A stretch of DNA of 64,000 bases, from NCBI RefSeq assembly GCF_030149515.1, contig NZ_JASBRI010000024.1, positions 62,001 through 126,000 on the forward strand. Reading direction: 5' to 3'. Below, in pieces: positions 1-64,000 of this stretch. The translations under genes were made by a program, and so were the position numbers. The stretch comes from Maricaulis sp. Lineage in GTDB: Bacteria > Pseudomonadota > Alphaproteobacteria > Caulobacterales > Maricaulaceae. The notes below the pieces were generated by a model that did not search any database, was not told the origin of the DNA, and saw only the letters and a list, made by a program, of their open reading frames with translations. The first letter of the stretch is position 1; each line of letters starts with the position of its first letter.

Positions 1-807
1 GAAACGCTGGCACGCGAGGGCGAGCGCGTGGAGGCCGGCGCGCCGCTCTTCCGTCTCCACGCTGCGCAGGAAACCGCCGCGCTGGCCGCGGCCGGAGCCC
101 GGATCGAGGCTGCCCGGGCGCGGTTCGACGACGCCGCGGCCGGTGCGCGCACACCCGAGATTGAAGCCGTGCGCGACCAGCTGGACCAGGCCCGCGCCGC
201 CGAGCGGGAGGCCCGCGATGCGCGGGCGCGTGCGCGCGAGCTGTTCGACAACGGGCATGTCAGCCGGGCCCGGCTCGACCAGGCCGAGGCCGCCGCCGAG
301 ACCGCCTCTGCCCGGGTTGCGGAAATGCGCCAGCGCCTGAGCGCGATCCAGCTGCCCGGCCGGGAGAACCGGTTGCGCGCGCTGGAAGCGGAAATTGCCG
401 CGGCCATGGCCGAGCGCGACCGCGCCGCCGATGCGCTGGCCCGGCGTGAGGTGCGCGCGCCGACGGCGGGCCGCATCCACCGCCAGATCCGTTTCGGGGG
501 CGAGCAGGCCGGTCCGGCCCGGCCGGTCTACGAGCTGTTGCCGCAAGGCGCTGTATACGCCCTCCTCTTCATCCCCGAACCCCGGCTGGCCGCCCATCCA
601 GTAGGCACGCGGCTGGATGTCGCCTGCGACAGCTGTCCGGCCGGGCTGACGGCCCGGATCGTCACCATCGCCGAGGATGCCGAATTCACCCCGCCGGTGA
701 TCTACTCGGACAATGAGCGCGCCCGCCTGGTCTATCGTGCCGAGGCCCGGTTCGAGGGCACGCCGCCGCCGCCCGGCACGCCGCTGCGTTTCGAGCCGCG
801 CTCATGA
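1..807 (+). CDS. HlyD-family membrane-fusion (adaptor) protein, 5' end outside window
   Basis: The reading frame is open from base 1 to the stop at 807, so the gene begins upstream of the window; the ATG at 28 is probably internal. The visible 268 residues are the adaptor part of a HlyD/YbhG-like periplasmic protein. They show the end of a lipoyl half (ERVEAGAPLFRL), a long Ala/Arg/Glu-rich helical hairpin (about residues 20-145), the returning lipoyl half (RREVRAPTAGRIHR) and a short beta-barrel region. Such adaptors link an inner-membrane ABC exporter to an outer-membrane channel. The stop overlaps the next ATG (ATGA at 804), so it is translationally coupled to the ABC ATPase and permease that follow. 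The N-terminal anchor cannot be seen. Confidence 0.9.
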   Translation, partial: ETLAREGERVEAGAPLFRLHAAQETAALAAAGARIEAARARFDDAAAGARTPEIEAVRDQLDQARAAEREARDARARARELFDNGHVSRARLDQAEAAAETASARVAEMRQRLSAIQLPGRENRLRALEAEIAAAMAERDRAADALARREVRAPTAGRIHRQIRFGGEQAGPARPVYELLPQGAVYALLFIPEPRLAAHPVGTRLDVACDSCPAGLTARIVTIAEDAEFTPPVIYSDNERARLVYRAEARFEGTPPPPGTPLRFEPRS

Positions 808-1730
808 GCGGTGAGCTGGCCATCGATGTGACGGGTCTCACCAAGCGCTTCGGCGAGAAGACAGTCGTCGACGATTTCGCCATGCAGGTGCCCAAGGGCG
901 CGATCTACGGCTTTCTGGGGCCGAACGGATCGGGCAAGACGACAACGATCCGGATGATGTGCGGCCTGCTGAAGCCCGATGGCGGCGGCGGTACGGCGCT
1001 GGGCTACGACATTGTCCGGGAAAGCCGCACGATCAAGTCGCGCGTGGGCTATATGACCCAGAAATTCTCGCTCTATGGCGATCTCACAGTGCGCGAGAAC
1101 CTCACCTTCATGGCGCGCCTGCATGCGCTGGACAATCCCGGACAGCACGTCGCCGCAGCGCTGGAGGAATACGAGCTGGCCCCACGCGCCAACCAGCTCG
1201 CCGACACCTTGTCGGGCGGCTGGAAGCAGCGTCTTGCGCTGGCAGCGGCCTCGATGCATTCGCCCGGCCTCCTGCTTCTGGACGAACCCACGGCGGGCGT
1301 CGACCCCAAGGCCCGGCGGGACTTCTGGGACCGTATTCGCGGCCTGGCCCGCAAGGGCGTCACCGTCCTGGTCTCGACCCACTACATGGACGAGGCCGTC
1401 CAGTGCGATTTCATCGCCTTCATTGCCTATGGCAGAAAACTGATCGATGCGCCCTCCGGCGAGATTCCCGAACGCGTCGGCCTGATCACCTGGCGGATCG
1501 AGGGCCGTAATCTGCAGCCGGTCTATGACGCCCTCTACCATGCGCCCGGAGTCGATCAGATTGCGCGCTTCGGCTCGGCCCTGCACGTTTCCGGCCGCGA
1601 TGCGGATGCGCTGGAGCGCGCCATCGCCCCCTATCGCGAGCGCGAAGGTCTGACCGTGGAACCGGCCAAGACCGGGCTGGAAGAGGCCTTTATCTGGCTG
1701 ATGACCGGATCGGAGGACAATTTCCAATGA
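804..1730 (+). CDS. ABC transporter ATP-binding protein (ABC-2 exporter type)
   Basis: This 308-residue protein is the ATPase of an ABC-2 type exporter. Walker A is GPNGSGKTT at residues 39-47, the signature is LSGGW at 136-140, and Walker B is LLLLDEP at 156-162, followed by an H-loop (STHYMDEA). The C-terminal about 80 residues after the nucleotide-binding domain match the extra domain seen in YbhF/YhiH-type exporters. In E. coli YbhF two nucleotide-binding domains are fused; here there is one. The start overlaps the upstream adaptor gene by 4 bp and the stop overlaps the downstream permease by 4 bp, so adaptor, ATPase and permease form one unit. The exported substrate cannot be told from sequence. 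Confidence 0.93.
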   Translation: MSGELAIDVTGLTKRFGEKTVVDDFAMQVPKGAIYGFLGPNGSGKTTTIRMMCGLLKPDGGGGTALGYDIVRESRTIKSRVGYMTQKFSLYGDLTVRENLTFMARLHALDNPGQHVAAALEEYELAPRANQLADTLSGGWKQRLALAAASMHSPGLLLLDEPTAGVDPKARRDFWDRIRGLARKGVTVLVSTHYMDEAVQCDFIAFIAYGRKLIDAPSGEIPERVGLITWRIEGRNLQPVYDALYHAPGVDQIARFGSALHVSGRDADALERAIAPYREREGLTVEPAKTGLEEAFIWLMTGSEDNFQ

Positions 1731-2833
1731 CCGGTTTCAGCCGCATCCTCGCCATGATCGGCAAGGAATTCATCCAGATGCTGCGCGACCGGCTGACCTT
1801 CGGCATGATGGTCGGCATTCCGGTGATGCAGCTCCTCCTGTTCGGCTATGCCATCAACACCGATCCGCGCCACCTGCCCACACTGGTGGAGATGGGCGAT
1901 AGCGGCCCGGCCAGCCGCGCCATCCTGCAGGCGATGGAAACTTCCAACTATTTCGACCTGGCCGGCATCACCACCTCCCGCGCGCAGACCGAAGCGGCCA
2001 TGCAGCAGGGCGATATCCTGTTCGTGGTGACCATCCCGCCCGATTTCGAACGCGACCTCCTGCGCGGCGCCCGGCCGCAAATCCTGCTCGACACGGATGC
2101 CTCGGACCCGGTCGCCGCCGGGGCCGGCACCGGTGCGTTTCCCACACTCGTCCAGAGGGCGCTGGAACCCATGCTCGGCGAGATGACCCCGCCGGTCGAG
2201 ACGGTGATCCAGCGCCGCTACAACCCCGCCGGCCGGACCGCACTCAATATCGTGCCGGGCCTGCTGGGCGTCATCCTGACCATGACCATGGCGATGATGA
2301 CCTCGATGGCGCTGACCCGCGAAGCCGAACGCGGCACGCTGGAAACCCTGCTGGCAACGCCCACGCGGCCCTATGAAGTCATGATCGGCAAGATCACGCC
2401 CTATATCCTCGTCGGCTTCATCCAGGTGGTGATCATGCTGGCCGGGGCGCGCTACCTGTTCGGCGTGCCCTTTCTCGGCTCGCCCCTGGCCTTCCTCGTC
2501 AGCGTCTCGCTCTTCATCCTGGTAAACCTGTCGCTGGGCTTTCTGTTCTCCACCATCGCCCGCACGCAGATGCAGGCCATGCAGATGACCTTCTTCGTCT
2601 TTCTGCCCTCGATCCTGTTGTCCGGCTTCATGTTCCCCTTTGCGGGCATGCCCGCCTGGGCCCAGATGCTGGGCCAGGCCCTGCCGACCACGCATTTCAT
2701 CCATGCCGTCCGCGCGATCATGCTGAAAGGGGCCCGGCTGGGCGATGTGGCCCCGGACATCTGGCCGCTCGCCGCGATCTTCGCCGCCATCGCGACGGTG
2801 GCGATGCTGCGCTACCGGCGCACGCTGGATTGA
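1727..2833 (+). CDS. ABC-2 type permease (YbhR/YhhJ-like)
   Basis: This 368-residue inner-membrane protein has the ABC-2 permease layout: an N-terminal transmembrane segment (about residues 22-42, MVGIPVMQLLLFGYAI), a large periplasmic domain (about 45-175) and five C-terminal membrane segments starting at IVPGLLGVILTMTMAMM. The conserved EAERGTLETLLATP segment is the cytoplasmic coupling region of this family. It follows the ATPase with an ATGA overlap. Only one permease gene is present, so it probably works as a homodimer, unlike YbhS/YbhR. After the stop the strand changes and an XRE unit converges on it. Confidence 0.93.
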   Translation: MTGFSRILAMIGKEFIQMLRDRLTFGMMVGIPVMQLLLFGYAINTDPRHLPTLVEMGDSGPASRAILQAMETSNYFDLAGITTSRAQTEAAMQQGDILFVVTIPPDFERDLLRGARPQILLDTDASDPVAAGAGTGAFPTLVQRALEPMLGEMTPPVETVIQRRYNPAGRTALNIVPGLLGVILTMTMAMMTSMALTREAERGTLETLLATPTRPYEVMIGKITPYILVGFIQVVIMLAGARYLFGVPFLGSPLAFLVSVSLFILVNLSLGFLFSTIARTQMQAMQMTFFVFLPSILLSGFMFPFAGMPAWAQMLGQALPTTHFIHAVRAIMLKGARLGDVAPDIWPLAAIFAAIATVAMLRYRRTLD

Positions 2834-2903
2834 GGTGGCGGACGATATGGTGCGGCGGCGGAGCACCCGGCCATCCCCTTTGATGGGGACGGATGACGCG
2901 CCC

Positions 2904-3104
2904 CTAGCCCTCCGCCTCATCGTCGAAGATCGCCTCGATCGGCTGGCCGAACAGGCGGGCGAGCTTGAAGGCCAGCGGCAGGGACGGGTCGTACTTGCCG
3001 GTTTCCAGCGCGTTGACGGTCTGGCGCGAGACCTCGAGCCGGTCGGCCAGGGCCTGCTGGCTCCAGCCGTGCTCGCCGCGCAATTCCCGGAGACGGTTCT
3101 TCAT
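2904..3104 (-). CDS. Small XRE-family helix-turn-helix regulator
   Basis: This 66-residue protein is almost entirely a Cro/C1-type helix-turn-helix. The helices are visible as LRELRGEHGWSQQALADRL (about 5-23) and SRQTVNALETGKYDPSLPLA (about 26-45), ending in LARLFGQPIEAIFDDEAEG. This is the short YozG-like class of XRE regulators that are usually encoded next to small membrane proteins. The ATG at 3104 overlaps the stop of the upstream membrane gene (ATGA, 3101-3104), and that gene in turn overlaps the one before it, so all three share one transcript. A palindrome in the promoter (3788-3803) is the obvious candidate for its binding site, implying autoregulation; that is inference. Confidence 0.9.
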   Translation of the reverse strand: MKNRLRELRGEHGWSQQALADRLEVSRQTVNALETGKYDPSLPLAFKLARLFGQPIEAIFDDEAEG

Positions 3105-3511
3105 CGCACCCGCACCTGCTGGACCATGGAGGCCACGGAATGGGCCACAGCGGCGACCGGCAGCATCATGGTCATGTTGATCGGCTCCATCGCGCCATAG
3201 ATCTCCGCCACGCCCAGTATGGCGGCCGCCAGCAGCATGGCCAGCATCGCCACGGCCGCGGCACGAACCTGGAACCGGGCGAGCATTTCGTCGATCGAGC
3301 GCACATAGTGCACGACCTCCCAGCCATACAGCACAAGCGGCAGGCAGGTCAGCAGGACCAGCGGCCAGACTGTTACCGCATCCCAACCGTTGCGAGAGGG
3401 ATCCCAGATCTTGTCGATGGCCACCAGGATGCCGGTGAAGGCCAGCATCAGGACCAGGGTGCGCCAGGAATAGCGTTTGAGGATACCGGCCTGTTTCGCG
3501 TCGTGGCTCAT
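3101..3511 (-). CDS. Small four-helix membrane protein of the XRE unit
   Basis: This 136-residue protein has about four predicted membrane helices: TLVLMLAFTGILVAI (about 17-33), WPLVLLTCLPLVLYG (about 50-66), AAAVAMLAMLLAAAILGVAEI (about 84-105) and MTMMLPVAAVAHSVASM (about 113-130). I do not recognise the family with certainty; size and context resemble DUF2178-like proteins that accompany small XRE regulators. The start is taken at the ATG at 3511, which overlaps the stop of the upstream gene by 4 bp; longer in-frame extensions would run over that gene. A role in sensing membrane state or controlling the regulator is plausible but unproven. Confidence 0.75.
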   Translation of the reverse strand: MSHDAKQAGILKRYSWRTLVLMLAFTGILVAIDKIWDPSRNGWDAVTVWPLVLLTCLPLVLYGWEVVHYVRSIDEMLARFQVRAAAVAMLAMLLAAAILGVAEIYGAMEPINMTMMLPVAAVAHSVASMVQQVRVR

Positions 3512-3768
3512 GACCGGCCTCCCCCGGTCCGGCCACCGGTCAGCAGCACGCCGATCCGCACCACGGCCATGACACCGAGGATGAAAACGGCCAGCGCGCC
3601 GGCCTTGATGCTGCGGGGCAGGTCGGCCAGGGCGGCCTTGACCGGCTCGATCAGGCCCGCCCCGAACTCGACCGCGGCAATGGCCGACACGAAGACGATG
3701 GCGAACAGCGCCAGCGAGACCAGCGACGGCACCGCCCCCTCCCCGTCTGTCCAATCGTGATCCTGCAT
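3508..3768 (-). CDS. Small two-helix membrane protein, first gene of the XRE unit
   Basis: This 86-residue protein has two hydrophobic segments (VSLALFAIVFVSAIAAVEFGA, about 16-37, and AGALAVFILGVMAVVRIGVLL, about 55-76) and an acidic N-terminus (MQDHDWTDGEG). The start at 3768 is chosen because a strong AAGGAG lies just upstream; a longer frame to 3822 would run over the promoter and operator. It heads the three-gene unit with overlapping genes. No enzymatic motif is visible and no family was recognised. Confidence 0.7.
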   Translation of the reverse strand: MQDHDWTDGEGAVPSLVSLALFAIVFVSAIAAVEFGAGLIEPVKAALADLPRSIKAGALAVFILGVMAVVRIGVLLTGGRTGGGRS

Positions 3769-3787
3769 GATGATCTCCTTGAAATTT

Positions 3788-3816
3788 GTAAAGCGTGCTT
3801 TACCAAATAATGTCAA
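3788..3816 (-). promoter_or_regulatory. Promoter with palindromic operator for the XRE unit
   Basis: On the minus strand a TTGACA (3811-3816) is followed after 18 nt by TTTACA (3787-3792). The perfect inverted repeat GTAAAGC-GT-GCTTTAC at 3788-3803 lies over the spacer and -10 region, where a bound repressor would block RNA polymerase. A second inverted repeat, GTCAAG-N4-CTTGAC at 3828-3843, lies upstream of the -35. The start codon is only about 20 nt downstream. Binding by the small XRE protein of the same unit is inferred. Confidence 0.6.
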
Positions 3817-3857
3817 GGACACTATACGTCAAGGTTGCTTGACTGCTTGTGCCGCAA

Positions 3858-3889
3858 AAAAGGGGCGCCTCGCAAGGAGCGCCCCTTTT
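3858..3889. terminator. Bidirectional hairpin terminator
   Basis: The inverted repeat AAAAGGGGCGC / GCGCCCCTTTT has an 11-bp stem and 10-nt loop with A and T tracts on both sides. It sits upstream of the XRE unit promoter and just past the 3' end of the peroxiredoxin-side intergenic region. Because the flanking minus-strand gene (peroxiredoxin) ends at 3910, the hairpin most likely terminates that transcript. Confidence 0.75.
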
Positions 3890-3909
3890 AGAAAGCCCTG
3901 GAAAGCGCC

Positions 3910-4563
3910 CTATTCGGCCGGTTCGTCGACCTTGTTGGGCTGTTTGGTGATGCGCAGATAGGGCTTGATCTTGTTGTAGCCCGCCGGGAAGAGCTTGTCG
4001 GCTTCCTCGTCGGAGAGCGAGGGCACAACGATCACATCCTGGCCGTCTTCCCAGTTGACCGGGGTGGCGACCTTGTATCCGTCGGTCAGCTGCAGGCTGT
4101 CGATCAGACGCAGCACTTCATTGAAGTTCCGGCCGGCGCTGGGCGGATAGGTGAAGGTGGCGCGGATCTTCTTGTTCGGATCGATGACATAGACCGAGCG
4201 CACGGTGACCTTCGGATCGGCGTTCGGATGGATCATCGAGTAGAGTCCGGACACTTTCTTGTCGACGTCGGCGATGATCGGGAAATTCATCGTCACGCTC
4301 TGGGTTTCCTCGATATCCTTGATCCAGCCCTTGTGATCCTCGACGCTGTCCACGGACAGGGCGATCGCCTTGGCATTGCGCTTGGCAAACTCGTCCTTCA
4401 GCCTCGCGGTGAAGCCAAGCTCGGTGGTGCAGACCGGGGTATAGTCGGCCGGGTGCGAGAAGAAGACGACCCAGTTGTCGCCGATCCACTCGTGGAAATT
4501 GATCGGACCCGTGCTGGTCTCGGCATCGAAGTTCGGGGCGGTATCGCCTAGCAGAAGACCCAT
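3910..4563 (-). CDS. 1-Cys peroxiredoxin (Prx6/AhpC-TSA family)
   Basis: This 217-residue cytosolic enzyme reduces peroxides. The peroxidatic cysteine is Cys45 in the motif PADYTPVCTTE. The C-terminal domain (about residues 150-217, with NWEDGQDVIVVPSLSDEEA) is typical of the Prx6 subfamily. No other cysteine is visible in the protein, which fits a 1-Cys mechanism needing an external thiol donor. It stands alone on the minus strand with a hairpin terminator behind it and a divergent phosphatase gene in front. Confidence 0.95.
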   Translation of the reverse strand: MGLLLGDTAPNFDAETSTGPINFHEWIGDNWVVFFSHPADYTPVCTTELGFTARLKDEFAKRNAKAIALSVDSVEDHKGWIKDIEETQSVTMNFPIIADVDKKVSGLYSMIHPNADPKVTVRSVYVIDPNKKIRATFTYPPSAGRNFNEVLRLIDSLQLTDGYKVATPVNWEDGQDVIVVPSLSDEEADKLFPAGYNKIKPYLRITKQPNKVDEPAE

Positions 4564-4693
4564 GGTTCTCTCCTCGGTTCAAATGGGGGATAAATCGCTC
4601 TAGGACTAGGTGCGCTCTAGGCGGCACGATTGCAAGACCCCGTTTCGCCGCAACCAGACTCCGAACCCGCCCGGAAACGACCTGCCGATATCC

Positions 4694-5185
4694 ATGACCA
4701 CAACCCTTATCCTCATGCGCCACGCCAAGGCCGTCGACCGGCTCGAAGCGGAAGACGATTTCCAGCGCGGCCTGACGCCGCGCGGCCGGGCCGACAGCGC
4801 GGCCGCTGCCGATGCGCTGGCCGACCACGGGCTGCGGGTCGATCTGGCCCTCGTCTCGCCCTCCTGGCGCACGCGGCAGACCTATGACCAGCTGGTGCCG
4901 CAACTGGGCGAGCCTGAGCTGGACGATCCCATGGCGCTCTATCACGCCTCCACGGACATGCTGGAACGCGCCACAAACAACGCCATCGACCGGGCCGGGA
5001 CCATCCTTCTGGTCGGACACAATCCGGGGATTGGCGGGTTTGCGCACAAGCTGGCCCAGGCCTGCGGGGCGATGAGAGCGATGCCGCTGGGCTATCCCAC
5101 GGCGACAGCGGCTGTCTTCACCCTGGAGGAAGGCGATCTGGCCCGCCCGCAATTCCTGACCATATTCAATCCCAAGGCGGCATAG
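4694..5185 (+). CDS. SixA-like histidine phosphatase
   Basis: This 163-residue protein belongs to the histidine phosphatase (phosphoglycerate mutase-like) superfamily. The catalytic RHA motif is at residues 9-11 (LILMRHAKA), and the second histidine is in LLVGHNPGIGG. Size and sequence match SixA, which removes phosphate from phosphohistidine proteins such as ArcB or PTS components in E. coli. The start was put at the ATG at 4694; a longer frame to 4610 would add 28 residues with no homology expected and would overlap the divergent promoter region of the peroxiredoxin gene. The substrate in this organism is unknown. Confidence 0.87.
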   Translation: MTTTLILMRHAKAVDRLEAEDDFQRGLTPRGRADSAAAADALADHGLRVDLALVSPSWRTRQTYDQLVPQLGEPELDDPMALYHASTDMLERATNNAIDRAGTILLVGHNPGIGGFAHKLAQACGAMRAMPLGYPTATAAVFTLEEGDLARPQFLTIFNPKAA

Positions 5186-5338
5186 CCCGGATATCCGCGT
5201 TCCAGCCGGCCCGCGCCGGGTTTCCCGCCGGGCCCGGTCCCGATTCTGAAAACGCTCACAGGCCGGCGGCGATCGGCGACGCCAGTCCTGCAGCGAACCG
5301 GTTCCGAGTGTGGATGGCGCGGGAGAGGTTGTCGAGGA

Positions 5339-6070
5339 TCATGGGGACGCCTCGCAGGGTTGACCCGTTTCTCTGGCGATTTCGCGGCATACGCTTTGGA
5401 GCTGGTCCAAATATCTCACCAGATAAGACGAGAAAATTGCATGCATCCGCGTGGCTTCAACGACCGCGCTCGCGGCTTGCGGGTCACTTGCAAGCCCGTC
5501 CAGATCAACGCGCACCGCCGTTCGGACCGGGACAGATGTGGGGGTGTGAAACACGTAAGGCCGCCAATAGTCCGCCATTGACGACAGCCCGCTCCGGAAG
5601 CTGGCTTGCTGGCTTTGCACCCACAAGAGATCCGACCGCAGCTCGTTCAGCTGCGTCATCAGGCGATCACTGCGGATCAGCGCCAGATCGCCAGATTGTT
5701 CGAGTGCGTCATATGATGGCTGACTGAGCGGTGGGCGGCTGAAATACAGGATGCGGGCCATGCCATCCTCGAATGCCGCGCGGTCTTCATCACGCACCGA
5801 CCCGGCGGTGACGGCGTCCGCGAGAATGCGGAAATTCTCGTCCTGCTCTGCGTTGCGATCGATTCGTTCGGACAGTTCGGCGATGTTTTGCTCGATATCC
5901 TGCTGAATTCGAGCGAGCGCCATCGATTCCGCCACGCGATCCTGCCGGTCCGCATTCCACGCCGTAATCTGGAAACCGATCACAACACCCGCGATGACGA
6001 TGACGAATTCCAGCGCCACGGCGAACCAGTTCTGTTCGCGGATGGCGCGGCTGATGCGGGCGAGGATCAT
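5339..6070 (-). CDS. DUF6090-like single-anchor membrane protein, copy 2
   Basis: This 243-residue protein has one N-terminal membrane helix (WFAVALEFVIVIAGVVIGFQITAW, about 13-36) followed by a mostly helical soluble domain with several glutamine- and aspartate-rich stretches. The pattern of an 'IGFQI..WN' helix at the N-terminus resembles DUF6090 proteins, whose function is unknown. It is a paralogue of the gene just upstream: both begin with MIL-x2-ISRAIR-x-QNWFAV and share the same membrane helix. The ATG at 6070 overlaps the stop of that gene (ATGA), so the two are translationally coupled. Two cysteines close to the C-terminus (SVCREIARETGQPCEASP) are conserved in the sister protein (DMCTAIAERTGRPCNPP). 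Confidence 0.75.
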   Translation of the reverse strand: MILARISRAIREQNWFAVALEFVIVIAGVVIGFQITAWNADRQDRVAESMALARIQQDIEQNIAELSERIDRNAEQDENFRILADAVTAGSVRDEDRAAFEDGMARILYFSRPPLSQPSYDALEQSGDLALIRSDRLMTQLNELRSDLLWVQSQQASFRSGLSSMADYWRPYVFHTPTSVPVRTAVRVDLDGLASDPQAASAVVEATRMHAIFSSYLVRYLDQLQSVCREIARETGQPCEASP

Positions 6071-6813
6071 TCGGATGTATCCTCCGGCGGGTTGCAGGGG
6101 CGACCGGTCCGTTCCGCTATTGCTGTGCACATGTCCTGTGCCAATCCCAGTGTACGGCGAGTCCACTCCGTGACCGCGCGCTGACTGTTATTGCCGAGAA
6201 GAAGGCGCTGAAGAAACGCATCGTCCCGGCTCAGGACATCGAAGTCGAATTCCCAGCGCCGCTCTCGGACCGTATCCGGAGCATAAACCAGCCGGGCACC
6301 GGCCTGACCCACGAATAGCGGGTCCTCAATGCGCAGCCGGATATAATCGATCTGCGCCTGCAGGAACGTCAGCTGGGCATGATAGTCGCCGATAGCGGCG
6401 CGTAGTTCCGGAGACCCGATCTCCGAAAATTCTCCGGCATTGATCAACTCGTCATAGACCGAGCGCGGCGGAAAGGCGGCCGGCAGGATCCCGACGGAAT
6501 TGAGCCCCTGGGCCATCTCGCGCGGGTTGGCGTCCGACCAGTCATTGGCCTGCAACCGCTCGATTGCCTCGGTCCGCAAGGCATTCATCCGTTCGTGGAG
6601 TTGGACGTGTCCCCGGTGATAGGCAACGATCTGTTCCGCCTCGTCATGCAGCCGCTCCAGCGCCGCATTCCGCCGCATCTCTGCCGCGCGCTCATCCGCC
6701 CAGGCCGAAATCTGGAAACCGATCACCACGCCGGCGATGACGATCACGAATTCCAAGACTACCGCGAACCAGTTCTGTGTCCGGATCGCCCTGGAGATGT
6801 TCTGCAGGATCAT
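6067..6813 (-). CDS. DUF6090-like single-anchor membrane protein, copy 1
   Basis: This 248-residue protein starts MILQNISRAIRTQNWFAV and has a single membrane helix at about residues 13-36, then a soluble helical region (about 40-248) ending with a Cys-x11-Cys pair. The start is at 6813 because the homologous start in the tandem paralogue is the same MIL motif. It is the first gene of a coupled pair with a 4-bp overlap. No catalytic motif can be seen; a structural or sensing role at the inner membrane is possible. The 233 bp upstream to the divergent glycosyltransferase gene must contain both promoters. Confidence 0.75.
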   Translation of the reverse strand: MILQNISRAIRTQNWFAVVLEFVIVIAGVVIGFQISAWADERAAEMRRNAALERLHDEAEQIVAYHRGHVQLHERMNALRTEAIERLQANDWSDANPREMAQGLNSVGILPAAFPPRSVYDELINAGEFSEIGSPELRAAIGDYHAQLTFLQAQIDYIRLRIEDPLFVGQAGARLVYAPDTVRERRWEFDFDVLSRDDAFLQRLLLGNNSQRAVTEWTRRTLGLAQDMCTAIAERTGRPCNPPEDTSE

Positions 6814-7046
6814 GGCCTGCCCCCCGAATACCGGCACTAACCATCGGGTGACTTTCAGGAGATCGCAAACGGAAATTGACCGGTGCTTCGCGGCGATGCC
6901 CGGAGCCACCGCCTTCGTGGACCCGGGGCCGGTCAGGCACCGACAGCCGGGCCCAACGATGCGCGCTCCCGGGTTCGGATGACTCGCGTTATGAGTGTAT
7001 ATATGCTTTTGTGCCCGTTATGAGAGCTTTCTAGGGGAATGGCTGT

Positions 7047-8627
7047 ATGGACGGGACCAGTGTGATCGAGCGCCAGGCCGGGCGGCCGGCCGAGACCGGA
7101 CACCCCGCGCCGGACCGCAACCCGCAACGCCGGGACGGAACGCCGCGCATCCTGGCCCGGCTCTGGGCCGACGAAGCCGCCAACGGCCTCGTGCGGCGAT
7201 CGCCGGAGCACAGCGCCCGCGAGCGCGGCTTTTCCCACCTGATCGCCCTCGCCGGGTTTCTGGTCCCGGCCGCGCTCACCGGGCTCGCCCTGAAAGGACC
7301 CGGCATACTGGGGCTGCTCGCCTTGACGCTTTCACCGGTTTTCGCTGCGCAGACCCTGCTGCGTCTGGCCGCTGCCCTCCTGGCGCCGCGCTGGGCGCCG
7401 AAGCGCGACCTGCCCGTGCGCGCACTGCCGGCCGCCAGCCTCATCGTCGCGCTTTACAGGGAAGCGGCCGTTCTGGACCAGCTGATCGCCGCCCTCAAGG
7501 CGATCGATTATCCCCGCGACCGGCTGGAGATCAAACTCGCGCTGGAAACGGGCGACACCCGGACCCGCGAGGCGCTCGCCTCCATCGCCCTGGACGAGCG
7601 GTTCGAAGTGGTTCTCGTGCCGCCCGGCCGGCCGCAGACCAAGCCGCGCGCGCTCAATCACGCCCTGCGATTCTGCACCGGCGAGATCGTCGGTGTGCTG
7701 GATGCCGAAGACCGCCCGCATCCGCGTCAGCTGCGCTGTGCCGCCGAGAGCTTCTCCCTCGCCCCGGCCGAGCTTGTATGCCTGCAGGCGCCGCTGAACT
7801 GGTTCAATCGCGCCGAAAGCTGGCTGACCCGCCAGTTCGCGCTGGAGTATGCCGCGCATTTTCACGGCCTGCTGCCGCTCTACAACCGCCTGGGCTGGCC
7901 CCTGCCGCTGGGCGGAACCAGCAATTATTTCCGGACCGCCGCGCTTCGCCGCGCCGGCGCCTGGGATGCGTGGAACGTCACCGAAGATGCCGATCTCGGC
8001 GTTCGCCTTCACCGCATGGGTCTTCGCTGCGGCCTGATCGCACCGATGACGCTGGAGGAGGCACCGGTCGGGCTGGCAGCCTGGATCCCCCAGCGCACGC
8101 GCTGGCTGAAAGGGTATCTGCAGACCCTGGCGGTGCATGCCGCGGCCGGCCGAAAGCCGGGCCGGCGCCTGCTGTCGCTGGGTCTCACCCTGGGTGGCGC
8201 TATCCTGTCGGCGCTCGCCTGCGGGCCATCGGTCGTGATCGTCCTGGCGGCCATCCTGCTGACCGGCGGCACCGCGGGCCTGCCGGTTCTGGCGGGCCTG
8301 ACGGGCACGGGATGGCTGGCCGCCGCGCTGTGCGCCTGGCGCGCCGCATGCCGGGCCGGTGTACCCGTGCGCACGGGCGACCTGCTCACACTGCCGGTCT
8401 ATGAAGCGATCAAATTCTGGCCAGCAGTACGGGCCCTGTATCAGCTGGTGACAAATCCCTATCATTGGGAAAAGACCGAACACGGCGTGAGCGCCCTATC
8501 CAAGCCGAGCCCATGTATCTCTCCCTCACCGCCACGCTCGTCGCGCTCGGCATCGTCATCGCGATCTTCATCCTCGCCCGCTGGCGCGCCGGCCAGCCGG
8601 TCCGTCCGGAACGCGGCCCGCGAATGA
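7047..8627 (+). CDS. GT2 family processive-type glycosyltransferase
   Basis: This 526-residue inner-membrane protein has membrane helices near residues 60-110, a GT-A catalytic domain (about 130-360) and further helices at about 375-450. The catalytic signatures are VLDAEDRPHP (DxD-like), a TEDADLG motif and QRTRWLKG (QxxRW), as in cellulose-synthase-like GT2 enzymes that polymerise and export sugars. The natural C-terminus of this family would be near PYHWEKTEHG (about residue 480); here the frame continues for about 40 Ser/Pro/Arg-rich residues overlapping the next ORF, which suggests a lost stop or a recent frameshift. An AGGGG Shine-Dalgarno lies 9 nt before the ATG. The polysaccharide made is unknown. 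Confidence 0.88.
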   Translation: MDGTSVIERQAGRPAETGHPAPDRNPQRRDGTPRILARLWADEAANGLVRRSPEHSARERGFSHLIALAGFLVPAALTGLALKGPGILGLLALTLSPVFAAQTLLRLAAALLAPRWAPKRDLPVRALPAASLIVALYREAAVLDQLIAALKAIDYPRDRLEIKLALETGDTRTREALASIALDERFEVVLVPPGRPQTKPRALNHALRFCTGEIVGVLDAEDRPHPRQLRCAAESFSLAPAELVCLQAPLNWFNRAESWLTRQFALEYAAHFHGLLPLYNRLGWPLPLGGTSNYFRTAALRRAGAWDAWNVTEDADLGVRLHRMGLRCGLIAPMTLEEAPVGLAAWIPQRTRWLKGYLQTLAVHAAAGRKPGRRLLSLGLTLGGAILSALACGPSVVIVLAAILLTGGTAGLPVLAGLTGTGWLAAALCAWRAACRAGVPVRTGDLLTLPVYEAIKFWPAVRALYQLVTNPYHWEKTEHGVSALSKPSPCISPSPPRSSRSASSSRSSSSPAGAPASRSVRNAARE

Positions 8628-8737
8628 TCCCCTGGACCCTGATCGCCATCGCCATGGGCGGCTTCGCCGTGATCCTGATCGCCCACCTGGCCGAGCTGGG
8701 CGGCCTGGATCTCAGCCAGCGGCCGCCACGGCCCTAG
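8513..8737 (+). CDS. Small two-helix membrane protein overlapping the glycosyltransferase 3' end
   Basis: This 74-residue ORF has two hydrophobic segments (MYLSLTATLVALGIVIAIFILA, 1-22, and WTLIAIAMGGFAVILIAHLAEL, about 42-63) separated by an arginine-rich cytoplasmic linker. It overlaps the last 115 bp of the glycosyltransferase frame. Its regular two-helix pattern looks more like a real protein than the Ser/Arg-rich end of the other frame, so I judge this frame to be the genuine one here. No family recognised. Confidence 0.6.
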   Translation: MYLSLTATLVALGIVIAIFILARWRAGQPVRPERGPRMIPWTLIAIAMGGFAVILIAHLAELGGLDLSQRPPRP

Positions 8738-8782
8738 CCGAGCGGAGGCCAAGTCAGCTGGCTGAGTTGAACACGGAATGGC

Positions 8783-8856
8783 TGGAGCGGGTGAAGGGAA
8801 TCGAACCCTCGTCGTAAGCTTGGGAAGCTTCTGCTCTACCATTGAGCTACACCCGC
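8783..8856 (-). tRNA. tRNA-Gly (anticodon CCC)
   Basis: The minus strand folds as a tRNA: acceptor GCGGGTG/CACCCGC, D-arm GCTC/GAGC, anticodon loop TTCCCAA giving anticodon CCC, T-loop GGTTCGATTCC, and an encoded CCA at 8783-8785. It closely resembles E. coli glyU. The outermost pair of the anticodon stem (G-A) is mismatched. Confidence 0.95.
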
Positions 8857-8919
8857 GCGAGAGGGTGACTATACGCACACCGCGACGGCTCGCAAGCGGC
8901 CGCCGCGGTACTGTCTGCG

Positions 8920-10887
8920 CTAGTCGGCAGGCAAGTGCCGCTGCAGGAAGTCCCGGCTCTCGCTGAGCAGGGTGTGGCGGGCATTATAGGTGCCCAGGTA
9001 ATGGTCCTCGCCACTCATTTCCACATAGCGGAAGCCCTCGCGCCCCTCCATCGCGCTTGCCATAAGCCGGCTCTGTTCGACCTCGACCGTGGTGTCGTCA
9101 TCGCCATGCACCAGCAGGACGGGGACATCGTATTCGTCGACCCGGTCAAGCGGCGTGATCTCGTGCTGGCGGGCCTCATCGTCGAAAATCGTGCCGATAT
9201 AATCGTGCCAGTAGCGCAACTCGTCCGACTCGCTGCCGCCGCGCAAACGCATATTGCCGAGCATTCGGAACGGGTCGGTCACCGCCGATACGCCGACCAC
9301 GCAGCGCACCTCGTCCGGTGCCCGCAACGCCGTCATCAAGGCGGCATAGCCGCCATAGCTGGCGCCGACAGTGCAAAATCCGCCCTCGCGGGCAATGCCC
9401 TCCGCCTGAAGATAGCGGGCACCGTCGAGCATGTCCTCGATCATGCGCCCGCCGAACTCGCCAAAACCGGCATCCCGGAAATCGTCGCCATAGCCCGACG
9501 AACCGCGGAAATTCGGCTTCAGCACGACATAGCCCAGAGAGGCGTAGTACTGGGCCCACCAGTCGTATGTTGCATGATCGCGCGCTTCCGGTCCGCCGTG
9601 CGGCATCAGGACCAGCGGGAAGGGACCGTCGCCGCGCCGCTGCCCCGGAGGCAGAACCATATAGGCGTTGATGCCCAGCCCGTCCGACGCCTCGTAGTGC
9701 ACACTCTCGACGGCCGACAATTCCGTCTCGGCGATTGCGGGTGCCTCATTGCCGATCGACTGCAGACCGCCGCTGGGCACATCGAACAGGAAGAAACCGG
9801 TCGGCTCGCCGCGATTGTCGATTGCGAATGTGAACAGGCTGCGATCGTCGGTCCAGGAGAGGAGACGGACATGGCCGTAGAGCGCGTCTTCCAGGGCGCG
9901 CTGCACGGCGGCCAGTTCCGGATCGGTATAGCGATGTCCCGGAATGTCGCCGCCATGGCGGAAACCCGCCAGCTCGCCCCGCCGGCGGTCGATCAGCACG
10001 CCCAGACGGTGGACCTCCTCCCCGTCGAGCGTAAAGGGCGCCAGCTCCCCGCTGGCCAGATCGAGACGGCGCAAGCCGTCATTCGGCCCGGCCGGAAAGC
10101 TCACGGCCAGTTCACGGCCACCCGAGATCACGCCGTGAACCTGCGGGATGCGCAGGCCGTAATTGCCGGAAAACAAGACGGCATTGGTGTCGGTTCCGCG
10201 AACGATCCGGTAGTCGCCGGTCTCGGGGTCGTGGAAGACCCGCGCCACGATCGCGCCATCGGCGTCGACGATATTGTCGTGCACGCCCTGCCCGCTGCGC
10301 ACGGAGCGGACCGGTTCCGACCGGCCGCTGTCCAGGTCGACCTCGAACAGCGTGGTCTCCAGGTCGCGGTTCTCCGGGCCGCGCAGATTGGTATTGGCCC
10401 GTTCGGAGCGCCAGAGATAGCCCATTTGCATCATGACAAGGCTGTCGTCGCCATTCATCAGCGAAACGACATTGGTCAGGCTGGGATGGTGGTCCTCGTC
10501 GCGCATCAGCTGGACATTCCCGCGCGTCTCGATGTCGAAGGCATAGGTGCGGTAGAGCGGCACCGTCATCGGTCCGTGGCGGGTGCGGATCTCGTCGGTA
10601 TAGGTGACGATATAGGCCAGGTAACGGTTGTTGATCCAATAGAAGGACAGGATCCGGATGCCTTCCGGCGAGGCGATTTTCCCGGTAACGCCGCCACCAG
10701 CCATGTCGAAGAAACAGATTTCCTGCTTGCCGATATCGGCGATGGTGCAACCCATGGCCAGCATCGACCCGTCCGGCGATATCTCCGCCCACCAGATCGT
10801 CGGCGGCGTGGCGAAATCGTCCAAACTCGGCTGGGCGTGCGCGATCGAAAGCGTCAGCGCCGCCAAAAGCCCTCCCAAAAAACGCAT
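8920..10887 (-). CDS. S9 family prolyl oligopeptidase-like serine peptidase, secreted
   Basis: This 655-residue protein has a signal peptide (MRFLGGLLAALTLSIAHAQ), a beta-propeller-like N-terminal region to about residue 400 and an alpha/beta hydrolase domain. The catalytic serine is Ser510 in GASYGG, the aspartate is in HGDDDTTV (about 596-598) and the histidine is His629 in GEDHYL. The motif PHGGPEARD and the segment NFRGSSGYGDDF are typical of S9C acylaminoacyl-peptidase/DPP-like members. The enzyme probably cleaves short peptides in the periplasm. It is a single gene, flanked by tRNA-Gly and the dCTP deaminase gene on the same strand. Confidence 0.93.
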   Translation of the reverse strand: MRFLGGLLAALTLSIAHAQPSLDDFATPPTIWWAEISPDGSMLAMGCTIADIGKQEICFFDMAGGGVTGKIASPEGIRILSFYWINNRYLAYIVTYTDEIRTRHGPMTVPLYRTYAFDIETRGNVQLMRDEDHHPSLTNVVSLMNGDDSLVMMQMGYLWRSERANTNLRGPENRDLETTLFEVDLDSGRSEPVRSVRSGQGVHDNIVDADGAIVARVFHDPETGDYRIVRGTDTNAVLFSGNYGLRIPQVHGVISGGRELAVSFPAGPNDGLRRLDLASGELAPFTLDGEEVHRLGVLIDRRRGELAGFRHGGDIPGHRYTDPELAAVQRALEDALYGHVRLLSWTDDRSLFTFAIDNRGEPTGFFLFDVPSGGLQSIGNEAPAIAETELSAVESVHYEASDGLGINAYMVLPPGQRRGDGPFPLVLMPHGGPEARDHATYDWWAQYYASLGYVVLKPNFRGSSGYGDDFRDAGFGEFGGRMIEDMLDGARYLQAEGIAREGGFCTVGASYGGYAALMTALRAPDEVRCVVGVSAVTDPFRMLGNMRLRGGSESDELRYWHDYIGTIFDDEARQHEITPLDRVDEYDVPVLLVHGDDDTTVEVEQSRLMASAMEGREGFRYVEMSGEDHYLGTYNARHTLLSESRDFLQRHLPAD

Positions 10888-10960
10888 GTCTCCCCCCGGA
10901 TTTCAGCGCGGCCTACAGACTAGATGCGCCGGCAATCCGCGTGCAAGTTCCGATTGAAAA

Positions 10961-11974
10961 TCAGGCGAAGAACTTGGAGAGTTTCAGGCTCTGGGCCTGA
11001 TAGTTCGATGCGATCTTGCCGTAGGCGTTTTCCGGCGCCTCGCGCATCGGCTCGTAGACCAGGCGGGCGATGGGCTGGCCATGCTCCAGGATGAAGGGCA
11101 CATCCCGGCCCCGCACTTCCAGCACCGCCCGGGATCCGGTTCCCCCGGCCTCTGCAATACCGAAACCGGGATCGAAGAAACCCGCATAGTGCGCGCGAAA
11201 CTCGCCGATTTCGGTAGCGATCGGCGCCATCTCCGCAGCTTCTCCCGGACCGATCGAGACGGCTTCGCGGGAGGCCAGGATGTAGAATTCGCCCGGATCG
11301 AGGATCAGCCGGTGATCGGGCGCAAAGAGCGGTTCCCAGAAGCGCGACCGGTCATGGCCGCCGATCCTTGACAGGTCCACAAGACCGGCATGCCGGCGCG
11401 CGCGATAGCCGACAATACCGTCTTCGAACCCGGCCAGGTCGACGCTGACCGTAATGTCGCGCAGAGGCACATGCGCCCCTTCGCGAAAACGCACCTGGCT
11501 CAGGCGGTCGCCTTCGCGGGCCAGGATGGAGAAGGTGCAGGGGCTGATCTCGGCATACAGCGGACCGTCATACTCCGGCGGGGCCCGGTCGAAGGCTTCG
11601 CCGCTATCTGTGATGACCCGGGTGAAAACGTCGATCCGCCCGGTGGAGCTTTTCGGATTCATCGCGGCCGTCAGCCCCGGCGGCAGTTTCAGCCTTTCCT
11701 GAAGCGGCGCCAGATACACACAGCCTGTTTCCAGAACGGCCCCGCCGGTGAGGTCCACCGTGTGCATGCGAATATCGCTGTCCAGGCATTGCGTGACGGT
11801 GCGGCCGCGCCCCGGCAGAAAGCTGGCACGCAACCGCCAGGCCTGCGCGCCCAGGCGCAGATCCACGCTGGCCGGCTGGATCTGCCCGTCTGCCGGCGGG
11901 GTTTCGGCCACAATGACGCCGGTCTCGAACAGGGTTTTCAGCCGATGGTCTGGGAGAATGCCGGAAGCGGTCAT
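10961..11974 (-). CDS. 2'-Deoxycytidine 5'-triphosphate deaminase, long form
   Basis: This 337-residue cytosolic protein is the long alphaproteobacterial dCTP deaminase (DCD_N plus dUTPase-like fold), which converts dCTP to dUTP for dTMP synthesis. The signature is NPKSSTGRIDVFTRVITD at about 107-124, with SSTGR at 109-113, and a second trimer-interface motif in YDGPLYAEISP. The open frame extends far upstream (to 12574), but that part runs antisense through apaG and is not coding; the ATG at 11974 gives the family N-terminus SGILPDHRLKTL. It is divergent from apaG with a 153-bp gap. Confidence 0.92.
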   Translation of the reverse strand: MTASGILPDHRLKTLFETGVIVAETPPADGQIQPASVDLRLGAQAWRLRASFLPGRGRTVTQCLDSDIRMHTVDLTGGAVLETGCVYLAPLQERLKLPPGLTAAMNPKSSTGRIDVFTRVITDSGEAFDRAPPEYDGPLYAEISPCTFSILAREGDRLSQVRFREGAHVPLRDITVSVDLAGFEDGIVGYRARRHAGLVDLSRIGGHDRSRFWEPLFAPDHRLILDPGEFYILASREAVSIGPGEAAEMAPIATEIGEFRAHYAGFFDPGFGIAEAGGTGSRAVLEVRGRDVPFILEHGQPIARLVYEPMREAPENAYGKIASNYQAQSLKLSKFFA

Positions 11975-12127
11975 GATCGGATCGGTTGCTGTCAGAACGG
12001 CACCCAGATGTCCTCCATCTCCCGCGCCCTGTCCAGCCGTGCTGACCGTAGGGGTTGAGCCGGGCCCGAGGCGGGACGATGATATGCTGCGACAGGGCGT
12101 GTTCCGGGGACACGCCGGAACGGGCGG

Positions 12128-12529
12128 ATGCGCATCATGTACCAGCACGAGAGCGGCGGTGTAAAAATCAGCGTGGTGCCGGACTATCTCGAGGACGAAT
12201 CCGAGCCGGAAAGCGGCCACTATGTCTGGGCCTACACGGTGGAGATCGAGAATACCGGCCACGAGCCGGTGCAGCTCATCGCGCGCAAATGGGTGATCAC
12301 CGATGCCATGGGCCGGACCGAACACGTGCAGGGGCTGGGCGTGATCGGCGAACAGCCCGTGATCGAACCGGGCGAACGCTTCCGCTACACCTCCGGTGCG
12401 CCCCTGACCACGCCCTCCGGCTTCATGCACGGCAGTTATGAAATGCAGCGCGGGGACGGGGAAAGTTTCGCCGCCACGATTCCCGGCTTTTCGCTCGACC
12501 GCCCCGGCGATCGCGTGCGCCTGCATTGA
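12128..12529 (+). CDS. apaG: ApaG domain protein
   Basis: This 133-residue protein is ApaG, a small beta-sandwich (fibronectin type III-like) protein. Conserved segments are VWAYTVEIENTG, ARKWVITDAMGRTEHVQGLGVIGEQPVIEPGE and FRYTSGAPLTTPSGFMHGSYEM. The family has been linked to divalent cation tolerance, but its biochemistry is unresolved. In alphaproteobacteria it commonly lies near hslO and argD, as here, although TrkH is inserted between. The ATG at 12128 follows GGGCGG; a second ATG at 12137 is possible. Confidence 0.93.
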   Translation: MRIMYQHESGGVKISVVPDYLEDESEPESGHYVWAYTVEIENTGHEPVQLIARKWVITDAMGRTEHVQGLGVIGEQPVIEPGERFRYTSGAPLTTPSGFMHGSYEMQRGDGESFAATIPGFSLDRPGDRVRLH

Positions 12530-12564
12530 CGATGGCCCGGCGATAGGCCGCGGGGGACACGCGC

Positions 12565-14019
12565 GTGACCACATCCCTGCGACAGGTCCTTTTCATGGTC
12601 GGCATCATGGTCGCCGTCCTGGCGGCCGCCATGATGTTCCCCGCCATGCTGGACGCGGCCCATGGCGCCCAGGAAAGCGCGACCGCCTTCTTCCTGTCCT
12701 CCATCCTGGGCATGTTCGTCGGCAGCGCCACGGCCCTGGCCAATCGCGGCCCGGTGGATTCAATCACGCCGCGCACCGCCTTCGTGCTGACCGTGGGCGC
12801 CTGGCTCGGTCTGGCCGTCTGCGCCGCCCTGCCCATGCGCTTGTCGGGCGAGGGGCTGGACTGGACCGATGCGATATTCGAATCGATTTCCGGCCTGACC
12901 ACGACCGGCGCCACGGTGATCACGGGTCTCGACGGCCGCCCCGACGGGTTGCTGCTCTGGCGGGCGCTGCTGCAATGGATCGGCGGGATCGGCATCATTG
13001 TCACTGCCATGGCCTTCTGGCCCATGCTGGGCATTGGCGGCATGCAGCTCTTCCAGCTGGAAAGCGGCGACAAGTCGGACAAGGTGCTGCCGCGGGCAAC
13101 GCAGATCGCGGCCTCCATCTCGCTCATCTACGCCCTTCTCACCATCGCCTGCTTCTTCGCCTACATGGCCATCGGCATGGACTGGTTCGCGGCGCTGGCG
13201 CACGCCATGACGACGCTGTCCACGGGCGGTTTCTCCACCTCCGACAATTCCATGGGTGCCTTTCTGCCGCTGGGCGGCGACATCGTGGCAACGGCCTTCA
13301 TCATCCTGGCCTCGCTGCCGTTCGGCCTGTTCATCCTGGCCGCCCGCGGCAAGCCGGTCTCGCTGTTCCGGGATGCCCAGGTGCGCGGCTTTGCAGCCGT
13401 CATCGTGACGGCCAGCTTGCTGCTGACGCTGATGCTGATGGCATCCGGCACGCTGGAGGGCGGCACGGCGCTGCGGCAGGCGAGTTTCAACGCCGTGTCC
13501 ATCATCACCGGCACGGGGTTCGCCTCGGCCGACTACGGGGCCTGGGGACCGGCTTTCGAGGCGGCCTTCTTCATCTTCATGTTCATCGGGGGCTGCGCCG
13601 GGTCGACGACCTGTTCGGTGAAAATCTTCCGCTACCAGATCGCCGGCACCGCCATGCGGCGCTACCTGGCCAAGCTGATGCGGCCTAATGCGGTGATCCC
13701 GATGCGCTACAACGGCCGGATCGTGGAGGAGACGGCGCTGCACTCGGTGATGGGTTTCTTCTTCGTCTTCTTCGCCGTCTACGCGATCAGCGCCGCCGTG
13801 CTGTCGGCGCTGGGCCTGGACACGGTCACGGCCCTGTCCGGCGCGGCGACCAGCCTGACCAATACCGGCCCCGGCCTGGGCCCTGTCATCGGGCCGGCAG
13901 GCACGTTCCAGCCCCTGTCGGACCCGGCAAAATGGGTGCTGACCTTCAACATGTTCATCGGCCGGCTGGAAGTGCTGGCGGTGCTGGTCTTCCTCAGCCC
14001 GCGCTTCTGGCGCGGCTAG
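12565..14019 (+). CDS. trkH: TrkH/KtrB-family potassium uptake channel subunit
   Basis: This 484-residue integral membrane protein has the four-repeat pore design of TrkH. Selectivity-loop segments are visible as TTTGATVI (about 111-118), MTTLSTGGFS (about 213-222), IITGTGFASADYG (about 312-324) and SLTNTGPGLG. It takes up potassium with a TrkA-type regulatory subunit, which is not in the window. The start is a GTG at 12565 after CGGGGGA; the next in-frame ATG would cut into the first helix. The gene overlaps the convergent hslO by 4 bp. Potassium uptake is the first response to osmotic upshift, which fits the NAGGN osmolyte operon at 47-52 kb. Confidence 0.93.
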   Translation: MTTSLRQVLFMVGIMVAVLAAAMMFPAMLDAAHGAQESATAFFLSSILGMFVGSATALANRGPVDSITPRTAFVLTVGAWLGLAVCAALPMRLSGEGLDWTDAIFESISGLTTTGATVITGLDGRPDGLLLWRALLQWIGGIGIIVTAMAFWPMLGIGGMQLFQLESGDKSDKVLPRATQIAASISLIYALLTIACFFAYMAIGMDWFAALAHAMTTLSTGGFSTSDNSMGAFLPLGGDIVATAFIILASLPFGLFILAARGKPVSLFRDAQVRGFAAVIVTASLLLTLMLMASGTLEGGTALRQASFNAVSIITGTGFASADYGAWGPAFEAAFFIFMFIGGCAGSTTCSVKIFRYQIAGTAMRRYLAKLMRPNAVIPMRYNGRIVEETALHSVMGFFFVFFAVYAISAAVLSALGLDTVTALSGAATSLTNTGPGLGPVIGPAGTFQPLSDPAKWVLTFNMFIGRLEVLAVLVFLSPRFWRG

Positions 14020-14936
14020 CCGGCGGCCCGGGACACTTCGGCGGGATCGAAGCGCCAGTCCCTGTTGCAATACTCGCAGGTCATCACGATTTCGCCGCCG
14101 GTTTCCATCTCCGCCCGGTCCTCCGCCGGAAAGGAAGCGATGATGCCCAGCAGGCGCTCGCGCTCGCAGGAACAGCGGCGGGCGACATGGCGCGGCTCCA
14201 GAAGGCGGACCCCGTCTTCGTTGAACAGGCGGAAGAGCAGGCCGCCGGCCGAAAGGTCCGGATCCAGAAGTTCTGCATCCTCGACGGTTTCGAACAGGGC
14301 GCGGGCATGATCCCAATCGGCCTCGGCCGAGCCGCGGGTCTCGTCGCCGGCTACCGCCTGGAGCATCAGGCCACCGCCGCGCCAGGCCCTGTCCTCGCCC
14401 TCCTTCCAGCTCTCGCCAACGGCGATCCGGAGCCGGGTCGGGGTCTGTTCGGACTGGGTGAAATAGGCTTCCGCCGCCGCCGAGAGGCTGGGGCCTTCCA
14501 GGCCCACGACACCCTGGTACTGGTCCTTGTCGGGCCCGTAGTCGATCGTCATCGCAAAGGCGCCCTTGCCCATGAGCCGCGTCATCAGCATGTCCGGACC
14601 GGGGCGTTCGGCCAGCGCCGCGTCCACCGCGTCGCGGTCGATCTTGGCAAAGCCGCGCACCCCCTCGCCGGCAACATATTCGGCGACGATAAACTGGATC
14701 GGGCCCGACCCGTTCGCCTGGACGATCAGACGCCCGTCGAATTTCAGCGCATCGCCGACCAGGGCGGCGATGATCACGGCCTCGCCGAGCAGCCGGGCGA
14801 CCTGGTCGGGATAGGCGTGGGCCGACAGGATCGCGTCCAGCGTCGAACCCAGGCGGCAGGCACGCCCGCGCACCGCCCGGTCCTCGACCTGGTATGCGGC
14901 AACGATGTTGTCGTGTTCGCCCAGCGGATCGCTCAC
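14016..14936 (-). CDS. hslO: Hsp33 redox-regulated chaperone
   Basis: This 306-residue cytosolic chaperone is activated by oxidation and heat. The C-terminal zinc/redox switch shows the Cys-x-Cys (RRCSCERE) and Cys-x2-Cys (VMTCEYCNRDW) pairs. The N-terminal domain contains FDGRLIVQANGSGPIQFIVAEY and the KGAFAMTIDYG segment of the family. It follows argD on the same strand with a 53-bp gap, an order typical of alphaproteobacteria except that argF, often found between them, is missing. Confidence 0.96.
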   Translation of the reverse strand: MSDPLGEHDNIVAAYQVEDRAVRGRACRLGSTLDAILSAHAYPDQVARLLGEAVIIAALVGDALKFDGRLIVQANGSGPIQFIVAEYVAGEGVRGFAKIDRDAVDAALAERPGPDMLMTRLMGKGAFAMTIDYGPDKDQYQGVVGLEGPSLSAAAEAYFTQSEQTPTRLRIAVGESWKEGEDRAWRGGGLMLQAVAGDETRGSAEADWDHARALFETVEDAELLDPDLSAGGLLFRLFNEDGVRLLEPRHVARRCSCERERLLGIIASFPAEDRAEMETGGEIVMTCEYCNRDWRFDPAEVSRAAG

Positions 14937-14989
14937 GCCTCTACTCCGGTTGCATCCGTGTTGCGCCGATGTCGCGCCACTGTGCGGCT

Positions 14990-16174
14990 CTAGCTCGCTT
15001 CAAGTGCGCCCAGGGCCTCGTCGAGGATGGACACCGCCTCGCTGGCATCCTCCTTGGTGATGACCAGCGGCGGCGCCAGGCGCGAGACATTGTCCCCCGC
15101 CGCTCCCACCAGCAGATGCCGGTCGCGGGCCAGGCCGGCCAGCTTCTTCGGATCGTACCCGTCCTTCAGCTTGACACCGACCAGGAGACCCTTGCCGCGC
15201 ACTTCCGCGACCTTGTCGGCATGCCGGTCCATCAGACCGTGCAGCTGCTGGCGCAGATAGTTCGACACTTCCACGACATGGTCCATGAAGCCGTCGGCCG
15301 TCAGCTCGTCGAACACCACATTGCCCACCGCCATGGCCAGCGGTCCGCCGCCATAGGTCGAACCGTGGGTGCCCACGACCATGCCCTTGGCCGCCGCTTC
15401 GGTGGCCAGGCAGGCGCCCATCGGGAAGCCGCCGCCAATGCCCTTCGCCGCCGCCATGATGTCCGGCTCGGCGCCGTCTACCCATTGATGGGCAAAGAGT
15501 TTTCCGGTCCGGCCTGCGCCCGACTGGACCTCGTCATAGACCAGCATCAGCCCGTGCTCGTCGCACAGCTGGCGCAGGCCGCGCAGGAAGCTGTCCTCCG
15601 GCGCGCGCACACCGCCCTCGCCCTGTACGGGCTCCACGCAGATCGCCGCGGTTTCCTCGGTGATCGCCGCCTTCACCGCTTCCAGATCGCCGAACTCGAC
15701 CTGGTCGAAGCCTTCCATCGCCGGACCGAAACCTTCGAGATATTTCGGATTGCCGCCGGCGTTGATGGCGCCATAGGTGCGGCCGTGGAAGGCGCCGGTG
15801 AAGGTGATGATGCGATAGCGCTGCGGATTGCCGTTCACATAGTGATAACGCCGCGCCGTCTTCAGGGCGCACTCCATCGCCTCGGCGCCGGAATTGGTGA
15901 AGAAGACCCGGTCGGCAAAGGTCGCCGCACACAGCTTGTCGGCCAGTTCGATCCCCTTGGGCACCTTGTACATGTTGGACAGGTGCCAGAGCTTGCCGGC
16001 CTGTTCCGTCAACGCCTTGACGGCCTTGGGATGGGCGTGGCCGAGACAGTTCACCGCGATACCCGAGATGAAATCGAGATAGCTCTCGCCGCCGTCTGTA
16101 TAGAGGCGGGGTCCCTTGCCGTGATCGAAAACGAGATCCGGCGGGGCATAGGTGTCCATCATCGGGGCGGGCAT
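14990..16174 (-). CDS. argD: Acetylornithine/succinyldiaminopimelate-type aminotransferase
   Basis: This 394-residue PLP enzyme is a class III aminotransferase of the ArgD type, converting N-acetylglutamate semialdehyde to N-acetylornithine in arginine synthesis. The PLP lysine is Lys244 in AAAKGIGGGFP, with the cofactor aspartate in LVYDEVQSGAGRTG. The GAFHGRTYGAINA and NSGAEAMECALK motifs are also present. I place the start at the ATG at 16174 because GGAGG lies 8 nt upstream; a TTG at 16189 would overlap that Shine-Dalgarno. The gene lies downstream of an ABC-2 permease on the same strand (71-bp gap) and upstream of hslO. A broader omega-aminotransferase role is possible. Confidence 0.9.
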   Translation of the reverse strand: MPAPMMDTYAPPDLVFDHGKGPRLYTDGGESYLDFISGIAVNCLGHAHPKAVKALTEQAGKLWHLSNMYKVPKGIELADKLCAATFADRVFFTNSGAEAMECALKTARRYHYVNGNPQRYRIITFTGAFHGRTYGAINAGGNPKYLEGFGPAMEGFDQVEFGDLEAVKAAITEETAAICVEPVQGEGGVRAPEDSFLRGLRQLCDEHGLMLVYDEVQSGAGRTGKLFAHQWVDGAEPDIMAAAKGIGGGFPMGACLATEAAAKGMVVGTHGSTYGGGPLAMAVGNVVFDELTADGFMDHVVEVSNYLRQQLHGLMDRHADKVAEVRGKGLLVGVKLKDGYDPKKLAGLARDRHLLVGAAGDNVSRLAPPLVITKEDASEAVSILDEALGALEAS

Positions 16175-16245
16175 TGCGGGGTCCTCCAAAGTGTCGCGGC
16201 GCCCCTTGCATGGGACGCCCTTGTCCTTCGTCTAGGCCTCCCCGC

Positions 16246-17058
16246 TCAGCTCTTCAAGCGCCAGCCTGCACGCAACAGCAGGTAACACGCCACGGCCAGA
16301 AGCATGTTGATCGCTAACACCGCGACAATGCCCGCAGCGAGCGATCCGTCGGCCTGGCCGATGAAGCCGTAGCGGAAGCCGTCGATCATGTAGAAGAAGG
16401 GGTTGAAATGGCTGATCGTGGCGATCGGCTCGGGCAGCGCATTGACCGAGTAGAATGTGCCGGACAGGAAGGTCAGCGGTGTGATGACAAAGGTCGTGAC
16501 CGCCGCCATGTGGTCGAATTTCTCGGCCCACAGCCCGCCGATCACGCCGACCATGCCCAGCATCGCGGACGCGGAAATCCCGAAATACAGCACCGCCCAC
16601 CAGTGCTGCGGCATGATGTCGATGAAGGGGATCAGGGTGACCGCCGTCACCGCGGCCACCAGAATGCCCCGCGTCATCGCCCCGGCAATGAAACCGATAG
16701 CCAGTTCCGCAGCCGATAGCGGCGGCATCAGGAAATCCACCGCATTGCCCTGTACTTTCGAGACCAGGATCGAGGAGCCCGAATTGGCAAAGGCATTGTT
16801 CAGGAGCCCCATCAGGATCAGTCCCGGCGCCAGGAATTCGACGAAGGGCACACCGCCGACATCACCCCGCCGCGCACCGATGGCAACGGCAAAGACGGTC
16901 ATGTAAAGCAGTGTGGTCGCGACCGGTGCTGCAACGGTCTGGGTGCCGACCTTGAGAAAACGCCGGACTTCCTTCTTGTACAGGGTCCACAGACCCAGCC
17001 AGTTGATAAGTCCGAATTTTCTCGGCCCGTTTACGGAGCTTAAGCTGGCGTTACTCAT
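16246..17058 (-). CDS. Orphan ABC-2 type permease (YadH-like)
   Basis: This 270-residue membrane protein has six predicted helices and the ABC-2 permease signature of the YadH/NodJ group: a cytoplasmic start (LYKKEVRRFLKVG), a FLAPGLILMGLLNNAF helix, and the C-terminal TFLSGTFYSVNALPEPIATISHFNPFFYMIDGFRYGF segment. No ATP-binding partner gene is adjacent, so the partner must be encoded elsewhere. It is divergent from gcrA and may be co-transcribed with argD downstream. In related genomes gcrA and argD are close neighbours, so this gene looks like an insertion between them. Confidence 0.88.
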   Translation of the reverse strand: MSNASLSSVNGPRKFGLINWLGLWTLYKKEVRRFLKVGTQTVAAPVATTLLYMTVFAVAIGARRGDVGGVPFVEFLAPGLILMGLLNNAFANSGSSILVSKVQGNAVDFLMPPLSAAELAIGFIAGAMTRGILVAAVTAVTLIPFIDIMPQHWWAVLYFGISASAMLGMVGVIGGLWAEKFDHMAAVTTFVITPLTFLSGTFYSVNALPEPIATISHFNPFFYMIDGFRYGFIGQADGSLAAGIVAVLAINMLLAVACYLLLRAGWRLKS

Positions 17059-17070
17059 ATCGAATTACCC

Positions 17071-17127
17071 TTAATTTCCCGGTAACCATCTGCGTTAACG
17101 ATTGGGGGTGCAAGGGAGCTTTCCACA
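17071..17127. promoter_or_regulatory. gcrA/permease intergenic control region with CtrA-like and DnaA-like motifs
   Basis: The 204-bp gap between the divergent permease and gcrA contains TTAA-N7-GTAAC at 17071-17086, one base off the CtrA box TTAA-N7-TTAA, and CTTTCCACA at 17119-17127, two bases off the DnaA box TTATCCACA. In Caulobacter gcrA is repressed by CtrA and activated by DnaA, so such sites would make sense, but both matches are imperfect. Confidence 0.35.
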
Positions 17128-17262
17128 GGAATGGTCATAACCCGATCTTGTGGCGTCAGCTCATGCGGATACAATATCTAGTGTAATTAAACATGAACTG
17201 ACATATGCGCCGTTTACCGACATTCAAGGTGGCAAGCGCATCACAGCTCGGAGATGAGTGCG

Positions 17263-17802
17263 ATGGCCTGGACTGACGAACGCGTCGAGCAACTCAAGAA
17301 GCTCTGGTCGGAAGGCCTGAGCGCCAGCCAGATTGCCAAACAATTGGGGGGTGTGACCCGCAATGCCGTGATTGGCAAGGTCCACCGTCTGGGTTTGTCA
17401 GGCCGCGCGACACCGTCACGTCCCGCCCGCCGCACCGTGAAACCCTCCCGCCCGCGCACAACCACGGCCTCCACCGCGCCAGCCGCACGCCCGGTCTCGC
17501 GTCCGTCCCCCTCAACGGCACCGGCGGCGTCCGCACCGGCGCCGGTGGAGCCTGCCGTACTGCCTTCCGGCGAATTCGCCACCGTTCTCACCCTGCGGGA
17601 CTCGATGTGCAAATGGCCGATCGGCGATCCGGCCCAGGCCGAATTCCGCTTCTGCGGCCGCAAGACCTGTGGCGGCAACGCCTATTGCGAGGCGCACTCC
17701 TCGATGGCCTACCAGCCCGGCAACAAGCGCCGCCGCAAGGCGACGGCCGATGCCGGCGCCGCCCTCGACGCCATCGCGGCAACCCGCCGGTACAATTTCT
17801 AG
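17263..17802 (+). CDS. gcrA: GcrA cell-cycle regulator
   Basis: This 179-residue protein is GcrA, a sigma70-associated transcription co-regulator that acts at promoters methylated by CcrM (GANTC) and drives S-phase genes in Caulobacter. The N-terminal DNA-binding domain (residues 1-48: MAWTDERVEQLKKLW, GLSASQIAKQLGG, VTRNAVIGKVHRLGLSGRA) is highly conserved. A Pro/Ala/Thr-rich linker (about 50-100) leads to the C-terminal sigma-binding module with cysteines in DSMCKWPIGDP, FCGRKTCGG and YCEAHSSMAYQP. The start at 17263 is preferred over the ATG at 17254 because GGAG overlaps the latter and lies 9 nt before 17263. A strong terminator follows. Confidence 0.96.
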   Translation: MAWTDERVEQLKKLWSEGLSASQIAKQLGGVTRNAVIGKVHRLGLSGRATPSRPARRTVKPSRPRTTTASTAPAARPVSRPSPSTAPAASAPAPVEPAVLPSGEFATVLTLRDSMCKWPIGDPAQAEFRFCGRKTCGGNAYCEAHSSMAYQPGNKRRRKATADAGAALDAIAATRRYNF

Positions 17803-17853
17803 ATCCACGCCCTGGCGTACGGACATTCCCTCACCCAGAATGTCCGAAAGTAG

Positions 17854-17887
17854 CGGCCGCCCTTCCCGGGGCGGCCGTTTTTTTTTG
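17854..17887 (+). terminator. Rho-independent terminator of gcrA
   Basis: The stem CGGCCGCCC / GGGCGGCCG (9 bp, 6-nt loop) is followed by a run of ten T residues. It separates gcrA from the convergent nrsF gene. Confidence 0.9.
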
Positions 17888-17903
17888 AACAGCCAGACCT
17901 GCG

Positions 17904-18548
17904 CTACCAGCGCAGGGCCCAGCGGCCGGCGGCGGCGCCGGTCAGCCCCGTCGCGGCGATCCCCAGCCCGTACCAGATCACCAGAAAGACCGGAGATGCC
18001 TCGCCGCAACCCAGCGAATAGACGGAGGCAGCCAGCCCCCCCGCGGCCAGGCCGCAGGCCCAGCCTGCGCGGCCCAGCCGGGTCGGCGCCGCGCGCCGCA
18101 TGACCGCCAGCATCAGGGCCAGCAGGGGGACGGACAGAAGCAGGATATAGCCGACACAGCGCCGGGCGGTTTCCCCCATGACAAGCGCCTGCCAGTCCGC
18201 GGGCGGCGTTGCCGCAAGCACGGCGAGGGCGATGGCGGCGAAGCCCGACCAGACGATCGCCGCGAACACCGGCCCGCCGGGGTCACGGGCCGCCGGCCGG
18301 GACAGGGCCGCCATGGCCCAGGCGCCGATAGCCGCCAGCGCGCCCGTAAACGCCAGTTTCAACCAGAATGACACGCCGTGCAGTGCGGCGACCAGGTCGG
18401 CCCGGAAGGCCAGGTCGGGCAGGACGAGGAATGCCAGCAGGCCGGCCCCGGCCGCGACCCCCACAGCCAGCAGTAGACGCCGCAGCGGGCGGCGCGGACT
18501 GACCGGTTCCAGGTCCTCCGCCAGACGCTCGATCAGATCGTCGGTCAC
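17904..18548 (-). CDS. nrsF: NrsF-like membrane anti-sigma factor (DUF1109)
   Basis: This 214-residue inner-membrane protein has a short cytoplasmic N-terminus (MTDDLIERLAEDLEPVSPRRP) and six hydrophobic helices, the layout of DUF1109 proteins. In Caulobacter NrsF holds SigF inactive and releases it in response to metal stress such as chromate, cadmium or copper; two conserved periplasmic cysteines were implicated. Here cysteines are seen in TARRCVGYI, in GWACGLAAG and in SLGCGEASP. The gene overlaps the sigma gene by 4 bp (ATGA at 18545-18548), which fits tight co-expression with its target. Confidence 0.9.
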   Translation of the reverse strand: MTDDLIERLAEDLEPVSPRRPLRRLLLAVGVAAGAGLLAFLVLPDLAFRADLVAALHGVSFWLKLAFTGALAAIGAWAMAALSRPAARDPGGPVFAAIVWSGFAAIALAVLAATPPADWQALVMGETARRCVGYILLLSVPLLALMLAVMRRAAPTRLGRAGWACGLAAGGLAASVYSLGCGEASPVFLVIWYGLGIAATGLTGAAAGRWALRW

Positions 18549-19108
18549 GACGATGCCTCCCGGCCCGCGAACCGGTCGCGAAGCGCTTTCAGGCCGCGAT
18601 GGACATTGACCTTGATCGCCGAAACGCCGCGGCCGCTGCGCGCCGCAGCCTCTTCCACCGACAGGCCTTCGACCTTGGTCAGGCGCAGGGCTTCGGCCTG
18701 GGGCGCGGAGAGCTCCGCCATTGCCCGGTCCAGATCGAGCCGCGCCATGGCGGCACCCTGTGCCGGATCGGCGGCGGCGAGGAATTGTGCCTCATCGTCC
18801 AGGGGCAGGCTCGCCCGCCGCCGGTGGGCACGGTAGAAATCCACCAGCTTGTAGCGCGCAATGGCATAGATCCAGGCCGTCAGCGGTTGGCCGGGGTCGT
18901 AGGTGTCGCGCTTGACATGGATCGCCATCAGCGTCTCCTGGACCAGATCCTCCACAGCCGACGGATCGCCGGCCCGCTGACGGAAATAGCCCGTCAGCCT
19001 TTGCTGCACGTCGCGCAGCAAGGTCCGGTAAGCCGCTGCATCGCCTGCCTGGCTCGCGACCATCAGGCTGCGCAGCTGTGCTTCGTATCGCTCCGTCACG
19101 ACAGTCAT
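18545..19108 (-). CDS. sigF: ECF sigma factor SigF
   Basis: This 187-residue ECF sigma factor has region 2 (LMVASQAGDAAAYRTLLRDVQQRL, then EDLVQETLMAIHVKRDTYDPGQPLTAWIYAIARYKLVDFYR) and region 4 (LSAPQAEALRLTKVEGLSVEEAAARSGRGVSAIKVNVHRGLKAL). It is followed by an overlapping nrsF and lies divergent from the bufferin operon, the same layout as Caulobacter SigF. A predicted SigF-type promoter ends only 4 bp before this ATG, so transcription would begin at or just inside the ATG; a GTG at 19099 (three codons in) may be the true start. The coordinate given is the longest family-consistent start. Confidence 0.92.
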   Translation of the reverse strand: MTVVTERYEAQLRSLMVASQAGDAAAYRTLLRDVQQRLTGYFRQRAGDPSAVEDLVQETLMAIHVKRDTYDPGQPLTAWIYAIARYKLVDFYRAHRRRASLPLDDEAQFLAAADPAQGAAMARLDLDRAMAELSAPQAEALRLTKVEGLSVEEAAARSGRGVSAIKVNVHRGLKALRDRFAGREASS

Positions 19109-19111
19109 AGG

Positions 19112-19137
19112 TTCGTGTCCCGCGCCGTGAAAGTTAC
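19112..19137 (-). promoter_or_regulatory. SigF-type promoter of sigF-nrsF
   Basis: On the minus strand GTAACT (19132-19137) and CGAA (19112-19115) are separated by exactly 16 nt. The Caulobacter SigF consensus is GTAACC-N16-CGAA, so only the sixth base differs. It would allow positive autoregulation of sigF. Confidence 0.75.
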
Positions 19138-19163
19138 AGCCGGAAAAAATTTTCAGCTCCACT

Positions 19164-19189
19164 GTAACCAATCTCTCATCCGCGGCGAA
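19164..19189 (+). promoter_or_regulatory. SigF-type promoter of the bufferin operon
   Basis: GTAACC at 19164-19169 and CGAA at 19186-19189 are separated by exactly 16 nt, a perfect match to the SigF consensus. Transcription would start near 19196, about 55 nt before the bufA start codon. The -35 element lies 26 bp from that of the divergent sigF promoter. Confidence 0.85.
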
Positions 19190-19251
19190 CTGCATCACGT
19201 GACCGGCGCTTCGGCAACGGTCGCAGAACCAAGTTCAAGCAAAGGTGATGC

Positions 19252-19554
19252 ATGAAACCGCAATCCAGAAACACAGCTTTTACCGCGTCCGCGCTCGCCC
19301 TCTCCCTCGCCGCCGCCGCTGCGGCCGGCGCCCAGGGCAATGACAACATGCCGGGCGACGAGGAAATGGAACGCTGCTACGGCATCGCCCTGGCGGGCGA
19401 GAACGACTGTGCCGCAGGTCCGGGCACATCCTGCGCCGGCACCTCGACCGTCGACTATCAGGGCAATGCCTGGACCTACGTGCCTGAAGGTACCTGCGAA
19501 TCCATCGAAACGCCCTACGGCCCGGGTTCCCTGGAGCCGATCGAGCGTCCGTAA
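19252..19554 (+). CDS. bufA1: Bufferin precursor peptide (DUF2282, BufA1-like)
   Basis: This 100-residue precursor has a Sec signal (hydrophobic run at about 9-26, cleavage near AGA-QG) and a core with four cysteines at 42, 53, 61 and 82. The spacing and context ([39 protein letters not shown]) match DUF2282, the family renamed bufferin 1. In the known system the BufB/BufC enzymes convert core cysteines to thiooxazole groups and the exported peptide binds copper in the periplasm. It is first in a four-gene operon behind a perfect SigF promoter. The modification itself is inferred from the family. Confidence 0.9.
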
Positions 19555-19614
19555 CAGGTTTTTCGAGCCCGCGCCCCGTCGCCCCCGCCGGGCGCAAAGG
19601 AGGTCATCGGTTCC

Positions 19615-20472
19615 GTGTCTGCCGTCCAGCCCTGTCCCCTCTATGCTGGCATGAGCCTCAAGCCCGAACATTATCGTTCCGCGCTTGATGCGCGGGCCGA
19701 TGGCCTCTGGTTCGAAGTCCATCCAGAAAACTATATGGGCGATGGCGGACCGCGCCTCGCCTGGCTCGACGCGATCCGCGCGAACCACCCCGTCTCCTTT
19801 CACGGGGTCGGATTGTCGCTCGGCGGTCCCGATCCGCTGGATCGGGACCATCTCGACCGGTGGAAACGGCTGGCCGGCCGGTTCGAGCCCGCCCGGGTGT
19901 CCGAACACCTGGCCTGGTCGAGCCTGGGAGGCCGGTATTTCAACGATCTCCTCCCCACGCCCATGACGCAGACGGCCCTGGACCGGTTCTGCGAACATGT
20001 CGACGAGATGCAGAGCGCGCTCCAGCGGCAGGTCCTGGTAGAAAATCCGTCGCGCTACCTGCCGATGCGAGACGACATTCCGGAGCCGGAATTTCTCGCC
20101 GAGACGGTCCGGCGAACCGGGTGCGGCCTGCTGCTCGACATCAACAATATCCATGTCAGTGCGCACAATCTGGGCTTCGATGCCCGCGCCTATCTCGATG
20201 CCGTTCCCGCCGGCGCCGTCGGCGAGATTCATCTGGCCGGTCACGATAGCGATGCCGGGCTCGGCGAAGCACTGCTGATCGACACGCATGGCCGCCCGGT
20301 CTCCGAAAGTGTCTGGTCGCTCTACGAGGCTGCGATCAGGCGGACCGGGCCGCAGCCGACGCTGATCGAGCGCGATACCGACATCCCCGCCTTCGAGACG
20401 CTCTTGCAGGAGCGCGCCCGGGCCCAGCTCATCCTGGACGCCGCCCGCAGCCGCGAGCCGGCCCATGCCTGA
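19615..20472 (+). CDS. bufB: BufB-like DUF692 multinuclear iron peptide-modifying oxygenase
   Basis: This 285-residue TIM-barrel protein belongs to DUF692, the MbnB/BufB family of iron-dependent enzymes that modify cysteines in peptide precursors. Likely metal-ligand segments are FHGVGLSLGG, VSEHLAWSS, VLVENPSRYL, LLDINNIHVSAHN, GEIHLAGH and LIERDTDIP. The start is a GTG at 19615 after AAAGGAGG (19596-19603). It follows the precursor gene by 60 bp and overlaps the partner gene bufC by 8 bp. Confidence 0.92.
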   Translation: MSAVQPCPLYAGMSLKPEHYRSALDARADGLWFEVHPENYMGDGGPRLAWLDAIRANHPVSFHGVGLSLGGPDPLDRDHLDRWKRLAGRFEPARVSEHLAWSSLGGRYFNDLLPTPMTQTALDRFCEHVDEMQSALQRQVLVENPSRYLPMRDDIPEPEFLAETVRRTGCGLLLDINNIHVSAHNLGFDARAYLDAVPAGAVGEIHLAGHDSDAGLGEALLIDTHGRPVSESVWSLYEAAIRRTGPQPTLIERDTDIPAFETLLQERARAQLILDAARSREPAHA

Positions 20473-21220
20473 CGATTTCCACACCGCCTTCGCCGACGCG
20501 CTGCGCACGGGCCGGACCGATCCGCTCCAGCCCTATCTGGCAGAAGCCGGCGCCGCCGGGCGGCTTTCCGTCTACCGGAACAATGTCGTGCGCGGTGCCA
20601 TCGAGGCGCTGCGCGCCGCCTTTCCCGCCATCGACCGGTTGATCGGATCCAGGCTGTTCGACGCGCTGGCCCGGGCCTATTGGCACACTCACCCGCCGGA
20701 ACGGCCCACGCTGATCCTTTATGGCGATGCGTTTGCGGACTATCTGGCCGGTGCCGAGCCTGTCGCCGGCCTGCCCTGGCTGGCCGATGTGGCGCGCCAC
20801 GACCGCGCCTGGCTGGAAGCCCATCACGCGCCCGGGGGCCGCCCGCTTGGCGCAGCCGATGCCGCCGGACTGGCCCCGGAAACCCTGCCCGCCCTGGTGC
20901 CGGGACTGCAGCCCTCGGTCCGGCTTCTGACCTCTCCCTGGCCCGCCTACGACATCTGGCACCGCAACCGGGTCGAGCCGGACGACGCGCCGATGCGGGC
21001 CGACCCCGGGCAGTATTTCTCGCTGCTCTGGCGTAAGGACGGCACGGTATGCAGCCGCATGCTGCACGCGGGCGAGCACGCCTTTCTGGACGCGCTGGGC
21101 GGCGGCGCTCCGCTGGAGACGGCCGCACAGGCAGGCCTGGCGGCCGAACCCGGTTTCGATCCGGCGGCGGCTTTTGCCGCCGCGCTCAATGATTCCCTGC
21201 TGAAAGGTCCCCTGACATGA
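20465..21220 (+). CDS. bufC: BufC-like DUF2063 partner protein
   Basis: This 251-residue protein is DUF2063, related to the MbnC partner that helps the DUF692 enzyme recognise its precursor. The N-terminal helical domain has the characteristic LSVYRNNVVRGAIEALRAAFPAIDRLIG segment (about 34-61), followed by ARAYWHTHPPERPTLILYGDAFADYL. It overlaps bufB by 8 bp and the DoxX gene by 4 bp, so BufB and BufC are made together, consistent with a heterodimer. Confidence 0.92.
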   Translation: MPDDFHTAFADALRTGRTDPLQPYLAEAGAAGRLSVYRNNVVRGAIEALRAAFPAIDRLIGSRLFDALARAYWHTHPPERPTLILYGDAFADYLAGAEPVAGLPWLADVARHDRAWLEAHHAPGGRPLGAADAAGLAPETLPALVPGLQPSVRLLTSPWPAYDIWHRNRVEPDDAPMRADPGQYFSLLWRKDGTVCSRMLHAGEHAFLDALGGGAPLETAAQAGLAAEPGFDPAAAFAAALNDSLLKGPLT

Positions 21221-21786
21221 CCCCTTCGCCGCTGGCGCGCACGACCGCGCTGCACGACCGTCTCGTCCGCCTGTTGTCGGGCATCCGGGTCCGCGACGCC
21301 CTCGCCCTGCTGGCCCGGCTGAGCCTGGCCGGCGTGTTCTGGCGTTCGCTCCTGACGAAGGTCGAGACCGTCCGGCTGCTGCCCTACATCGAAACGATCA
21401 ACGCACATGACGTGACGCGGCATCATTTGCGCGTGCCCGATTTCCCGCTGGACATGAAGGCGTCGACACTGACGCTGTTTGCCACGGAATACGACCTTCC
21501 GCTCATTCCCCCATCCCTGGCCGCATGGATGGCGACGCTGGCGGAATTCCTCCTGCCGATCGCCCTGCTCCTGGGCCTGTTCACACGCTTGTCCGCGCTG
21601 GCACTGATCGGCATGACGCTGGTGATCCAGGTCTTCGTCTATCCGGAAGCCTGGTGGGGCACGCACGCCCTCTGGATCTCCATGGCGGGTCTCGTGGCCG
21701 TCTACGGGCCGGGCCGGATCAGCCTCGACACCGCCCTGGGACACCTCTCGCCATCCGGCCGGGCCGGGCGGCCGGCCTCATCCTGA
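21217..21786 (+). CDS. bufD: DoxX-family membrane protein of the bufferin operon
   Basis: This 189-residue inner-membrane protein has four helices and the DoxX pattern (ALLARLSLAGVFWRSLLTKVETV and ATLAEFLLPIALLLGLFTRLSALALIGMTLVIQVF). In SigF-controlled operons of Caulobacter a DoxX protein is the last gene, as here. Its job is not settled; redox or metal handling at the membrane has been suggested. It overlaps bufC by 4 bp and ends 7 bp before the convergent GH5 gene. Confidence 0.88.
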   Translation: MTPSPLARTTALHDRLVRLLSGIRVRDALALLARLSLAGVFWRSLLTKVETVRLLPYIETINAHDVTRHHLRVPDFPLDMKASTLTLFATEYDLPLIPPSLAAWMATLAEFLLPIALLLGLFTRLSALALIGMTLVIQVFVYPEAWWGTHALWISMAGLVAVYGPGRISLDTALGHLSPSGRAGRPASS

Positions 21787-21793
21787 CCCTGTC

Positions 21794-22825
21794 CTAATTC
21801 CCGGGAGTCCCGGTCAGCGCGGTCAGCATTTCGGGGATCCAGGCATCGACCTGCTGGTCATAGGCCCGCATCGTGGTGGCAAAACCCCAATGGCACCAGC
21901 CCAGGCCGCGGGCCTCCGCTGCACCCCGGACCGCGCGGACCCAGCGCGCGCGCAGATGGACGGGCACGTCGTAATAGACGCCGAATTCACCCAGCAGCAC
22001 CGGCACGTTCCGGGTCCGGGCATACTGCGCCACAATGTCGAAATCCCGTGCCAGCTCCGCCTCGTCGGCCGGACCGCCCCACTGCACACCCGTACGCGGC
22101 CGGTTGGCCCAGGGGGCACCCTGATGGGTGAAATCGAACGGCGAGTAATAGTGCACCGTCGTCATGACACGGGGGTCGCCCGCAGGCACCTCGGTCTGGA
22201 CCAGACCTTCGATATTGTTCCAGCGGGCCGATGCCAGGATCACCCAGCGCTCCGGCGAAACCGCGCGTACGGTTTCCAGCAGGCGGGCATTGATCCGGTT
22301 GACCTGTTCGGCAGAGATCCGGTCGGTCGGCTCGTTCAGCAGTTCGAAGACCAGATTGGCCGGATAGTCCTCGTAGTGCGCGGCCAATTGCTGCCAGATC
22401 GCCAGCAATTGCGGCATCCGGCCATCCGGGTCCGCCATGAAGGCCTCGAAATGGTGCACGTCGAGAATAACCCGCAGATCGCGCGACAACGCATAGTCGA
22501 CAATGGCATCCGCGCGCGCCAGAAAGGCCGGATCGATGCGATTGTCCGCGTCCAGATGCGCCGACCAGCGCACCGGCAGGCGAAGCGTGTCGAACCCGGC
22601 CGCAGCGATCGCGTCGATATGGCGGAACTCGACCGTGTAGCCCCACTGCCCTTCGAACTCGGCCTCGAGCGCGCCGGACAGGTTCATGCAGCGTTCGATG
22701 CCCGGTGCGGATACGGCAAGCCCATCACGATGACCGCTCCCGGACGGACCCGGCGCCTGGCCGCCCGCATCGCAGGCCGCGAGGAGGCCGGAAAGGACGG
22801 CGAAGGCAAGACGGGAACGGAGCAT
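21794..22825 (-). CDS. GH5-like glycoside hydrolase lipoprotein
   Basis: This 343-residue protein starts with a lipoprotein signal (MLRSRLAFAVLSGLLAAC, lipobox LAAC, Cys18). The mature part is a TIM barrel of glycoside hydrolase family 5 (cellulase superfamily): the acid/base glutamate is in FELLNEPTD and the nucleophile glutamate in LLGEFGVYYD, with HYYSPFDFTHQG and WCHWGF as further substrate-site motifs. It probably cleaves beta-1,4 glucans or mannans at the envelope. Asp at position +2 would favour inner-membrane retention if the E. coli rule holds. The start at 22825 is chosen over 22885 because the latter precedes the lipoprotein signal with unrelated residues. It lies downstream of phoB (66-bp gap) and may receive read-through. 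Confidence 0.9.
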   Translation of the reverse strand: MLRSRLAFAVLSGLLAACDAGGQAPGPSGSGHRDGLAVSAPGIERCMNLSGALEAEFEGQWGYTVEFRHIDAIAAAGFDTLRLPVRWSAHLDADNRIDPAFLARADAIVDYALSRDLRVILDVHHFEAFMADPDGRMPQLLAIWQQLAAHYEDYPANLVFELLNEPTDRISAEQVNRINARLLETVRAVSPERWVILASARWNNIEGLVQTEVPAGDPRVMTTVHYYSPFDFTHQGAPWANRPRTGVQWGGPADEAELARDFDIVAQYARTRNVPVLLGEFGVYYDVPVHLRARWVRAVRGAAEARGLGWCHWGFATTMRAYDQQVDAWIPEMLTALTGTPGN

Positions 22826-22891
22826 GTCAGGCAGCCTCCAGCGGATACAGGGCCGACGATAGGCGGCCGGGCCGGGCAAATCCACCGCCCC

Positions 22892-23581
22892 TCAGGCGTT
22901 CACGTCAAACGCATAACCTGCCGAACGCACGGTGCGGATCGGATCGCGCTCTTCCTTCTTGTTGAGGGCCTTGCGCAGCCGGCCGACATGGACGTCGACC
23001 GTGCGTGCCTCGACATAGACGTCGGACCCCCAGACCGCATCCAGCAGCTGCTCGCGCGAAAACACCCGTCCGGGGTGCTGCATGAGATAGTCCAGCAGGC
23101 GGAACTCCGTCGGGCCAAGATGGATTTCACGGTCCGCGCGTTTCACGCGGTGAGCCACCCGGTCCATCGTGATGTCACCGGCGGCGATAGTATCCTCGGC
23201 GAGGCCCGGGCGGATGCGGCGCAGCACGGCACGGATGCGCGCGAAGAGCTCAGTCATCGAGAAGGGTTTGACCACATAATCGTCCGCGCCCGTGTCCAGC
23301 CCGCGCACCCGGTCGGTCTCTTCGCCGCGGGCGGTGAGCATGATGATCGGGACGTTGGCCGTTTCCTGGCGTCCACGCAGACGTCGGCAGACCTCGATGC
23401 CGGAGACTTTCGGCAGCATCCAGTCCACCAGGACCAGATCCGGCGTTGTCTCTTCGGCCTGGATGAGGGCATCCTCCCCGTCGCCGGCGACGGAGACGGC
23501 ATATCCCTCCTTTTCCAGATTGTATTGCAGGAGGGTCGCGAGAGCGTCTTCGTCTTCGACCACGAGAACTTGAGGCTTCAT
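22892..23581 (-). CDS. phoB: Phosphate regulon response regulator PhoB
   Basis: This 229-residue response regulator has a receiver domain with the phosphorylation site Asp53 (LVLVDWMLPKVSG) and acidic pocket residues ED at 10-11, and a C-terminal OmpR/PhoB winged helix (about 130-229, ending GRLRKALNKKEERDPIRTVRSAGYAF). It activates phosphate-starvation genes by binding Pho boxes. It is the last gene of the pst operon, 25 bp after phoU. The operon itself has a Pho box, so PhoB should be positively autoregulated. Confidence 0.97.
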   Translation of the reverse strand: MKPQVLVVEDEDALATLLQYNLEKEGYAVSVAGDGEDALIQAEETTPDLVLVDWMLPKVSGIEVCRRLRGRQETANVPIIMLTARGEETDRVRGLDTGADDYVVKPFSMTELFARIRAVLRRIRPGLAEDTIAAGDITMDRVAHRVKRADREIHLGPTEFRLLDYLMQHPGRVFSREQLLDAVWGSDVYVEARTVDVHVGRLRKALNKKEERDPIRTVRSAGYAFDVNA

Positions 23582-23606
23582 CGTTATCTCTCCACGATCA
23601 GGGTCT

Positions 23607-24296
23607 TCAAGCCGGCGGCGGCGAGTCCGCTTCCAGCGGCGTAGCGGTCACCATGAAGTGCAGAGCCTCGGCTATATTGGTGGCGTGGTCGCCGATACGT
23701 TCGAGGTTCTTAGCCACAAACAGGATGTGGACACCCGGCTCGACCAGGCCCGAATTCTCGCCCATCGACACCAGCATCTCGCGCACCAGCGCGTTGTAGC
23801 GCTCGTCGACTTCGTCGTCGGTCCGCCAAACCCGGATGGCAGGCTCGATCTCGAACGACGACAGGGCGTCGAGAACCTCGTGCAATTGCTTGATCACGAT
23901 CGCGCCAAGGCGCTCGACACGGTCGATCAGGGCCAGCGCGGGGTATTCCGACAAGTCCTTGGCGCGATAGGCGATATTCTTGGCCAGATCGCCAACGCGT
24001 TCCAGATCTGTGGAGATCTTCAAGGCGGAAATCGTCATGCGCAGATCGGTGGCAAGCGGCTGGCGCAGCGCGAACAGGCGCAGCACCCGCTTCTCCACAT
24101 CGACCTGCATCTGGTTGACCTGCTTCTCGCGGTCACGCACGGCCTGAACCAGCGTAGAATCGCGGCGCACAATCGCCGCGATCGCCGTTTCCAGCTGGGT
24201 CTCGACCAGTCCGCCCATGCGGGCCAGCTCGTCGGCCAGCTGGTCCAGTTCCTCGCCGTATGCCGTGACGATATGTGCCGTTTTCGACAGCGCCAT
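23607..24296 (-). CDS. phoU: Phosphate signalling protein PhoU
   Basis: This 229-residue helical protein is PhoU, the negative link between the Pst transporter and PhoR. The two three-helix repeats carry the metal-binding-type signatures DLAKNIAYRAKDLSE (about 100-114) and KNLERIGDHATNIAEALHFMV near the C-terminus. It sits between pstB (28-bp gap) and phoB, the standard order. Confidence 0.96.
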   Translation of the reverse strand: MALSKTAHIVTAYGEELDQLADELARMGGLVETQLETAIAAIVRRDSTLVQAVRDREKQVNQMQVDVEKRVLRLFALRQPLATDLRMTISALKISTDLERVGDLAKNIAYRAKDLSEYPALALIDRVERLGAIVIKQLHEVLDALSSFEIEPAIRVWRTDDEVDERYNALVREMLVSMGENSGLVEPGVHILFVAKNLERIGDHATNIAEALHFMVTATPLEADSPPPA

Positions 24297-24324
24297 GGCG
24301 CCTACTCCTCAGTTGGTGTCCGGC

Positions 24325-25137
24325 CTAACCGAACCTCCCGGTGATGTAATCCTGCGTCCGCGGATCGCGCGGATTGGTGAAAATGTCTTCGGTCGGCCCG
24401 AACTCGACCAGATTGCCCATATGGAAAAAAGCGGTTTTCTGGGACACCCGGGCAGCCTGCTGCATCGAGTGGGTGACAATGATGATGCAGTAGTTTTCCC
24501 GCAATTCGTCGATCAGTTCCTCGATCTTCGCGGTGGCGATCGGGTCCAGCGCCGAGCACGGTTCGTCCATCAGGATGACTTCCGGGTTGATGGCAATGGC
24601 GCGCGCGATGACCAGACGCTGCTGCTGACCGCCGGACAGGCTCGTGCCCGGATCGGCCAGGCGATCGGACACTTCCTCCCACAGGCCCGCCTTGCGCAAC
24701 GCGGTCTCGACAATGCCGTCGAGCGCGTTCTTGGACAGGGCCAGGCCGTGAATGCGCGGCCCGTATGCAACATTGTCGTAGATCGACTTCGGGAACGGGT
24801 TGGGCTTCTGGAACACCATGCCGACGCTCGCACGCAGCACAACCGGATCCACCGCCCTGTCGTTCACTTCCCGGCCGTCAATTTTCAGCGAACCGGTGAC
24901 GCGCGCTCCTTCGATCGTGTCATTCATGCGATTGAGGCAGCGCAGGAAGGTCGACTTTCCGCATCCGGACGGACCAATGAAGGCGGTGACCGACCGGTCG
25001 GGAATATCGATCGAGACGTGATTCAGCGCCTGTTTGCCATTGTATTCCACACAGACATCGCGTGCCGCGACCTTTATGGGCCGCTCGCCGCCGGAATGGC
25101 TGTCGTAGATCTGGGCTTGGGGATGATTGTCGGGCAT
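24325..25137 (-). CDS. pstB: Phosphate ABC transporter ATPase PstB
   Basis: This 270-residue ATPase powers high-affinity phosphate uptake. Walker A is GPSGCGKST (residues 55-63), the signature is LSGGQQQRL, Walker B is [12 protein letters not shown], and the H-loop is VTHSMQQA. The start is set at the ATG at 25137, which follows pstA by 4 bp; an upstream frame would run into pstA. N-terminal residues 1-20 are extra compared with the E. coli protein. Confidence 0.97.
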
Positions 25138-25141
25138 GGGG

Positions 25142-26884
25142 CTACCATCTCCGCTCGAAACGGCGGCGCAGATAGATGGCCAGGCCATTGAACCCGATCA
25201 TCAGCGCCAGAAGGACAAGAATGGCCGCGGCCGTGCGCGCCTCGAAGGCGCGTTCGGCACCGTCTGACCAGAGGAAGATCTGGACCGGCATGACCGTCGC
25301 GGGCTGGGTCAGGCCTTCCAGGCCCAGCGTAGGCGCGTCGGCAATGAAGGCCACCATGCCGATCATCAGCAGCGGCGCGGTCTCGCCGAGGGCCTGGGCG
25401 AGACCGATGATCGATCCGGTCAGTATCCCCGGCGCCGCCAGCGGCAGGACGTGGTGGAACACGGTCTGGGTCTTCGACGCACCGACTGCCAGTGCGGCCT
25501 GCCGGATCGAGGCGGGTACCGCCTTCAGCGCGGCGCGGGTGGCGATGATCACCGTCGGCAATGTCATCAGCGACAGCACGAGACCGCCGACCAGCGGCGC
25601 CGAGCGGGGCAGGCCGAATGCATTGATGAAGACCGCCAGTCCCAGAAGACCGAAAACGATGGAGGGCACGGCGGCGAGATTGTTGATATTCACCTCGATA
25701 AGGTCGGTGAACCGGTTCTTCGGAGCATATTCTTCCAGATAGAGCGCCGTGAACACGCCGACCGGCACCGACAGGGCGACCGTGATCAGCATGGTCAGGA
25801 TGGAGCCGTACAGAGCGCCCTTTACACCAGCCAGTTCCGGTTCCCGGCTGTCGGCGTTGGCGAAGAGATAGGTATTGAAATCGTGCGAGATGCGGCCGCG
25901 ATCGGACAGGGCGCGCGTCCAGACGATGGCCTGGTCAGACACCCGCCGGCGGCTTTCCGGCGTGTCGACAACGTAGAGCGTCCAGTCCTCGCGCGCATCG
26001 ATTTCCGCCTCGCCCAGGAGCGTCTCGGCCCGGGCCCGGCGCCCATCCGATGACAATTCGGTGAGACGCAGCGTGGTGCCGTTCGCCTCGACGAGAATCG
26101 ACGGCAGGTCGGCATTCAGCACGAGCCAGCCATCCTGCGTCGCCGCCCGCGCCCGCATGTCCGCTGCATCGGCCGCCAGCCGCCCGGCCTCGAAGAGCGC
26201 ATCCTCGCGCTCGGTTCCTGTCAGGTCCTCGCTGCGCAGACGGGCCTGTTCGGCGCGGGTTTCAAGCAACCGGGCCTCGGCATTGACGAGATCCGTGATG
26301 TCCGCCGAAAGTCCGGCGAAATCCGGCTCGCTGGACTGGACAAGGACCCCGTCCTCGCCTGCTTGCGCCGTCAGCGCGCCAGCCGTGTCCAGGGTCCTGT
26401 CCTCGACCAGGCGACCCTTGAGATAGAGGTCCAGATCGTCGGCGATCGGCATGCGGAAGGTGTGCGTCGTGCCAACCAGCTCCGGACGGGCCAGGACTTC
26501 GTCCATCAGGCGGGTCGAATTGAGCGGCGTATAGAGCCCGAACAGATTGCGCAGATCGCGACGGGCGCTCACATCGGGAAATTCGGCCCGGATCGCCTCC
26601 TGCAGAACGCGGCTGTAGGAGCCCCGGCGCAGCGAAGCCTCTGATCCGTCGCCTTCCCGATCGACCAGTTCGGCATTGAGCTGAACCGGCAGGACGAGCT
26701 GGTGGACGGTGAAGGCGGGCAGGCCCTGGGCAATGATCGATCCCAGCAGAACAGCCAGAATGCCAACCGCTGCAGCAACGGCGGAAAGGCCGGCCAGCTG
26801 GAATCGGGTCTCGGCCCTGTAGCGCCGGGCAAGATGCTGGTTGACCGCGTCGCGGATGGAGGTGGTGTCAGGGGTATCAGTCAT
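25142..26884 (-). CDS. pstA: Phosphate ABC transporter permease PstA, extended form
   Basis: This 580-residue permease is almost twice the size of E. coli PstA. After one N-terminal membrane helix (about 31-52) comes a periplasmic insert of about 300 residues (DUF3333-like) with helical, charged segments, then the five conserved helices of the permease. The EAA coupling loop is in [34 protein letters not shown]. Such extended PstA proteins are common in alphaproteobacteria. It overlaps pstC by 8 bp and precedes pstB by 4 bp. Confidence 0.95.
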
Positions 26885-28577
26885 ACTTTTCCCGATATCG
26901 CTGCACGACACGCAGTGCGATCACGTTCATAACCAGCGTGATGGCGAATAGGACCAGGCCCAGGGCAAAGGCCGACAGTGTCTTGGGACTGTCGAACTCC
27001 TGATCGCCGGTCAGCAGCATGACAATCTGCACGGTGATCGTGGTCACGGATTCCAGCGGATTGGCCGTCAGGTTGGCGCCCTGACCGGCCGCCATGACCA
27101 CAATCATGGTTTCCCCCACGGCGCGGGATACGGCGAGCAGGATCGCGCCGACAATACCCGGCAAGGCCGCCGGCATGACGACGCGTGTGATCGTCTCCGA
27201 CCGCGTCGCCCCCATCGCGTACGATCCGTCGCGCAGGGTCTGCGGAACGGAATTGATGACGTCGTCGGACAGCGAAGAGATGAAGGGGATGATCATGATC
27301 CCCATGACGAGACCGGCAGAAAGCGCGCTCTGGGTCACCACATCGTCGAAGCCGAGAAGGGTGAACAGGGAGCGGATCGCCGGCCCGACGGTAAGCAGGG
27401 CGAAAAAGCCGTAGACCACGGTGGGAATGCCCGCGAGGATTTCCAGCATGGGCTTGGCCGTGGCACGAAAGCGCGGGCCGGCATATTCCGACAGGTAGAT
27501 CGCCGACAGGAGGCCGATCGGCACGGCAACGGCCATGGCGATCAGAGTGATCAGCGCCGTGCCGGCGAACAGGGGCACGGCCCCGAACGCCCCCGACTGG
27601 CCGACCTGGTCCGCGCGCAAGGCGATCTGCGGTGACCATTGCAGACCGAACAGGAATTCGCTCACCGGGACCGTGGAAAAGAAGCGGATGCTCTCGAACA
27701 GGAGCGAGAACACGATGCCGACCGTTGTCAGAATGGCGATGACCGAGGAGAGCAGCAAAAGCGCGGTGACCAGGTTTTCCACGTGATTGCGGGCGCGGAA
27801 TTCCGGGGCAACCTGGTCGCGGGTCCGCATCAGGCCGGCAGCTGCCATGATCACCGCGATCACGCTGACGAGATACCGGATCTGTGTCTGGTGCCGGACA
27901 ACAATCTCGGATGCGGCGGCGAGCTCCTCGCTTTCCCGGCTTGGCAGCTCGCCATTGGCGATCTGGATGGCGTCGGAGAGGAAGAGCTGCCGGCGTTCGC
28001 GCGGAGCCTGCACCAGTTCGAACCCGGCCAGTTCGTGCAGGCTTGCACCGCTCGCGCGGGCCTCTAGGGCCACGCCGTCCACCAGTTCGGCGCGGCGGCG
28101 GATGACCGCTTCCTCGGCGGACGTCACCGCGTTCAGAACGTCCAGCTGCTCGGCCCGCAATTGCTCCAGCAGCTCGGGTTGCCGGTCGTCGCCACGGGCG
28201 CTGCGCAGACGCTCCATGTCTTCGTTGAGCGCGGATACCCGGCCACGCAATTGCACGGCCTCACCCCGAAGGGCCTGGTATCGGGCGTCATCGTCGAGGC
28301 GCTGTTCCAGCTGCGCACCCAGAGCAGCCGCGTCGCGGCGCAATTCGGCAAAGGTCAGCCGCTCGACCGCTTCGCTGCCGAACAGGCCGAAGGCTGCGAG
28401 CAGGAGAAACGCCGGCAGGCCGGTCCAGATCGCCACGTAATAGCCGTGAAAATTGGGCAGGGAGTGCAGGCCGACCGTATTGCCCGACACCGCCGCGATG
28501 GCTCGCGAACGGCCGGCATAGAAACCGCCCGCCAGCATGACGAGGATCGCGAGCGCGACGATGGCGATGACAGACAT
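26877..28577 (-). CDS. pstC: Phosphate ABC transporter permease PstC, extended form
   Basis: This 566-residue permease has an N-terminal extension absent from E. coli PstC: two helices (about 2-22 and 49-67), a coiled-coil stretch (about 75-165) and further membrane segments, before the conserved permease core starting near residue 270. The EAA loop is in LRDGSYAMGATRSETITRVVMPAALPGIVGAI. It is first in the pst operon, behind a Pho box at 28648-28680. The substrate-binding protein gene pstS is not in this operon or elsewhere in the window. Confidence 0.95.
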   Translation of the reverse strand: MSVIAIVALAILVMLAGGFYAGRSRAIAAVSGNTVGLHSLPNFHGYYVAIWTGLPAFLLLAAFGLFGSEAVERLTFAELRRDAAALGAQLEQRLDDDARYQALRGEAVQLRGRVSALNEDMERLRSARGDDRQPELLEQLRAEQLDVLNAVTSAEEAVIRRRAELVDGVALEARASGASLHELAGFELVQAPRERRQLFLSDAIQIANGELPSRESEELAAASEIVVRHQTQIRYLVSVIAVIMAAAGLMRTRDQVAPEFRARNHVENLVTALLLLSSVIAILTTVGIVFSLLFESIRFFSTVPVSEFLFGLQWSPQIALRADQVGQSGAFGAVPLFAGTALITLIAMAVAVPIGLLSAIYLSEYAGPRFRATAKPMLEILAGIPTVVYGFFALLTVGPAIRSLFTLLGFDDVVTQSALSAGLVMGIMIIPFISSLSDDVINSVPQTLRDGSYAMGATRSETITRVVMPAALPGIVGAILLAVSRAVGETMIVVMAAGQGANLTANPLESVTTITVQIVMLLTGDQEFDSPKTLSAFALGLVLFAITLVMNVIALRVVQRYREKYD

Positions 28578-28647
28578 GCGGCTATTCGGTCCTTCGGCTG
28601 GCCGGGGCTGGCGACCGGGGATGACAGGTGCGGGGCGTCGCGGCCCC

Positions 28648-28680
28648 CTTTATGACAGAGTCGCTACAGTTTTATGACAA
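28648..28680 (-). promoter_or_regulatory. Pho box (three 11-bp PhoB half-sites) upstream of pstC
   Basis: Read on the minus strand there are three direct units of 11 bp: TTGTCATAAAA, CTGTAGCGACT and CTGTCATAAAG. The first and third match the PhoB unit CTGTCAT plus four bases almost perfectly; the middle one is weaker. The site ends 71 bp before the pstC start codon. Confidence 0.85.
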
Positions 28681-28717
28681 CGCCTTCCGGGTCTGCAGCC
28701 ACCGCGAAAAATTCTCG

Positions 28718-30121
28718 CTAAGGCGCTGCCTCGCCGACGGCTTTTTGAGTCCGGCCGCGAACAGGAAGAAAGACCGAGAAGACCGAGCCCTCGCCCAGCG
28801 CGCTTTCGACCGTGAAACCGCCGCGATGCCGGTTGACGATATGCTTTACGATGGCCAGGCCCAGCCCCGTTCCCTCCTTCGGGCCGCTTTTCTGACCGTC
28901 CACGCGGTAGAAGCGCTCGGACAGGCGGGGAAGGTTGCGCCGCTCGATACCCTTGCCGCCATCCTGAACGCGTACCGCGATATAGCGGTCGCTGGGCTCC
29001 GAGGACGGCGCGGCCAGGGTCAGACGGCTGGCGGTTTCGCCCAGCGTCATGCGAGGCCGCTCGGCCTCGTCTCTCGACAGGGGTTCGCTGACCGAAATGC
29101 GGATGGCGGATCCGTCCGGTGAATACTTGATGGCATTCTCGACGAGATTCAGCACGACTTCGGTCAACTGGTCCCGGTCGCCCACGGCCCGTGCTTCGTC
29201 GGGCATGTCGACGACCAGATCTATGGCTTTTTCCTGCAACTGCGGCCGCAGGAAAGCCGTGACGTCCTCGACAAGGCTGACAAGGTCGGCTTCGCCGGAG
29301 GGCGCCACGTGTTCGTCCATTTCAACCCGCGAAAGCGACAGGAGGTCGTTGATCAGCCGCTGCATCCGCTCGGTCTGGTCGAACATGATGTTCAGGAAGC
29401 GTTCGCGGGCCTCGGCATCGTCGCGCGCATGGCCGCGCAGCGTCTCGATAAAGCCGGCGAGCGAGGCCAGCGGAGTGCGCAATTCATGACTGGCATTGGC
29501 CAGAAAATCGGCCCGCATCCGGTCGGCGCGCTTGATCGAGGTCTCGTCCGACAGGACCAGCATGGCCCGCCAGGGTATCGTCGCATCGCCCGCGGCCGCG
29601 AGCGGGGCCACGTAGGCGCGCACATGGCTCTCCACGGGCGCCATCAGGGAGTACTCGACCGGGTCGACCGCATTGCCGCGCAGGGCCGCGCTGACCGCTT
29701 CAAGCACTTGCGGCTGCCTTAGCACCGCAGAGAGGTGACCGGTCGCCGATCCCAGACCCAGGAATTCGCGGGCCGCCGGATTGGCCATCTCGATCCGCCC
29801 GCCCGGACCGATCAGCAGGACCGGGATGGGAAGGCCCTCGAGCATACGCTGGGCACTGACCTCGCCGTTCGGTTGAGCATAGGGCATTGCGGCCCGATCC
29901 GGCCTGGGTGCGGGGTTCAGGGTGGTGGAGACGGTCAGATAATAAAAGGTCGACAGGGCCGCGATCGTGGTGATCGCCACGACCGTCTCGACAAAGCCGA
30001 GCTCGCCGAACATCCAGAACAGCAACAGCACAAAACTGCCCAGAGCCGCCACCGCGGCGGTATCGCGGCGGCGAATGCGGATGGAGGGCTGATCGTCGGT
30101 CCTGTCAGGCCTCATCTGCAT
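28718..30121 (-). CDS. phoR: Phosphate regulon sensor histidine kinase PhoR
   Basis: This 467-residue kinase has two close membrane helices (about 24-62), a PAS domain (about 88-190, LEGLPIPVLLIGPGGRIEMANPAAREFLG), a HisKA domain with the phospho-acceptor in FLANASHELRTPLASLAG, and an HATPase_c domain with the N-box (ELVLNLVENAIKYS-like: LTEVVLNLVENAIKYSPDG) and G-boxes (GGKGIERRNLPRL, GTGLGLAIVKHI). It senses phosphate status through Pst/PhoU and phosphorylates PhoB. It lies upstream of pstC, separated by the 140-bp Pho-box region, so it may have its own promoter. The ATG at 30121 and one at 30115 are both possible starts; an 11-bp direct repeat covers this start region. Confidence 0.95.
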   Translation of the reverse strand: MQMRPDRTDDQPSIRIRRRDTAAVAALGSFVLLLFWMFGELGFVETVVAITTIAALSTFYYLTVSTTLNPAPRPDRAAMPYAQPNGEVSAQRMLEGLPIPVLLIGPGGRIEMANPAAREFLGLGSATGHLSAVLRQPQVLEAVSAALRGNAVDPVEYSLMAPVESHVRAYVAPLAAAGDATIPWRAMLVLSDETSIKRADRMRADFLANASHELRTPLASLAGFIETLRGHARDDAEARERFLNIMFDQTERMQRLINDLLSLSRVEMDEHVAPSGEADLVSLVEDVTAFLRPQLQEKAIDLVVDMPDEARAVGDRDQLTEVVLNLVENAIKYSPDGSAIRISVSEPLSRDEAERPRMTLGETASRLTLAAPSSEPSDRYIAVRVQDGGKGIERRNLPRLSERFYRVDGQKSGPKEGTGLGLAIVKHIVNRHRGGFTVESALGEGSVFSVFLPVRGRTQKAVGEAAP

Positions 30122-30276
30122 TCCGCTCTCATCTGCATGTCACGTGCATCCATCCGGGATTTTCGGGGCATCTAACAAAAAAATAAGTGCCCACATGGCT
30201 TCTCGCGTTCTATCGCATATTCCCAGCGAGGCGCGAAGCCGTCGCACCACTTGCGGACAGGGACGCGCCAGGCGCA

Positions 30277-30386
30277 TCTCGAAAATCGAGAGAGTTTTCA
30301 TGCCATTCGCTAATGTTTTAGTGTTTTTCGATAAATATCTGTTGACTTTCGAGATGCCCATTCTAGGATGCCCGAACATTCGAGAT
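30277..30386 (+). promoter_or_regulatory. Candidate control region of the RND efflux operon
   Basis: The 286-bp gap between phoR and the efflux operon contains the palindrome TCTCGA-AAA-TCGAGA (30277-30291) and two direct copies of TTCGAGAT (30348-30355 and 30379-30386). A possible promoter, TTGACT (30342-30347) with TAGGAT (30364-30369) after 16 nt, lies among them. The shared TCGAGA core suggests a repressor operator. No regulator gene is adjacent. Confidence 0.4.
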
Positions 30387-30407
30387 CGTGACGTGCGGGG
30401 ACAACGC

Positions 30408-31808
30408 ATGCGTAAAAGTTTGTTAGTAGCAGCCACGGCACTGGCCACCGCCTCCTGTGCCAGCCTCCCGGCCCATGATGCGGGCGAGCGCTTGCCGCAG
30501 CCCCCTGCCGGCTGGGCGTCCGCGCCTGCAGGAACCGGCGCCGAAGAGGCACATGACTGGGTCGCCACGCTGGGCGATCCGCGCCTGTCCGGGCTGATCG
30601 ACGAGGCCTTTGCCGCCAATCCCGGCCTGAACCAGTCCTTTGCCCGCTACCGGGCGGCACGGGCTGCAGCGCGCGTGGCCGGGTCAGACCGGCTCCCCTC
30701 GCTCAATGCCGGGCTGGACTACACCCGCACCGAACCGCATGTCGGCTCGGGCAGCGACAGCTTCTCCCTGGGCCTCTCGGCGTCATGGGAAGCCGATCTG
30801 TGGGGCCGCGTCGCCGATGGAGCCCATGCCGGCGCCCTGGACGCCGAAGCGGCAGCGAATGATGTGCGCGCCGCGCAATTGTCGGTCGCCGGCCTGGTGG
30901 CCAAGGGCTGGTTCGCCCTGATCGAAGCCCATCTGCAGACCGACCTCGCCGAGCGCGATGTGGCCACGCGCGAATCCTCGCTGGCGCTGACCGAACGGCG
31001 CTTCGCCCGCGGACTGGTGCGCAGTTCCGACGTGCGTACGGCCCGCAGTGCCCTGGCATCTTCTCAAGCGGCCCTGGCGTCGCGCCGGCGTTCCGAGGCG
31101 GCCGCCGCCCGAAGCCTGGAGACACTGCTCGGCCGCTACCCCGCCGCCACACTGACACCGGAAGCCGATTTCCCGGCCTTCGATGCAGTGGGCGCCATCG
31201 GCACGCCGGAAACCCTTTTGTCGCGGCGCCCGGACGTGCGCGCCGAAGAACGCCGCCTGCAGGCGGCGGGCTTGCGCGCCGAGGCCGCCCGCAAGGCTCT
31301 CTATCCGAGCCTGTCGCTGTCCGCGGGGTCCGGGACCGGCGGTCCCGACGTGGCGGACCTGACCGATATGGACAATCTTGTCTCCAGCTTGACGGCCTCC
31401 CTGTTCGGACCGATTTTCAACGCAGGAGAACTGCGCGGCCGCCGGGATCAGGCCCGGGCCAATGCAGAAGCCCAGCTCTATTCCTACGTCTCGACCGTGC
31501 TGACGGCCTGGCAGGAGGCGGAGGACGCCATCCACGCAGACGCCATCCTCGCGCAGCGCGTGGAGAATCTGCGTCAGGCCTATGAAGAGGCGGCCGAGGC
31601 CGAAAACCTGGTGATCCGGCAGTACGCCAGCGGCGTAGCGACCATTTTCGACCTCCTGAACGCTCAGTCCCGGCGCATCAGCGCCGAAAGCCAGTACATC
31701 TCGGCGCGCCGCGACCGCGCGGCCAATCGCGTCGATCTCTATCTCGCCATCGCCGGCGATTTCTCCGCGGCCCAGACCGCAGACCCGGCCGCCCTGACAG
31801 GAGAATAG
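30408..31808 (+). CDS. RND efflux outer-membrane lipoprotein channel (NodT/OprM family)
   Basis: This 466-residue protein is the outer-membrane channel of a tripartite efflux pump. The start at 30408 gives a lipoprotein signal (MRKSLLVAATALATASC, Cys17); the open frame extends upstream to 30144 but that part is noncoding. Two outer-membrane-factor repeats are seen, with motifs such as LIDEAFAANPGLNQSFARYRAARAAARVAGSDRLPSL and LLSRRPDVRAEERRLQAAGLRAEAARKALYPSLSLSAGSGTGG. It is followed 2 bp later by the adaptor and then the RND pump, so all three are one operon. Confidence 0.95.
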   Translation: MRKSLLVAATALATASCASLPAHDAGERLPQPPAGWASAPAGTGAEEAHDWVATLGDPRLSGLIDEAFAANPGLNQSFARYRAARAAARVAGSDRLPSLNAGLDYTRTEPHVGSGSDSFSLGLSASWEADLWGRVADGAHAGALDAEAAANDVRAAQLSVAGLVAKGWFALIEAHLQTDLAERDVATRESSLALTERRFARGLVRSSDVRTARSALASSQAALASRRRSEAAAARSLETLLGRYPAATLTPEADFPAFDAVGAIGTPETLLSRRPDVRAEERRLQAAGLRAEAARKALYPSLSLSAGSGTGGPDVADLTDMDNLVSSLTASLFGPIFNAGELRGRRDQARANAEAQLYSYVSTVLTAWQEAEDAIHADAILAQRVENLRQAYEEAAEAENLVIRQYASGVATIFDLLNAQSRRISAESQYISARRDRAANRVDLYLAIAGDFSAAQTADPAALTGE

Positions 31809-31810
31809 TT

Positions 31811-33091
31811 ATGGGTAAGCTCATCGGACGTTTCATCATCATCGGTGCGGTGGTCGCAGTCGCCGCCTTCGTCGTGATCAGCCTGTTCATGACCCAGCCC
31901 GAGCCCCAGCGCGCCAATGCCGCACCGCGGCCGGTGGCGGTGTTCGTGGAAGAGGCCGAGCTGGGCAGTGTCTCCCTGACGGTACAGTCCCAGGGCGAGG
32001 CCCGGCCGCGGACCCAGATCAACCTGGTCCCGCAGGTCGCCGGCCGCATCACCTATGTGAACCCGGACTTCATCGAAGGCGGCTTCTTCGAGGCAGGCGA
32101 AACCCTCATCCAGATCGAGGATGCCGACTATCGTCTCGCCGTGACCCGTGCCTCCGCCCAGGTCGCCCAGGCCCAGCAGGCACTGGCCCGCGAGCAGGCG
32201 GAATCCGAACTGGCCGCACGTGAATGGGAAGAGCTGGGCGAAGGCGAAGCCTCGGCCCTGACCCTGCGCGAACCGCAGCTGGCCGAGGCGCGGGCCCAGC
32301 TCGCGGCCGCCGAGGCAGCGCTGCAGTCAGCCCGCCTGGACCTGCAACGGACGCGTATTTCCGCCCCCTTTGCCGGCCGCGTACGGACCAAGAACGCGGA
32401 TCTCGGCCAGTATGTCTCGCCGGGCACCAATCTGGGTCAGGTTTTCTCCACCGATACGGTGATGGTCCGCCTGCCGCTGACCGACCACGATCTCAACCTG
32501 CTGGGCATCCCCGTCGCCTACAATGCGGCCGAGGACGAGCAGGGTGGCGTGCCCGTGACCCTGTCCGCAACCATTGCCGGCCAGCACCTTGAATGGAGCG
32601 GACGCATTACGCGCACTGACAGTGCCATCGATCCGCAGACCCGCGTGCTCTACGCCATCGCCGAAGTGGACGATCCCTACGGCGCGGCGGCCGAGGGCGG
32701 CTCGCCGCTGGCCATCGGCCTGTTCCTCAATGCCGAAATCGAGGGCCGGTCCCTGGACGGCGCGCACATCATCCCGCGCAACGCGCTGCGGGGCGAGAAC
32801 AGCGTCTATGTCGTCGAGGAAGGCGGCACCCTGTCGGTGCGCTCGGTCGAGATCATCGACTCCAATCCGGAGCGGGTGATCGTCTCCAGCGGCGTACGTG
32901 GCGGCGATCTGGTCGTCATCTCCCCGATCCGGGGCGCCAGCGACGGCATGCGGGTGCAGACCTATGCCGAAGACGGCGAAATGCTGGCGGCCTTCTCGGC
33001 CACCTATGACGATAGCCCGGACGCCACCGAGGCGGCCGAGAACGGTGAAGACAGCGCGAGCGGCGAAGACGCCGTGGCGAGCGCCGGCTAG
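31811..33091 (+). CDS. RND efflux periplasmic adaptor protein
   Basis: This 426-residue adaptor has an N-terminal membrane anchor (about 6-28), lipoyl halves (NLVPQVAGRITYVNPDFIEGGFFEAGETLIQIEDADY and RISAPFAGRVRTKNADLGQYVSPGTNLGQVF), a hairpin of about 70 residues between them and a beta-barrel/membrane-proximal domain. The last 40 residues are acidic and low in complexity (ATEAAENGEDSASGEDAV). It links the channel encoded upstream with the pump encoded downstream (26-bp gap). Confidence 0.95.
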   Translation: MGKLIGRFIIIGAVVAVAAFVVISLFMTQPEPQRANAAPRPVAVFVEEAELGSVSLTVQSQGEARPRTQINLVPQVAGRITYVNPDFIEGGFFEAGETLIQIEDADYRLAVTRASAQVAQAQQALAREQAESELAAREWEELGEGEASALTLREPQLAEARAQLAAAEAALQSARLDLQRTRISAPFAGRVRTKNADLGQYVSPGTNLGQVFSTDTVMVRLPLTDHDLNLLGIPVAYNAAEDEQGGVPVTLSATIAGQHLEWSGRITRTDSAIDPQTRVLYAIAEVDDPYGAAAEGGSPLAIGLFLNAEIEGRSLDGAHIIPRNALRGENSVYVVEEGGTLSVRSVEIIDSNPERVIVSSGVRGGDLVVISPIRGASDGMRVQTYAEDGEMLAAFSATYDDSPDATEAAENGEDSASGEDAVASAG

Positions 33092-33117
33092 ACCCGCCGG
33101 CTTAGGAGGAAGCGGTT

Positions 33118-36100
33118 ATGACCGATCCCAACAAGACTCACGAAGAAGCGCCGGGCGGCGGCATCATCGGCTGGTGGGCGCGCAATTCGGTTGCAGCGAA
33201 CCTGCTTATGATCGTGGCCGTGCTCGGTGGTTTCCTGGGCTATCAGGCCCTCAACCGGGAGGTCTTCCCGACCGCCAGCTTCAACGGGGCCACCGTTTCC
33301 GTGTCCTGGCCCGGCGCCTCGCCGCAGGAAGTCGAGGAGCAGATCATCGTCCGGATCGAGGAAGCGCTTTCGGACATGATCGGCATCGAGACGATCACCT
33401 CCACCGCCCGCGAGGGCAGCGGCTGGGTGAATATCGAGGGCAAGCGCAATGTCGATGTCGGAGAGTTCATCGACAACATCAAGCTCGAGGTGGACTCGGT
33501 CAACAATCTGCCGCCCTCGGCCTTCCGCCCCATCGTCACACAGTGGCGCAACCAGGAACAGGTCGTCGGCTTCGCCATTCACGGCGATATCGACCGGCGC
33601 GACCTGCAGGCCATCGGCCGTGAGGTGCGCGACGAGGTGGCCCAGCTGCCCGGCGCCTCCATCGTCAACCTGTGGGCCAATCGCGGCGAGGAAGTGTCGA
33701 TCGAGGTCTCCGAGGAGAATCTGCGCCGCTACAATCTGACCTTCGACGAGATCGTCCGCGCAGTGCGCGCCTCCTCGCTCAATGCCTCCGCCGGCACCGT
33801 GCGTACCGAGCTGGGCGAATTCGGGCTTACCGCCCGCCAGCTCGCCGACACGGCGCCGGAATTCGAGAACATCATCATCCGCCAGACCGAGGCCGGCGGC
33901 ACGCTGCGCGTGCGCGATGTGGCCCAGGTCACCGACGGCTTCGTCGATTTCAACCTGGAGGCCACCTACAACGGCGAGCCCATGGTCCTGGTCGTGGTCG
34001 AACAGTCACCGAATATCGACGTGGTCGAGACCGCCCAGGCCGTGCGCGACTATATCGACAACGCCTCCGCCGACCTGCCCCCGGGCGTGCACATGTCGCT
34101 GTGGTGGGATAATTCGGAAATGTACACGGCGCGGATGGAGACCATCTCCAATTCCGCTCTGATCGGCGGCATTCTGGTCCTGATCGTGCTGTTCCTGTTC
34201 CTGCGCCCCGCCGTGGCCTTGTGGGTCACAGTGGGGATTTTCGTCGCCTTCGGGGGTGCCTTCCTGCTCCTGCCCATGATGGGCGTGACCCTGAACATGC
34301 TGTCCCTGTTCGCCTTCCTTCTGGTGATCGGGATCGTGGTCGACGATGCCATCGTCGTCGGGGAGAATATTCACGACCGGGTCGAGCGTGGCGAACCGGG
34401 GCTGACGGCCGCGATCGTCGGCACACAAATGGTCGCCAAGCCCGTTATCTTCGCGGTCATCACGACGATCATGATGTTCTCGCCGTGGATGCTTCTGACC
34501 GGTCCGGAGGTGCAGTTCACACGCCAGATCTCGCTGGTCGTGATCGCCGCTCTGGCCTTCTCGCTGATCGAGTCGCTGCTGATCCTGCCGGCGCACCTGT
34601 CGCATCTGAAGCCGCAGTCGAATGCCGGCCTGTTCGGCCCGCTGATCGCGGTCCAGCGGGGCATCGCCAACACGCTGGTCTTCTTCGCCCGGAATATCTA
34701 CCGGCCCCTCGCCAAGGTGGCGATCCGCAACCGCTATGCCACCTTCCTCGCCTTCTTCGGCATTTTCATCGTCTCCATTGCCCTGATGATGACCAACCGG
34801 GTCGGTTCGGTCTTCATGCCGCAGATCGAGAACGAGACCATCCAGGTGAATATCCAGCTGGCCGAGGGCACGCCCTGGAACCGGACCGAACAGGTCCGCC
34901 AGCAGCTGGACCAGGCCCAGGTGGACGCACTGGAGCACTACCGCGCCGAATATCCCGGCGAAGTGGACATGATCGAAAGCCGCTCCACGCTGGCAACCGA
35001 CGGCCGGATTCGCGCCTGGATCACCTTGCCCGAACCGGGCGAGCGGCCCGGTGCCCTGCCCACGCGTGAAGTGGCACAGACCATCCGCGAATATCTGGGC
35101 CCGATCCCCGATGCCGAGGAAGTTCGCCTCGACTCCACCATCAATGACGGCGGCAGCCGGATGACCTTTGCCCTGTCACACCAGGACCTGGGCACACTGC
35201 GAGCCGCGGCGGACGAGCTGAAGGCCCAGCTGCGCTCCTACGACACGCTGTACGACGTGGTCGACAGCCTGCAGACCTCCACCGAAGAGCTGCAATTCTC
35301 GCTGCGCCCGAACGCCCAGACGCTGGGCCTGACCCTGCAGGACGTCACCCGCCAGGTGCGCCAGTCCTTCTATGGTGAGGAAGCCCAGCGCCTGCCGCGC
35401 GACGGCCAGGATGTGCGCGTCATGATCCGGATGGATGAGGAAAGCCGGCGCTCGCTCGACACGCTGCGCGAAATCCGCATCCGCACGGGCGACGGACGGG
35501 AGGTGCCGCTGGAAGCCGTGGCCGAAGCGCACTTCGCCCCCGGTCTCAACCGGATCAACCGGCGCAACGGCATGCGCACGGTCACCGTGTCGGCGGAACT
35601 CTCCGACCCGGCGGCGCGCGGCGATATCAACCAGAGCCTGAATGACGACTTCTTCCCGGGTTTCGACAGCCGCTTCCCCGGCCTGTCGCGGGACGAAATC
35701 GGCCAGGCCGAGGGCGAACGCCAATTCATGTCCGAGGTTGTCAACCTGCTGATCCTGGCCCTGGTGTCGATGTACTTCCTGCTGGCAGTGGCCTTTAAGT
35801 CCTACTTCCAGCCGCTCGCCATCATGGTCGCCATCCCGTTTGCGCTGACCGGTGCCATTTTCGGGCATCTGTTCTTCGGCATGCCGATCGCACTCTTCTC
35901 CTATTTCGGGGTCGGTGCGGCCGCGGGCGTGGTGATCAACGACAATCTGGTCCTTCTGGACTTCGTCAACCGGCTGCGGGCGAATGGCGTCGGGGCCTTC
36001 CAGGCGCTGGTCGATGCCGGCGTGCAGCGCTTCCGTCCGATCCTGCTGACGTCGGTGACCACCTTCCTCGGCATTTTCCCGATGATGGCGGAAACCTCGA

Positions 36101-36336
36101 CCCAGGCTGAATTCCTCAAGCCGATGGTCGTGGCGCTGGGCTTTGCGGTCGTCTTCGCCCTGTTCCTGACCCTGCTCCTGGTGCCTGCCATGTACGCCAT
36201 CGGTGTCGATATCGCCCGCTTCTTCCGGATGATGTGGACGGGCCAGAAGCAGCCAGCCTTGGGCGAACACTACAGCGACACGGACTTCGCCCACGGCGAA
36301 CTGCCCGGTCATCTCGGCGAAAGCCCCGCCGAATAG
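33118..36336 (+). CDS. RND efflux pump permease
   Basis: This 1072-residue protein is a proton-driven RND transporter with twelve predicted helices and two large periplasmic loops. The proton-relay aspartates lie in the fourth helix, LLVIGIVVDDAIVVGENI. Paired segments such as NREVFPTASFNGATVSVSWPGASPQEVEEQI near the N-terminus and the GVGAAAGVVINDNLVLLDFVNRL helix in the second half are family signatures. The group resembles MexB-like/hydrophobic efflux pumps of unknown specificity. The start has a strong AGGAGG 9 nt upstream. It ends the operon; the next gene begins 75 bp downstream. Confidence 0.95.
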   Translation: MTDPNKTHEEAPGGGIIGWWARNSVAANLLMIVAVLGGFLGYQALNREVFPTASFNGATVSVSWPGASPQEVEEQIIVRIEEALSDMIGIETITSTAREGSGWVNIEGKRNVDVGEFIDNIKLEVDSVNNLPPSAFRPIVTQWRNQEQVVGFAIHGDIDRRDLQAIGREVRDEVAQLPGASIVNLWANRGEEVSIEVSEENLRRYNLTFDEIVRAVRASSLNASAGTVRTELGEFGLTARQLADTAPEFENIIIRQTEAGGTLRVRDVAQVTDGFVDFNLEATYNGEPMVLVVVEQSPNIDVVETAQAVRDYIDNASADLPPGVHMSLWWDNSEMYTARMETISNSALIGGILVLIVLFLFLRPAVALWVTVGIFVAFGGAFLLLPMMGVTLNMLSLFAFLLVIGIVVDDAIVVGENIHDRVERGEPGLTAAIVGTQMVAKPVIFAVITTIMMFSPWMLLTGPEVQFTRQISLVVIAALAFSLIESLLILPAHLSHLKPQSNAGLFGPLIAVQRGIANTLVFFARNIYRPLAKVAIRNRYATFLAFFGIFIVSIALMMTNRVGSVFMPQIENETIQVNIQLAEGTPWNRTEQVRQQLDQAQVDALEHYRAEYPGEVDMIESRSTLATDGRIRAWITLPEPGERPGALPTREVAQTIREYLGPIPDAEEVRLDSTINDGGSRMTFALSHQDLGTLRAAADELKAQLRSYDTLYDVVDSLQTSTEELQFSLRPNAQTLGLTLQDVTRQVRQSFYGEEAQRLPRDGQDVRVMIRMDEESRRSLDTLREIRIRTGDGREVPLEAVAEAHFAPGLNRINRRNGMRTVTVSAELSDPAARGDINQSLNDDFFPGFDSRFPGLSRDEIGQAEGERQFMSEVVNLLILALVSMYFLLAVAFKSYFQPLAIMVAIPFALTGAIFGHLFFGMPIALFSYFGVGAAAGVVINDNLVLLDFVNRLRANGVGAFQALVDAGVQRFRPILLTSVTTFLGIFPMMAETSTQAEFLKPMVVALGFAVVFALFLTLLLVPAMYAIGVDIARFFRMMWTGQKQPALGEHYSDTDFAHGELPGHLGESPAE

Positions 36337-36411
36337 CCAAGACGCGTCCCGCATTGTATGCACCATGCGGGGCGCGTTCCTTTGCGCATCACGACAATTG
36401 GGGAAATATCG

Positions 36412-38475
36412 ATGAAAAAGCTGCTGCTGAGCACGGCCGTTCTGGCGCTCGTCGCCGCCTGCGGCCCGACCGGGACCGAGGATACGCAGACCGACACGAC
36501 GGCACAGGCCCAGACCGGCCAGGCCGAAATCGGCGAGTGGGGATTCGATCTTGCGGGCATGAACCGGGACGTCGTTCCCGGGAATGATTTCTACCAGTAC
36601 GCCAACGGTACCTGGCTGGAGACGACGGAAATCCCGGCCGACCGGTCCAATTTCGGCATGTTCACCGAACTGGCGCTGGAAGCCGAAGTGCACGTTCAGG
36701 AAATTATCACCGAACTGGCCGCCCGTGATGCCGAACCCGGCACGATCGAGCAGCAGGTCGGCGATCTCTACGGCAGCTGGATGGATACGGCGACGATCGA
36801 GGAACGCGGCCTGGCACCGGCCCAATCCTATCTCGACGGGATTGCTGCCGCCGAGACCCACGCCGATATCAACGCCCTGTTCGCCACGATCCATCACCAG
36901 TCGCCCTTCGGCGTGGGCATCATCCCCGACCCGGCGGACACCACCCGCTACACGGTCTTTGTCGGCCAGGGCGGGCTGGGCCTGCCCGACCGCGACTACT
37001 ATCTCGAAGAGGACAATGCGCGCTATCGCGATGCCTATCGCGACTATATCGCGGAAATCTTCTCCCTGGCGGGCATCGAGGGCGGCGAGGAGAAAGCCGC
37101 TGTCATTCTCGCGCTGGAAACGCGCCTGGCCGAGGTCCACTGGACCCAGGCCGATAGCCGCGACATCCAGAAGATCTACAATCCCATGCCGCTGGACCAG
37201 CTCGACACGCTGGCACCGCAATTCGATTTCCCCACGGGCATGGCCGAGCTGGGCCTGGACGGTGTAGCCACCTATCTCGTGGCCCAGCCGAGCGCGATCG
37301 AGGGCTCCGGTGCGATCTTCGAGGAAACCCCGGTCGCAGCCTGGAAGGACTACATGACCTTCCATTTCCTGCGCTCCAATGCGGGCCAGTTGCCGGCTGC
37401 TTTCGATCAGGCCACGTTCAACATGTACGGCCGCACGCTCAACGGCACCGAGGAACAGCGCCCGCGCGACCGCCGCGGCGTCAATCTTGTCGGCGGACAA
37501 TTGGGTGAGGCCGTGGGCCAGGTCTATGTCGACCGGCATTTCCCGCCGTCGCACAAACAGGCCATGGAAGACCTTGTCGCCAACCTGACCGCAGCCTTTG
37601 AAGGCCGGCTGCAGTCGCTGGAGTGGATGGACGAGGAAACCCGTGCCAACGCCCTGACCAAATTGTCGACTTTCGAACCGCGCATCGGCTATCCCGACGA
37701 GTGGCAGGACTATTCCGACCTGGAAATCCGGCCGGACGACATTTTTGGCAATGTGATGCGGATCAACGCGTTCAACTGGAACGAACAGGTCGAGGATCTG
37801 GCCGGTCCGGTCGACCGGGGCGAATGGCCCTATCCGCCGCAGACGGTCAATGCATCCTACAATCCGCTGATGAACCAGATCACCTTCCCGGCCGGCATCC
37901 TGCAGCCGCCCTTCTTCGACCCCAATGCCGACGCGGCCGTGAACTATGGCGGTATCGGCGCGGTGATCGGTCATGAAATCGGTCACGGTTTCGACGATCA
38001 GGGCCGCCGTTTCGACGAGAACGGGGCGATCCGCGACTGGTGGACCGCCGAGACCAATGCCCGGTTCGAGGAACGCGCCGACCGGCTGGGCGCCCAGTAC
38101 GACACCTATTCACCCGTCGAGGGCCGTTTCGTGAACGGCGATTTCACCATGGGCGAGAATATCGGCGATCTGGGCGGCGTGCAGATGGCCTATACCGCCT
38201 ATCACCGCCATCTTGACGCCTGCTGTGATGGCGAGGCCCCCGTGATCGACGGGCTGACCGGCGATCAGCGCTTCTTCCTGGCCTGGGCCCAGGTCTGGCG
38301 GCGCCTGTACCGCGAGGACAATCTGATCGCCCGTCTGACCACCGATCCGCACAGCCCGTCGCAATACCGCACAAACGGCGTGGTCCGGAATCTGGACGCC
38401 TGGTACGAGGCTTTCGGGGTGAGCGAGGAGCACGACCTCTACCTGCCGCCGGAAGAGCGCGTTTCCATCTGGTAG
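36412..38475 (+). CDS. M13 family (neprilysin-like) zinc metallopeptidase lipoprotein, copy 1
   Basis: This 687-residue protein starts with a lipoprotein signal (MKKLLLSTAVLALVAAC, Cys17), so it is anchored in the envelope. It is a full M13 peptidase: the zinc motif HEIGH is at 521-525 and the third ligand Glu582 is in GENIGDLGG; the substrate-binding NAxY-like motif is seen as NASYNPLMNQITFPAGI. The protein ends SIW, resembling the conserved C-terminal Trp of neprilysins. M13 enzymes cut peptides shorter than about 40 residues. It is followed by a terminator and then a paralogue on the same strand. Confidence 0.95.
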   Translation: MKKLLLSTAVLALVAACGPTGTEDTQTDTTAQAQTGQAEIGEWGFDLAGMNRDVVPGNDFYQYANGTWLETTEIPADRSNFGMFTELALEAEVHVQEIITELAARDAEPGTIEQQVGDLYGSWMDTATIEERGLAPAQSYLDGIAAAETHADINALFATIHHQSPFGVGIIPDPADTTRYTVFVGQGGLGLPDRDYYLEEDNARYRDAYRDYIAEIFSLAGIEGGEEKAAVILALETRLAEVHWTQADSRDIQKIYNPMPLDQLDTLAPQFDFPTGMAELGLDGVATYLVAQPSAIEGSGAIFEETPVAAWKDYMTFHFLRSNAGQLPAAFDQATFNMYGRTLNGTEEQRPRDRRGVNLVGGQLGEAVGQVYVDRHFPPSHKQAMEDLVANLTAAFEGRLQSLEWMDEETRANALTKLSTFEPRIGYPDEWQDYSDLEIRPDDIFGNVMRINAFNWNEQVEDLAGPVDRGEWPYPPQTVNASYNPLMNQITFPAGILQPPFFDPNADAAVNYGGIGAVIGHEIGHGFDDQGRRFDENGAIRDWWTAETNARFEERADRLGAQYDTYSPVEGRFVNGDFTMGENIGDLGGVQMAYTAYHRHLDACCDGEAPVIDGLTGDQRFFLAWAQVWRRLYREDNLIARLTTDPHSPSQYRTNGVVRNLDAWYEAFGVSEEHDLYLPPEERVSIW

Positions 38476-38497
38476 ACGTGCTGGAAACGAAGGTGAT

Positions 38498-38531
38498 ACG
38501 GCCCGGCCCCAGTGCCGGGCCGTTTTCGTTT
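38498..38531 (+). terminator. Rho-independent terminator after M13 copy 1
   Basis: The stem ACGGCCCGGC / GCCGGGCCGT (10 bp, 6-nt loop) is followed by a T-rich tract. Confidence 0.85.
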
Positions 38532-38634
38532 GGGCCCGGCCGCACTGCATTGTGACAAGACCGTCAGTTGCCTTGGCCGAATCGGGCCCTAGTGTTTCAG
38601 CGATTTAATTTTCCGGAACGACGGGGGAGAGACA

Positions 38635-40734
38635 ATGAAGAGATTTCTGCTTGGCACGGCCGCCCTGGCCCTGCTTACGGCGTGCCAGCCGGCCAGTGAG
38701 GCACCCGAAGACCAGGCCGCTCCGGCGGCCGAAACCGGATCCGCGCCAGCCAGCACGGCCGACACTGAGGCGGCCGGCACGCCGGACCTGGGCGATTGGG
38801 GCATCGAGACCCAGCACATTTCCGATGACGTGCATCCGGGCGACGACTTCTTCCGTTACGTCAACGAAGGCTGGCTCGACACCACCGAACTCCCGGCCGG
38901 ATTCTCGAGCTTCGGCGCCTTCACAGAACTCTATCTGCGCTCGGAAGAACGCATTGAGGGCATCATCCTGGAGGCGGCGGAGAGCGATGCCGGGGACGGT
39001 TCGCTGTCGCAACAGGTGGGCGATCTCTATGCCTCCTTCATGAATGTGGATCGCCTCGAGACGCTTGGCCTCGACCCGGCCCGCCCGGGCCTGGAGCGCA
39101 TCGCCGCTGCGCAATCGCATGACGACATCGCCGCCCTGTTCGGTGCGCCCGGCACGGATTCGATCTTCGGGGCCGGCGTCGGCCGCGACCCGGGCAATCC
39201 CCAGCGCTATATCGTGTCCATCGGACAGAGCGGACTGGGCCTGCCCGACCGCGACTACTATCTGCGCGAAGACGAACGTTTCGTGGAATATCGCGACGCC
39301 TATATCGCCTATATCAGCGATGTCTTCGGCATGATCGGCATGGACAACGGCGCCGAGCGCGCCCAGGCCATCCTGGACCTGGAAACCGCGATCGCCGAGA
39401 TCCACTGGACCCGCGCTGAAAGCCGCGACCGCGTGGCCACCTATAATCTGATGTCTACCGACGAGCTGAACGGCTATGCCGCCGGCTTCCCGTGGGACGC
39501 CTTCCTGACGGCCCTGGATTTTGCCGACCAGGAGGAGGTCGTGGTGCGTCAGAACACGGCGATCCAGTCGCTGGCACAGCTGTTTACGGAAATCCCTGTG
39601 GAGACCTGGCGCGACTATCTGGCCTTCCACTGGATGGAAAGCCACCGCAACCAGCTCACTCCCGCCTTCTACGAACGCTCCTTCGACTTCTACAATCGCA
39701 CGCTTTCCGGCACGGAAGAGCCGCGTCCGCGTGACCGCCGGGCGATCCAGTATGTCAACGGCTCGCTGGGCCAGGCCATCGGCCAGATCTATGTCGATCG
39801 CTATTTCCCGCCCGAATACAAGGCGCAGATGGAAGAGCTGGTGGGCTATCTCCGCGAGGCGCTCCGCGAGCGGATCGAGACACTGGAGTGGATGGACGAT
39901 GCCACCCGCGTCGAAGCCTTCGACAAGCTGGACAAGTTCCTGCCCAAGATCGGCTATCCGGACATCTGGCCGGACTATTCGGAAATCGAGATCCGTCCCG
40001 ACGACCTGTGGGGCAATGCCGAACGCATTTCCGAATGGTTCCGCAATGACAGCCGCGAACGTCTGGGCGGTCCCATTCGCGAATGGGAATGGTTCATGTC
40101 GCCGCAGACGGTGAACGCCTACTATTCCTCCACGGCCAACGAGATCGTCTTCCCGGCCGCCATCCTGCAGGGTCCCTTCTTCGACCCCTATGCCGACCCG
40201 GCCGTGAATTTCGGCGGCATCGGTGCGGTGATCGGGCATGAGATGGGCCATGGTTTCGACGACCAGGGCAGCCAGTCCGACGGCGACGGAGTGCTACGCA
40301 ACTGGTGGACCGACACGTCGCGCGAACAGTTCGATGCGCGCACCGACCGGATCGTGGCGCAATACGAGCAATTCTCCCCGGTCGAGGGCATGAATGTCGA
40401 CGGCCGGCTGACGCTGGGCGAGAATATCGGTGATATCGGCGGGCTTTCGATGGCCTGGCGCGCCTATCAGATGTACGCCGCCGAGCATGATGTGCCGGAG
40501 GAGATCGACGGTTTCACACCCGACCAGCGCTTCTTCCTCGCGTGGGCCCAGGTCTGGCGCAATGTGCGCACCGAAGACAGCTTGCGCGCCCAGCTGCTGG
40601 GCGATCCGCACAGCCCGGCGCAGTACCGGGTCAACGGCGTGGTTCGCAATATGGACGCCTGGTACGAGGCGTTCGGCGTGAGCGAAGAGAACGCGCTCTA
40701 CCTGCCGCCGGAAGATCGCGTCTCCATCTGGTAA
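38635..40734 (+). CDS. M13 family (neprilysin-like) zinc metallopeptidase lipoprotein, copy 2
   Basis: This 699-residue paralogue of the preceding gene also has a lipoprotein signal (MKRFLLGTAALALLTAC, Cys17), followed by an Ala/Glu/Pro-rich linker of about 45 residues. The zinc site is HEMGH (535-539) with Glu596 in GENIGDIGG, and the substrate motif is NAYYSSTANEIVFPAAI. Long stretches match copy 1 closely (GLGLPDRDYYL, RFFLAWAQVWR, NGVVRN-x-DAWYEAFGVSEE). The gene is preceded by a terminator and has its own start site with GGGGGAGAGACA before the ATG, so it is likely transcribed separately. Confidence 0.95.
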   Translation: MKRFLLGTAALALLTACQPASEAPEDQAAPAAETGSAPASTADTEAAGTPDLGDWGIETQHISDDVHPGDDFFRYVNEGWLDTTELPAGFSSFGAFTELYLRSEERIEGIILEAAESDAGDGSLSQQVGDLYASFMNVDRLETLGLDPARPGLERIAAAQSHDDIAALFGAPGTDSIFGAGVGRDPGNPQRYIVSIGQSGLGLPDRDYYLREDERFVEYRDAYIAYISDVFGMIGMDNGAERAQAILDLETAIAEIHWTRAESRDRVATYNLMSTDELNGYAAGFPWDAFLTALDFADQEEVVVRQNTAIQSLAQLFTEIPVETWRDYLAFHWMESHRNQLTPAFYERSFDFYNRTLSGTEEPRPRDRRAIQYVNGSLGQAIGQIYVDRYFPPEYKAQMEELVGYLREALRERIETLEWMDDATRVEAFDKLDKFLPKIGYPDIWPDYSEIEIRPDDLWGNAERISEWFRNDSRERLGGPIREWEWFMSPQTVNAYYSSTANEIVFPAAILQGPFFDPYADPAVNFGGIGAVIGHEMGHGFDDQGSQSDGDGVLRNWWTDTSREQFDARTDRIVAQYEQFSPVEGMNVDGRLTLGENIGDIGGLSMAWRAYQMYAAEHDVPEEIDGFTPDQRFFLAWAQVWRNVRTEDSLRAQLLGDPHSPAQYRVNGVVRNMDAWYEAFGVSEENALYLPPEDRVSIW

Positions 40735-40753
40735 GCTGTTGCGCTGCAACAAG

Positions 40754-40784
40754 AAACGGCCCGGCTGAAAAGCCGGGCCGTTTT
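40754..40784 (+). terminator. Rho-independent terminator after M13 copy 2
   Basis: The stem AAACGGCCCGGCT / AGCCGGGCCGTTT (13 bp, GAAA tetraloop) is followed by T residues. Its core is the same as the terminator after copy 1, suggesting the terminator was duplicated with the gene. Confidence 0.9.
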
Positions 40785-40855
40785 GCATTGCGCCCTTGCC
40801 CCACGGGTCCAAACCCGGTCTTATCCGCATCGGCAGACGTCATAGAGGGGAGATC

Positions 40856-42109
40856 ATGGAAGCCGAGACCGCACCGCTTGTGAGCAATGATGCCATCGTG
40901 ATGGGCCTTTTGGCCGTGCTGCTGGGCGCTGTATTCTGGACGTCGAACTCACAGATCCGCTTCTTCAAGATCTTCTACCGGATCTTTCCGCCGCTCCTGC
41001 TTTGCTATTTTTTGCCCTCGATGCTGAATACGTTCGGCGTCGTCGATCCCGATCAGTCGCAACTCTACTTCGTTTCCTCGCGTTACCTGCTTCCTGCGGC
41101 ACTGGTGCTGCTGACCATGTCGGCGGACCTGCCCGCCACATTCAAACTGGGCCCCAAAGCCCTGATCATGTTTTTGACCGGTACGATCGGCGTTGTCATA
41201 GGCGGGCCGGCCGCACTCCTGATCGCCAGCGCAGTTGTTCCGGATCTCATCGGTGTGGACGGACCGGAAGCCGTCTGGCGCGGCATGACGACCGTGGCCG
41301 GCAGCTGGATCGGCGGCGGTGCCAATCAGGCGGCCATGTATGAAGTGTTCGAGGTCGGCGATGAAATCTTCTCGGCCTGGGTGGCGGTCGATGTCATCGT
41401 GGCCAATGTCTGGATGGCCTTTCTGCTACTTGCAGCGAGTAATTCAGCCGCAATCGACAAGCGTGTCGGATCCGACACCCGCGCCGTCGACCATCTGCGC
41501 GTGAAGGCCGAAGCCTATGAAAGCGAGCATGCTCGCATTCCCGAGCTGAAGGACATGATGTTCATCCTTGCGATCGGGTTCGGCGCCGTGGCGGCATCCC
41601 ATCTCCTGGCGGACCAGCTGGCTCCCTATTTCGGCCAGTTCGAGGCGCTGTCGGATATGAGCCTGTCCTCGGGCTTCTTCTGGCTGGTGCTTACGGCGAC
41701 CGCGATCGGCGTCGTGTTGTCCTTTAGCCCCGCCCGCAAACTGGTCGCCGTCGGCTCGATGAAAACCGGTTCGGTCTTTATCTACATCCTGGTCGCCTCG
41801 ATCGGGATGAACATGGATGTTACGGCCATTGCGCGAAATCCGGAGTTCTTTGCGATCGGCTTCATCTGGATCGCATTCCATGCCGGACTTATGATCGTCA
41901 TGGCGCTGATCATCAAAGCGCCGACCTTCTTCCTCGCCGTGGGCAGCCAGGCCAATATCGGCGGAGCCGCCTCGGCCCCTGTCGTGGCATCGGCATTCCA
42001 CCCCTCTCTGGCCCCCGTAGGCGTACTACTCGCAGTTGTCGGGTACATCCTCGGCACGGCTGCAGCGACGCTTACGGGTGAAATCCTGCGGGTCATCGCC
42101 GGTGCATAA
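40856..42109 (+). CDS. DUF819-family integral membrane protein
   Basis: This 417-residue protein has about ten membrane helices and the DUF819 (YjcL-like) pattern: an N-terminal FYRIFPPLLLCYFLPSMLNTFGVVD segment, TTVAGSWIGGGANQAAMYEVFEVGDEIFSAWVAVDVIVANVWMA, and GSQANIGGAASAPVVASAF near the C-terminus. The two GG-rich re-entrant motifs are repeated as an inverted pair, as in secondary transporters. The substrate is unknown. The start at 40856 has GAGGGGAG upstream. It is a single gene with a strong terminator. Confidence 0.88.
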   Translation: MEAETAPLVSNDAIVMGLLAVLLGAVFWTSNSQIRFFKIFYRIFPPLLLCYFLPSMLNTFGVVDPDQSQLYFVSSRYLLPAALVLLTMSADLPATFKLGPKALIMFLTGTIGVVIGGPAALLIASAVVPDLIGVDGPEAVWRGMTTVAGSWIGGGANQAAMYEVFEVGDEIFSAWVAVDVIVANVWMAFLLLAASNSAAIDKRVGSDTRAVDHLRVKAEAYESEHARIPELKDMMFILAIGFGAVAASHLLADQLAPYFGQFEALSDMSLSSGFFWLVLTATAIGVVLSFSPARKLVAVGSMKTGSVFIYILVASIGMNMDVTAIARNPEFFAIGFIWIAFHAGLMIVMALIIKAPTFFLAVGSQANIGGAASAPVVASAFHPSLAPVGVLLAVVGYILGTAAATLTGEILRVIAGA

Positions 42110-42122
42110 CCACCTGAAAGCC

Positions 42123-42171
42123 AATCCTTAAGGGAAATTCAAAATCCGAATTCCCTTAAGGGTTGTTTTTT
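42123..42171 (+). terminator. Rho-independent terminator
   Basis: The segments AATCCTTAAGGGAA and TTCCCTTAAGGGTT form a 14-bp stem with one G-T pair and are followed by a GTTTTTT tract. It ends the DUF819 gene. Confidence 0.9.
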
Positions 42172-42181
42172 CATCGCGATG

Positions 42182-42197
42182 GTTAATATTCCTTAAC
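42182..42197 (+). promoter_or_regulatory. GTTAA-N6-TTAAC palindrome, CtrA-box-like
   Basis: An inverted repeat GTTAA-TATTCC-TTAAC lies 85 bp before the start of the secreted repeat protein. The CtrA box is TTAA-N7-TTAA, so the spacing here is one base short. It may mark cell-cycle control, but the match is not exact. Confidence 0.3.
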
Positions 42198-42281
42198 GGT
42201 CCACCCTGATTTGAGATAGCATCTCGTTCGGTTGCGGAACCGGCCGGTGTCGATTCCGCCATTTCGATGAGGGGGAAACGC

Positions 42282-43247
42282 ATGATCCGTAAACAACTCC
42301 TGTGCGGCTCGGCCGTCGCGCTGATGACGACTGCCTCGGCCTTTGCCGGCGACACCGAATGGTTCCCGCCGGATCCGCCCACCAGCGCGATGGCGGGCGA
42401 ATGCTATGCCCGGGTGCGCATCGAGCCGGAATACGACGTCTACACCGAACAGGTGACGACGCAGGACAGCTATGAGCGGTATGACGTCACGCCGCCTCGC
42501 CTGCGGCCGGAAGTGCGCGAATACATCTCGCGCGAGGCCGGTGTGCGCTACATCGTGCACGAACCCGTCTACGAGACGGTCACCGAAACCGTGCAGGTCC
42601 GTCCGGCCTATGTGGAATACCACGTCGAACCGGCCGTCCACGACACGGTCACCGAGACCATCCTGGTGCGCGAGCCGCGCATGGTCTGGCGCCGCGGCTA
42701 TGTGCCCGGGGCCCAGATGACCCGCTTCGATGCGGAAACCGGCGAAGTCTGGTGCCTGGTCGAGGAAGAGGGCGAATACCGCACCGTCACGCGCAATATC
42801 GTGGTGGAGCCGGCCCAGATCCGCGAGATCGAGCATCCGGCCGAATACGCCCAGATCACGCGCGATGTGCTGGTTCAGGAAGCCCGCGTGGAAGAAGTCC
42901 CGATCGAGGAATTGCGCGATACCTATAGCGTCGAGGTTCTCGACCAGCACGCCTCCGTGGACAGCCGTGTGATCCCGATGGAGACGGATACCGTCACCCG
43001 CTATTCGCTGCGCCGCGAAGAGCGCTGGGAATGGCGCCTGGTGGATTGCCAGGACATCGACCTGCCCGGCTACAATCCGCCGAACCAGGCCGACATCCCG
43101 CCGGTGGCCCAGAACAGGCCGGCTCCGTCCACACAGGGCAACACCTATCTCTACGGCACTGACATGCCGGCAGCAGACCAGTCCTATTCCGAGGAAGTGC
43201 CTGTGGCCCAGGCCTCCTACTCGACCCGCACACGCCGGTCGCAGTAA
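42282..43247 (+). CDS. Secreted protein with degenerate beta-rich repeats
   Basis: This 321-residue protein has a signal peptide (MIRKQLLCGSAVALMTTASAFA) and then about seven degenerate repeats of 22-26 residues with the pattern Y-x-x-V-T-x-x-x-x-V-x-P-A-x-x-x. Examples are PEYDVYTEQVTTQDSYERYDVTP, VYETVTETVQVRPAYVEYHVEP, AVHDTVTETILVREPRMVW, EYRTVTRNIVVEPAQIREIEHP and AEYAQITRDVLVQEARVEEVP. Cysteines are in GECYARV at the start, VWCLVEE in the middle and VDCQD near the end. The GECYARV opening is also seen in some OmpA-like envelope proteins, but no OmpA domain follows here. I do not recognise the family. Alternating hydrophobic residues suggest a beta-solenoid or fibre in the periplasm or outside the cell. 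It is a single gene between terminators. Confidence 0.8.
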   Translation: MIRKQLLCGSAVALMTTASAFAGDTEWFPPDPPTSAMAGECYARVRIEPEYDVYTEQVTTQDSYERYDVTPPRLRPEVREYISREAGVRYIVHEPVYETVTETVQVRPAYVEYHVEPAVHDTVTETILVREPRMVWRRGYVPGAQMTRFDAETGEVWCLVEEEGEYRTVTRNIVVEPAQIREIEHPAEYAQITRDVLVQEARVEEVPIEELRDTYSVEVLDQHASVDSRVIPMETDTVTRYSLRREERWEWRLVDCQDIDLPGYNPPNQADIPPVAQNRPAPSTQGNTYLYGTDMPAADQSYSEEVPVAQASYSTRTRRSQ

Positions 43248-43280
43248 GGGGACTGGACGTAGCGGTCACGGGACCCAAGA

Positions 43281-43310
43281 TGAACGGCGCGGAGCGATCC
43301 GCGCCGTTCA
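43281..43310. terminator. 13-bp perfect inverted repeat after the repeat protein
   Basis: TGAACGGCGCGGA and TCCGCGCCGTTCA form a perfect 13-bp stem with a 4-nt loop. No T tract follows, so it may be a weak terminator or mRNA-stabilising hairpin. Confidence 0.6.
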
Positions 43311-43326
43311 GCATTGTGGGGGCCAC

Positions 43327-43935
43327 ATGACCCAGCCGGACTTCATCGTCGGATATGGCAGTCTTCTGAGCGCCTACAGCCGCTCCACCTATTCCGGCCT
43401 GACCGACCCGGCCCTGCCGGTTGTCGCCCATGGCTGGAAACGCGGCTGGACGGTGCGCTATCGCGACGAGGCGGCCACCTATGCCGGCGTACGGCCGGCT
43501 CCCGGCCACAGCCTGCATGCCGCACTCGTTCCCGCACAGATCACCGACGCGCTTCGCCACCGGGAGCGCGGCTATGTCTTCACACAGCTGGACCGGGATA
43601 CCGTCAGACCCGCTGCCAACGCCGCCTCAGACCTGCCCGAAGGCCGGTTCTGGATCGTGGTCAACCGCGAACAGGTTCGCGCCGACACGGATCATCCCAT
43701 CCCCCAGACCTATATCGACACCTGCCTGGCCGGGTGCCTGGAGACGGGCGGCGAAGCCCGTGCCCGTGCCTTTGTCCGCAATACGGAATTGTGGGACTCG
43801 CTCTGGATCGATGATCGCAACGCCGACAAGCCGCTCTATCCGCGCCACACCCCGCTGACCGCCGGCCAGCGTCGCGAGATCGACCGTATTCTCGAGGCCG
43901 AAGGCGTGCTCAGATACCGCCAGCCGGCTGGGTGA
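43327..43935 (+). CDS. Gamma-glutamylcyclotransferase-fold protein
   Basis: This 202-residue protein has the GGCT/ChaC fold: the nucleotide-like loop GYGSLL at residues 9-14 and the likely catalytic Glu80 in HRERGYVF, which matches the family's REx-GY motif. Such enzymes release 5-oxoproline from gamma-glutamyl peptides or glutathione. The gene overlaps the convergent aminotransferase by 26 bp. The substrate cannot be told; AIG2-like members without activity also exist. Confidence 0.8.
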   Translation: MTQPDFIVGYGSLLSAYSRSTYSGLTDPALPVVAHGWKRGWTVRYRDEAATYAGVRPAPGHSLHAALVPAQITDALRHRERGYVFTQLDRDTVRPAANAASDLPEGRFWIVVNREQVRADTDHPIPQTYIDTCLAGCLETGGEARARAFVRNTELWDSLWIDDRNADKPLYPRHTPLTAGQRREIDRILEAEGVLRYRQPAG

Positions 43936-45538
43936 AATGACGTATCACGTCGAACGCCGCCTCGAACGCGCCGGCGCGTAATTCTCCGGGCCGTTCGGCA
44001 CATCGCGGCGTGACCCGGTCCGGGATTGCGGTACAGACCCCCAGAACGGTCTGCGGAAAGACGGGCGTCTCCGCCTCGCCGCCGCCCCAGGTCCAGGCGC
44101 CGGTCCGGACATCGCAATCGTAAAAGCGTGCGAACTCCTCGGCATGATCGGCCAGGAAGGCCACTGCAGCGATGAGATGGTCGATCTCGTCATCGCTCAT
44201 CACCCAGTGCAGGCTGACCCGGCACCAGCCCGGCCGCGCGCCGGTCTCCCCCGCCAGAACACGCGCGCGGATGGCCCGCGTCTCGGCCTCGCCCAGCCCC
44301 AGCAGGTGGTGGCCATAGGGACCGGCACAGGAACACCCCGCCCGGGACTGGATGCCGAACAGGTCGTTCAGCAGCACGGTCACCAGACGCGGCGGAACGA
44401 TGCGATTCTCGCTGTCACGAAGGTTGAAGGAGACGATGCCCAGCCGCCGGTCCGGGTCGGCCGGGCCGAGAATGTCGATACGGGAGTGGCCGCCCCAGCG
44501 CTCGAAGGCGCGGCCGAGGGCCCGGTGTTCCCGGTCGGCGATGACGTCATGGCCGATTTCCGCCTGCAGCTTCATCGCCAGCGCGGCGCGCAGGAATTGC
44601 GGCAGGCCTGGCGTGCCGGCCCGTTCGCGCGCCTCGATATCGTCAATGAAATCATGACCATCCGGCCAGACATAGCGCACGGTGCCGCCCGCACTCTGGG
44701 TCGGCGGCAGGTCACGCCTGTAGAGCGCGCCGTCGAAGAGGAGTATGCCGCAACTGCCGGGCCCGCCGATGAATTTATGGGGCGAGAAATAGACCGCATC
44801 GATCCGCGCTTCGGGATCGCCGTCCGGGTGCATGTCGATGGGCAGATAGGGTGCACTGGCGGCGCAGTCCAGGCAAATTATGGCACCATTGGCGTGCAAC
44901 AGCCGCGCCAAGGCCGCCACATCGGTCTTTACACCGGTGACATTGGAAGCCGCCGAAAAGGCGCCGATCTTGCGCTTGCCGTGATGACGCGGATCGGCCA
45001 GCGCCCGCTCCAGTGCATCAAGGTCGAGACCGCCGGCCGGACACAACGGGATCGAGACCGTCTCCGCCAGGCTCTCGCGCCAGCTCAGCTCGTTTGAGTG
45101 GTGTTCGTAGGGGCCGACGAAGACGACCGTGTCCGGCTGGTGCCCGGCCAGCCCTCCCAGCGCCTGCCGCGTCGCCGGGGGGATCGCCAGGCCGAGGATT
45201 TCCTGGAGTTTGTGGATCGCGCCCGTGGCGCCGGCCGCACATGGCAGAAGGCAGTCGCCCGGTCCTGCATTCACGGCCTGCTTGATGATGCGTTCGGCCT
45301 CGCGCATCCAGGCATTGCTGGCCCGGCCCGTGGCGCTGTCCTCGCTGTGCGGGTTGGCGTAGTCGGCGGCCAGATCGGCGACGATGCGTTCGATAGCCCC
45401 GAAGGCGCGGCCGGATGCCGTGTAGTCGGCATAGAGGAGCGGGCGCGAGCCGAAGGGCGTGTCCAGCAGGGCATCGGCACCCGCCAGTCCCTCGCGGACG
45501 GTCTGGATCCGGGTTTGCGTGAGGCTGTCGTCGAGCAT
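43910..45538 (-). CDS. Class V aminotransferase (cysteine desulfurase-like), long form
   Basis: This 542-residue PLP enzyme belongs to the SufS/CsdA-like class V group but is longer than the usual 400-residue cysteine desulfurases. The PLP lysine is in VYFSPHKFIGGPG, the cofactor aspartate in ICLDCAASAPYLPID, and a cysteine-rich segment SRAGCSCAGPYG occupies the place of the SufS active-site loop. The N-terminus has the family's LLYADYTASGRAF motif. It is divergent from an Lrp regulator with a palindrome between them, so its expression is probably controlled by that regulator. Cysteine or another amino acid may be the substrate. Confidence 0.85.
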   Translation of the reverse strand: MLDDSLTQTRIQTVREGLAGADALLDTPFGSRPLLYADYTASGRAFGAIERIVADLAADYANPHSEDSATGRASNAWMREAERIIKQAVNAGPGDCLLPCAAGATGAIHKLQEILGLAIPPATRQALGGLAGHQPDTVVFVGPYEHHSNELSWRESLAETVSIPLCPAGGLDLDALERALADPRHHGKRKIGAFSAASNVTGVKTDVAALARLLHANGAIICLDCAASAPYLPIDMHPDGDPEARIDAVYFSPHKFIGGPGSCGILLFDGALYRRDLPPTQSAGGTVRYVWPDGHDFIDDIEARERAGTPGLPQFLRAALAMKLQAEIGHDVIADREHRALGRAFERWGGHSRIDILGPADPDRRLGIVSFNLRDSENRIVPPRLVTVLLNDLFGIQSRAGCSCAGPYGHHLLGLGEAETRAIRARVLAGETGARPGWCRVSLHWVMSDDEIDHLIAAVAFLADHAEEFARFYDCDVRTGAWTWGGGEAETPVFPQTVLGVCTAIPDRVTPRCAERPGELRAGAFEAAFDVIRHFTQPAGGI

Positions 45539-45624
45539 GATCTGTCCTGTCGGCTTTCCGGCAACAGAAAACCACGTCCCGCGCAGCGATTGTCACCAAG
45601 TTTCGGCCGGATTTGCGCTGGACG

Positions 45625-45644
45625 ATAGTGATTTTCACCACTAT
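45625..45644. promoter_or_regulatory. Palindrome between the class V aminotransferase and Lrp genes
   Basis: ATAGTG-N8-CACTAT lies in the 117-bp divergent gap, 12 bp before the lrp-type gene. Its length, dyad symmetry and AT-rich centre fit an Lrp/AsnC operator. Confidence 0.55.
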
Positions 45645-45655
45645 TTCTCCCCGTT

Positions 45656-46111
45656 ATGCATCTCGACGACTACGACAAACGCCTTCTGAAGGCGATTCAG
45701 AGCGACTCGGACCGCACCGTGCAGGAGCTGGCCGACCTGATCGGCCTCAGCGCCACGCCGACCGCGCGCCGGCTCAAACGCCTCGCCGAGGCGGGGATCG
45801 TGCGCAAGCATGTCGCCCTGCTCGATCCGGAGGCGCTGGGTCTGCAGGCGACCCTGTTCATCGCCGTGCGCACCAGTCATCACGACGCCGAGTGGCTGGC
45901 CCGTTTCGCCGACGGGGTCAGACGGATGCCCGAAGTGGTCGAGTTCTACCGCCTGAGCGGGGATATCGACTATCTGATCAAGCTCTGCCTGCCCGATGTG
46001 CGCGCCTATGACGAGGTCTACAAGAAGCTGATCGCCATCGCGCCGCTGTCGGACGTCTCGGCCAGTTTCGCAATGGAGGCCATCAAGAACACCACGGAAT
46101 TACCGGTCTGA
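45656..46111 (+). CDS. Lrp/AsnC family transcriptional regulator
   Basis: This 151-residue protein has an N-terminal helix-turn-helix (RTVQELADLIGLSATPTARRLKRLAEAGIVRKHVALLD) and a C-terminal RAM ligand domain (LFIAVRTSHHDAEWLARFADGVRRMPEVVEFYRLSGDIDYLIKL). Its adjacency to an amino-acid-type PLP enzyme and the palindrome between them suggest it controls that enzyme in response to an amino acid, as in many Lrp pairs. It resembles the group that senses cysteine or branched-chain amino acids, but the ligand is unknown. Confidence 0.93.
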   Translation: MHLDDYDKRLLKAIQSDSDRTVQELADLIGLSATPTARRLKRLAEAGIVRKHVALLDPEALGLQATLFIAVRTSHHDAEWLARFADGVRRMPEVVEFYRLSGDIDYLIKLCLPDVRAYDEVYKKLIAIAPLSDVSASFAMEAIKNTTELPV

Positions 46112-46180
46112 CCGGTTGAAAGCCGCCCGCCGATACGTGAAGGTGCGGGCTTGGGAAACGCCAGCCCACGATCAGGTTCA

Positions 46181-47575
46181 ATGACCGATTTTTCCGAAAA
46201 TTCAACACGATCGCGCCGTGAACGGACGGTTGAAAGCTATCGCGACGTCGCCGCCATCGTGCTTGCGCTGACGGTGCTGCAGGCGGCCATTGGCGGCCTT
46301 TCCGTGGTCGGCCCGCTGACCCTCCTGTCCCAGGGCGCCTCGACGCTGAAGATCGGTACGATCGTCACCGGTTATGCGCTGGGCTTCATGCTGGGCGCCC
46401 ATCTGGCGCCACGGGAAATCCTGCGTATCGGGCACATTCGGGCCGTTGCCGCCTTTGCAGCCGCGGCCTCGATCGCGGCTGCCCTGCTCTATGCCAATGA
46501 CGCCCTGGCCTGGTGGCTGGTGATGCAATTCATCATGGGGTTGTGCGTGGCCGGCTTTCTGGCCTCCGGGGAAAGCTGGATTGCCGATGCGGCACCGCAC
46601 GACAATCGCGGGGCCATTCTCGGCTTCTACCTGGTGACCTCCAAGCTGGGCTTCATCGCCGGGCCATTCCTCGTCTCCTCGGTGCCGCCGGGCAGCGCCG
46701 CCGGCTTCCTGATCGTCGCCGCCCTGTTCACTGCCAGCCTGATCCCGGTCTCTGCCACCAATCGCGGCCAGCCGGCCCCGCCTTCGGTCGAGCCCTTCGG
46801 CGCCCTCAAAGTGTGGCGCACGGCGCCTTCGGCCATCATCGCCGCCTTCATTGCCGGCCTGGTCAACGGAGCAGTCCTTCAGCTCTATTCGGTTTTTGTC
46901 GGCGGTTTCGACGCGGGGTCGGTCGCGCGCACGGCGGCCCTGTTCAACGCCTTCATGATCGGCGGTTCGGTCATCGCCCAATGGCCCGCCGGCATGATTT
47001 CCGACCGGATCGACCGGCGCATCGTGATCGCCGGACTGGCGCTCGTCAGTGGCGCAGCAGCTCTGACACTCGCCTTCTTCTCCGGAGTGATGCCACGCAC
47101 GGCAGTCTTCATTCTGGCCGCCGTCTGGGGCGCAGGCGCCCTGTCCTATTACGGCGTCGCGGTGGCGCACGCGGCCGACCGCGCCGCGGAGGGCGAAGCG
47201 ACCAGCATGATGTCGGGCATTCTGATGATCTGGGCGCTGGGCTCGATGATCGGTCCGCTGTCCGCCGGTGCCGTTATGAATGTGGCCGGCGCGTCCGGCC
47301 TCTTCCTGTTTGCCGCGGTGGCCCTCATCGCCCTGGCAGCCATCATGCTGTTCCGGCGCACCGGCAAGGCGCCCGTGCTTGAAAACCAGAAGGGCGATTT
47401 CGAGCCCACCTCGGCGACCAGTGTCGCGGTCTATGAACTCACGGAGATCGGCAGCGAGGAGGCCGAAAATCTCGACGGTGAAGACCCCTATGAGGACGAC
47501 CGCGACGAGGCCGGCATGGCCGCAGCACCTCCGGAGGACGACGAGGAAACGGACGAGCGCTACTGGGAACGCTAG
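46181..47575 (+). CDS. MFS transporter (YcaD-like) with acidic C-terminal tail
   Basis: This 464-residue transporter has twelve predicted helices (about 20-400). Family motifs are GPLTLLSQGASTLKIGTIVTGYALGFMLG and ASGESWIADAAPHDNRGAILGFYLVTSKLG, as in YcaD. The cytosolic C-terminal 60 residues are strongly acidic (EIGSEEAENLDGEDPYEDDRDEAG, PPEDDEETDERYWER) and unusual for the family. The start is the ATG at 46181; a TTG at 46151 is less likely. It follows the Lrp gene by 69 bp and overlaps the convergent peptidase gene by 4 bp. Its substrate is unknown. Confidence 0.9.
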   Translation: MTDFSENSTRSRRERTVESYRDVAAIVLALTVLQAAIGGLSVVGPLTLLSQGASTLKIGTIVTGYALGFMLGAHLAPREILRIGHIRAVAAFAAAASIAAALLYANDALAWWLVMQFIMGLCVAGFLASGESWIADAAPHDNRGAILGFYLVTSKLGFIAGPFLVSSVPPGSAAGFLIVAALFTASLIPVSATNRGQPAPPSVEPFGALKVWRTAPSAIIAAFIAGLVNGAVLQLYSVFVGGFDAGSVARTAALFNAFMIGGSVIAQWPAGMISDRIDRRIVIAGLALVSGAAALTLAFFSGVMPRTAVFILAAVWGAGALSYYGVAVAHAADRAAEGEATSMMSGILMIWALGSMIGPLSAGAVMNVAGASGLFLFAAVALIALAAIMLFRRTGKAPVLENQKGDFEPTSATSVAVYELTEIGSEEAENLDGEDPYEDDRDEAGMAAAPPEDDEETDERYWER

Positions 47576-48738
47576 TCGACCAGACCCGTATCCGCCGGTT
47601 CGGTCGGCTGTTCGGTAAAGCCCTCCAGATCACCCGACGGCGCCGCATCGCGCACGATCTCGACCTCGCTCAGGGCATAGGCCTTCAGCAGTTTCGCCAC
47701 CGAGATCAACGCGTTTTCGTGCACGCGCTCATAGCCGTGCGAGGCATCGATGCCGAAAGTGACCAGCGCCGTGCGCACATCCGCCCCGCCCTCGATCGCC
47801 GAAGCGGCGTCGGAGCGGTAGTAGCGGAACACATCGCGCTGGAAGGGGATGTGATTGTCCTTGGCGAGATGGATCAGCTTGGTGGTCAGGTGATAGTCGA
47901 ACGGCCCGGTCATGTCCGCCATGCCGATTGTCACCCCGGTCTCCTTGGAATTCTGACCGGGCGCCACCGCACCATTGTCGACCGCCACCATGGACGCCAC
48001 GTCGTGGGTGAGGATGGAGGATGCACCGACACCGACTTCCTCGGATATCGAGAACAGAAAGAGCGTGTCGACGGGCAGTTCGGCGCCGGTATCGTGCAAC
48101 GCCTTGAGTACGGCGAACATGGCGGCGACACCGCCCTTGTCATCCAGGTGGCGCGAGACGATGAACCCGTTGTCCAGGTATTCGGTACAAGGATCGATCG
48201 CGACGAAATCGCCAACGGCGATGCCCAGTGACTCCATGCTGATCGAGGCGACGCCCAGTGCTGCCGCATCGATATCGTTGTGGACCGGTGCATCGATGCG
48301 CAGCTCGACCTGCGACCAGGCCACGGGCTGGGTATCGATCTCCTTGTTGTAGACATGGCCGGACGCCTTCAGCGGCAGGATCGATCCGCGATAGCTGCCG
48401 TGCTCGGTAAACACCGTACAGCGTGCACCTTCGGCAAAGCGGGCCGACCAGTGCCCGATCGGGACCAGCGAGAGACGGCCGTTTTCCTTGATATAGGAGA
48501 CCTGCGCACCCAGCGTGTCGACGTGTGAAATGATGGCCCGGGCCGGCTGTTCCTTGCGCCCGGGCAGGCGCGAACGGATGGCGCCGCGGCGGGTGAGCTC
48601 GTACTCGATACCCAGCCGTTCCAGCTCCTCGCAGCACCAGCGCGCGATCTTGTCGGTGTATCCGCTGGGCGAGGGAATGGAGAGCAGTCTGGTCAGGGTT
48701 TCGCGCAGATAGGTCTGGTCGATCTCAAGCGTGGACAC
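47572..48738 (-). CDS. NAGGN-system M42 family peptidase
   Basis: This 388-residue metallopeptidase is the M42-family member conserved in NAGGN operons. Two-metal ligands appear in IISHVDTLG, SRHLDDKGGVAAM, SISEEVGVGASS, VAVDNGAVAP and GIDASHGYERV. It may cleave the dipeptide osmolyte when salt falls, or another acyl dipeptide; this is inferred from its operon. The start is taken as the GTG at 48738, which has AAGGAG 6 nt upstream and overlaps the synthetase gene by 14 bp. An ATG further upstream would put the start inside the synthetase without a Shine-Dalgarno. Confidence 0.9.
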   Translation of the reverse strand: MSTLEIDQTYLRETLTRLLSIPSPSGYTDKIARWCCEELERLGIEYELTRRGAIRSRLPGRKEQPARAIISHVDTLGAQVSYIKENGRLSLVPIGHWSARFAEGARCTVFTEHGSYRGSILPLKASGHVYNKEIDTQPVAWSQVELRIDAPVHNDIDAAALGVASISMESLGIAVGDFVAIDPCTEYLDNGFIVSRHLDDKGGVAAMFAVLKALHDTGAELPVDTLFLFSISEEVGVGASSILTHDVASMVAVDNGAVAPGQNSKETGVTIGMADMTGPFDYHLTTKLIHLAKDNHIPFQRDVFRYYRSDAASAIEGGADVRTALVTFGIDASHGYERVHENALISVAKLLKAYALSEVEIVRDAAPSGDLEGFTEQPTEPADTGLVD

Positions 48739-50527
48739 GATCGGCTCCTTGGCGTGGCACATCGACACGGATGGTGTGCGGGAACAGCAGGTCGAGGAAA
48801 CGCTCGACCACGGGTTGGGGTTCGTGATTGGCCAGGCCCGGGCGTTCATTGGCCTCGATGAAGACGAATTCGTCGAGCACCGGAGCCTTGACAATGAAGT
48901 CCAGCCCCACGACCGGCGTGTCGAGCGCCTTGGCTGCCGAGATCGAGGCTTCAACGATGCGCGGGTGCAGGAGATCGGTCACATCGTGCAACGTGCCGCC
49001 GGTATGCAGATTGGCGGTGCGGCGAACCTCCAGCGTCTCGCCGGACGGCAGGACATCGTCCCAGCCGTATCCGCCGGCACGAATGCAGCGTTCGGTCTCC
49101 GCATCGACGGGGATTTCCGACTCTCCGCCGGTCGCCGCCGCCCGGCGGCGGCTGAGCCCCTCGACCAGCTGTTTCACGGTCGCGCTGCCGTCGCCCGCGA
49201 TTGCGGGCCGCTTGCGCAAGGCGCCCGCAACCACCGCATTGTCGATGACGATCACACGCAGGTCATCGCCAGGCACACAGGTTTCCACCAGAACATCCGG
49301 ACAATAGCTGCGCGCGGTCTCGATCGCCGTTTTCAGGCTCTCGACATCGCGGACATCCACTGTCACGCCGCGTCCCTGTTCGCCGCGCGCGGGCTTGACG
49401 ACAACTGAGCCTTCGCGCGCGAGCAGCTCGGCTGCCGCGTCCAGGTCGTTGCCGTCGGCCGCCTCGGCCACGTCCAGCCCGATCTCGCTCATCAGGCGGC
49501 GCGTGACCGCCTTGTCGTCGCATCGGCTCATGGCGATGGCCGAGGTCAGTTCGGTCAGGGATTCCCGGCACACGATGGAGCGCCCGCCAAAGGTCAGGCG
49601 GAAAAAGCCGCCCTCGGCGTCCAGCACGTCGACCGCGACACCGCGCCGGCGCGCCTCCTCGACGATGATCGCGGCATAGGGATTGAGCCCGTCTTCAAGC
49701 GACATACCGGTAAAGAGCTTTTCGTTGATGGGGTTCTTGCGCTTGACCGTGAAGAATGGCGTCCGCTCGAACCCCAGCCGTTCATAGAGCTTGATGGCGG
49801 ACTCGTTGTCGTGGATCACCGACAGGTCGACATAGCGGCATCCGCGCGCCGCGAAATGGGCGATGAGATGCCGCGTCAGGGCCTCGCCCACCTTGGCGTG
49901 ATTGGCGCGCGGATCGACGGCCAGACACCACAGCGAGGCGCCGTTCTCCGGATCGTTGTAGACGCGGCCATGATCCACGCCGGTGACCGAGCCGATGATC
50001 TCGCCCGAGGCTTCGTCGGCCGCGACGAAATAGACCAGTTCCCGGCTATCGCGGTGCTGCCAGAAGAATTCGGGGTCCACCGCGACCATGCCGCAGGCAT
50101 TGTAGATCCGGTTGACGGCATCGGCGTCGCTCCGGGTTCCCATCCGGCGCACATCGAAACCGCGCGGCGGATCGCCGGCATGGCGATAGGTCGACAATTC
50201 CAGCCGGTAGGTATGCGAGGGATCGAGGAAGATTTCCTGCGGCGCGAGGGCCAGCAGCACATGCGGGTCGCGGACATAGAAGGCGATGTCACGCCGGTCC
50301 GGCTTTTCCGCCAGCAGCCTGTCTATGAGCTGTTCCTGGTCGTGGAAAGTGTGCGCAAAGAGGAGTTGTCCCCAGCCGCAATCCAGACCGGCATTCTCGG
50401 CCATACGTTCGGCATCGGGATCGCCTCCGGCCATGCTGTCCTCGGCCGGCAGCAGGGACTGTTCCCGCTTGCGCCGCAGCCGGTGCGACATGGCCCCGGC
50501 CGGCTGTTTCTGCCCGGTCTTGCTCAT
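48725..50527 (-). CDS. ngg: N-acetylglutaminylglutamine synthetase
   Basis: This 600-residue fusion enzyme makes N-acetylglutaminylglutamine, the NAGGN precursor. The N-terminal part (about 100-280) is a GNAT acetyltransferase (LWCLAVDPRANHAKVGEALTRHLI, IKLYERLGFERTPF). The C-terminal part (about 285-600) is an ATP-grasp ligase (VVVKPARGEQGRGVTVDV, DLRVIVIDNAVVAGALRKRPAIAGDG, FIEANERPGLANHEPQPV). It overlaps the upstream amidotransferase by 4 bp and the downstream M42 gene by 14 bp. Confidence 0.94.
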   Translation of the reverse strand: MSKTGQKQPAGAMSHRLRRKREQSLLPAEDSMAGGDPDAERMAENAGLDCGWGQLLFAHTFHDQEQLIDRLLAEKPDRRDIAFYVRDPHVLLALAPQEIFLDPSHTYRLELSTYRHAGDPPRGFDVRRMGTRSDADAVNRIYNACGMVAVDPEFFWQHRDSRELVYFVAADEASGEIIGSVTGVDHGRVYNDPENGASLWCLAVDPRANHAKVGEALTRHLIAHFAARGCRYVDLSVIHDNESAIKLYERLGFERTPFFTVKRKNPINEKLFTGMSLEDGLNPYAAIIVEEARRRGVAVDVLDAEGGFFRLTFGGRSIVCRESLTELTSAIAMSRCDDKAVTRRLMSEIGLDVAEAADGNDLDAAAELLAREGSVVVKPARGEQGRGVTVDVRDVESLKTAIETARSYCPDVLVETCVPGDDLRVIVIDNAVVAGALRKRPAIAGDGSATVKQLVEGLSRRRAAATGGESEIPVDAETERCIRAGGYGWDDVLPSGETLEVRRTANLHTGGTLHDVTDLLHPRIVEASISAAKALDTPVVGLDFIVKAPVLDEFVFIEANERPGLANHEPQPVVERFLDLLFPHTIRVDVPRQGADRVHA

Positions 50528-52329
50528 GCCGCCACCTCCACCCGGGCGGGGGTGACCGGTGCATCATGCGTCTGCAGCCACAGCGCCAAGACACCGATCT
50601 GCCAGAGCTTGGACCCGCGCAGCTTGGTGATGTGGGCTTCGGGATCGGCCAGCAGGTGATCGACATAGGTTTCCTGTACCAGTCCGCGCTCGCGGAAGCT
50701 GCGGCTGCGCACGGCATCGCGCACCATGTCCAGGAACTCGCCCTGCAGGTATTTCAGGGCCGGGACAGGGAAATAGCCCTTCGGCCGGTCGATGACCTCG
50801 CTCGGCAGGACCTGGCGGGCCAGGTGTTTGAGAACGCCCTTGCCCTCCTGTTCCAGATGCAGCTCGGCCGGACAGCGCGCGGCCAGCTCGATGACCTCGT
50901 GATCGAGGAAGGGCACACGGGCCTCCAGCCCCCACGCCATGGTCATGTTGTCGACCCGTTTCACCGGATCGTCGACCAGCATGACATGGGTATCCAGCCG
51001 CAGGGCCTTGTCGAGCGGGGAGGACGCTCCCGGCGCGGCGAAATGGTCGCGCACGAAATCGCCGGCATGATCGCCACCCAGCCAGGAGGGTTGCAGCACA
51101 TCGGCCATTTCCGCATGGCTGCGATCGAAGAAGGCATCGCGATAGGTGGCAAAGGCATCGTTGGCGCCGGCCATGGGCGGATACCAGTGATAGCCGGCGA
51201 AGGCCTCGTCGGCCCCCTGGCCCGACTGGACCACCTTGACATGCTTGGACACTTCCTCGGAGAGGAGGAAAAAGCCGACGCAGTCATGACTGGTCATCGG
51301 TTCGGACATCGAGGCGACGACTTCCGGCAGGGCCCTCAGCGCGCGCGACGCCGGGATCTCGATCTTGTGGTGCCGGGTGCCGAAATGCCCGGCCACGATA
51401 TCGGAGTACTGGAACTCGTCGCCGGCCTCGTCATTCACGGTCTCGAAGCCGATCGAGAAGGTATTGAGGTCACTCACTCCGGCTTCCGCCAGCAGCGCCA
51501 CGATGAGCGAACTGTCCAGCCCGCCCGAGAGCAGGACCCCGATCGGCACGTCCGCGACCATGCGCCGTTTCACGGCGCCGCGCAGGGCGTCGGCGATCCG
51601 CTCGCGCCAGTCGGCGGGATCGAGGCCGCGTTCCTCCTCGCGGGCTTCGTAGGAACAGGTCCAGTAGACATGTTCGCGGCGCGATCCGTCCGGATCGATC
51701 TCCATCACGGTCGCCGGCGGCAGCTTGCGCACACCCTTGAACAGGGTGCGCGGCGACGGTACGACGGCGTGAAAGCTGAAATACTGGTGCAGCGCCACCG
51801 GGTCGATCTCGCGGTCGACATCGCCCGCCGCCAGCAGCGCCGGCAGGCTGGAGGCGAACCGCAGCCGGCCCTGCATTTCGGCAAGATAGAGCGGCTTGAT
51901 GCCCAGCCGGTCGCGCCCGAGGATCACCCGGCCGCTGTCGCGCTCGGCGAGGGCAAAGGCAAACATGCCGTGCAGGCGCGTGGCCACATCCCGGCCCCAG
52001 GCGTGATACCCTTTGAGGATCACTTCGCTGTCGCTGGTCGAGAAGAAGCGATAGCCCTTCGCCTCAAGCTCCTGGCGCAATTCGCGGTGATTGTAGATAC
52101 AGCCGTTGAAGGCGAGCGAAAGGCCCAGCTGGGCGTCGTGCATGGGCTGGGAACCCGCTTCGGACAGGTCGATGATCTTCAGGCGCCGATGGGCGAGACC
52201 GACCCCGTCCCGGATCTGCATGCCTGCGCCGTCGGGGCCGCGTCGTCGCATCGCCCAACTCATCCGCTCCAGTGCTTGAGGATCGGAAGGAGAGTTCTGG
52301 AACGATAAGTCGCCGGCAATCCCACACAT
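50524..52329 (-). CDS. asnO: N-acetylglutaminylglutamine amidotransferase (asparagine synthase-like)
   Basis: This 601-residue enzyme amidates N-acetylglutaminylglutamine to the osmolyte NAGGN. The N-terminal glutaminase has the nucleophile Cys2 (MCGIAGD) and the synthase domain has the pyrophosphate loop LLSGGLDSSLIVALLAEAG. Start choice is fixed because Cys must follow Met; a frame to 52398 is not used. It is the first gene of the NAGGN operon. Two perfect tandem 11-bp repeats lie 15 bp upstream of the start codon. In rhizobia and Pseudomonas this operon is induced by salt. Confidence 0.94.
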   Translation of the reverse strand: MCGIAGDLSFQNSPSDPQALERMSWAMRRRGPDGAGMQIRDGVGLAHRRLKIIDLSEAGSQPMHDAQLGLSLAFNGCIYNHRELRQELEAKGYRFFSTSDSEVILKGYHAWGRDVATRLHGMFAFALAERDSGRVILGRDRLGIKPLYLAEMQGRLRFASSLPALLAAGDVDREIDPVALHQYFSFHAVVPSPRTLFKGVRKLPPATVMEIDPDGSRREHVYWTCSYEAREEERGLDPADWRERIADALRGAVKRRMVADVPIGVLLSGGLDSSLIVALLAEAGVSDLNTFSIGFETVNDEAGDEFQYSDIVAGHFGTRHHKIEIPASRALRALPEVVASMSEPMTSHDCVGFFLLSEEVSKHVKVVQSGQGADEAFAGYHWYPPMAGANDAFATYRDAFFDRSHAEMADVLQPSWLGGDHAGDFVRDHFAAPGASSPLDKALRLDTHVMLVDDPVKRVDNMTMAWGLEARVPFLDHEVIELAARCPAELHLEQEGKGVLKHLARQVLPSEVIDRPKGYFPVPALKYLQGEFLDMVRDAVRSRSFRERGLVQETYVDHLLADPEAHITKLRGSKLWQIGVLALWLQTHDAPVTPARVEVAA

Positions 52330-52343
52330 GCGATAAGTCACCT

Positions 52344-52365
52344 CTGTATTGAAACTGTATTGAAA
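52344..52365 (-). repeat. Two perfect tandem 11-bp repeats before the NAGGN operon
   Basis: CTGTATTGAAA occurs twice in direct tandem on the plus strand (TTTCAATACAG on the minus strand). One helical turn per unit is the pattern bound by OmpR/PhoB-type response regulators. The 258-bp gap between asnO and the next gene is otherwise AT-rich with no ORF. Confidence 0.7.
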
Positions 52366-52587
52366 ACTCCGAACCAAGCGAGCGAGCGCGTTTACCAAGT
52401 CACTCTGTAATATGGTATGCGTATTTGAAATTCAACCCAAACGAAAACGGCTGGTTATGATAACAATTCTATTTATGTTCACACACCGACCTTGATTCTC
52501 CGGCTCAAACGACTATCCCTTAGGCCCGAATTGACTTTCGCGCGATTGCCGCGCGTCCGATTTATGCAAACGGAGAACACCAACTAT

Positions 52588-53094
52588 ATGAGACACAGCC
52601 ATCGCCCGCGCAGGGTCGCCGCTTTCGTCGCCGAAACCGTGAATGTCCGGCAGCTGCAGACGGCTTCCGAAGCCCTGCAGCGCCACCACCGCCGCGCCGT
52701 CCTGGTGTCCGACCAGCACGCCCTACTGCGCGGTTTCAACGGTTCCGCCGAGATCAATTTCGCGGTGGCCGAGACGACCGGTGATATCGATCCGGCGGCT
52801 CATGACGCGCTGGTCCTGATGGACGGCGCCTCACGGCTTGCCGACAGTGCCTCGGGTCTGGCCAAGCGCTTCATGGAGGCCGGAAAGCCGGTCGTGGCAC
52901 TGACCGGCAGTGCCGGCCTGCTCTCGGCCCTGCAGGGCCATGACGTCCCGTCCGGCACTACGGCCTCGGCAATTGTCGAAGGCCAGCTCTACGAAGTCGC
53001 CGACAGCGATGCCGACTGGAAAATCCTCGACGCCATTGCCGGCAAGCTGGATAATGAGCAGGCGGCGCGCCAGCCGGCACAGGCCGGCGCCTGA
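52588..53094 (+). CDS. DJ-1/PfpI-fold protein lacking the nucleophile cysteine
   Basis: This 168-residue protein (counted from the ATG at 52588, after GGAGA) has the Rossmann-like layout of DJ-1/PfpI and of the C-terminal domain of large catalases: RRVAAFVAETVNVRQL, then HDALVLMDGASRLADSA and AGKPVVALTGSAGLLSAL. Active family members have a Cys in the last motif (xAxCHG); here it is Thr-Gly-Ser, so the usual chemistry is absent. No cysteine is visible anywhere. It is divergent from the NAGGN operon. An upstream ATG at 52564 is also possible. Function unknown; a binding or sensing role is possible. Confidence 0.7.
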   Translation: MRHSHRPRRVAAFVAETVNVRQLQTASEALQRHHRRAVLVSDQHALLRGFNGSAEINFAVAETTGDIDPAAHDALVLMDGASRLADSASGLAKRFMEAGKPVVALTGSAGLLSALQGHDVPSGTTASAIVEGQLYEVADSDADWKILDAIAGKLDNEQAARQPAQAGA

Positions 53095-53115
53095 TCCTCG
53101 GACATGGCCGGAAAG

Positions 53116-53148
53116 AAAAGGCGCGCCGGCGGCCCGGCGCGCTTTTTT
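53116..53148. terminator. Bidirectional hairpin terminator
   Basis: The stem GCGCGCCGG / CCGGCGCGC (9 bp) is flanked by AAAA on the left and TTTTTT on the right. It lies between convergent genes and can serve both. Confidence 0.88.
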
Positions 53149-53167
53149 GTCGATAGCGGCGCTGATA

Positions 53168-54379
53168 TCAGCGTGAAAAACTGAGGATGATCCAGGATTT
53201 GGTCCGGTCGGCGGGGGCCGGAGCGACGCCCGGCCCGTCATACTCGGCGACCTGCCAGGACAATTCGATGCCGCCGTCGAACTCGGCCGTGATATGCCCG
53301 TCCCATTCCGAACCCAGGTCAGCCCCGGTACGTTCGGCCTCGAACTCGTGGCGGCGGAGGCCCGCCGACAGGCCGCGCAGCAGGCCTGCCTCCCAGTGCA
53401 TGCCGTATTCGGCCATGACATTGAAGTCCTCGACACCGTCGACCGTGCCCTGGCGGCCACCGCCCGAAAAGGCGTCGGCCCAGCCGAGAACACCGTGATT
53501 CTTGCCCAGCGGGTTGGAAAACGCCGTCACTCCGTCCCCTTCGATCACGTCATAGCCGACGCTGAAGCTGGCGCCACCACGCGACACGGACACGTCGCCG
53601 GCCCAGTAGCCCAGGTCGAAATCGGTCGCGGCCGACCCGGAATCGGTTTGGCGGGCGTATAGCAGCGCATAGTCCATACCCCAGTCGCCGAAGGCGCGTT
53701 CGCCGGTCACTCGTCCGCCCCAGGTCGTGTTGGAGCGCTCCTGTGCGCCCGGTTCGGTGATGTCGATGAAATAGGCAAAGCCCGCCAGTCTCACCGCATC
53801 GCTGACGGCGTATTGCGCGCGCAGCAGGTGGCTGTCGCCGTCCCAGTGCGCGTCCTCGCCCGGACCGCGATTGAGCCGTGCGTGATAGACATAGCTCGCC
53901 GCAAACGCTCCGCTGGCATAGTCGATCCGCAGTGCATCGTGGGAATTCTTGTCCTGGCGCCAGCCGGCCGAGCCCACAAACCGCCCGTCGTCGAAATCGA
54001 CATACTGGCGGCCGGCAGTCACGGTGACCGCTTCGCTGACCGCATAGGCGAGTTGCAGCCGGTTGAGCTCGGTGAAGGCCCCGTCCTTGATGCCGGTATA
54101 CTGGGTGAGCCCGTTGAGGCCGGAATTGTAGTCGTCATCACCGTCGAGCGCGGCGACATTCTCGATCTCGCCCAGGAGGGTGAAACCGTTCCACTCCGGC
54201 GAGCGCCAGCCCAGCTGGGTGCGGAGCGTGGCCGCGTCGGCACCCAGCTTGCCGTCCTGGCTGGCATTCTCGTAGCGGGCCCGCAGGTTGAACAGTATGT
54301 CGCCCGGACCCTGGGCCATGGCGGGAGTGGCGATGCCGAGCGTCAGTACGGTGGCGGTGATTGTCTTTTGAATGGTCAT
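53168..54379 (-). CDS. Outer-membrane beta-barrel protein (alginate-export/porin-like)
   Basis: This 403-residue protein has a signal peptide (MTIQKTITATVLTLGIATPAMA) and a mature part rich in alternating aromatic and polar residues. The sequence FNLRARYENASQDG at the start and the terminal SWIILSFSR are typical of outer-membrane barrels. The closest resemblance by pattern is to alginate-export (AlgE-like)/phosphate-porin proteins of alphaproteobacteria. The cargo is unknown. It lies 20 bp downstream of the MCP gene on the same strand, so the two may be co-transcribed. Confidence 0.8.
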   Translation of the reverse strand: MTIQKTITATVLTLGIATPAMAQGPGDILFNLRARYENASQDGKLGADAATLRTQLGWRSPEWNGFTLLGEIENVAALDGDDDYNSGLNGLTQYTGIKDGAFTELNRLQLAYAVSEAVTVTAGRQYVDFDDGRFVGSAGWRQDKNSHDALRIDYASGAFAASYVYHARLNRGPGEDAHWDGDSHLLRAQYAVSDAVRLAGFAYFIDITEPGAQERSNTTWGGRVTGERAFGDWGMDYALLYARQTDSGSAATDFDLGYWAGDVSVSRGGASFSVGYDVIEGDGVTAFSNPLGKNHGVLGWADAFSGGGRQGTVDGVEDFNVMAEYGMHWEAGLLRGLSAGLRRHEFEAERTGADLGSEWDGHITAEFDGGIELSWQVAEYDGPGVAPAPADRTKSWIILSFSR

Positions 54380-54399
54380 TGTGATCTCCGGGTGCGCGA

Positions 54400-56073
54400 T
54401 CAGGCGGCGCGAATGCTTTCGAGAAAACGGTCGAATTCGGTCTTCCAGGCGGAATGACGCGTCGACATCTGCTCGGCCGCACTCAGCACGGATTTCGATA
54501 CATCATCGGTCTGGCGCGTGAATTCGGCTACGCGCTGCACATCGCTGGAGGCCGACGTCGTGCCGTCCTGGGCCCGCTGGGCGGATTGTGCAATCTCGGA
54601 CGTGGCAACGCGCTGCTGCTCGATCGCCGACGCCGATGCAACGGCCACTTCACCGAGCTGGTTCACCGCGTCCAGCGCCTTCGATGCCGACGTCGTGCAC
54701 TGCTCTGTGGCGGACTGGATCCCGGACACGCGTTCGGCAATCTGCTGCGTTGCCTGGGTCGTCTGCTCGGCCAGCGCCTTTACTTCCGATGCGACGACGG
54801 CAAATCCCTTGCCGGCCTCCCCGGCGCGGGCAGCCTCGATCGTGGCATTGAGTGCCAGCAGGTTAGTCTGGCTGGCAATGGTCTCGATCAGATCGATGAT
54901 TTCACCGATGGCGTGGGCCGACTGCGCCAGTTCGCGAATGACATCGGCACTGGTTCGCGTCTCCTCGCCCGCCTGTTGCGACAGCTCGCTCGTGCGGGCA
55001 ACCTGGGTGGAGACCTCGGTGATCGACGCCGCCAATTCCTCCGATGCAGCCGCAACCGCCTGCACGCTGGCCGCGGCATTGCCGGCGGCCTCGTGGGCCG
55101 AATTCGAGACAGTGGCAGCCTCACCTGAAGTCGACTGCATCTGCGTCGCCGACGCGGACAATTGCTCCGATGCCGCCATGACGCTGGTCAGCAGCTCGAC
55201 CGATACCTGCTCGAACCGGGTCACCGCCTCTTCGGTCCGCGACTGGCGCTCAGCCTTCGCCCTGGCTTCGTCCGCTTCGCGAGCACGAAGTGCGTCGGCC
55301 GCCGCCAGGGCATCCTGCAGCGTCGATACCGCCCGCGCCAGCTCTCCGAACTCGTCACGGCGGTCAAGACCGGGAACGTCGAGGCCACGCCGGCCGTCGG
55401 CGAGCGCGCCGAGGATGACCTGCACCTTGGATACCGAGCCCCGTATCGTTCCGCCGACAATCTGCGTCAGCGCGAACAGACCCGCAGCCGTCAGAACCAC
55501 CGCTGCGACGGCGACCCACAACGAGACCTGGGCCATGCGGTCGAGTTCGGCCCAGGCAATCTCGAGATCGGCCGCGGCTCCGTCACGCACGGTCTCGATC
55601 GCGATATCCATTGTATCGTCGAAATCGGCCAGCCGGTCGATGAAGGCAGCCGTCTCGGCATCGGACAGGCTGGCGATCCGGTCCATGCGCGCATTCATGA
55701 GCGCGCCCAGCGCCGCGTACTGGCTGCGCACTTCCTGCAGCGCCGCTACATAGCCGGGCTCCACGACAATGGACTCGGCTTCGCTGAGCGACACGCCGAA
55801 ATCGGCAAGGTTGGCGCGCGCCGCGTCGACCCGGTCAGGCGTGGGAAGGGCCGCCATGAGATAGGTGTCACGCAACAGCGACGTCAGGTCCTTTTCCACC
55901 GTGTTCGCCGCGATCAGGCTCAGGGTCGCGTGCTGGGCGGCGGCTTCGGCCTCGCTCATCGCACTGCGAACCAGGCCGTTCACAAGGACGTAGGACAGCA
56001 TCAGGGCAACGGAGGCCACGGCGAGGAGGAGCAGCCGGGCTTTCAGCGAGAGACGGTTCAGGCTGGAGAACAT
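54400..56073 (-). CDS. Methyl-accepting chemotaxis protein
   Basis: This 557-residue chemoreceptor has an N-terminal helix (about 10-32), a periplasmic four-helix domain (about 33-180), a second helix (about 185-208), a HAMP domain (about 210-262) and the signalling domain. The highly conserved tip is [40 protein letters not shown]. No C-terminal CheR-docking pentapeptide is present (the end is FLESIRAA). It could report on cues for the outer-membrane porin encoded just downstream. No other chemotaxis gene is in the window. Confidence 0.95.
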
Positions 56074-56325
56074 CTACTACTTCTTTCAGGTCCAAAGGTT
56101 CCGGGGTGGCGAATTTCGCCCTTTCCCGCTCATGGACACGCAGGCTTAATCATTCCTTTCCAGGAGGCCGCGCAATAACCTTCTGATATTTCATATTTTA
56201 TTCGGGCGCCGCGCCGCAACGGCCGTCCGGGACAGGGTTTTCGGCCTGCCCAAGCCTGCGGGTACTGGGTACCGCCGGATCTGACGCAGTCATCAGTTTT
56301 CCTGGCAATGCGCTCGCCGCGCGCA

Positions 56326-56360
56326 TAAAAAATGCGGCGGTGCCGTGATCGCCGCCGCAT
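56326..56360 (-). terminator. Minus-strand Rho-independent terminator
   Basis: The stem ATGCGGCGG / CCGCCGCAT (9 bp, 11-nt loop) is followed on the minus strand by a run of T residues (A-run 56327-56332 on the plus strand). It would end transcripts coming from the tRNA-Arg side, or an sRNA encoded in between. Confidence 0.75.
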
Positions 56361-56614
56361 CGATTTCCGGATGCCGTGATAACGGTCATCCGCGCTTCGC
56401 GGGCACCTTCCCGGAGGGATACCGGCCGATCGACACCGTGCGAACCGGGCACAGTGTTCCAGCCGTCCCGCCCCGTCTCCAGTCCGATGAGATGAGTGCC
56501 GGGAGCCTGCGACGGACGCAGCCCGCAGCGGCGAATCTATCCGGCCAGCTCGCCCCATCGGAGCCGCGAGCGTAGCGAATTGCCATGAGATCAAGGAAAT
56601 GGCGCGCACCGGAA

Positions 56615-56713
56615 GATCGAGCTCAAACCCCGCAGCCCTGAGCGCGTTCCAGGTGAGCATCGACCCGGACACCGACGGCGGCGACGAACTCGGGTCGAGC
56701 GGAGCGGGAACAA
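56615..56713. repeat. Direct repeat copy 1 (99 bp, period 125 bp)
   Basis: This copy starts GATCGAGCTCAAACCCCGCA and matches 56740-56838 at all but about two positions. Bases just before it (GCGCGCACCGGAA) resemble the 3' part of the tRNA-Arg next door. Confidence 0.85.
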
Positions 56714-56739
56714 CGGCGAGAGTGACGCGCACCTCGCGG

Positions 56740-56838
56740 GATCGAGCTCAAACCCCGCAGCCCTGAGCGCGTTCCAGGTGAGCATCGACCCCGACACCGA
56801 CAGCGGCGACGAACTCGGGTCGAGCGGAGCGGGAACAA
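56740..56838. repeat. Direct repeat copy 2 (99 bp, period 125 bp)
   Basis: The second copy of the same unit, ending 9 bp before the tRNA-Arg 3' end. The only differences from copy 1 that I see are in the segment after GAGCATCGACC. Confidence 0.85.
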
Positions 56839-56847
56839 ATGAGAGAG

Positions 56848-56924
56848 TGGCGCACCGGGGAAGATTCGAACTCCCGACCCCCAGATTCGTAGTCTGGTGC
56901 TCTATCCAGCTGAGCTACCGGTGC
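56848..56924 (-). tRNA. tRNA-Arg (anticodon ACG)
   Basis: The minus strand shows the acceptor GCACCGG/CCGGTGC, D-arm GCTC/GAGC, anticodon arm CCAGA-CTACGAA-TCTGG giving anticodon ACG, T-arm GGGAGTTCGAATCTTCC and encoded CCA (56848-56850). The A34 is expected to be deaminated to inosine by TadA. Confidence 0.95.
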
Positions 56925-57030
56925 TGGCCGTATCCTTCAGGGCTCAGCCCCGAAGAGGCGCGGAACCTACCCGCGCCTTTGCGTGAAAGCAAGTGCCCCG
57001 TGGCGGCAAATGCAGAGGCGTGTGCAGCCC

Positions 57031-58026
57031 CTATTCGCCCTGTTGCCGGCGTGCGGCGTGGACGCCGCGCGCGACGGCCCGGGCCAGCGTGTCCGCAGCG
57101 GCGGCGCCCAGTTCGGCCAGGGCCGGATCGGCATTGTCCGGCAGCGGCTGGCCCCCCGTCGACAGCGTGAAGACGACATCGCCGTCGAAGGGCGTATGCA
57201 CGGGCCGGATTGCGCGGGCGAGACCGTCCTGGGCCATGATGGCCAGCCGCCGGGCCTGGGCCGGCGACAGCGCAACATCGGTCGCAACGACCGCGATCGT
57301 GGTATTCTCGCGGGCGCCCGGATTGTATTTCGCGGCCCCCCAGTCCTGCGGCGGCATCGACCAGCCTGCCGGCGGGCGCCCCCCGCCGAACTCGCCGTCG
57401 ATCTCGAACGGCCAGGCCCAGTAGACATCGCCCGCACCCGGCAGGGTGACCGAGCCAAAGGAATTCACGCAGACCAGCGCGCCGATCGTATAGCCCGCCA
57501 GGGTGACCAGCGAGGCGGTACCGGTGCCGCCCGGATGCGCCCCGGCCATGGCTCCGAAACCGGCCCCGGCCCGGCCCAGCGCGACCGTCTCGCCCGCTGC
57601 GTCCAGGGCATCGCGTCCAAGCCGCCGGTAGGGCGGATCATCGCCCCAGGCCTTGTCGCCGCCATTGGCCAGATCATAGAGGATCGCCGAGGGGACGACC
57701 GGCGATTTGGGGACGCCGGGCAGGTCCATGAGGGCAAAGCCGCGTCCGCGCGCGCCCAGCGCTGCCGCCACGCCGTCGGCGGCGGCAAGCCCGTAGGACG
57801 AACCGCCGGAGAGCACGACGGCATCGACCGCATCGACTAGGGTGTGGGAAGCCAGGGCGTCCGTCTCGCGCGTGCCCGGTCCGCCGCCGCGCACATCGAC
57901 CGCACAGACGGCGCGCCGGTCCGGCAGGATCACCGTCACGCCGGTTTTCACCGCCGCATCCTCGGCCTGGCCCACGCGCAGGCCGGAAACATCGGACAAA
58001 CTGTTGGTACTCCCTGGCGCAGCCAC
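57031..58026 (-). CDS. P1 family peptidase (DmpA/NylC-like N-terminal nucleophile hydrolase)
   Basis: This 331-residue protein belongs to the P1/S58 family of self-cleaving N-terminal nucleophile hydrolases. The likely cleavage site is Asn241-Thr242 in the segment ENTTIAVVATD, as in NylC, where Thr becomes the nucleophile. Other family motifs are DAVVLSGGSSYGLAAADGV (about 68-86) and AHPGGTGTASLVTLAGYTIGALVCVNSFG. The start is a GTG at 58026 after AAGGGGGG; the frame is open further upstream but that would run antisense through the gamma-glutamyltransferase start. It may hydrolyse D-amino or beta-peptides or amides; the substrate is unknown. Confidence 0.88.
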   Translation of the reverse strand: MAAPGSTNSLSDVSGLRVGQAEDAAVKTGVTVILPDRRAVCAVDVRGGGPGTRETDALASHTLVDAVDAVVLSGGSSYGLAAADGVAAALGARGRGFALMDLPGVPKSPVVPSAILYDLANGGDKAWGDDPPYRRLGRDALDAAGETVALGRAGAGFGAMAGAHPGGTGTASLVTLAGYTIGALVCVNSFGSVTLPGAGDVYWAWPFEIDGEFGGGRPPAGWSMPPQDWGAAKYNPGARENTTIAVVATDVALSPAQARRLAIMAQDGLARAIRPVHTPFDGDVVFTLSTGGQPLPDNADPALAELGAAAADTLARAVARGVHAARRQQGE

Positions 58027-58093
58027 TATGCCCCCCTTATCTGTCGCGAATGTCGCGTCTATCGTGACGGGAAGTTTTCGAGGGGCAAGTGCG

Positions 58094-59800
58094 ATGTTGC
58101 GTATTCTGTTGACGACCACAGTGCTGGCCGCGGGCCTGACGATGGGCGGTTGTTCGGGCGGGGAGCCGGAGCGGGCTGCCGGTCCGGCCATGATTGCGGC
58201 CGCCAATCCGCTGGCTGTCGAAGCCGGGCTCGAGGCGCTGCGCAATGGCGGCGATGCAGTCGATGCGGCAATTGCCGTGCAGAGCGTGCTGGGCCTGGTC
58301 GAACCGCAGAGTTCCGGTCTCGGCGGCGGCGCCTTCATGCTCTATTACGACGCCCAGACCGGCGATCTCACCGTCTATGACGGACGCGAGAAAGCCCCGG
58401 CCACGGCAGGGCCCGACCTGTTCCTCGACGAGAACGGCCAGCCCCTCGGCTTCTTCGAGGCCGTCTTCTCGGGACATTCCGTGGGCGTGCCCGGCGCCGT
58501 CGCCATGCTGGCCATGGCCCACGACGATCATGGCGAACTGGACTGGGCCGACGGCTTCGATACCGCTACCCGCCTTGCCGAAGAGGGATTCGAAGTGTCG
58601 CCGCGCCTGGCCGGCCTGATTGCGGCCGTTGCCCCGCGGACACCGCTGGACGAATGGGAGGCGACCCGGGACTATTTCTTCACGGACGATGGCGCCCCCC
58701 TGCCCGCCGGCCATGTGCTGAGCAATCCGGCCTATGCCCGGACCACTCGCGCACTCGCCGAAGACTGGCGGGCCCTTTACGAAGGCCCGCTGGCCGAGGA
58801 GATCGTGGCGGCCGTGCAGGCCGGTCCGAGGCCCGGCGGGCTGACCCTAGAGGATCTGGCCACCTACCGGCCCGTGCGCCGCGAGGCATTGTGCCGGCCC
58901 TATCGCGACTGGACGGTGTGCGGGGCTCCGCCGCCCTCCTCCGGGGGCGTCGCGGTGAACGAGCTGCTGGGCCTGCTCGAACCTTTCGACATGAGTGAAA
59001 CCGGGCCGGAAACGGTGGAAGGCTGGCGCCGTTTCATCGAGGCCAGCCGCCTGGCCTATGCCGACCGCGACGCCTATGTGGCCGACACGGATTTCGTGGC
59101 CGTGCCGGTCGACGGCCTGCTGGACGACAACTACATCCGCGCGCGCGCCCGGCTGATCGACCGCAGCGATGCCATCCCGGCGGTCACGCCCGGCACGCCC
59201 CCCGGCGCCGTGACACCGGGTGCAGATGCCACCGCGGACGTGCCCGGCACGAGCCATTTCGTTATCGTCGACAGCGACGGCGACGTGATCTCGATGACCA
59301 CGACCGTCGAGAGCGTGTTCGGCAGCCACCGCATGGCCGGCGGTTTCATCCTGAACAACCAGCTGACCGATTTCTCCCGCGATCCGATGGATGCGGACGG
59401 CCGGCTGGTGCCCAATGCGCCCGAAGGCGGCAAGCGGCCGCGCTCGTCCATGTCGCCGACCATCGTGTTCGACGCCACGGGCAATTTCGAACTCGCCACC
59501 GGCTCACCGGGCGGCTCGTCCATCATCGCCTACACCGCCAAGACACTGGTCGGCATGCTGGACTGGGGCCTGACGCCGCAGCAGGCGATCGATCTGCCCA
59601 ATGTCGTGGCGCGCGGCGATGTGGTGCGTATCGAGGACAGCATGGGCTCGTCCGTCGTCGACGGTCTGACCGGTCTGGGTTTCACCCTGGACGCCAATCG
59701 CGGCGAGAATTCCGGCCTGCATATCGTGCGGCGGCTGGAGGACGGGACGCTGGCCGGCGGGGCCGATCCGCGCCGGGAGGGCGTGGCGCGCCAGCCCTGA
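58094..59800 (+). CDS. ggt: Gamma-glutamyltransferase
   Basis: This 568-residue protein has a signal sequence with a possible lipobox (LTMGGC, Cys20, imperfect). It is a gamma-glutamyltransferase that self-cleaves before Thr386 (GTSHFVIVDSDGD) to give two subunits. Other conserved parts are GGNAVDAA-like NGGDAVDAAIAVQSVLGLVEPQSSGLGGGAF and, in the small subunit, LNNQLTDFS and RPRSSMSPTIVF. It removes gamma-glutamyl groups from glutathione or peptides in the periplasm. The start at 58094 lies 67 bp from the divergent P1 peptidase start. It ends 6 bp before the convergent accA. Confidence 0.93.
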   Translation: MLRILLTTTVLAAGLTMGGCSGGEPERAAGPAMIAAANPLAVEAGLEALRNGGDAVDAAIAVQSVLGLVEPQSSGLGGGAFMLYYDAQTGDLTVYDGREKAPATAGPDLFLDENGQPLGFFEAVFSGHSVGVPGAVAMLAMAHDDHGELDWADGFDTATRLAEEGFEVSPRLAGLIAAVAPRTPLDEWEATRDYFFTDDGAPLPAGHVLSNPAYARTTRALAEDWRALYEGPLAEEIVAAVQAGPRPGGLTLEDLATYRPVRREALCRPYRDWTVCGAPPPSSGGVAVNELLGLLEPFDMSETGPETVEGWRRFIEASRLAYADRDAYVADTDFVAVPVDGLLDDNYIRARARLIDRSDAIPAVTPGTPPGAVTPGADATADVPGTSHFVIVDSDGDVISMTTTVESVFGSHRMAGGFILNNQLTDFSRDPMDADGRLVPNAPEGGKRPRSSMSPTIVFDATGNFELATGSPGGSSIIAYTAKTLVGMLDWGLTPQQAIDLPNVVARGDVVRIEDSMGSSVVDGLTGLGFTLDANRGENSGLHIVRRLEDGTLAGGADPRREGVARQP

Positions 59801-59806
59801 AGCGCG

Positions 59807-60784
59807 CTACTCGCTTTCCAGACGGCCGATGGCCAGGAAACGCTCGCGGCGCTGCCTGCGCAGATCCGCGGGCGACAGGCCGTCCATGGCGATGAGATGT
59901 TTCTCGATCGCATTGCCCACGGCCTTCATCGTTTCCGCGGGATGCCGGTGCGCGCCGCCGATGGGTTCCGGGATGACCTGGTCCACGATCTTGAGGTCCA
60001 GAAGATCCGGTGCCGTCACTTTCATCGCGACCGCCGCATCCCGGGCCCGCGCCGAATCCTTCCACAGGATGGAGGCGCAGCCTTCCGGCGAGATCACCGA
60101 ATAGATCGAATGCTCCAGCATCATCACGACATTGCCGGAGGCCAGCGCGACCGCGCCGCCGGACCCGCCTTCGCCCGTGATGGTCGAGATCAGCGGCGTG
60201 CCCAGGGAAAGACAGCGCTCGGTGGAGCGGGCAATGGCCTCGGACTGGCCGCGTTCTTCCGCGCCCAGGCCCGGATAGGCGCCGGCCGTGTCGACAAAGG
60301 TCAGCACCGGCAGGTCGAACTTCTCGGCCAGGTCCATCAGGCGGATCGCCTTGCGATAGCCTTCCGGGCGCGCCATGCCGAAATTGTGCTTGATGCGGGT
60401 TTCCGTGTCGTGGCCCTTCTCGTGCCCGATCACCACCACGGACCGGCCACGGAACCGGCCCAGACCGCCGACGATGGCGGCGTCCTCTGAGAAACGCCGG
60501 TCACCGCACATTTCCTCGAAATCCTCGATCAGCGCCTTGCGGTAATCGCGAAAGTGCGGGCGTTCCGGGTGCCGGGCGACCTGGGTCTTTCGCCAGGGGT
60601 CGAGCTTGGAATAGAGCGCCGCGAGCTGTTCGTTCGCCTTGTGGCGCAGACGCGCTGTTTCCTCGGCGGTGTCCGGCGATTCATCGCCCGACGTGCCCGC
60701 GAGGTTTTCAAGCTCTTCGATCTTGGCTTCCAGTTCGGCCAGGGGCCGCTCGAAATCGAGATAGGTACGTGTGGGGTCGGACAT
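59807..60784 (-). CDS. accA: Acetyl-CoA carboxylase carboxyltransferase subunit alpha
   Basis: This 325-residue protein is AccA, which with AccD transfers the carboxyl group from biotin to acetyl-CoA in the first step of fatty-acid synthesis. Typical parts are [18 protein letters not shown] at the N-terminus, [65 protein letters not shown], and EPIGGAHR. It lies upstream of xerD's terminus (97-bp gap) on the same strand. Confidence 0.97.
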
Positions 60785-60881
60785 GTCCTGCCAACGCCTG
60801 TGAACGCAAAAGGTCCGGGCAACCTAGCCAGCCCGGCGCACGGTCACAAGCCTCCTCAGCCGTGCTTACGCATACGTCAAC

Positions 60882-61820
60882 TCAGTCCGGCTCATCCCGC
60901 TTGCGGGCCAGGGGGTGTGCGGTTTCCACCAATGTTTTCAAACGCTCGTCGAGAACATGCGTATAGATCTGCGTGGTCGAGACGTCGGCATGGCCCAGCA
61001 GCATCTGCACACTGCGCAGATCGGCACCCCGGGCCAGGAGATGCGTGGCGAAGGCGTGACGCAATACGTGCGGCGACACCTTTTCGGGATCCAGGCCGGC
61101 CGCCAGGGCCAGCTCGCCCAGAATCTGGGCGAAACGCTCCCGCGTGACATGGCCCGATTTCGCCGTGCGCGAAGGGAACAGGAAGCGCCGGGCCTTGCGG
61201 GCACGAACCGGATCTTCCGGCAGGTGCGCACCGCGAACGTCACGATAGGCGGCCACGGCCTCCAGGGCATTCTGCGTCAGGGGCACAAGGCGTTCGCGCC
61301 CGCCCTTGCCGGTGACATGGATGCAGCGTTCGGCGCGCGCGAAGGCCCCCAGCGGAAGCGAGACCAGTTCGCTGACCCGCAGGCCGCCCGCATAGAGCAC
61401 CTCCAGAAGGGCGCGTGTGCGCACGCCGCCCGGCCCGTCCAGATGTCCTGCCGCGTCGAACAGCGCATCGACATCGGCTTCGCTGAGCACTTTGGGCAGG
61501 CTGCGCCCGCGCTTTGGTGCCTTGAGCGGCGAGGCCGGATTGTCGCTGCGGCGGCCCTCCGACAGCAGGAATTTGTAGAAGCGCTTGATGGCCGACAGGC
61601 GCCGCGCCGCCGTCGAGGGGGCCAGCCCGTCCCGGGCGAAACCCGCCAGAACGTTTTCCAGATCGCCGGTCGTTGCCGAGGCAAGATCGCACCCCTGTCG
61701 CGACAGGCGTCCGGCGACGTCATCGAGATCGCGCCGGTAGGCGTCCAGCGTGTTGACCGCCGCCCCGCGCTCAGCCGCCATCATGTCGAGGAAAAGCGCG
61801 ATCTCCCGCGGCGCGCTCAC
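60882..61820 (-). CDS. xerD: Tyrosine recombinase XerD
   Basis: This 312-residue recombinase resolves chromosome dimers at dif with XerC. The catalytic residues are visible in order: Arg in GGLRVSELVSL, Lys in GKGGRERLVPL, His-x2-Arg in SPHVLRHAFATHLL, His in LLGHADVSTTQ and Tyr in IYTHV. The N-terminal SAM-like domain binds DNA. It overlaps the hypothetical gene upstream by 4 bp. XerC and dif are not in the window. Confidence 0.95.
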   Translation of the reverse strand: MSAPREIALFLDMMAAERGAAVNTLDAYRRDLDDVAGRLSRQGCDLASATTGDLENVLAGFARDGLAPSTAARRLSAIKRFYKFLLSEGRRSDNPASPLKAPKRGRSLPKVLSEADVDALFDAAGHLDGPGGVRTRALLEVLYAGGLRVSELVSLPLGAFARAERCIHVTGKGGRERLVPLTQNALEAVAAYRDVRGAHLPEDPVRARKARRFLFPSRTAKSGHVTRERFAQILGELALAAGLDPEKVSPHVLRHAFATHLLARGADLRSVQMLLGHADVSTTQIYTHVLDERLKTLVETAHPLARKRDEPD

Positions 61821-63451
61821 AACGCCCTCTTCACCGCCCGCTCGAGCAGCAGCGACAACGCCGCCCGGCGCAGGCCCACGGCGTCGATCGCGGCAATCGC
61901 GCGGCTGTAGGCATCGGCATCGCTCCCCGTTTCGGCCGTGTTGAGCACCGAAATCGCCAGCAGCGCCGCTTCCGCATGCGCACCCGCCCGCACGGCCATG
62001 TCGAGCGCCGCGAGGCCGCCGGTACCGGCTGCAGGCCGGGCGTCAAGCAGTGCGGGACGCAGATCGGCCGGTGCCGGCGCACCCAGCCGCGACAGGGCGA
62101 GGATATCCGGCACGACAGCGGCGCCATGGCCTTCGAACCAGGCGCCCTGAATGGCTTCGAACTCGCCGCCGCGCAGACGGTCTGCGGCAATGGCGATCGC
62201 CATGTCCAGCGCCACCATCCGGCGCGGGGCGGGCGGCGTCCAATCCGGCTCGGGAACCACTGGGAGCATCGTTCCGTCACCCGGCTTGCCCTCGCCGACC
62301 AGGCCGGCCGGCACCATGACGACGGGGTCGGGACGCGGCGGTCCGTCGACGAGCGCGTTGCGCCAGCGGCGGGCCGCGTCGACATTGCCCACGACAAGCG
62401 CCGCCAGGGCGATCTCGTAGCCGTGTTCCAGCGTCGCCGCCGTGACCGGAAGGGTCTCGATTTCACGGCCATGATGGCGCGCAACATGGATGAAACGATT
62501 GCCCCCGCCCGTGTCGGCCAGGAGCAGGCCCAACGCCCGGCCGGCGAGCTCACGGTCGCGGCCCTGCGCCAGAACGGCCTCCAGCGCATGATGCCGCTCG
62601 CGGCCGGTCAGCGTCTCGGCCTCGGCAAAGGCAGCTGCCGGATCGGCAGCCGGTTCGCGATGGCGGCCACCCGCCTCGTGCACAACGCGGCGTAGCCAGG
62701 CGGGTGCATCCTCGGCCAGCGCCGGCATCGCCGCATCGCCGCCGGCCAGATAATGCTCCATCGCCCATTCCAGCCCGCTATCGGCCGCGGGCGCATCATC
62801 CGCCAGGGGCGTATCCAGGGTGATGGCGTAGAGACGGGCATCAAAGCCGGCATCCTCGGCCTGGCTGCGCGCCAGCTCGGCCGTCAGCTCGGCCGCGGCG
62901 CCCTGCCCGCTCAAGGCCAGGCAGAAGGCGCGCACGCGCAGCCAATAGGCCGTGTCGCGCTGTTCCAGAAGCGCGTTGGCGGTGCGGCAGGCGCGGTCGG
63001 GCTGGCCGGTCGCAAATCCCAGTTCCGCATGCCACCGGGCCAGTCCGGGCATGCGGTTGACGCCGGGGGTACGCTCCAGAAGGTCGAAGGCATCGTCGGC
63101 GCCCGCGGCCACCAGAAGGCGTTCGGTGCGCAAACGCGCCAGACCGGCATCGCCGCGGCCGCCCGCCGGAGGATGGCCGCCGGAGACCAGCACGCGCCGG
63201 GCCGTTTCGGCCAGCGCCTCGCTTGCATAGCCGTCACCGTCGACGCCGGGCAGCCGGTTCAGCACGGCCTCGGCCATGTCGCGCCCGGTCCCCTCCCAGA
63301 GGCGGCCGGAAAGCGCCGCTCCGGGCAGGCTGACCTCCAGCGGATCGAGGGCATCGAGCCGCTCGACCTCGATCGGATCCTGCGCCGCCGCCGTGCCGGC
63401 CAGCAGCACGGCCGCCAGGCTAGCGCGGGAAATCGTCTTCCAACTCGACAC
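61817..63451 (-). CDS. Conserved hypothetical secreted protein of the aroK-xerD interval
   Basis: This 544-residue protein has an N-terminal signal sequence (ISRASLAAVLLAGTAAAQ) and is otherwise alanine- and leucine-rich and helical, like a tetratricopeptide- or HEAT-like solenoid. No catalytic motif was recognised. The start is a GTG at 63451, with GGGAGA six bases upstream; a GTG at 63457 overlaps that Shine-Dalgarno. It overlaps xerD by 4 bp and its start lies inside the 46-aa ORF upstream. In Caulobacter-type genomes an uncharacterised gene sits in this place between aroK and xerD. Confidence 0.75.
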   Translation of the reverse strand: MSSWKTISRASLAAVLLAGTAAAQDPIEVERLDALDPLEVSLPGAALSGRLWEGTGRDMAEAVLNRLPGVDGDGYASEALAETARRVLVSGGHPPAGGRGDAGLARLRTERLLVAAGADDAFDLLERTPGVNRMPGLARWHAELGFATGQPDRACRTANALLEQRDTAYWLRVRAFCLALSGQGAAAELTAELARSQAEDAGFDARLYAITLDTPLADDAPAADSGLEWAMEHYLAGGDAAMPALAEDAPAWLRRVVHEAGGRHREPAADPAAAFAEAETLTGRERHHALEAVLAQGRDRELAGRALGLLLADTGGGNRFIHVARHHGREIETLPVTAATLEHGYEIALAALVVGNVDAARRWRNALVDGPPRPDPVVMVPAGLVGEGKPGDGTMLPVVPEPDWTPPAPRRMVALDMAIAIAADRLRGGEFEAIQGAWFEGHGAAVVPDILALSRLGAPAPADLRPALLDARPAAGTGGLAALDMAVRAGAHAEAALLAISVLNTAETGSDADAYSRAIAAIDAVGLRRAALSLLLERAVKRAL

Positions 63452-63560
63452 TGACACTCTCCCGGGTCGGCTCCATGCCGTTGGCGATCACGACCAGCGC
63501 GACGAACCCCAGTGCAGCCAGGCTCACGACAGCCGCCAGTCCGAACAGGAATCCACGCAT
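63420..63560 (-). CDS. 46-residue single-helix membrane protein
   Basis: This short ORF encodes one membrane helix (GLAAVVSLAALGFVALVVIA, about 7-26) and an acidic tail ending LEDDFPR. It starts with ATG at 63560 and overlaps the start of the downstream hypothetical gene by 32 bp in another frame, so the two are probably translationally coupled. The frame is unbroken and its hydrophobic and charged residues are clearly segregated, which supports a real small protein. Family not recognised. Confidence 0.6.
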   Translation of the reverse strand: MRGFLFGLAAVVSLAALGFVALVVIANGMEPTRESVSVELEDDFPR

Positions 63561-63668
63561 TCATCTCACTCCATGACCGCAGGCCCGGCTGCAAGCCGCT
63601 GCACCGGGCGAACGGTCATGAGCCTAACCGCGATTGCGGCGATTTCCAGACCGTTTATACCGCTAGGC

Positions 63669-64000
63669 ATGACCCGCAAGCTGACAATGGACCGCACGCT
63701 CGTGCTCATCGGCCTCATGGGCGTCGGCAAGACCACGGTGGGCCGCCGCCTGGCGAGGGCTCTCGGTCTGGATTTCCGCGATGCCGACGAGGAAGTCGAA
63801 CGCGCGGCCGGCCGGTCGGTTTCCGAAATCTTCGACGATTTCGGCGAAGCGGCTTTCCGCGAAGGCGAACGCAAGGTGATCGCCCGTCTACTGGACCAGC
63901 CGCCCATGGTGCTGGCCCTGGGCGGCGGCGCCTTCATCGACCCCGAAACCCGCGCCGAGGTGAAGGCCCGGGCCACGTCGATCTGGCTGCAGGCGGATAT
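63669..64000 (+). CDS. aroK: Shikimate kinase, 3' end outside window
   Basis: The open frame runs from the ATG at 63669 to the window edge. It encodes the start of shikimate kinase: Walker A GLMGVGKTTVGRRL, the shikimate-binding DADEEVERAAGRSVSEIFDDFGEAAFREGE and LALGGGAFIDPETR. The enzyme phosphorylates shikimate in aromatic amino acid synthesis. A second ATG at 63687 is an alternative start. aroB normally follows in this group. Confidence 0.95.
   Translation, partial: MTRKLTMDRTLVLIGLMGVGKTTVGRRLARALGLDFRDADEEVERAAGRSVSEIFDDFGEAAFREGERKVIARLLDQPPMVLALGGGAFIDPETRAEVKARATSIWLQAD

Follow-up and report, generated by a model that had tools for sequence, protein, structure and literature searches.

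Divergent SigF-type promoters between sigF-nrsF and a bufferin operon in Maricaulis, a probable metal-stress switch

The window analyzed in this study, a 64-kb stretch (64,000 nucleotides) of a Maricaulis genome, carries two gene runs that point away from a common gap, sigF and nrsF on the minus strand and the bufferin operon bufA-bufD on the plus strand. All six genes scored above the cut-off of their own Pfam family. The locus comprises the following features:

17904 to 21786, both strands: whole cassette nrsF-sigF / bufA-bufD, a 3.9-kb block missing between the same neighbours in four congeners
17904 to 18548, minus strand: nrsF, encoding a membrane anti-sigma factor; it overlaps the 3′ end of sigF (Pfam NrsF, E 6e-54, above cut-off)
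18545 to 19099, minus strand: sigF, ECF sigma factor (Pfam Sigma70_r2 and Sigma70_r4_2, above cut-offs)
19112 to 19137, minus strand: SigF-type promoter of sigF-nrsF (-35 GTAACT at 19137-19132, N16, -10 CGAA at 19115-19112)
19164 to 19189, plus strand: SigF-type promoter of the bufferin operon (-35 GTAACC at 19164-19169, N16, -10 CGAA at 19186-19189)
19199 to 19224, plus strand: candidate stem-loop close to the start of the bufA transcript (folding energy predicted at -14.4 kcal/mol with z -1.7, internal loop included)
19252 to 19554, plus strand: bufA, DUF2282 bufferin-1-type precursor of 100 aa (Pfam DUF2282, E 2e-26; sole match in the assembly)
19615 to 20472, plus strand: bufB, MNIO (DUF692) modification enzyme (Pfam MbnB_TglH_ChrH, E 2e-99; sole match in the assembly)
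20465 to 21220, plus strand: bufC, DUF2063 partner (Pfam DUF2063, E 8e-24)
21217 to 21786, plus strand: bufD, DoxX family protein (Pfam DoxX, E 7e-15)

Genes for a DUF2282 precursor, an MNIO, a DUF2063 protein and a DoxX protein lie together here, the combination that marks a Buf1 bufferin cluster, and the ECF sigma factor gene, with a gene of the NrsF family directly behind it, forms a SigF/NrsF pair. Sigma factor and NrsF genes have been reported in Buf1 but not in Buf2 clusters (PMC12452194), and the present locus resembles such Buf1 clusters in holding all six gene families together; compared by gene content rather than promoters, it shows no difference in kind from those described in the excerpts of that survey used here. 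The same six families occur in the same layout in Caulobacter crescentus (CC3252-CC3257, with sigF-nrsF as CC3253-CC3252 and the bufferin operon as CC3254-CC3257). Cys131 and Cys181 of NrsF are kept; they are the same two cysteines as in the Caulobacter protein, and both are invariant in all seven aligned NrsF sequences (7/7). The Caulobacter Buf1 is described as a copper chelator (PMC12452194), and by analogy the product of bufA-bufD would be a copper-binding modified peptide.

The initial annotation had read GTAAC(C/T)-N16-CGAA on both strands of the gap, with a plus-strand copy perfectly matching the Caulobacter consensus and a minus-strand copy differing by one base. This reading, together with that of the genes on either side of the gap, is correct: the site at 19164-19189 (+) is an exact Caulobacter-type GTAACC-N16-CGAA, and the site at 19137-19112 (-) is one base off. 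The minus-strand -35 ends in T, which is nothing unusual: among the 82 sigF-side sites of relatives, the sixth base was C 59 times, A 9 times, and G and T 7 times each. Exact matches to GTAACY-N16-CGAA within the 64-kb window are confined to these two sites. With up to one mismatch allowed, the window contains five matches, a number reached by 16 of 100 shuffles, so the one-mismatch pattern is not significant by itself. A weight matrix derived from 120 sites of relatives, with the window left out, was run over all window positions on both strands and ranked the bufferin-side site first (21.4) and the sigF-side site second (18.6), followed by a third-ranked position at 13.3. When the 152-bp gap (19100-19251) was dinucleotide-shuffled 20,000 times, 22 of the shuffled sequences had GTAAC-N16-CG(A/T)A on one strand or more, and 0 had it on both. 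Both sites also keep the spacing usual in relatives to the genes they precede, sigF and the DUF2282 operon: 27 nt separate the sigF-side -10 from the conserved SigF block (median 28, range 17-46 in relatives), and 92 nt separate the bufferin-side -10 from the DUF2282 domain (64-126 in relatives). The motif by itself is weak evidence, and its placement in the gap is strong evidence.

Transcription from ECF promoters usually starts 6-8 nt after the -10 element. On the sigF side, the -10 ends at 19112 and an ATG at 19108 begins 3 nt past it, which leaves this codon outside a transcript begun 6-8 nt downstream of the -10. In an N-terminal alignment, SigF homologues begin 11-12 residues ahead of a conserved Leu-Met, matching a GTG at 19099-19097, and relatives including L046, L047 and L050 carry GTGACGGA 12 nt after the -10, as does the window. 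These alignments indicate that sigF most likely starts at GTG 19099-19097, which is likelier than ATG 19108. The sigF-side transcript is expected to start at about 19106-19104 and with the GTG start would have a leader of only about 5-7 nt. The 143-bp gap given by the initial annotation holds if ATG 19108 is the start and becomes 152 bp with GTG 19099. Its proposed transcript start near 19105 agrees with the expected positions, but falls after the very ATG that the 143-bp figure assumed, and relatives favour the GTG. The corrected start is relevant to anyone fusing or expressing sigF. On the bufferin side, transcription is expected to start at about 19195-19197, leaving some 56 nt before the start codon. 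Caulobacter offers a parallel to each: its bufferin transcript, CC3254, has a leader of 61 nt, and that of the SigF-dependent CC2907, like the sigF transcript here, a short one, of 7 nt (PMC3511200).

The leader of bufA may be structured. Across 42 clusters, including the window, folding in excess of expectation was concentrated just past the -10 (mean z -1.20 at start 0 and -1.01 at start +10, against -0.5 to +0.5 elsewhere). Stems of at least 6 bp were found in 20 of 42 leaders, compared with 9.8 in shuffles, and stems of at least 7 bp in 16 of 42, compared with 3.5; stems of at least 5 bp showed no excess (31/42; shuffles mean 23.0, maximum 33). The longest uninterrupted stem in the window's own stem-loop is 4 bp. 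The opposite strand is also structured, less strongly (mean z -0.91 at start 0 and -0.53 at start +10). The folding occurs in variable sequence and is not universal among relatives; it perhaps reflects an mRNA stabilizer or, given the structure of both strands, an inverted repeat in the DNA. The MAFFT alignment of the leaders was too gappy for a covariation count. A scan of 19000-19400 against Rfam gave no family over threshold and one sub-threshold match, likely due to chance. A GTGACC word in the leader was rejected as a conserved sequence motif, being present in only 6 of 57.

To place the two sites among relatives, NrsF loci were gathered from the family, order and class of the window's genome, in which 7 of 137, 132 of 398 and 87 of 387 genomes (82 of the last over cut-off), respectively, had an NrsF match, and from a scan of named genomes, which added at least eight loci. 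Loci were taken mainly from the top of the NrsF score lists, with some hand-chosen places added, a biased sample whose members are related and not independent. Merging of 8 exact duplicates left 119 unique sigF loci, the window included; one was too short, in 54 besides the window a divergent bufA lay within 600 bp, and in 63 there was none so placed. In the 54 divergent loci, the bufA-side site was found in 52, the sigF-side site in 47 and both in 47, with the spacing exactly 16 at both sites in 38; a reversed control pattern occurred on the sigF side in 2/54 and on the bufA side in 0/54. The site search recovered no recognizable sigF-side site in seven of the divergent loci and no bufA-side site in two. 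Where bufA was not divergent, a sigF-side site lay within 90 nt in 35 of 63 loci and was not found within that distance in 28. Self-activation by SigF is therefore not universal. In relatives the -10 element is either CGAA or CGTA, and the last base of the -35 is not fixed. A search of the PLSDB plasmid collection gave no match to the window's NrsF. In a SigF tree, the window's protein is sister to that of G064, a genome of the same genus (support 99/84).

The distances between the two -35 elements in divergent sigF/bufA loci cluster near 34-37, 43-47 and 63-69 bp, which suggests helical phasing. From 48 back-to-back pairs including the window, a cut at 150 removed two, whose gaps measured 171 and 190 bp, and the remaining 39 unique cluster/value gaps gave a best period, within a range of 8-14, of 10.5 bp (R 0.51). 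The phasing was first spotted by eye in the same kind of data; the prediction was then fixed and 80 further loci were fetched, yielding seven held-out pairs with gaps of 21, 22, 28, 31, 34, 45 and 64. Tested at period 10.5 against the training phase, these seven pairs did not confirm the phasing (mean cosine 0.15, p 0.29). The gap in the window is 26, and shared ancestry may be the source of the apparent pattern.

Genomes of a sister genus, g6, allow the presence of a site to be compared with that of the regulator. In the three g6 genomes with NrsF (G008, G009 and G013), a SigF-type site has its -10 ending 39 nt before the start of a thioredoxin reductase gene (L161, L173 and L174; named by NCBIfam TRX_reduct, over cut-off), and in the three without NrsF (G010, G011 and G012) no such site precedes that gene (L192, L197 and L193); NrsF presence serves here as a proxy for sigF presence, and the g6 genomes are few and related. 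The G010 gene, whose product is 98% identical in protein sequence, has an apparent decayed remnant of the site upstream. Among 32 thioredoxin reductase loci looked at, out of 130 family genomes with a match, the site occurred only in G008, G009 and G013; one of the 32 (L215) had just 67 nt of upstream sequence. The site is possibly a lineage-specific extension of the SigF regulon, and a literature search gave no title or abstract on a SigF site before a thioredoxin reductase gene among the matches listed. This case amounts to a small natural experiment, with NrsF and site together, or NrsF lacking and the site absent or decayed, which backs the consensus without bench work. The g6 layout is itself different: a SigF-type site comes first, followed by genes for a thioredoxin-domain protein and a DsbD_TM protein and then by sigF and nrsF (L157, L177 and L178), and in G008 and G013 bufA follows on the same strand with its own site. 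This run ties g6 sigF to thiol chemistry.

The Caulobacter SigF consensus, the layout of the sigF and bufferin promoters and the name NrsF come from Kohler et al. (2012; PMC3511200), where the CC3254 start was mapped by 5′RACE and the sigF start was taken from an earlier mapping. In lacZ fusions, activity was lost without the -35 (CC3254) or without the promoter (sigF), and overexpression of SigF raised both promoters (PMC3511200). Toward the bufferin genes the window has the GTAACC-N16-CGAA element of Caulobacter and a leader of similar length, and toward sigF its site closely resembles the Caulobacter one. These mapping and reporter data and the conservation in relatives make it very likely that both sites are promoters read by SigF, one directed at sigF-nrsF and the other at the bufferin operon.

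We interpret the pair, with a probability of roughly 0.88, as the back-to-back promoters of a metal-stress switch, in which SigF held by NrsF would, once freed, transcribe both bufA-bufD and sigF-nrsF. What is observed is the pair of sites, where they lie, how well they are conserved and which genes flank them; the trigger, the dependence on SigF and the binding of copper are taken over from work on Caulobacter, metal-triggered release of SigF being known only from there (PMC3511200). In the unstressed cell, membrane-bound NrsF would hold SigF. Metal stress, by analogy with Caulobacter that of copper and also chromate or cadmium, would free it, probably being sensed via NrsF and its two conserved cysteines. 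SigF-RNA polymerase could then start rightward near 19196 to express bufA-bufB-bufC-bufD and so make the putative copper-binding modified peptide, and leftward near 19105 to express sigF-nrsF, translated from GTG 19099, which would renew sigma factor and inhibitor alike.

The self-activating part of this switch, proposed in the initial annotation, needs qualification. SigF promoters toward both operons are very likely, but auto-regulation of Caulobacter sigF is weak under chromate or cadmium and the gene is not exclusively SigF-dependent; its promoter retains activity in a sigF mutant, and a second regulator acts there (PMC3511200). Together with the lower score of the window's sigF-side site (18.6 vs. 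21.4) and the more frequent loss of this site in divergent relatives (7/54 vs. 2/54), these data leave room for an account, in our view rather unlikely, in which only the bufA side has a strict SigF promoter and the sigF side is mainly constitutive or differently regulated, with little real feedback. Against it, the sigF-side element is present in 47 of 54 divergent relatives, and copper induces Caulobacter sigF (log2 2.2 to 4.7), nrsF (1.8 to 4.3, the value of 1.8 being starred in the table) and the bufferin genes, a sigF mutant being copper-sensitive (PMC8224329).

Many ECF factors use an AAC-type -35, and another sigma factor of the genome might act at these sites in place of the adjacent SigF, as the second regulator at the Caulobacter sigF promoter could also suggest. 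We consider this very improbable: the g6 thioredoxin reductase site tracks NrsF (3/3 with, 0/3 without), Caulobacter SigF itself acts at the same consensus, and work on its sigF promoter excluded both sigT and rpoE (PMC3511200). That both motifs are chance matches is a negligible prospect, for although the exact pattern is no more frequent in the assembly than in shuffles (7 vs. about 6; reversed control 3), two facing sites share one 152-bp gap at usual distances to both genes and the same pair recurs in 47 of 54 relatives of this layout.

Returning to the SigF switch, we asked how far its regulon extends in this genome. The initial annotation had proposed a genome-wide motif search to define the regulon; it was run, and the count in the 2.9-Mb assembly (G000) is at chance level, with seven exact GTAACY-N16-CGAA sites, three for the reversed control and about six expected from 30 window shuffles. 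Two of the seven are in the module, four fall in sequence judged coding from codon usage (score trained on 12 genes of the window), and one is intergenic. The genome-wide count was rejected as a definition of the regulon. Loosening the -10 to CGWW gave no enrichment genome-wide (16 sites vs. 15 for the reversed control). G064 has five exact sites, two in the module, two coding and one noncoding with no scored gene downstream. The intergenic site (L003; G000:C6:101260-101285, minus strand) is the only exact match of the seven outside both coding sequence and the module; it scores strongly (21.0) and lies between Tad-like and Methyltransf_11 genes, ahead of the latter. It has no counterpart among the five exact sites of G064, so it may be of chance origin. 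In Caulobacter the SigF regulon further takes in another DUF2282/DUF692 operon and the MsrPQ genes, whereas the present assembly, 89.8% complete, has one DUF2282 match and one MNIO match, and its msrPQ-like pair (Oxidored_molyb and Ferric_reduct) shows no site at up to one mismatch across a 3.5-kb locus. No SigF-type site was found at its thioredoxin reductase gene either. The regulon here is likeliest to be the cassette itself, plus L003 as one candidate.

The six genes make up one block. Four of 18 congeners carry the right-hand neighbour gene (G070, G079, G062 and G066), and in these the left-hand Aminotran_3, ABC2_membrane and GcrA genes and the right-hand glycosyl hydrolase family 5 gene (Pfam names) keep their order across a junction gap of about 180 to 650 bp, which in 4/4 has no match to any of the six cassette genes. 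DNA similarity with G070 and G079 extends up to 17804, returns at 17853-17887 (a hairpin and T-run after gcrA) and resumes from 21826. G064 has the six genes at a different place, with none of the window's neighbours in the 16 kb examined. The GC content of the block is 68.5%, compared with 64.8% and 64.1% in the flanks; there is no tRNA between 15000 and 25000, and a check of the flanks for repeats gave none that were convincing. The block may have been gained in the lineage of the window or lost from the congeners.

A divergent SigF promoter layout is already published for Caulobacter, and the present case is a further example, which extends this well-studied metal-stress switch to another family. 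Tentatively, and with less than even confidence, we suggest that in the genus Maricaulis the SigF metal response may be reduced to a single 3.9-kb plug-in cassette of sensor, sigma factor, effector operon and one two-way promoter, with no other gene under SigF control and the regulon travelling whole with its regulator, and that elsewhere in the family SigF may gain and lose targets, such as thioredoxin reductase, as it comes and goes. The two-way promoter itself is a conserved core of many bufferin modules.
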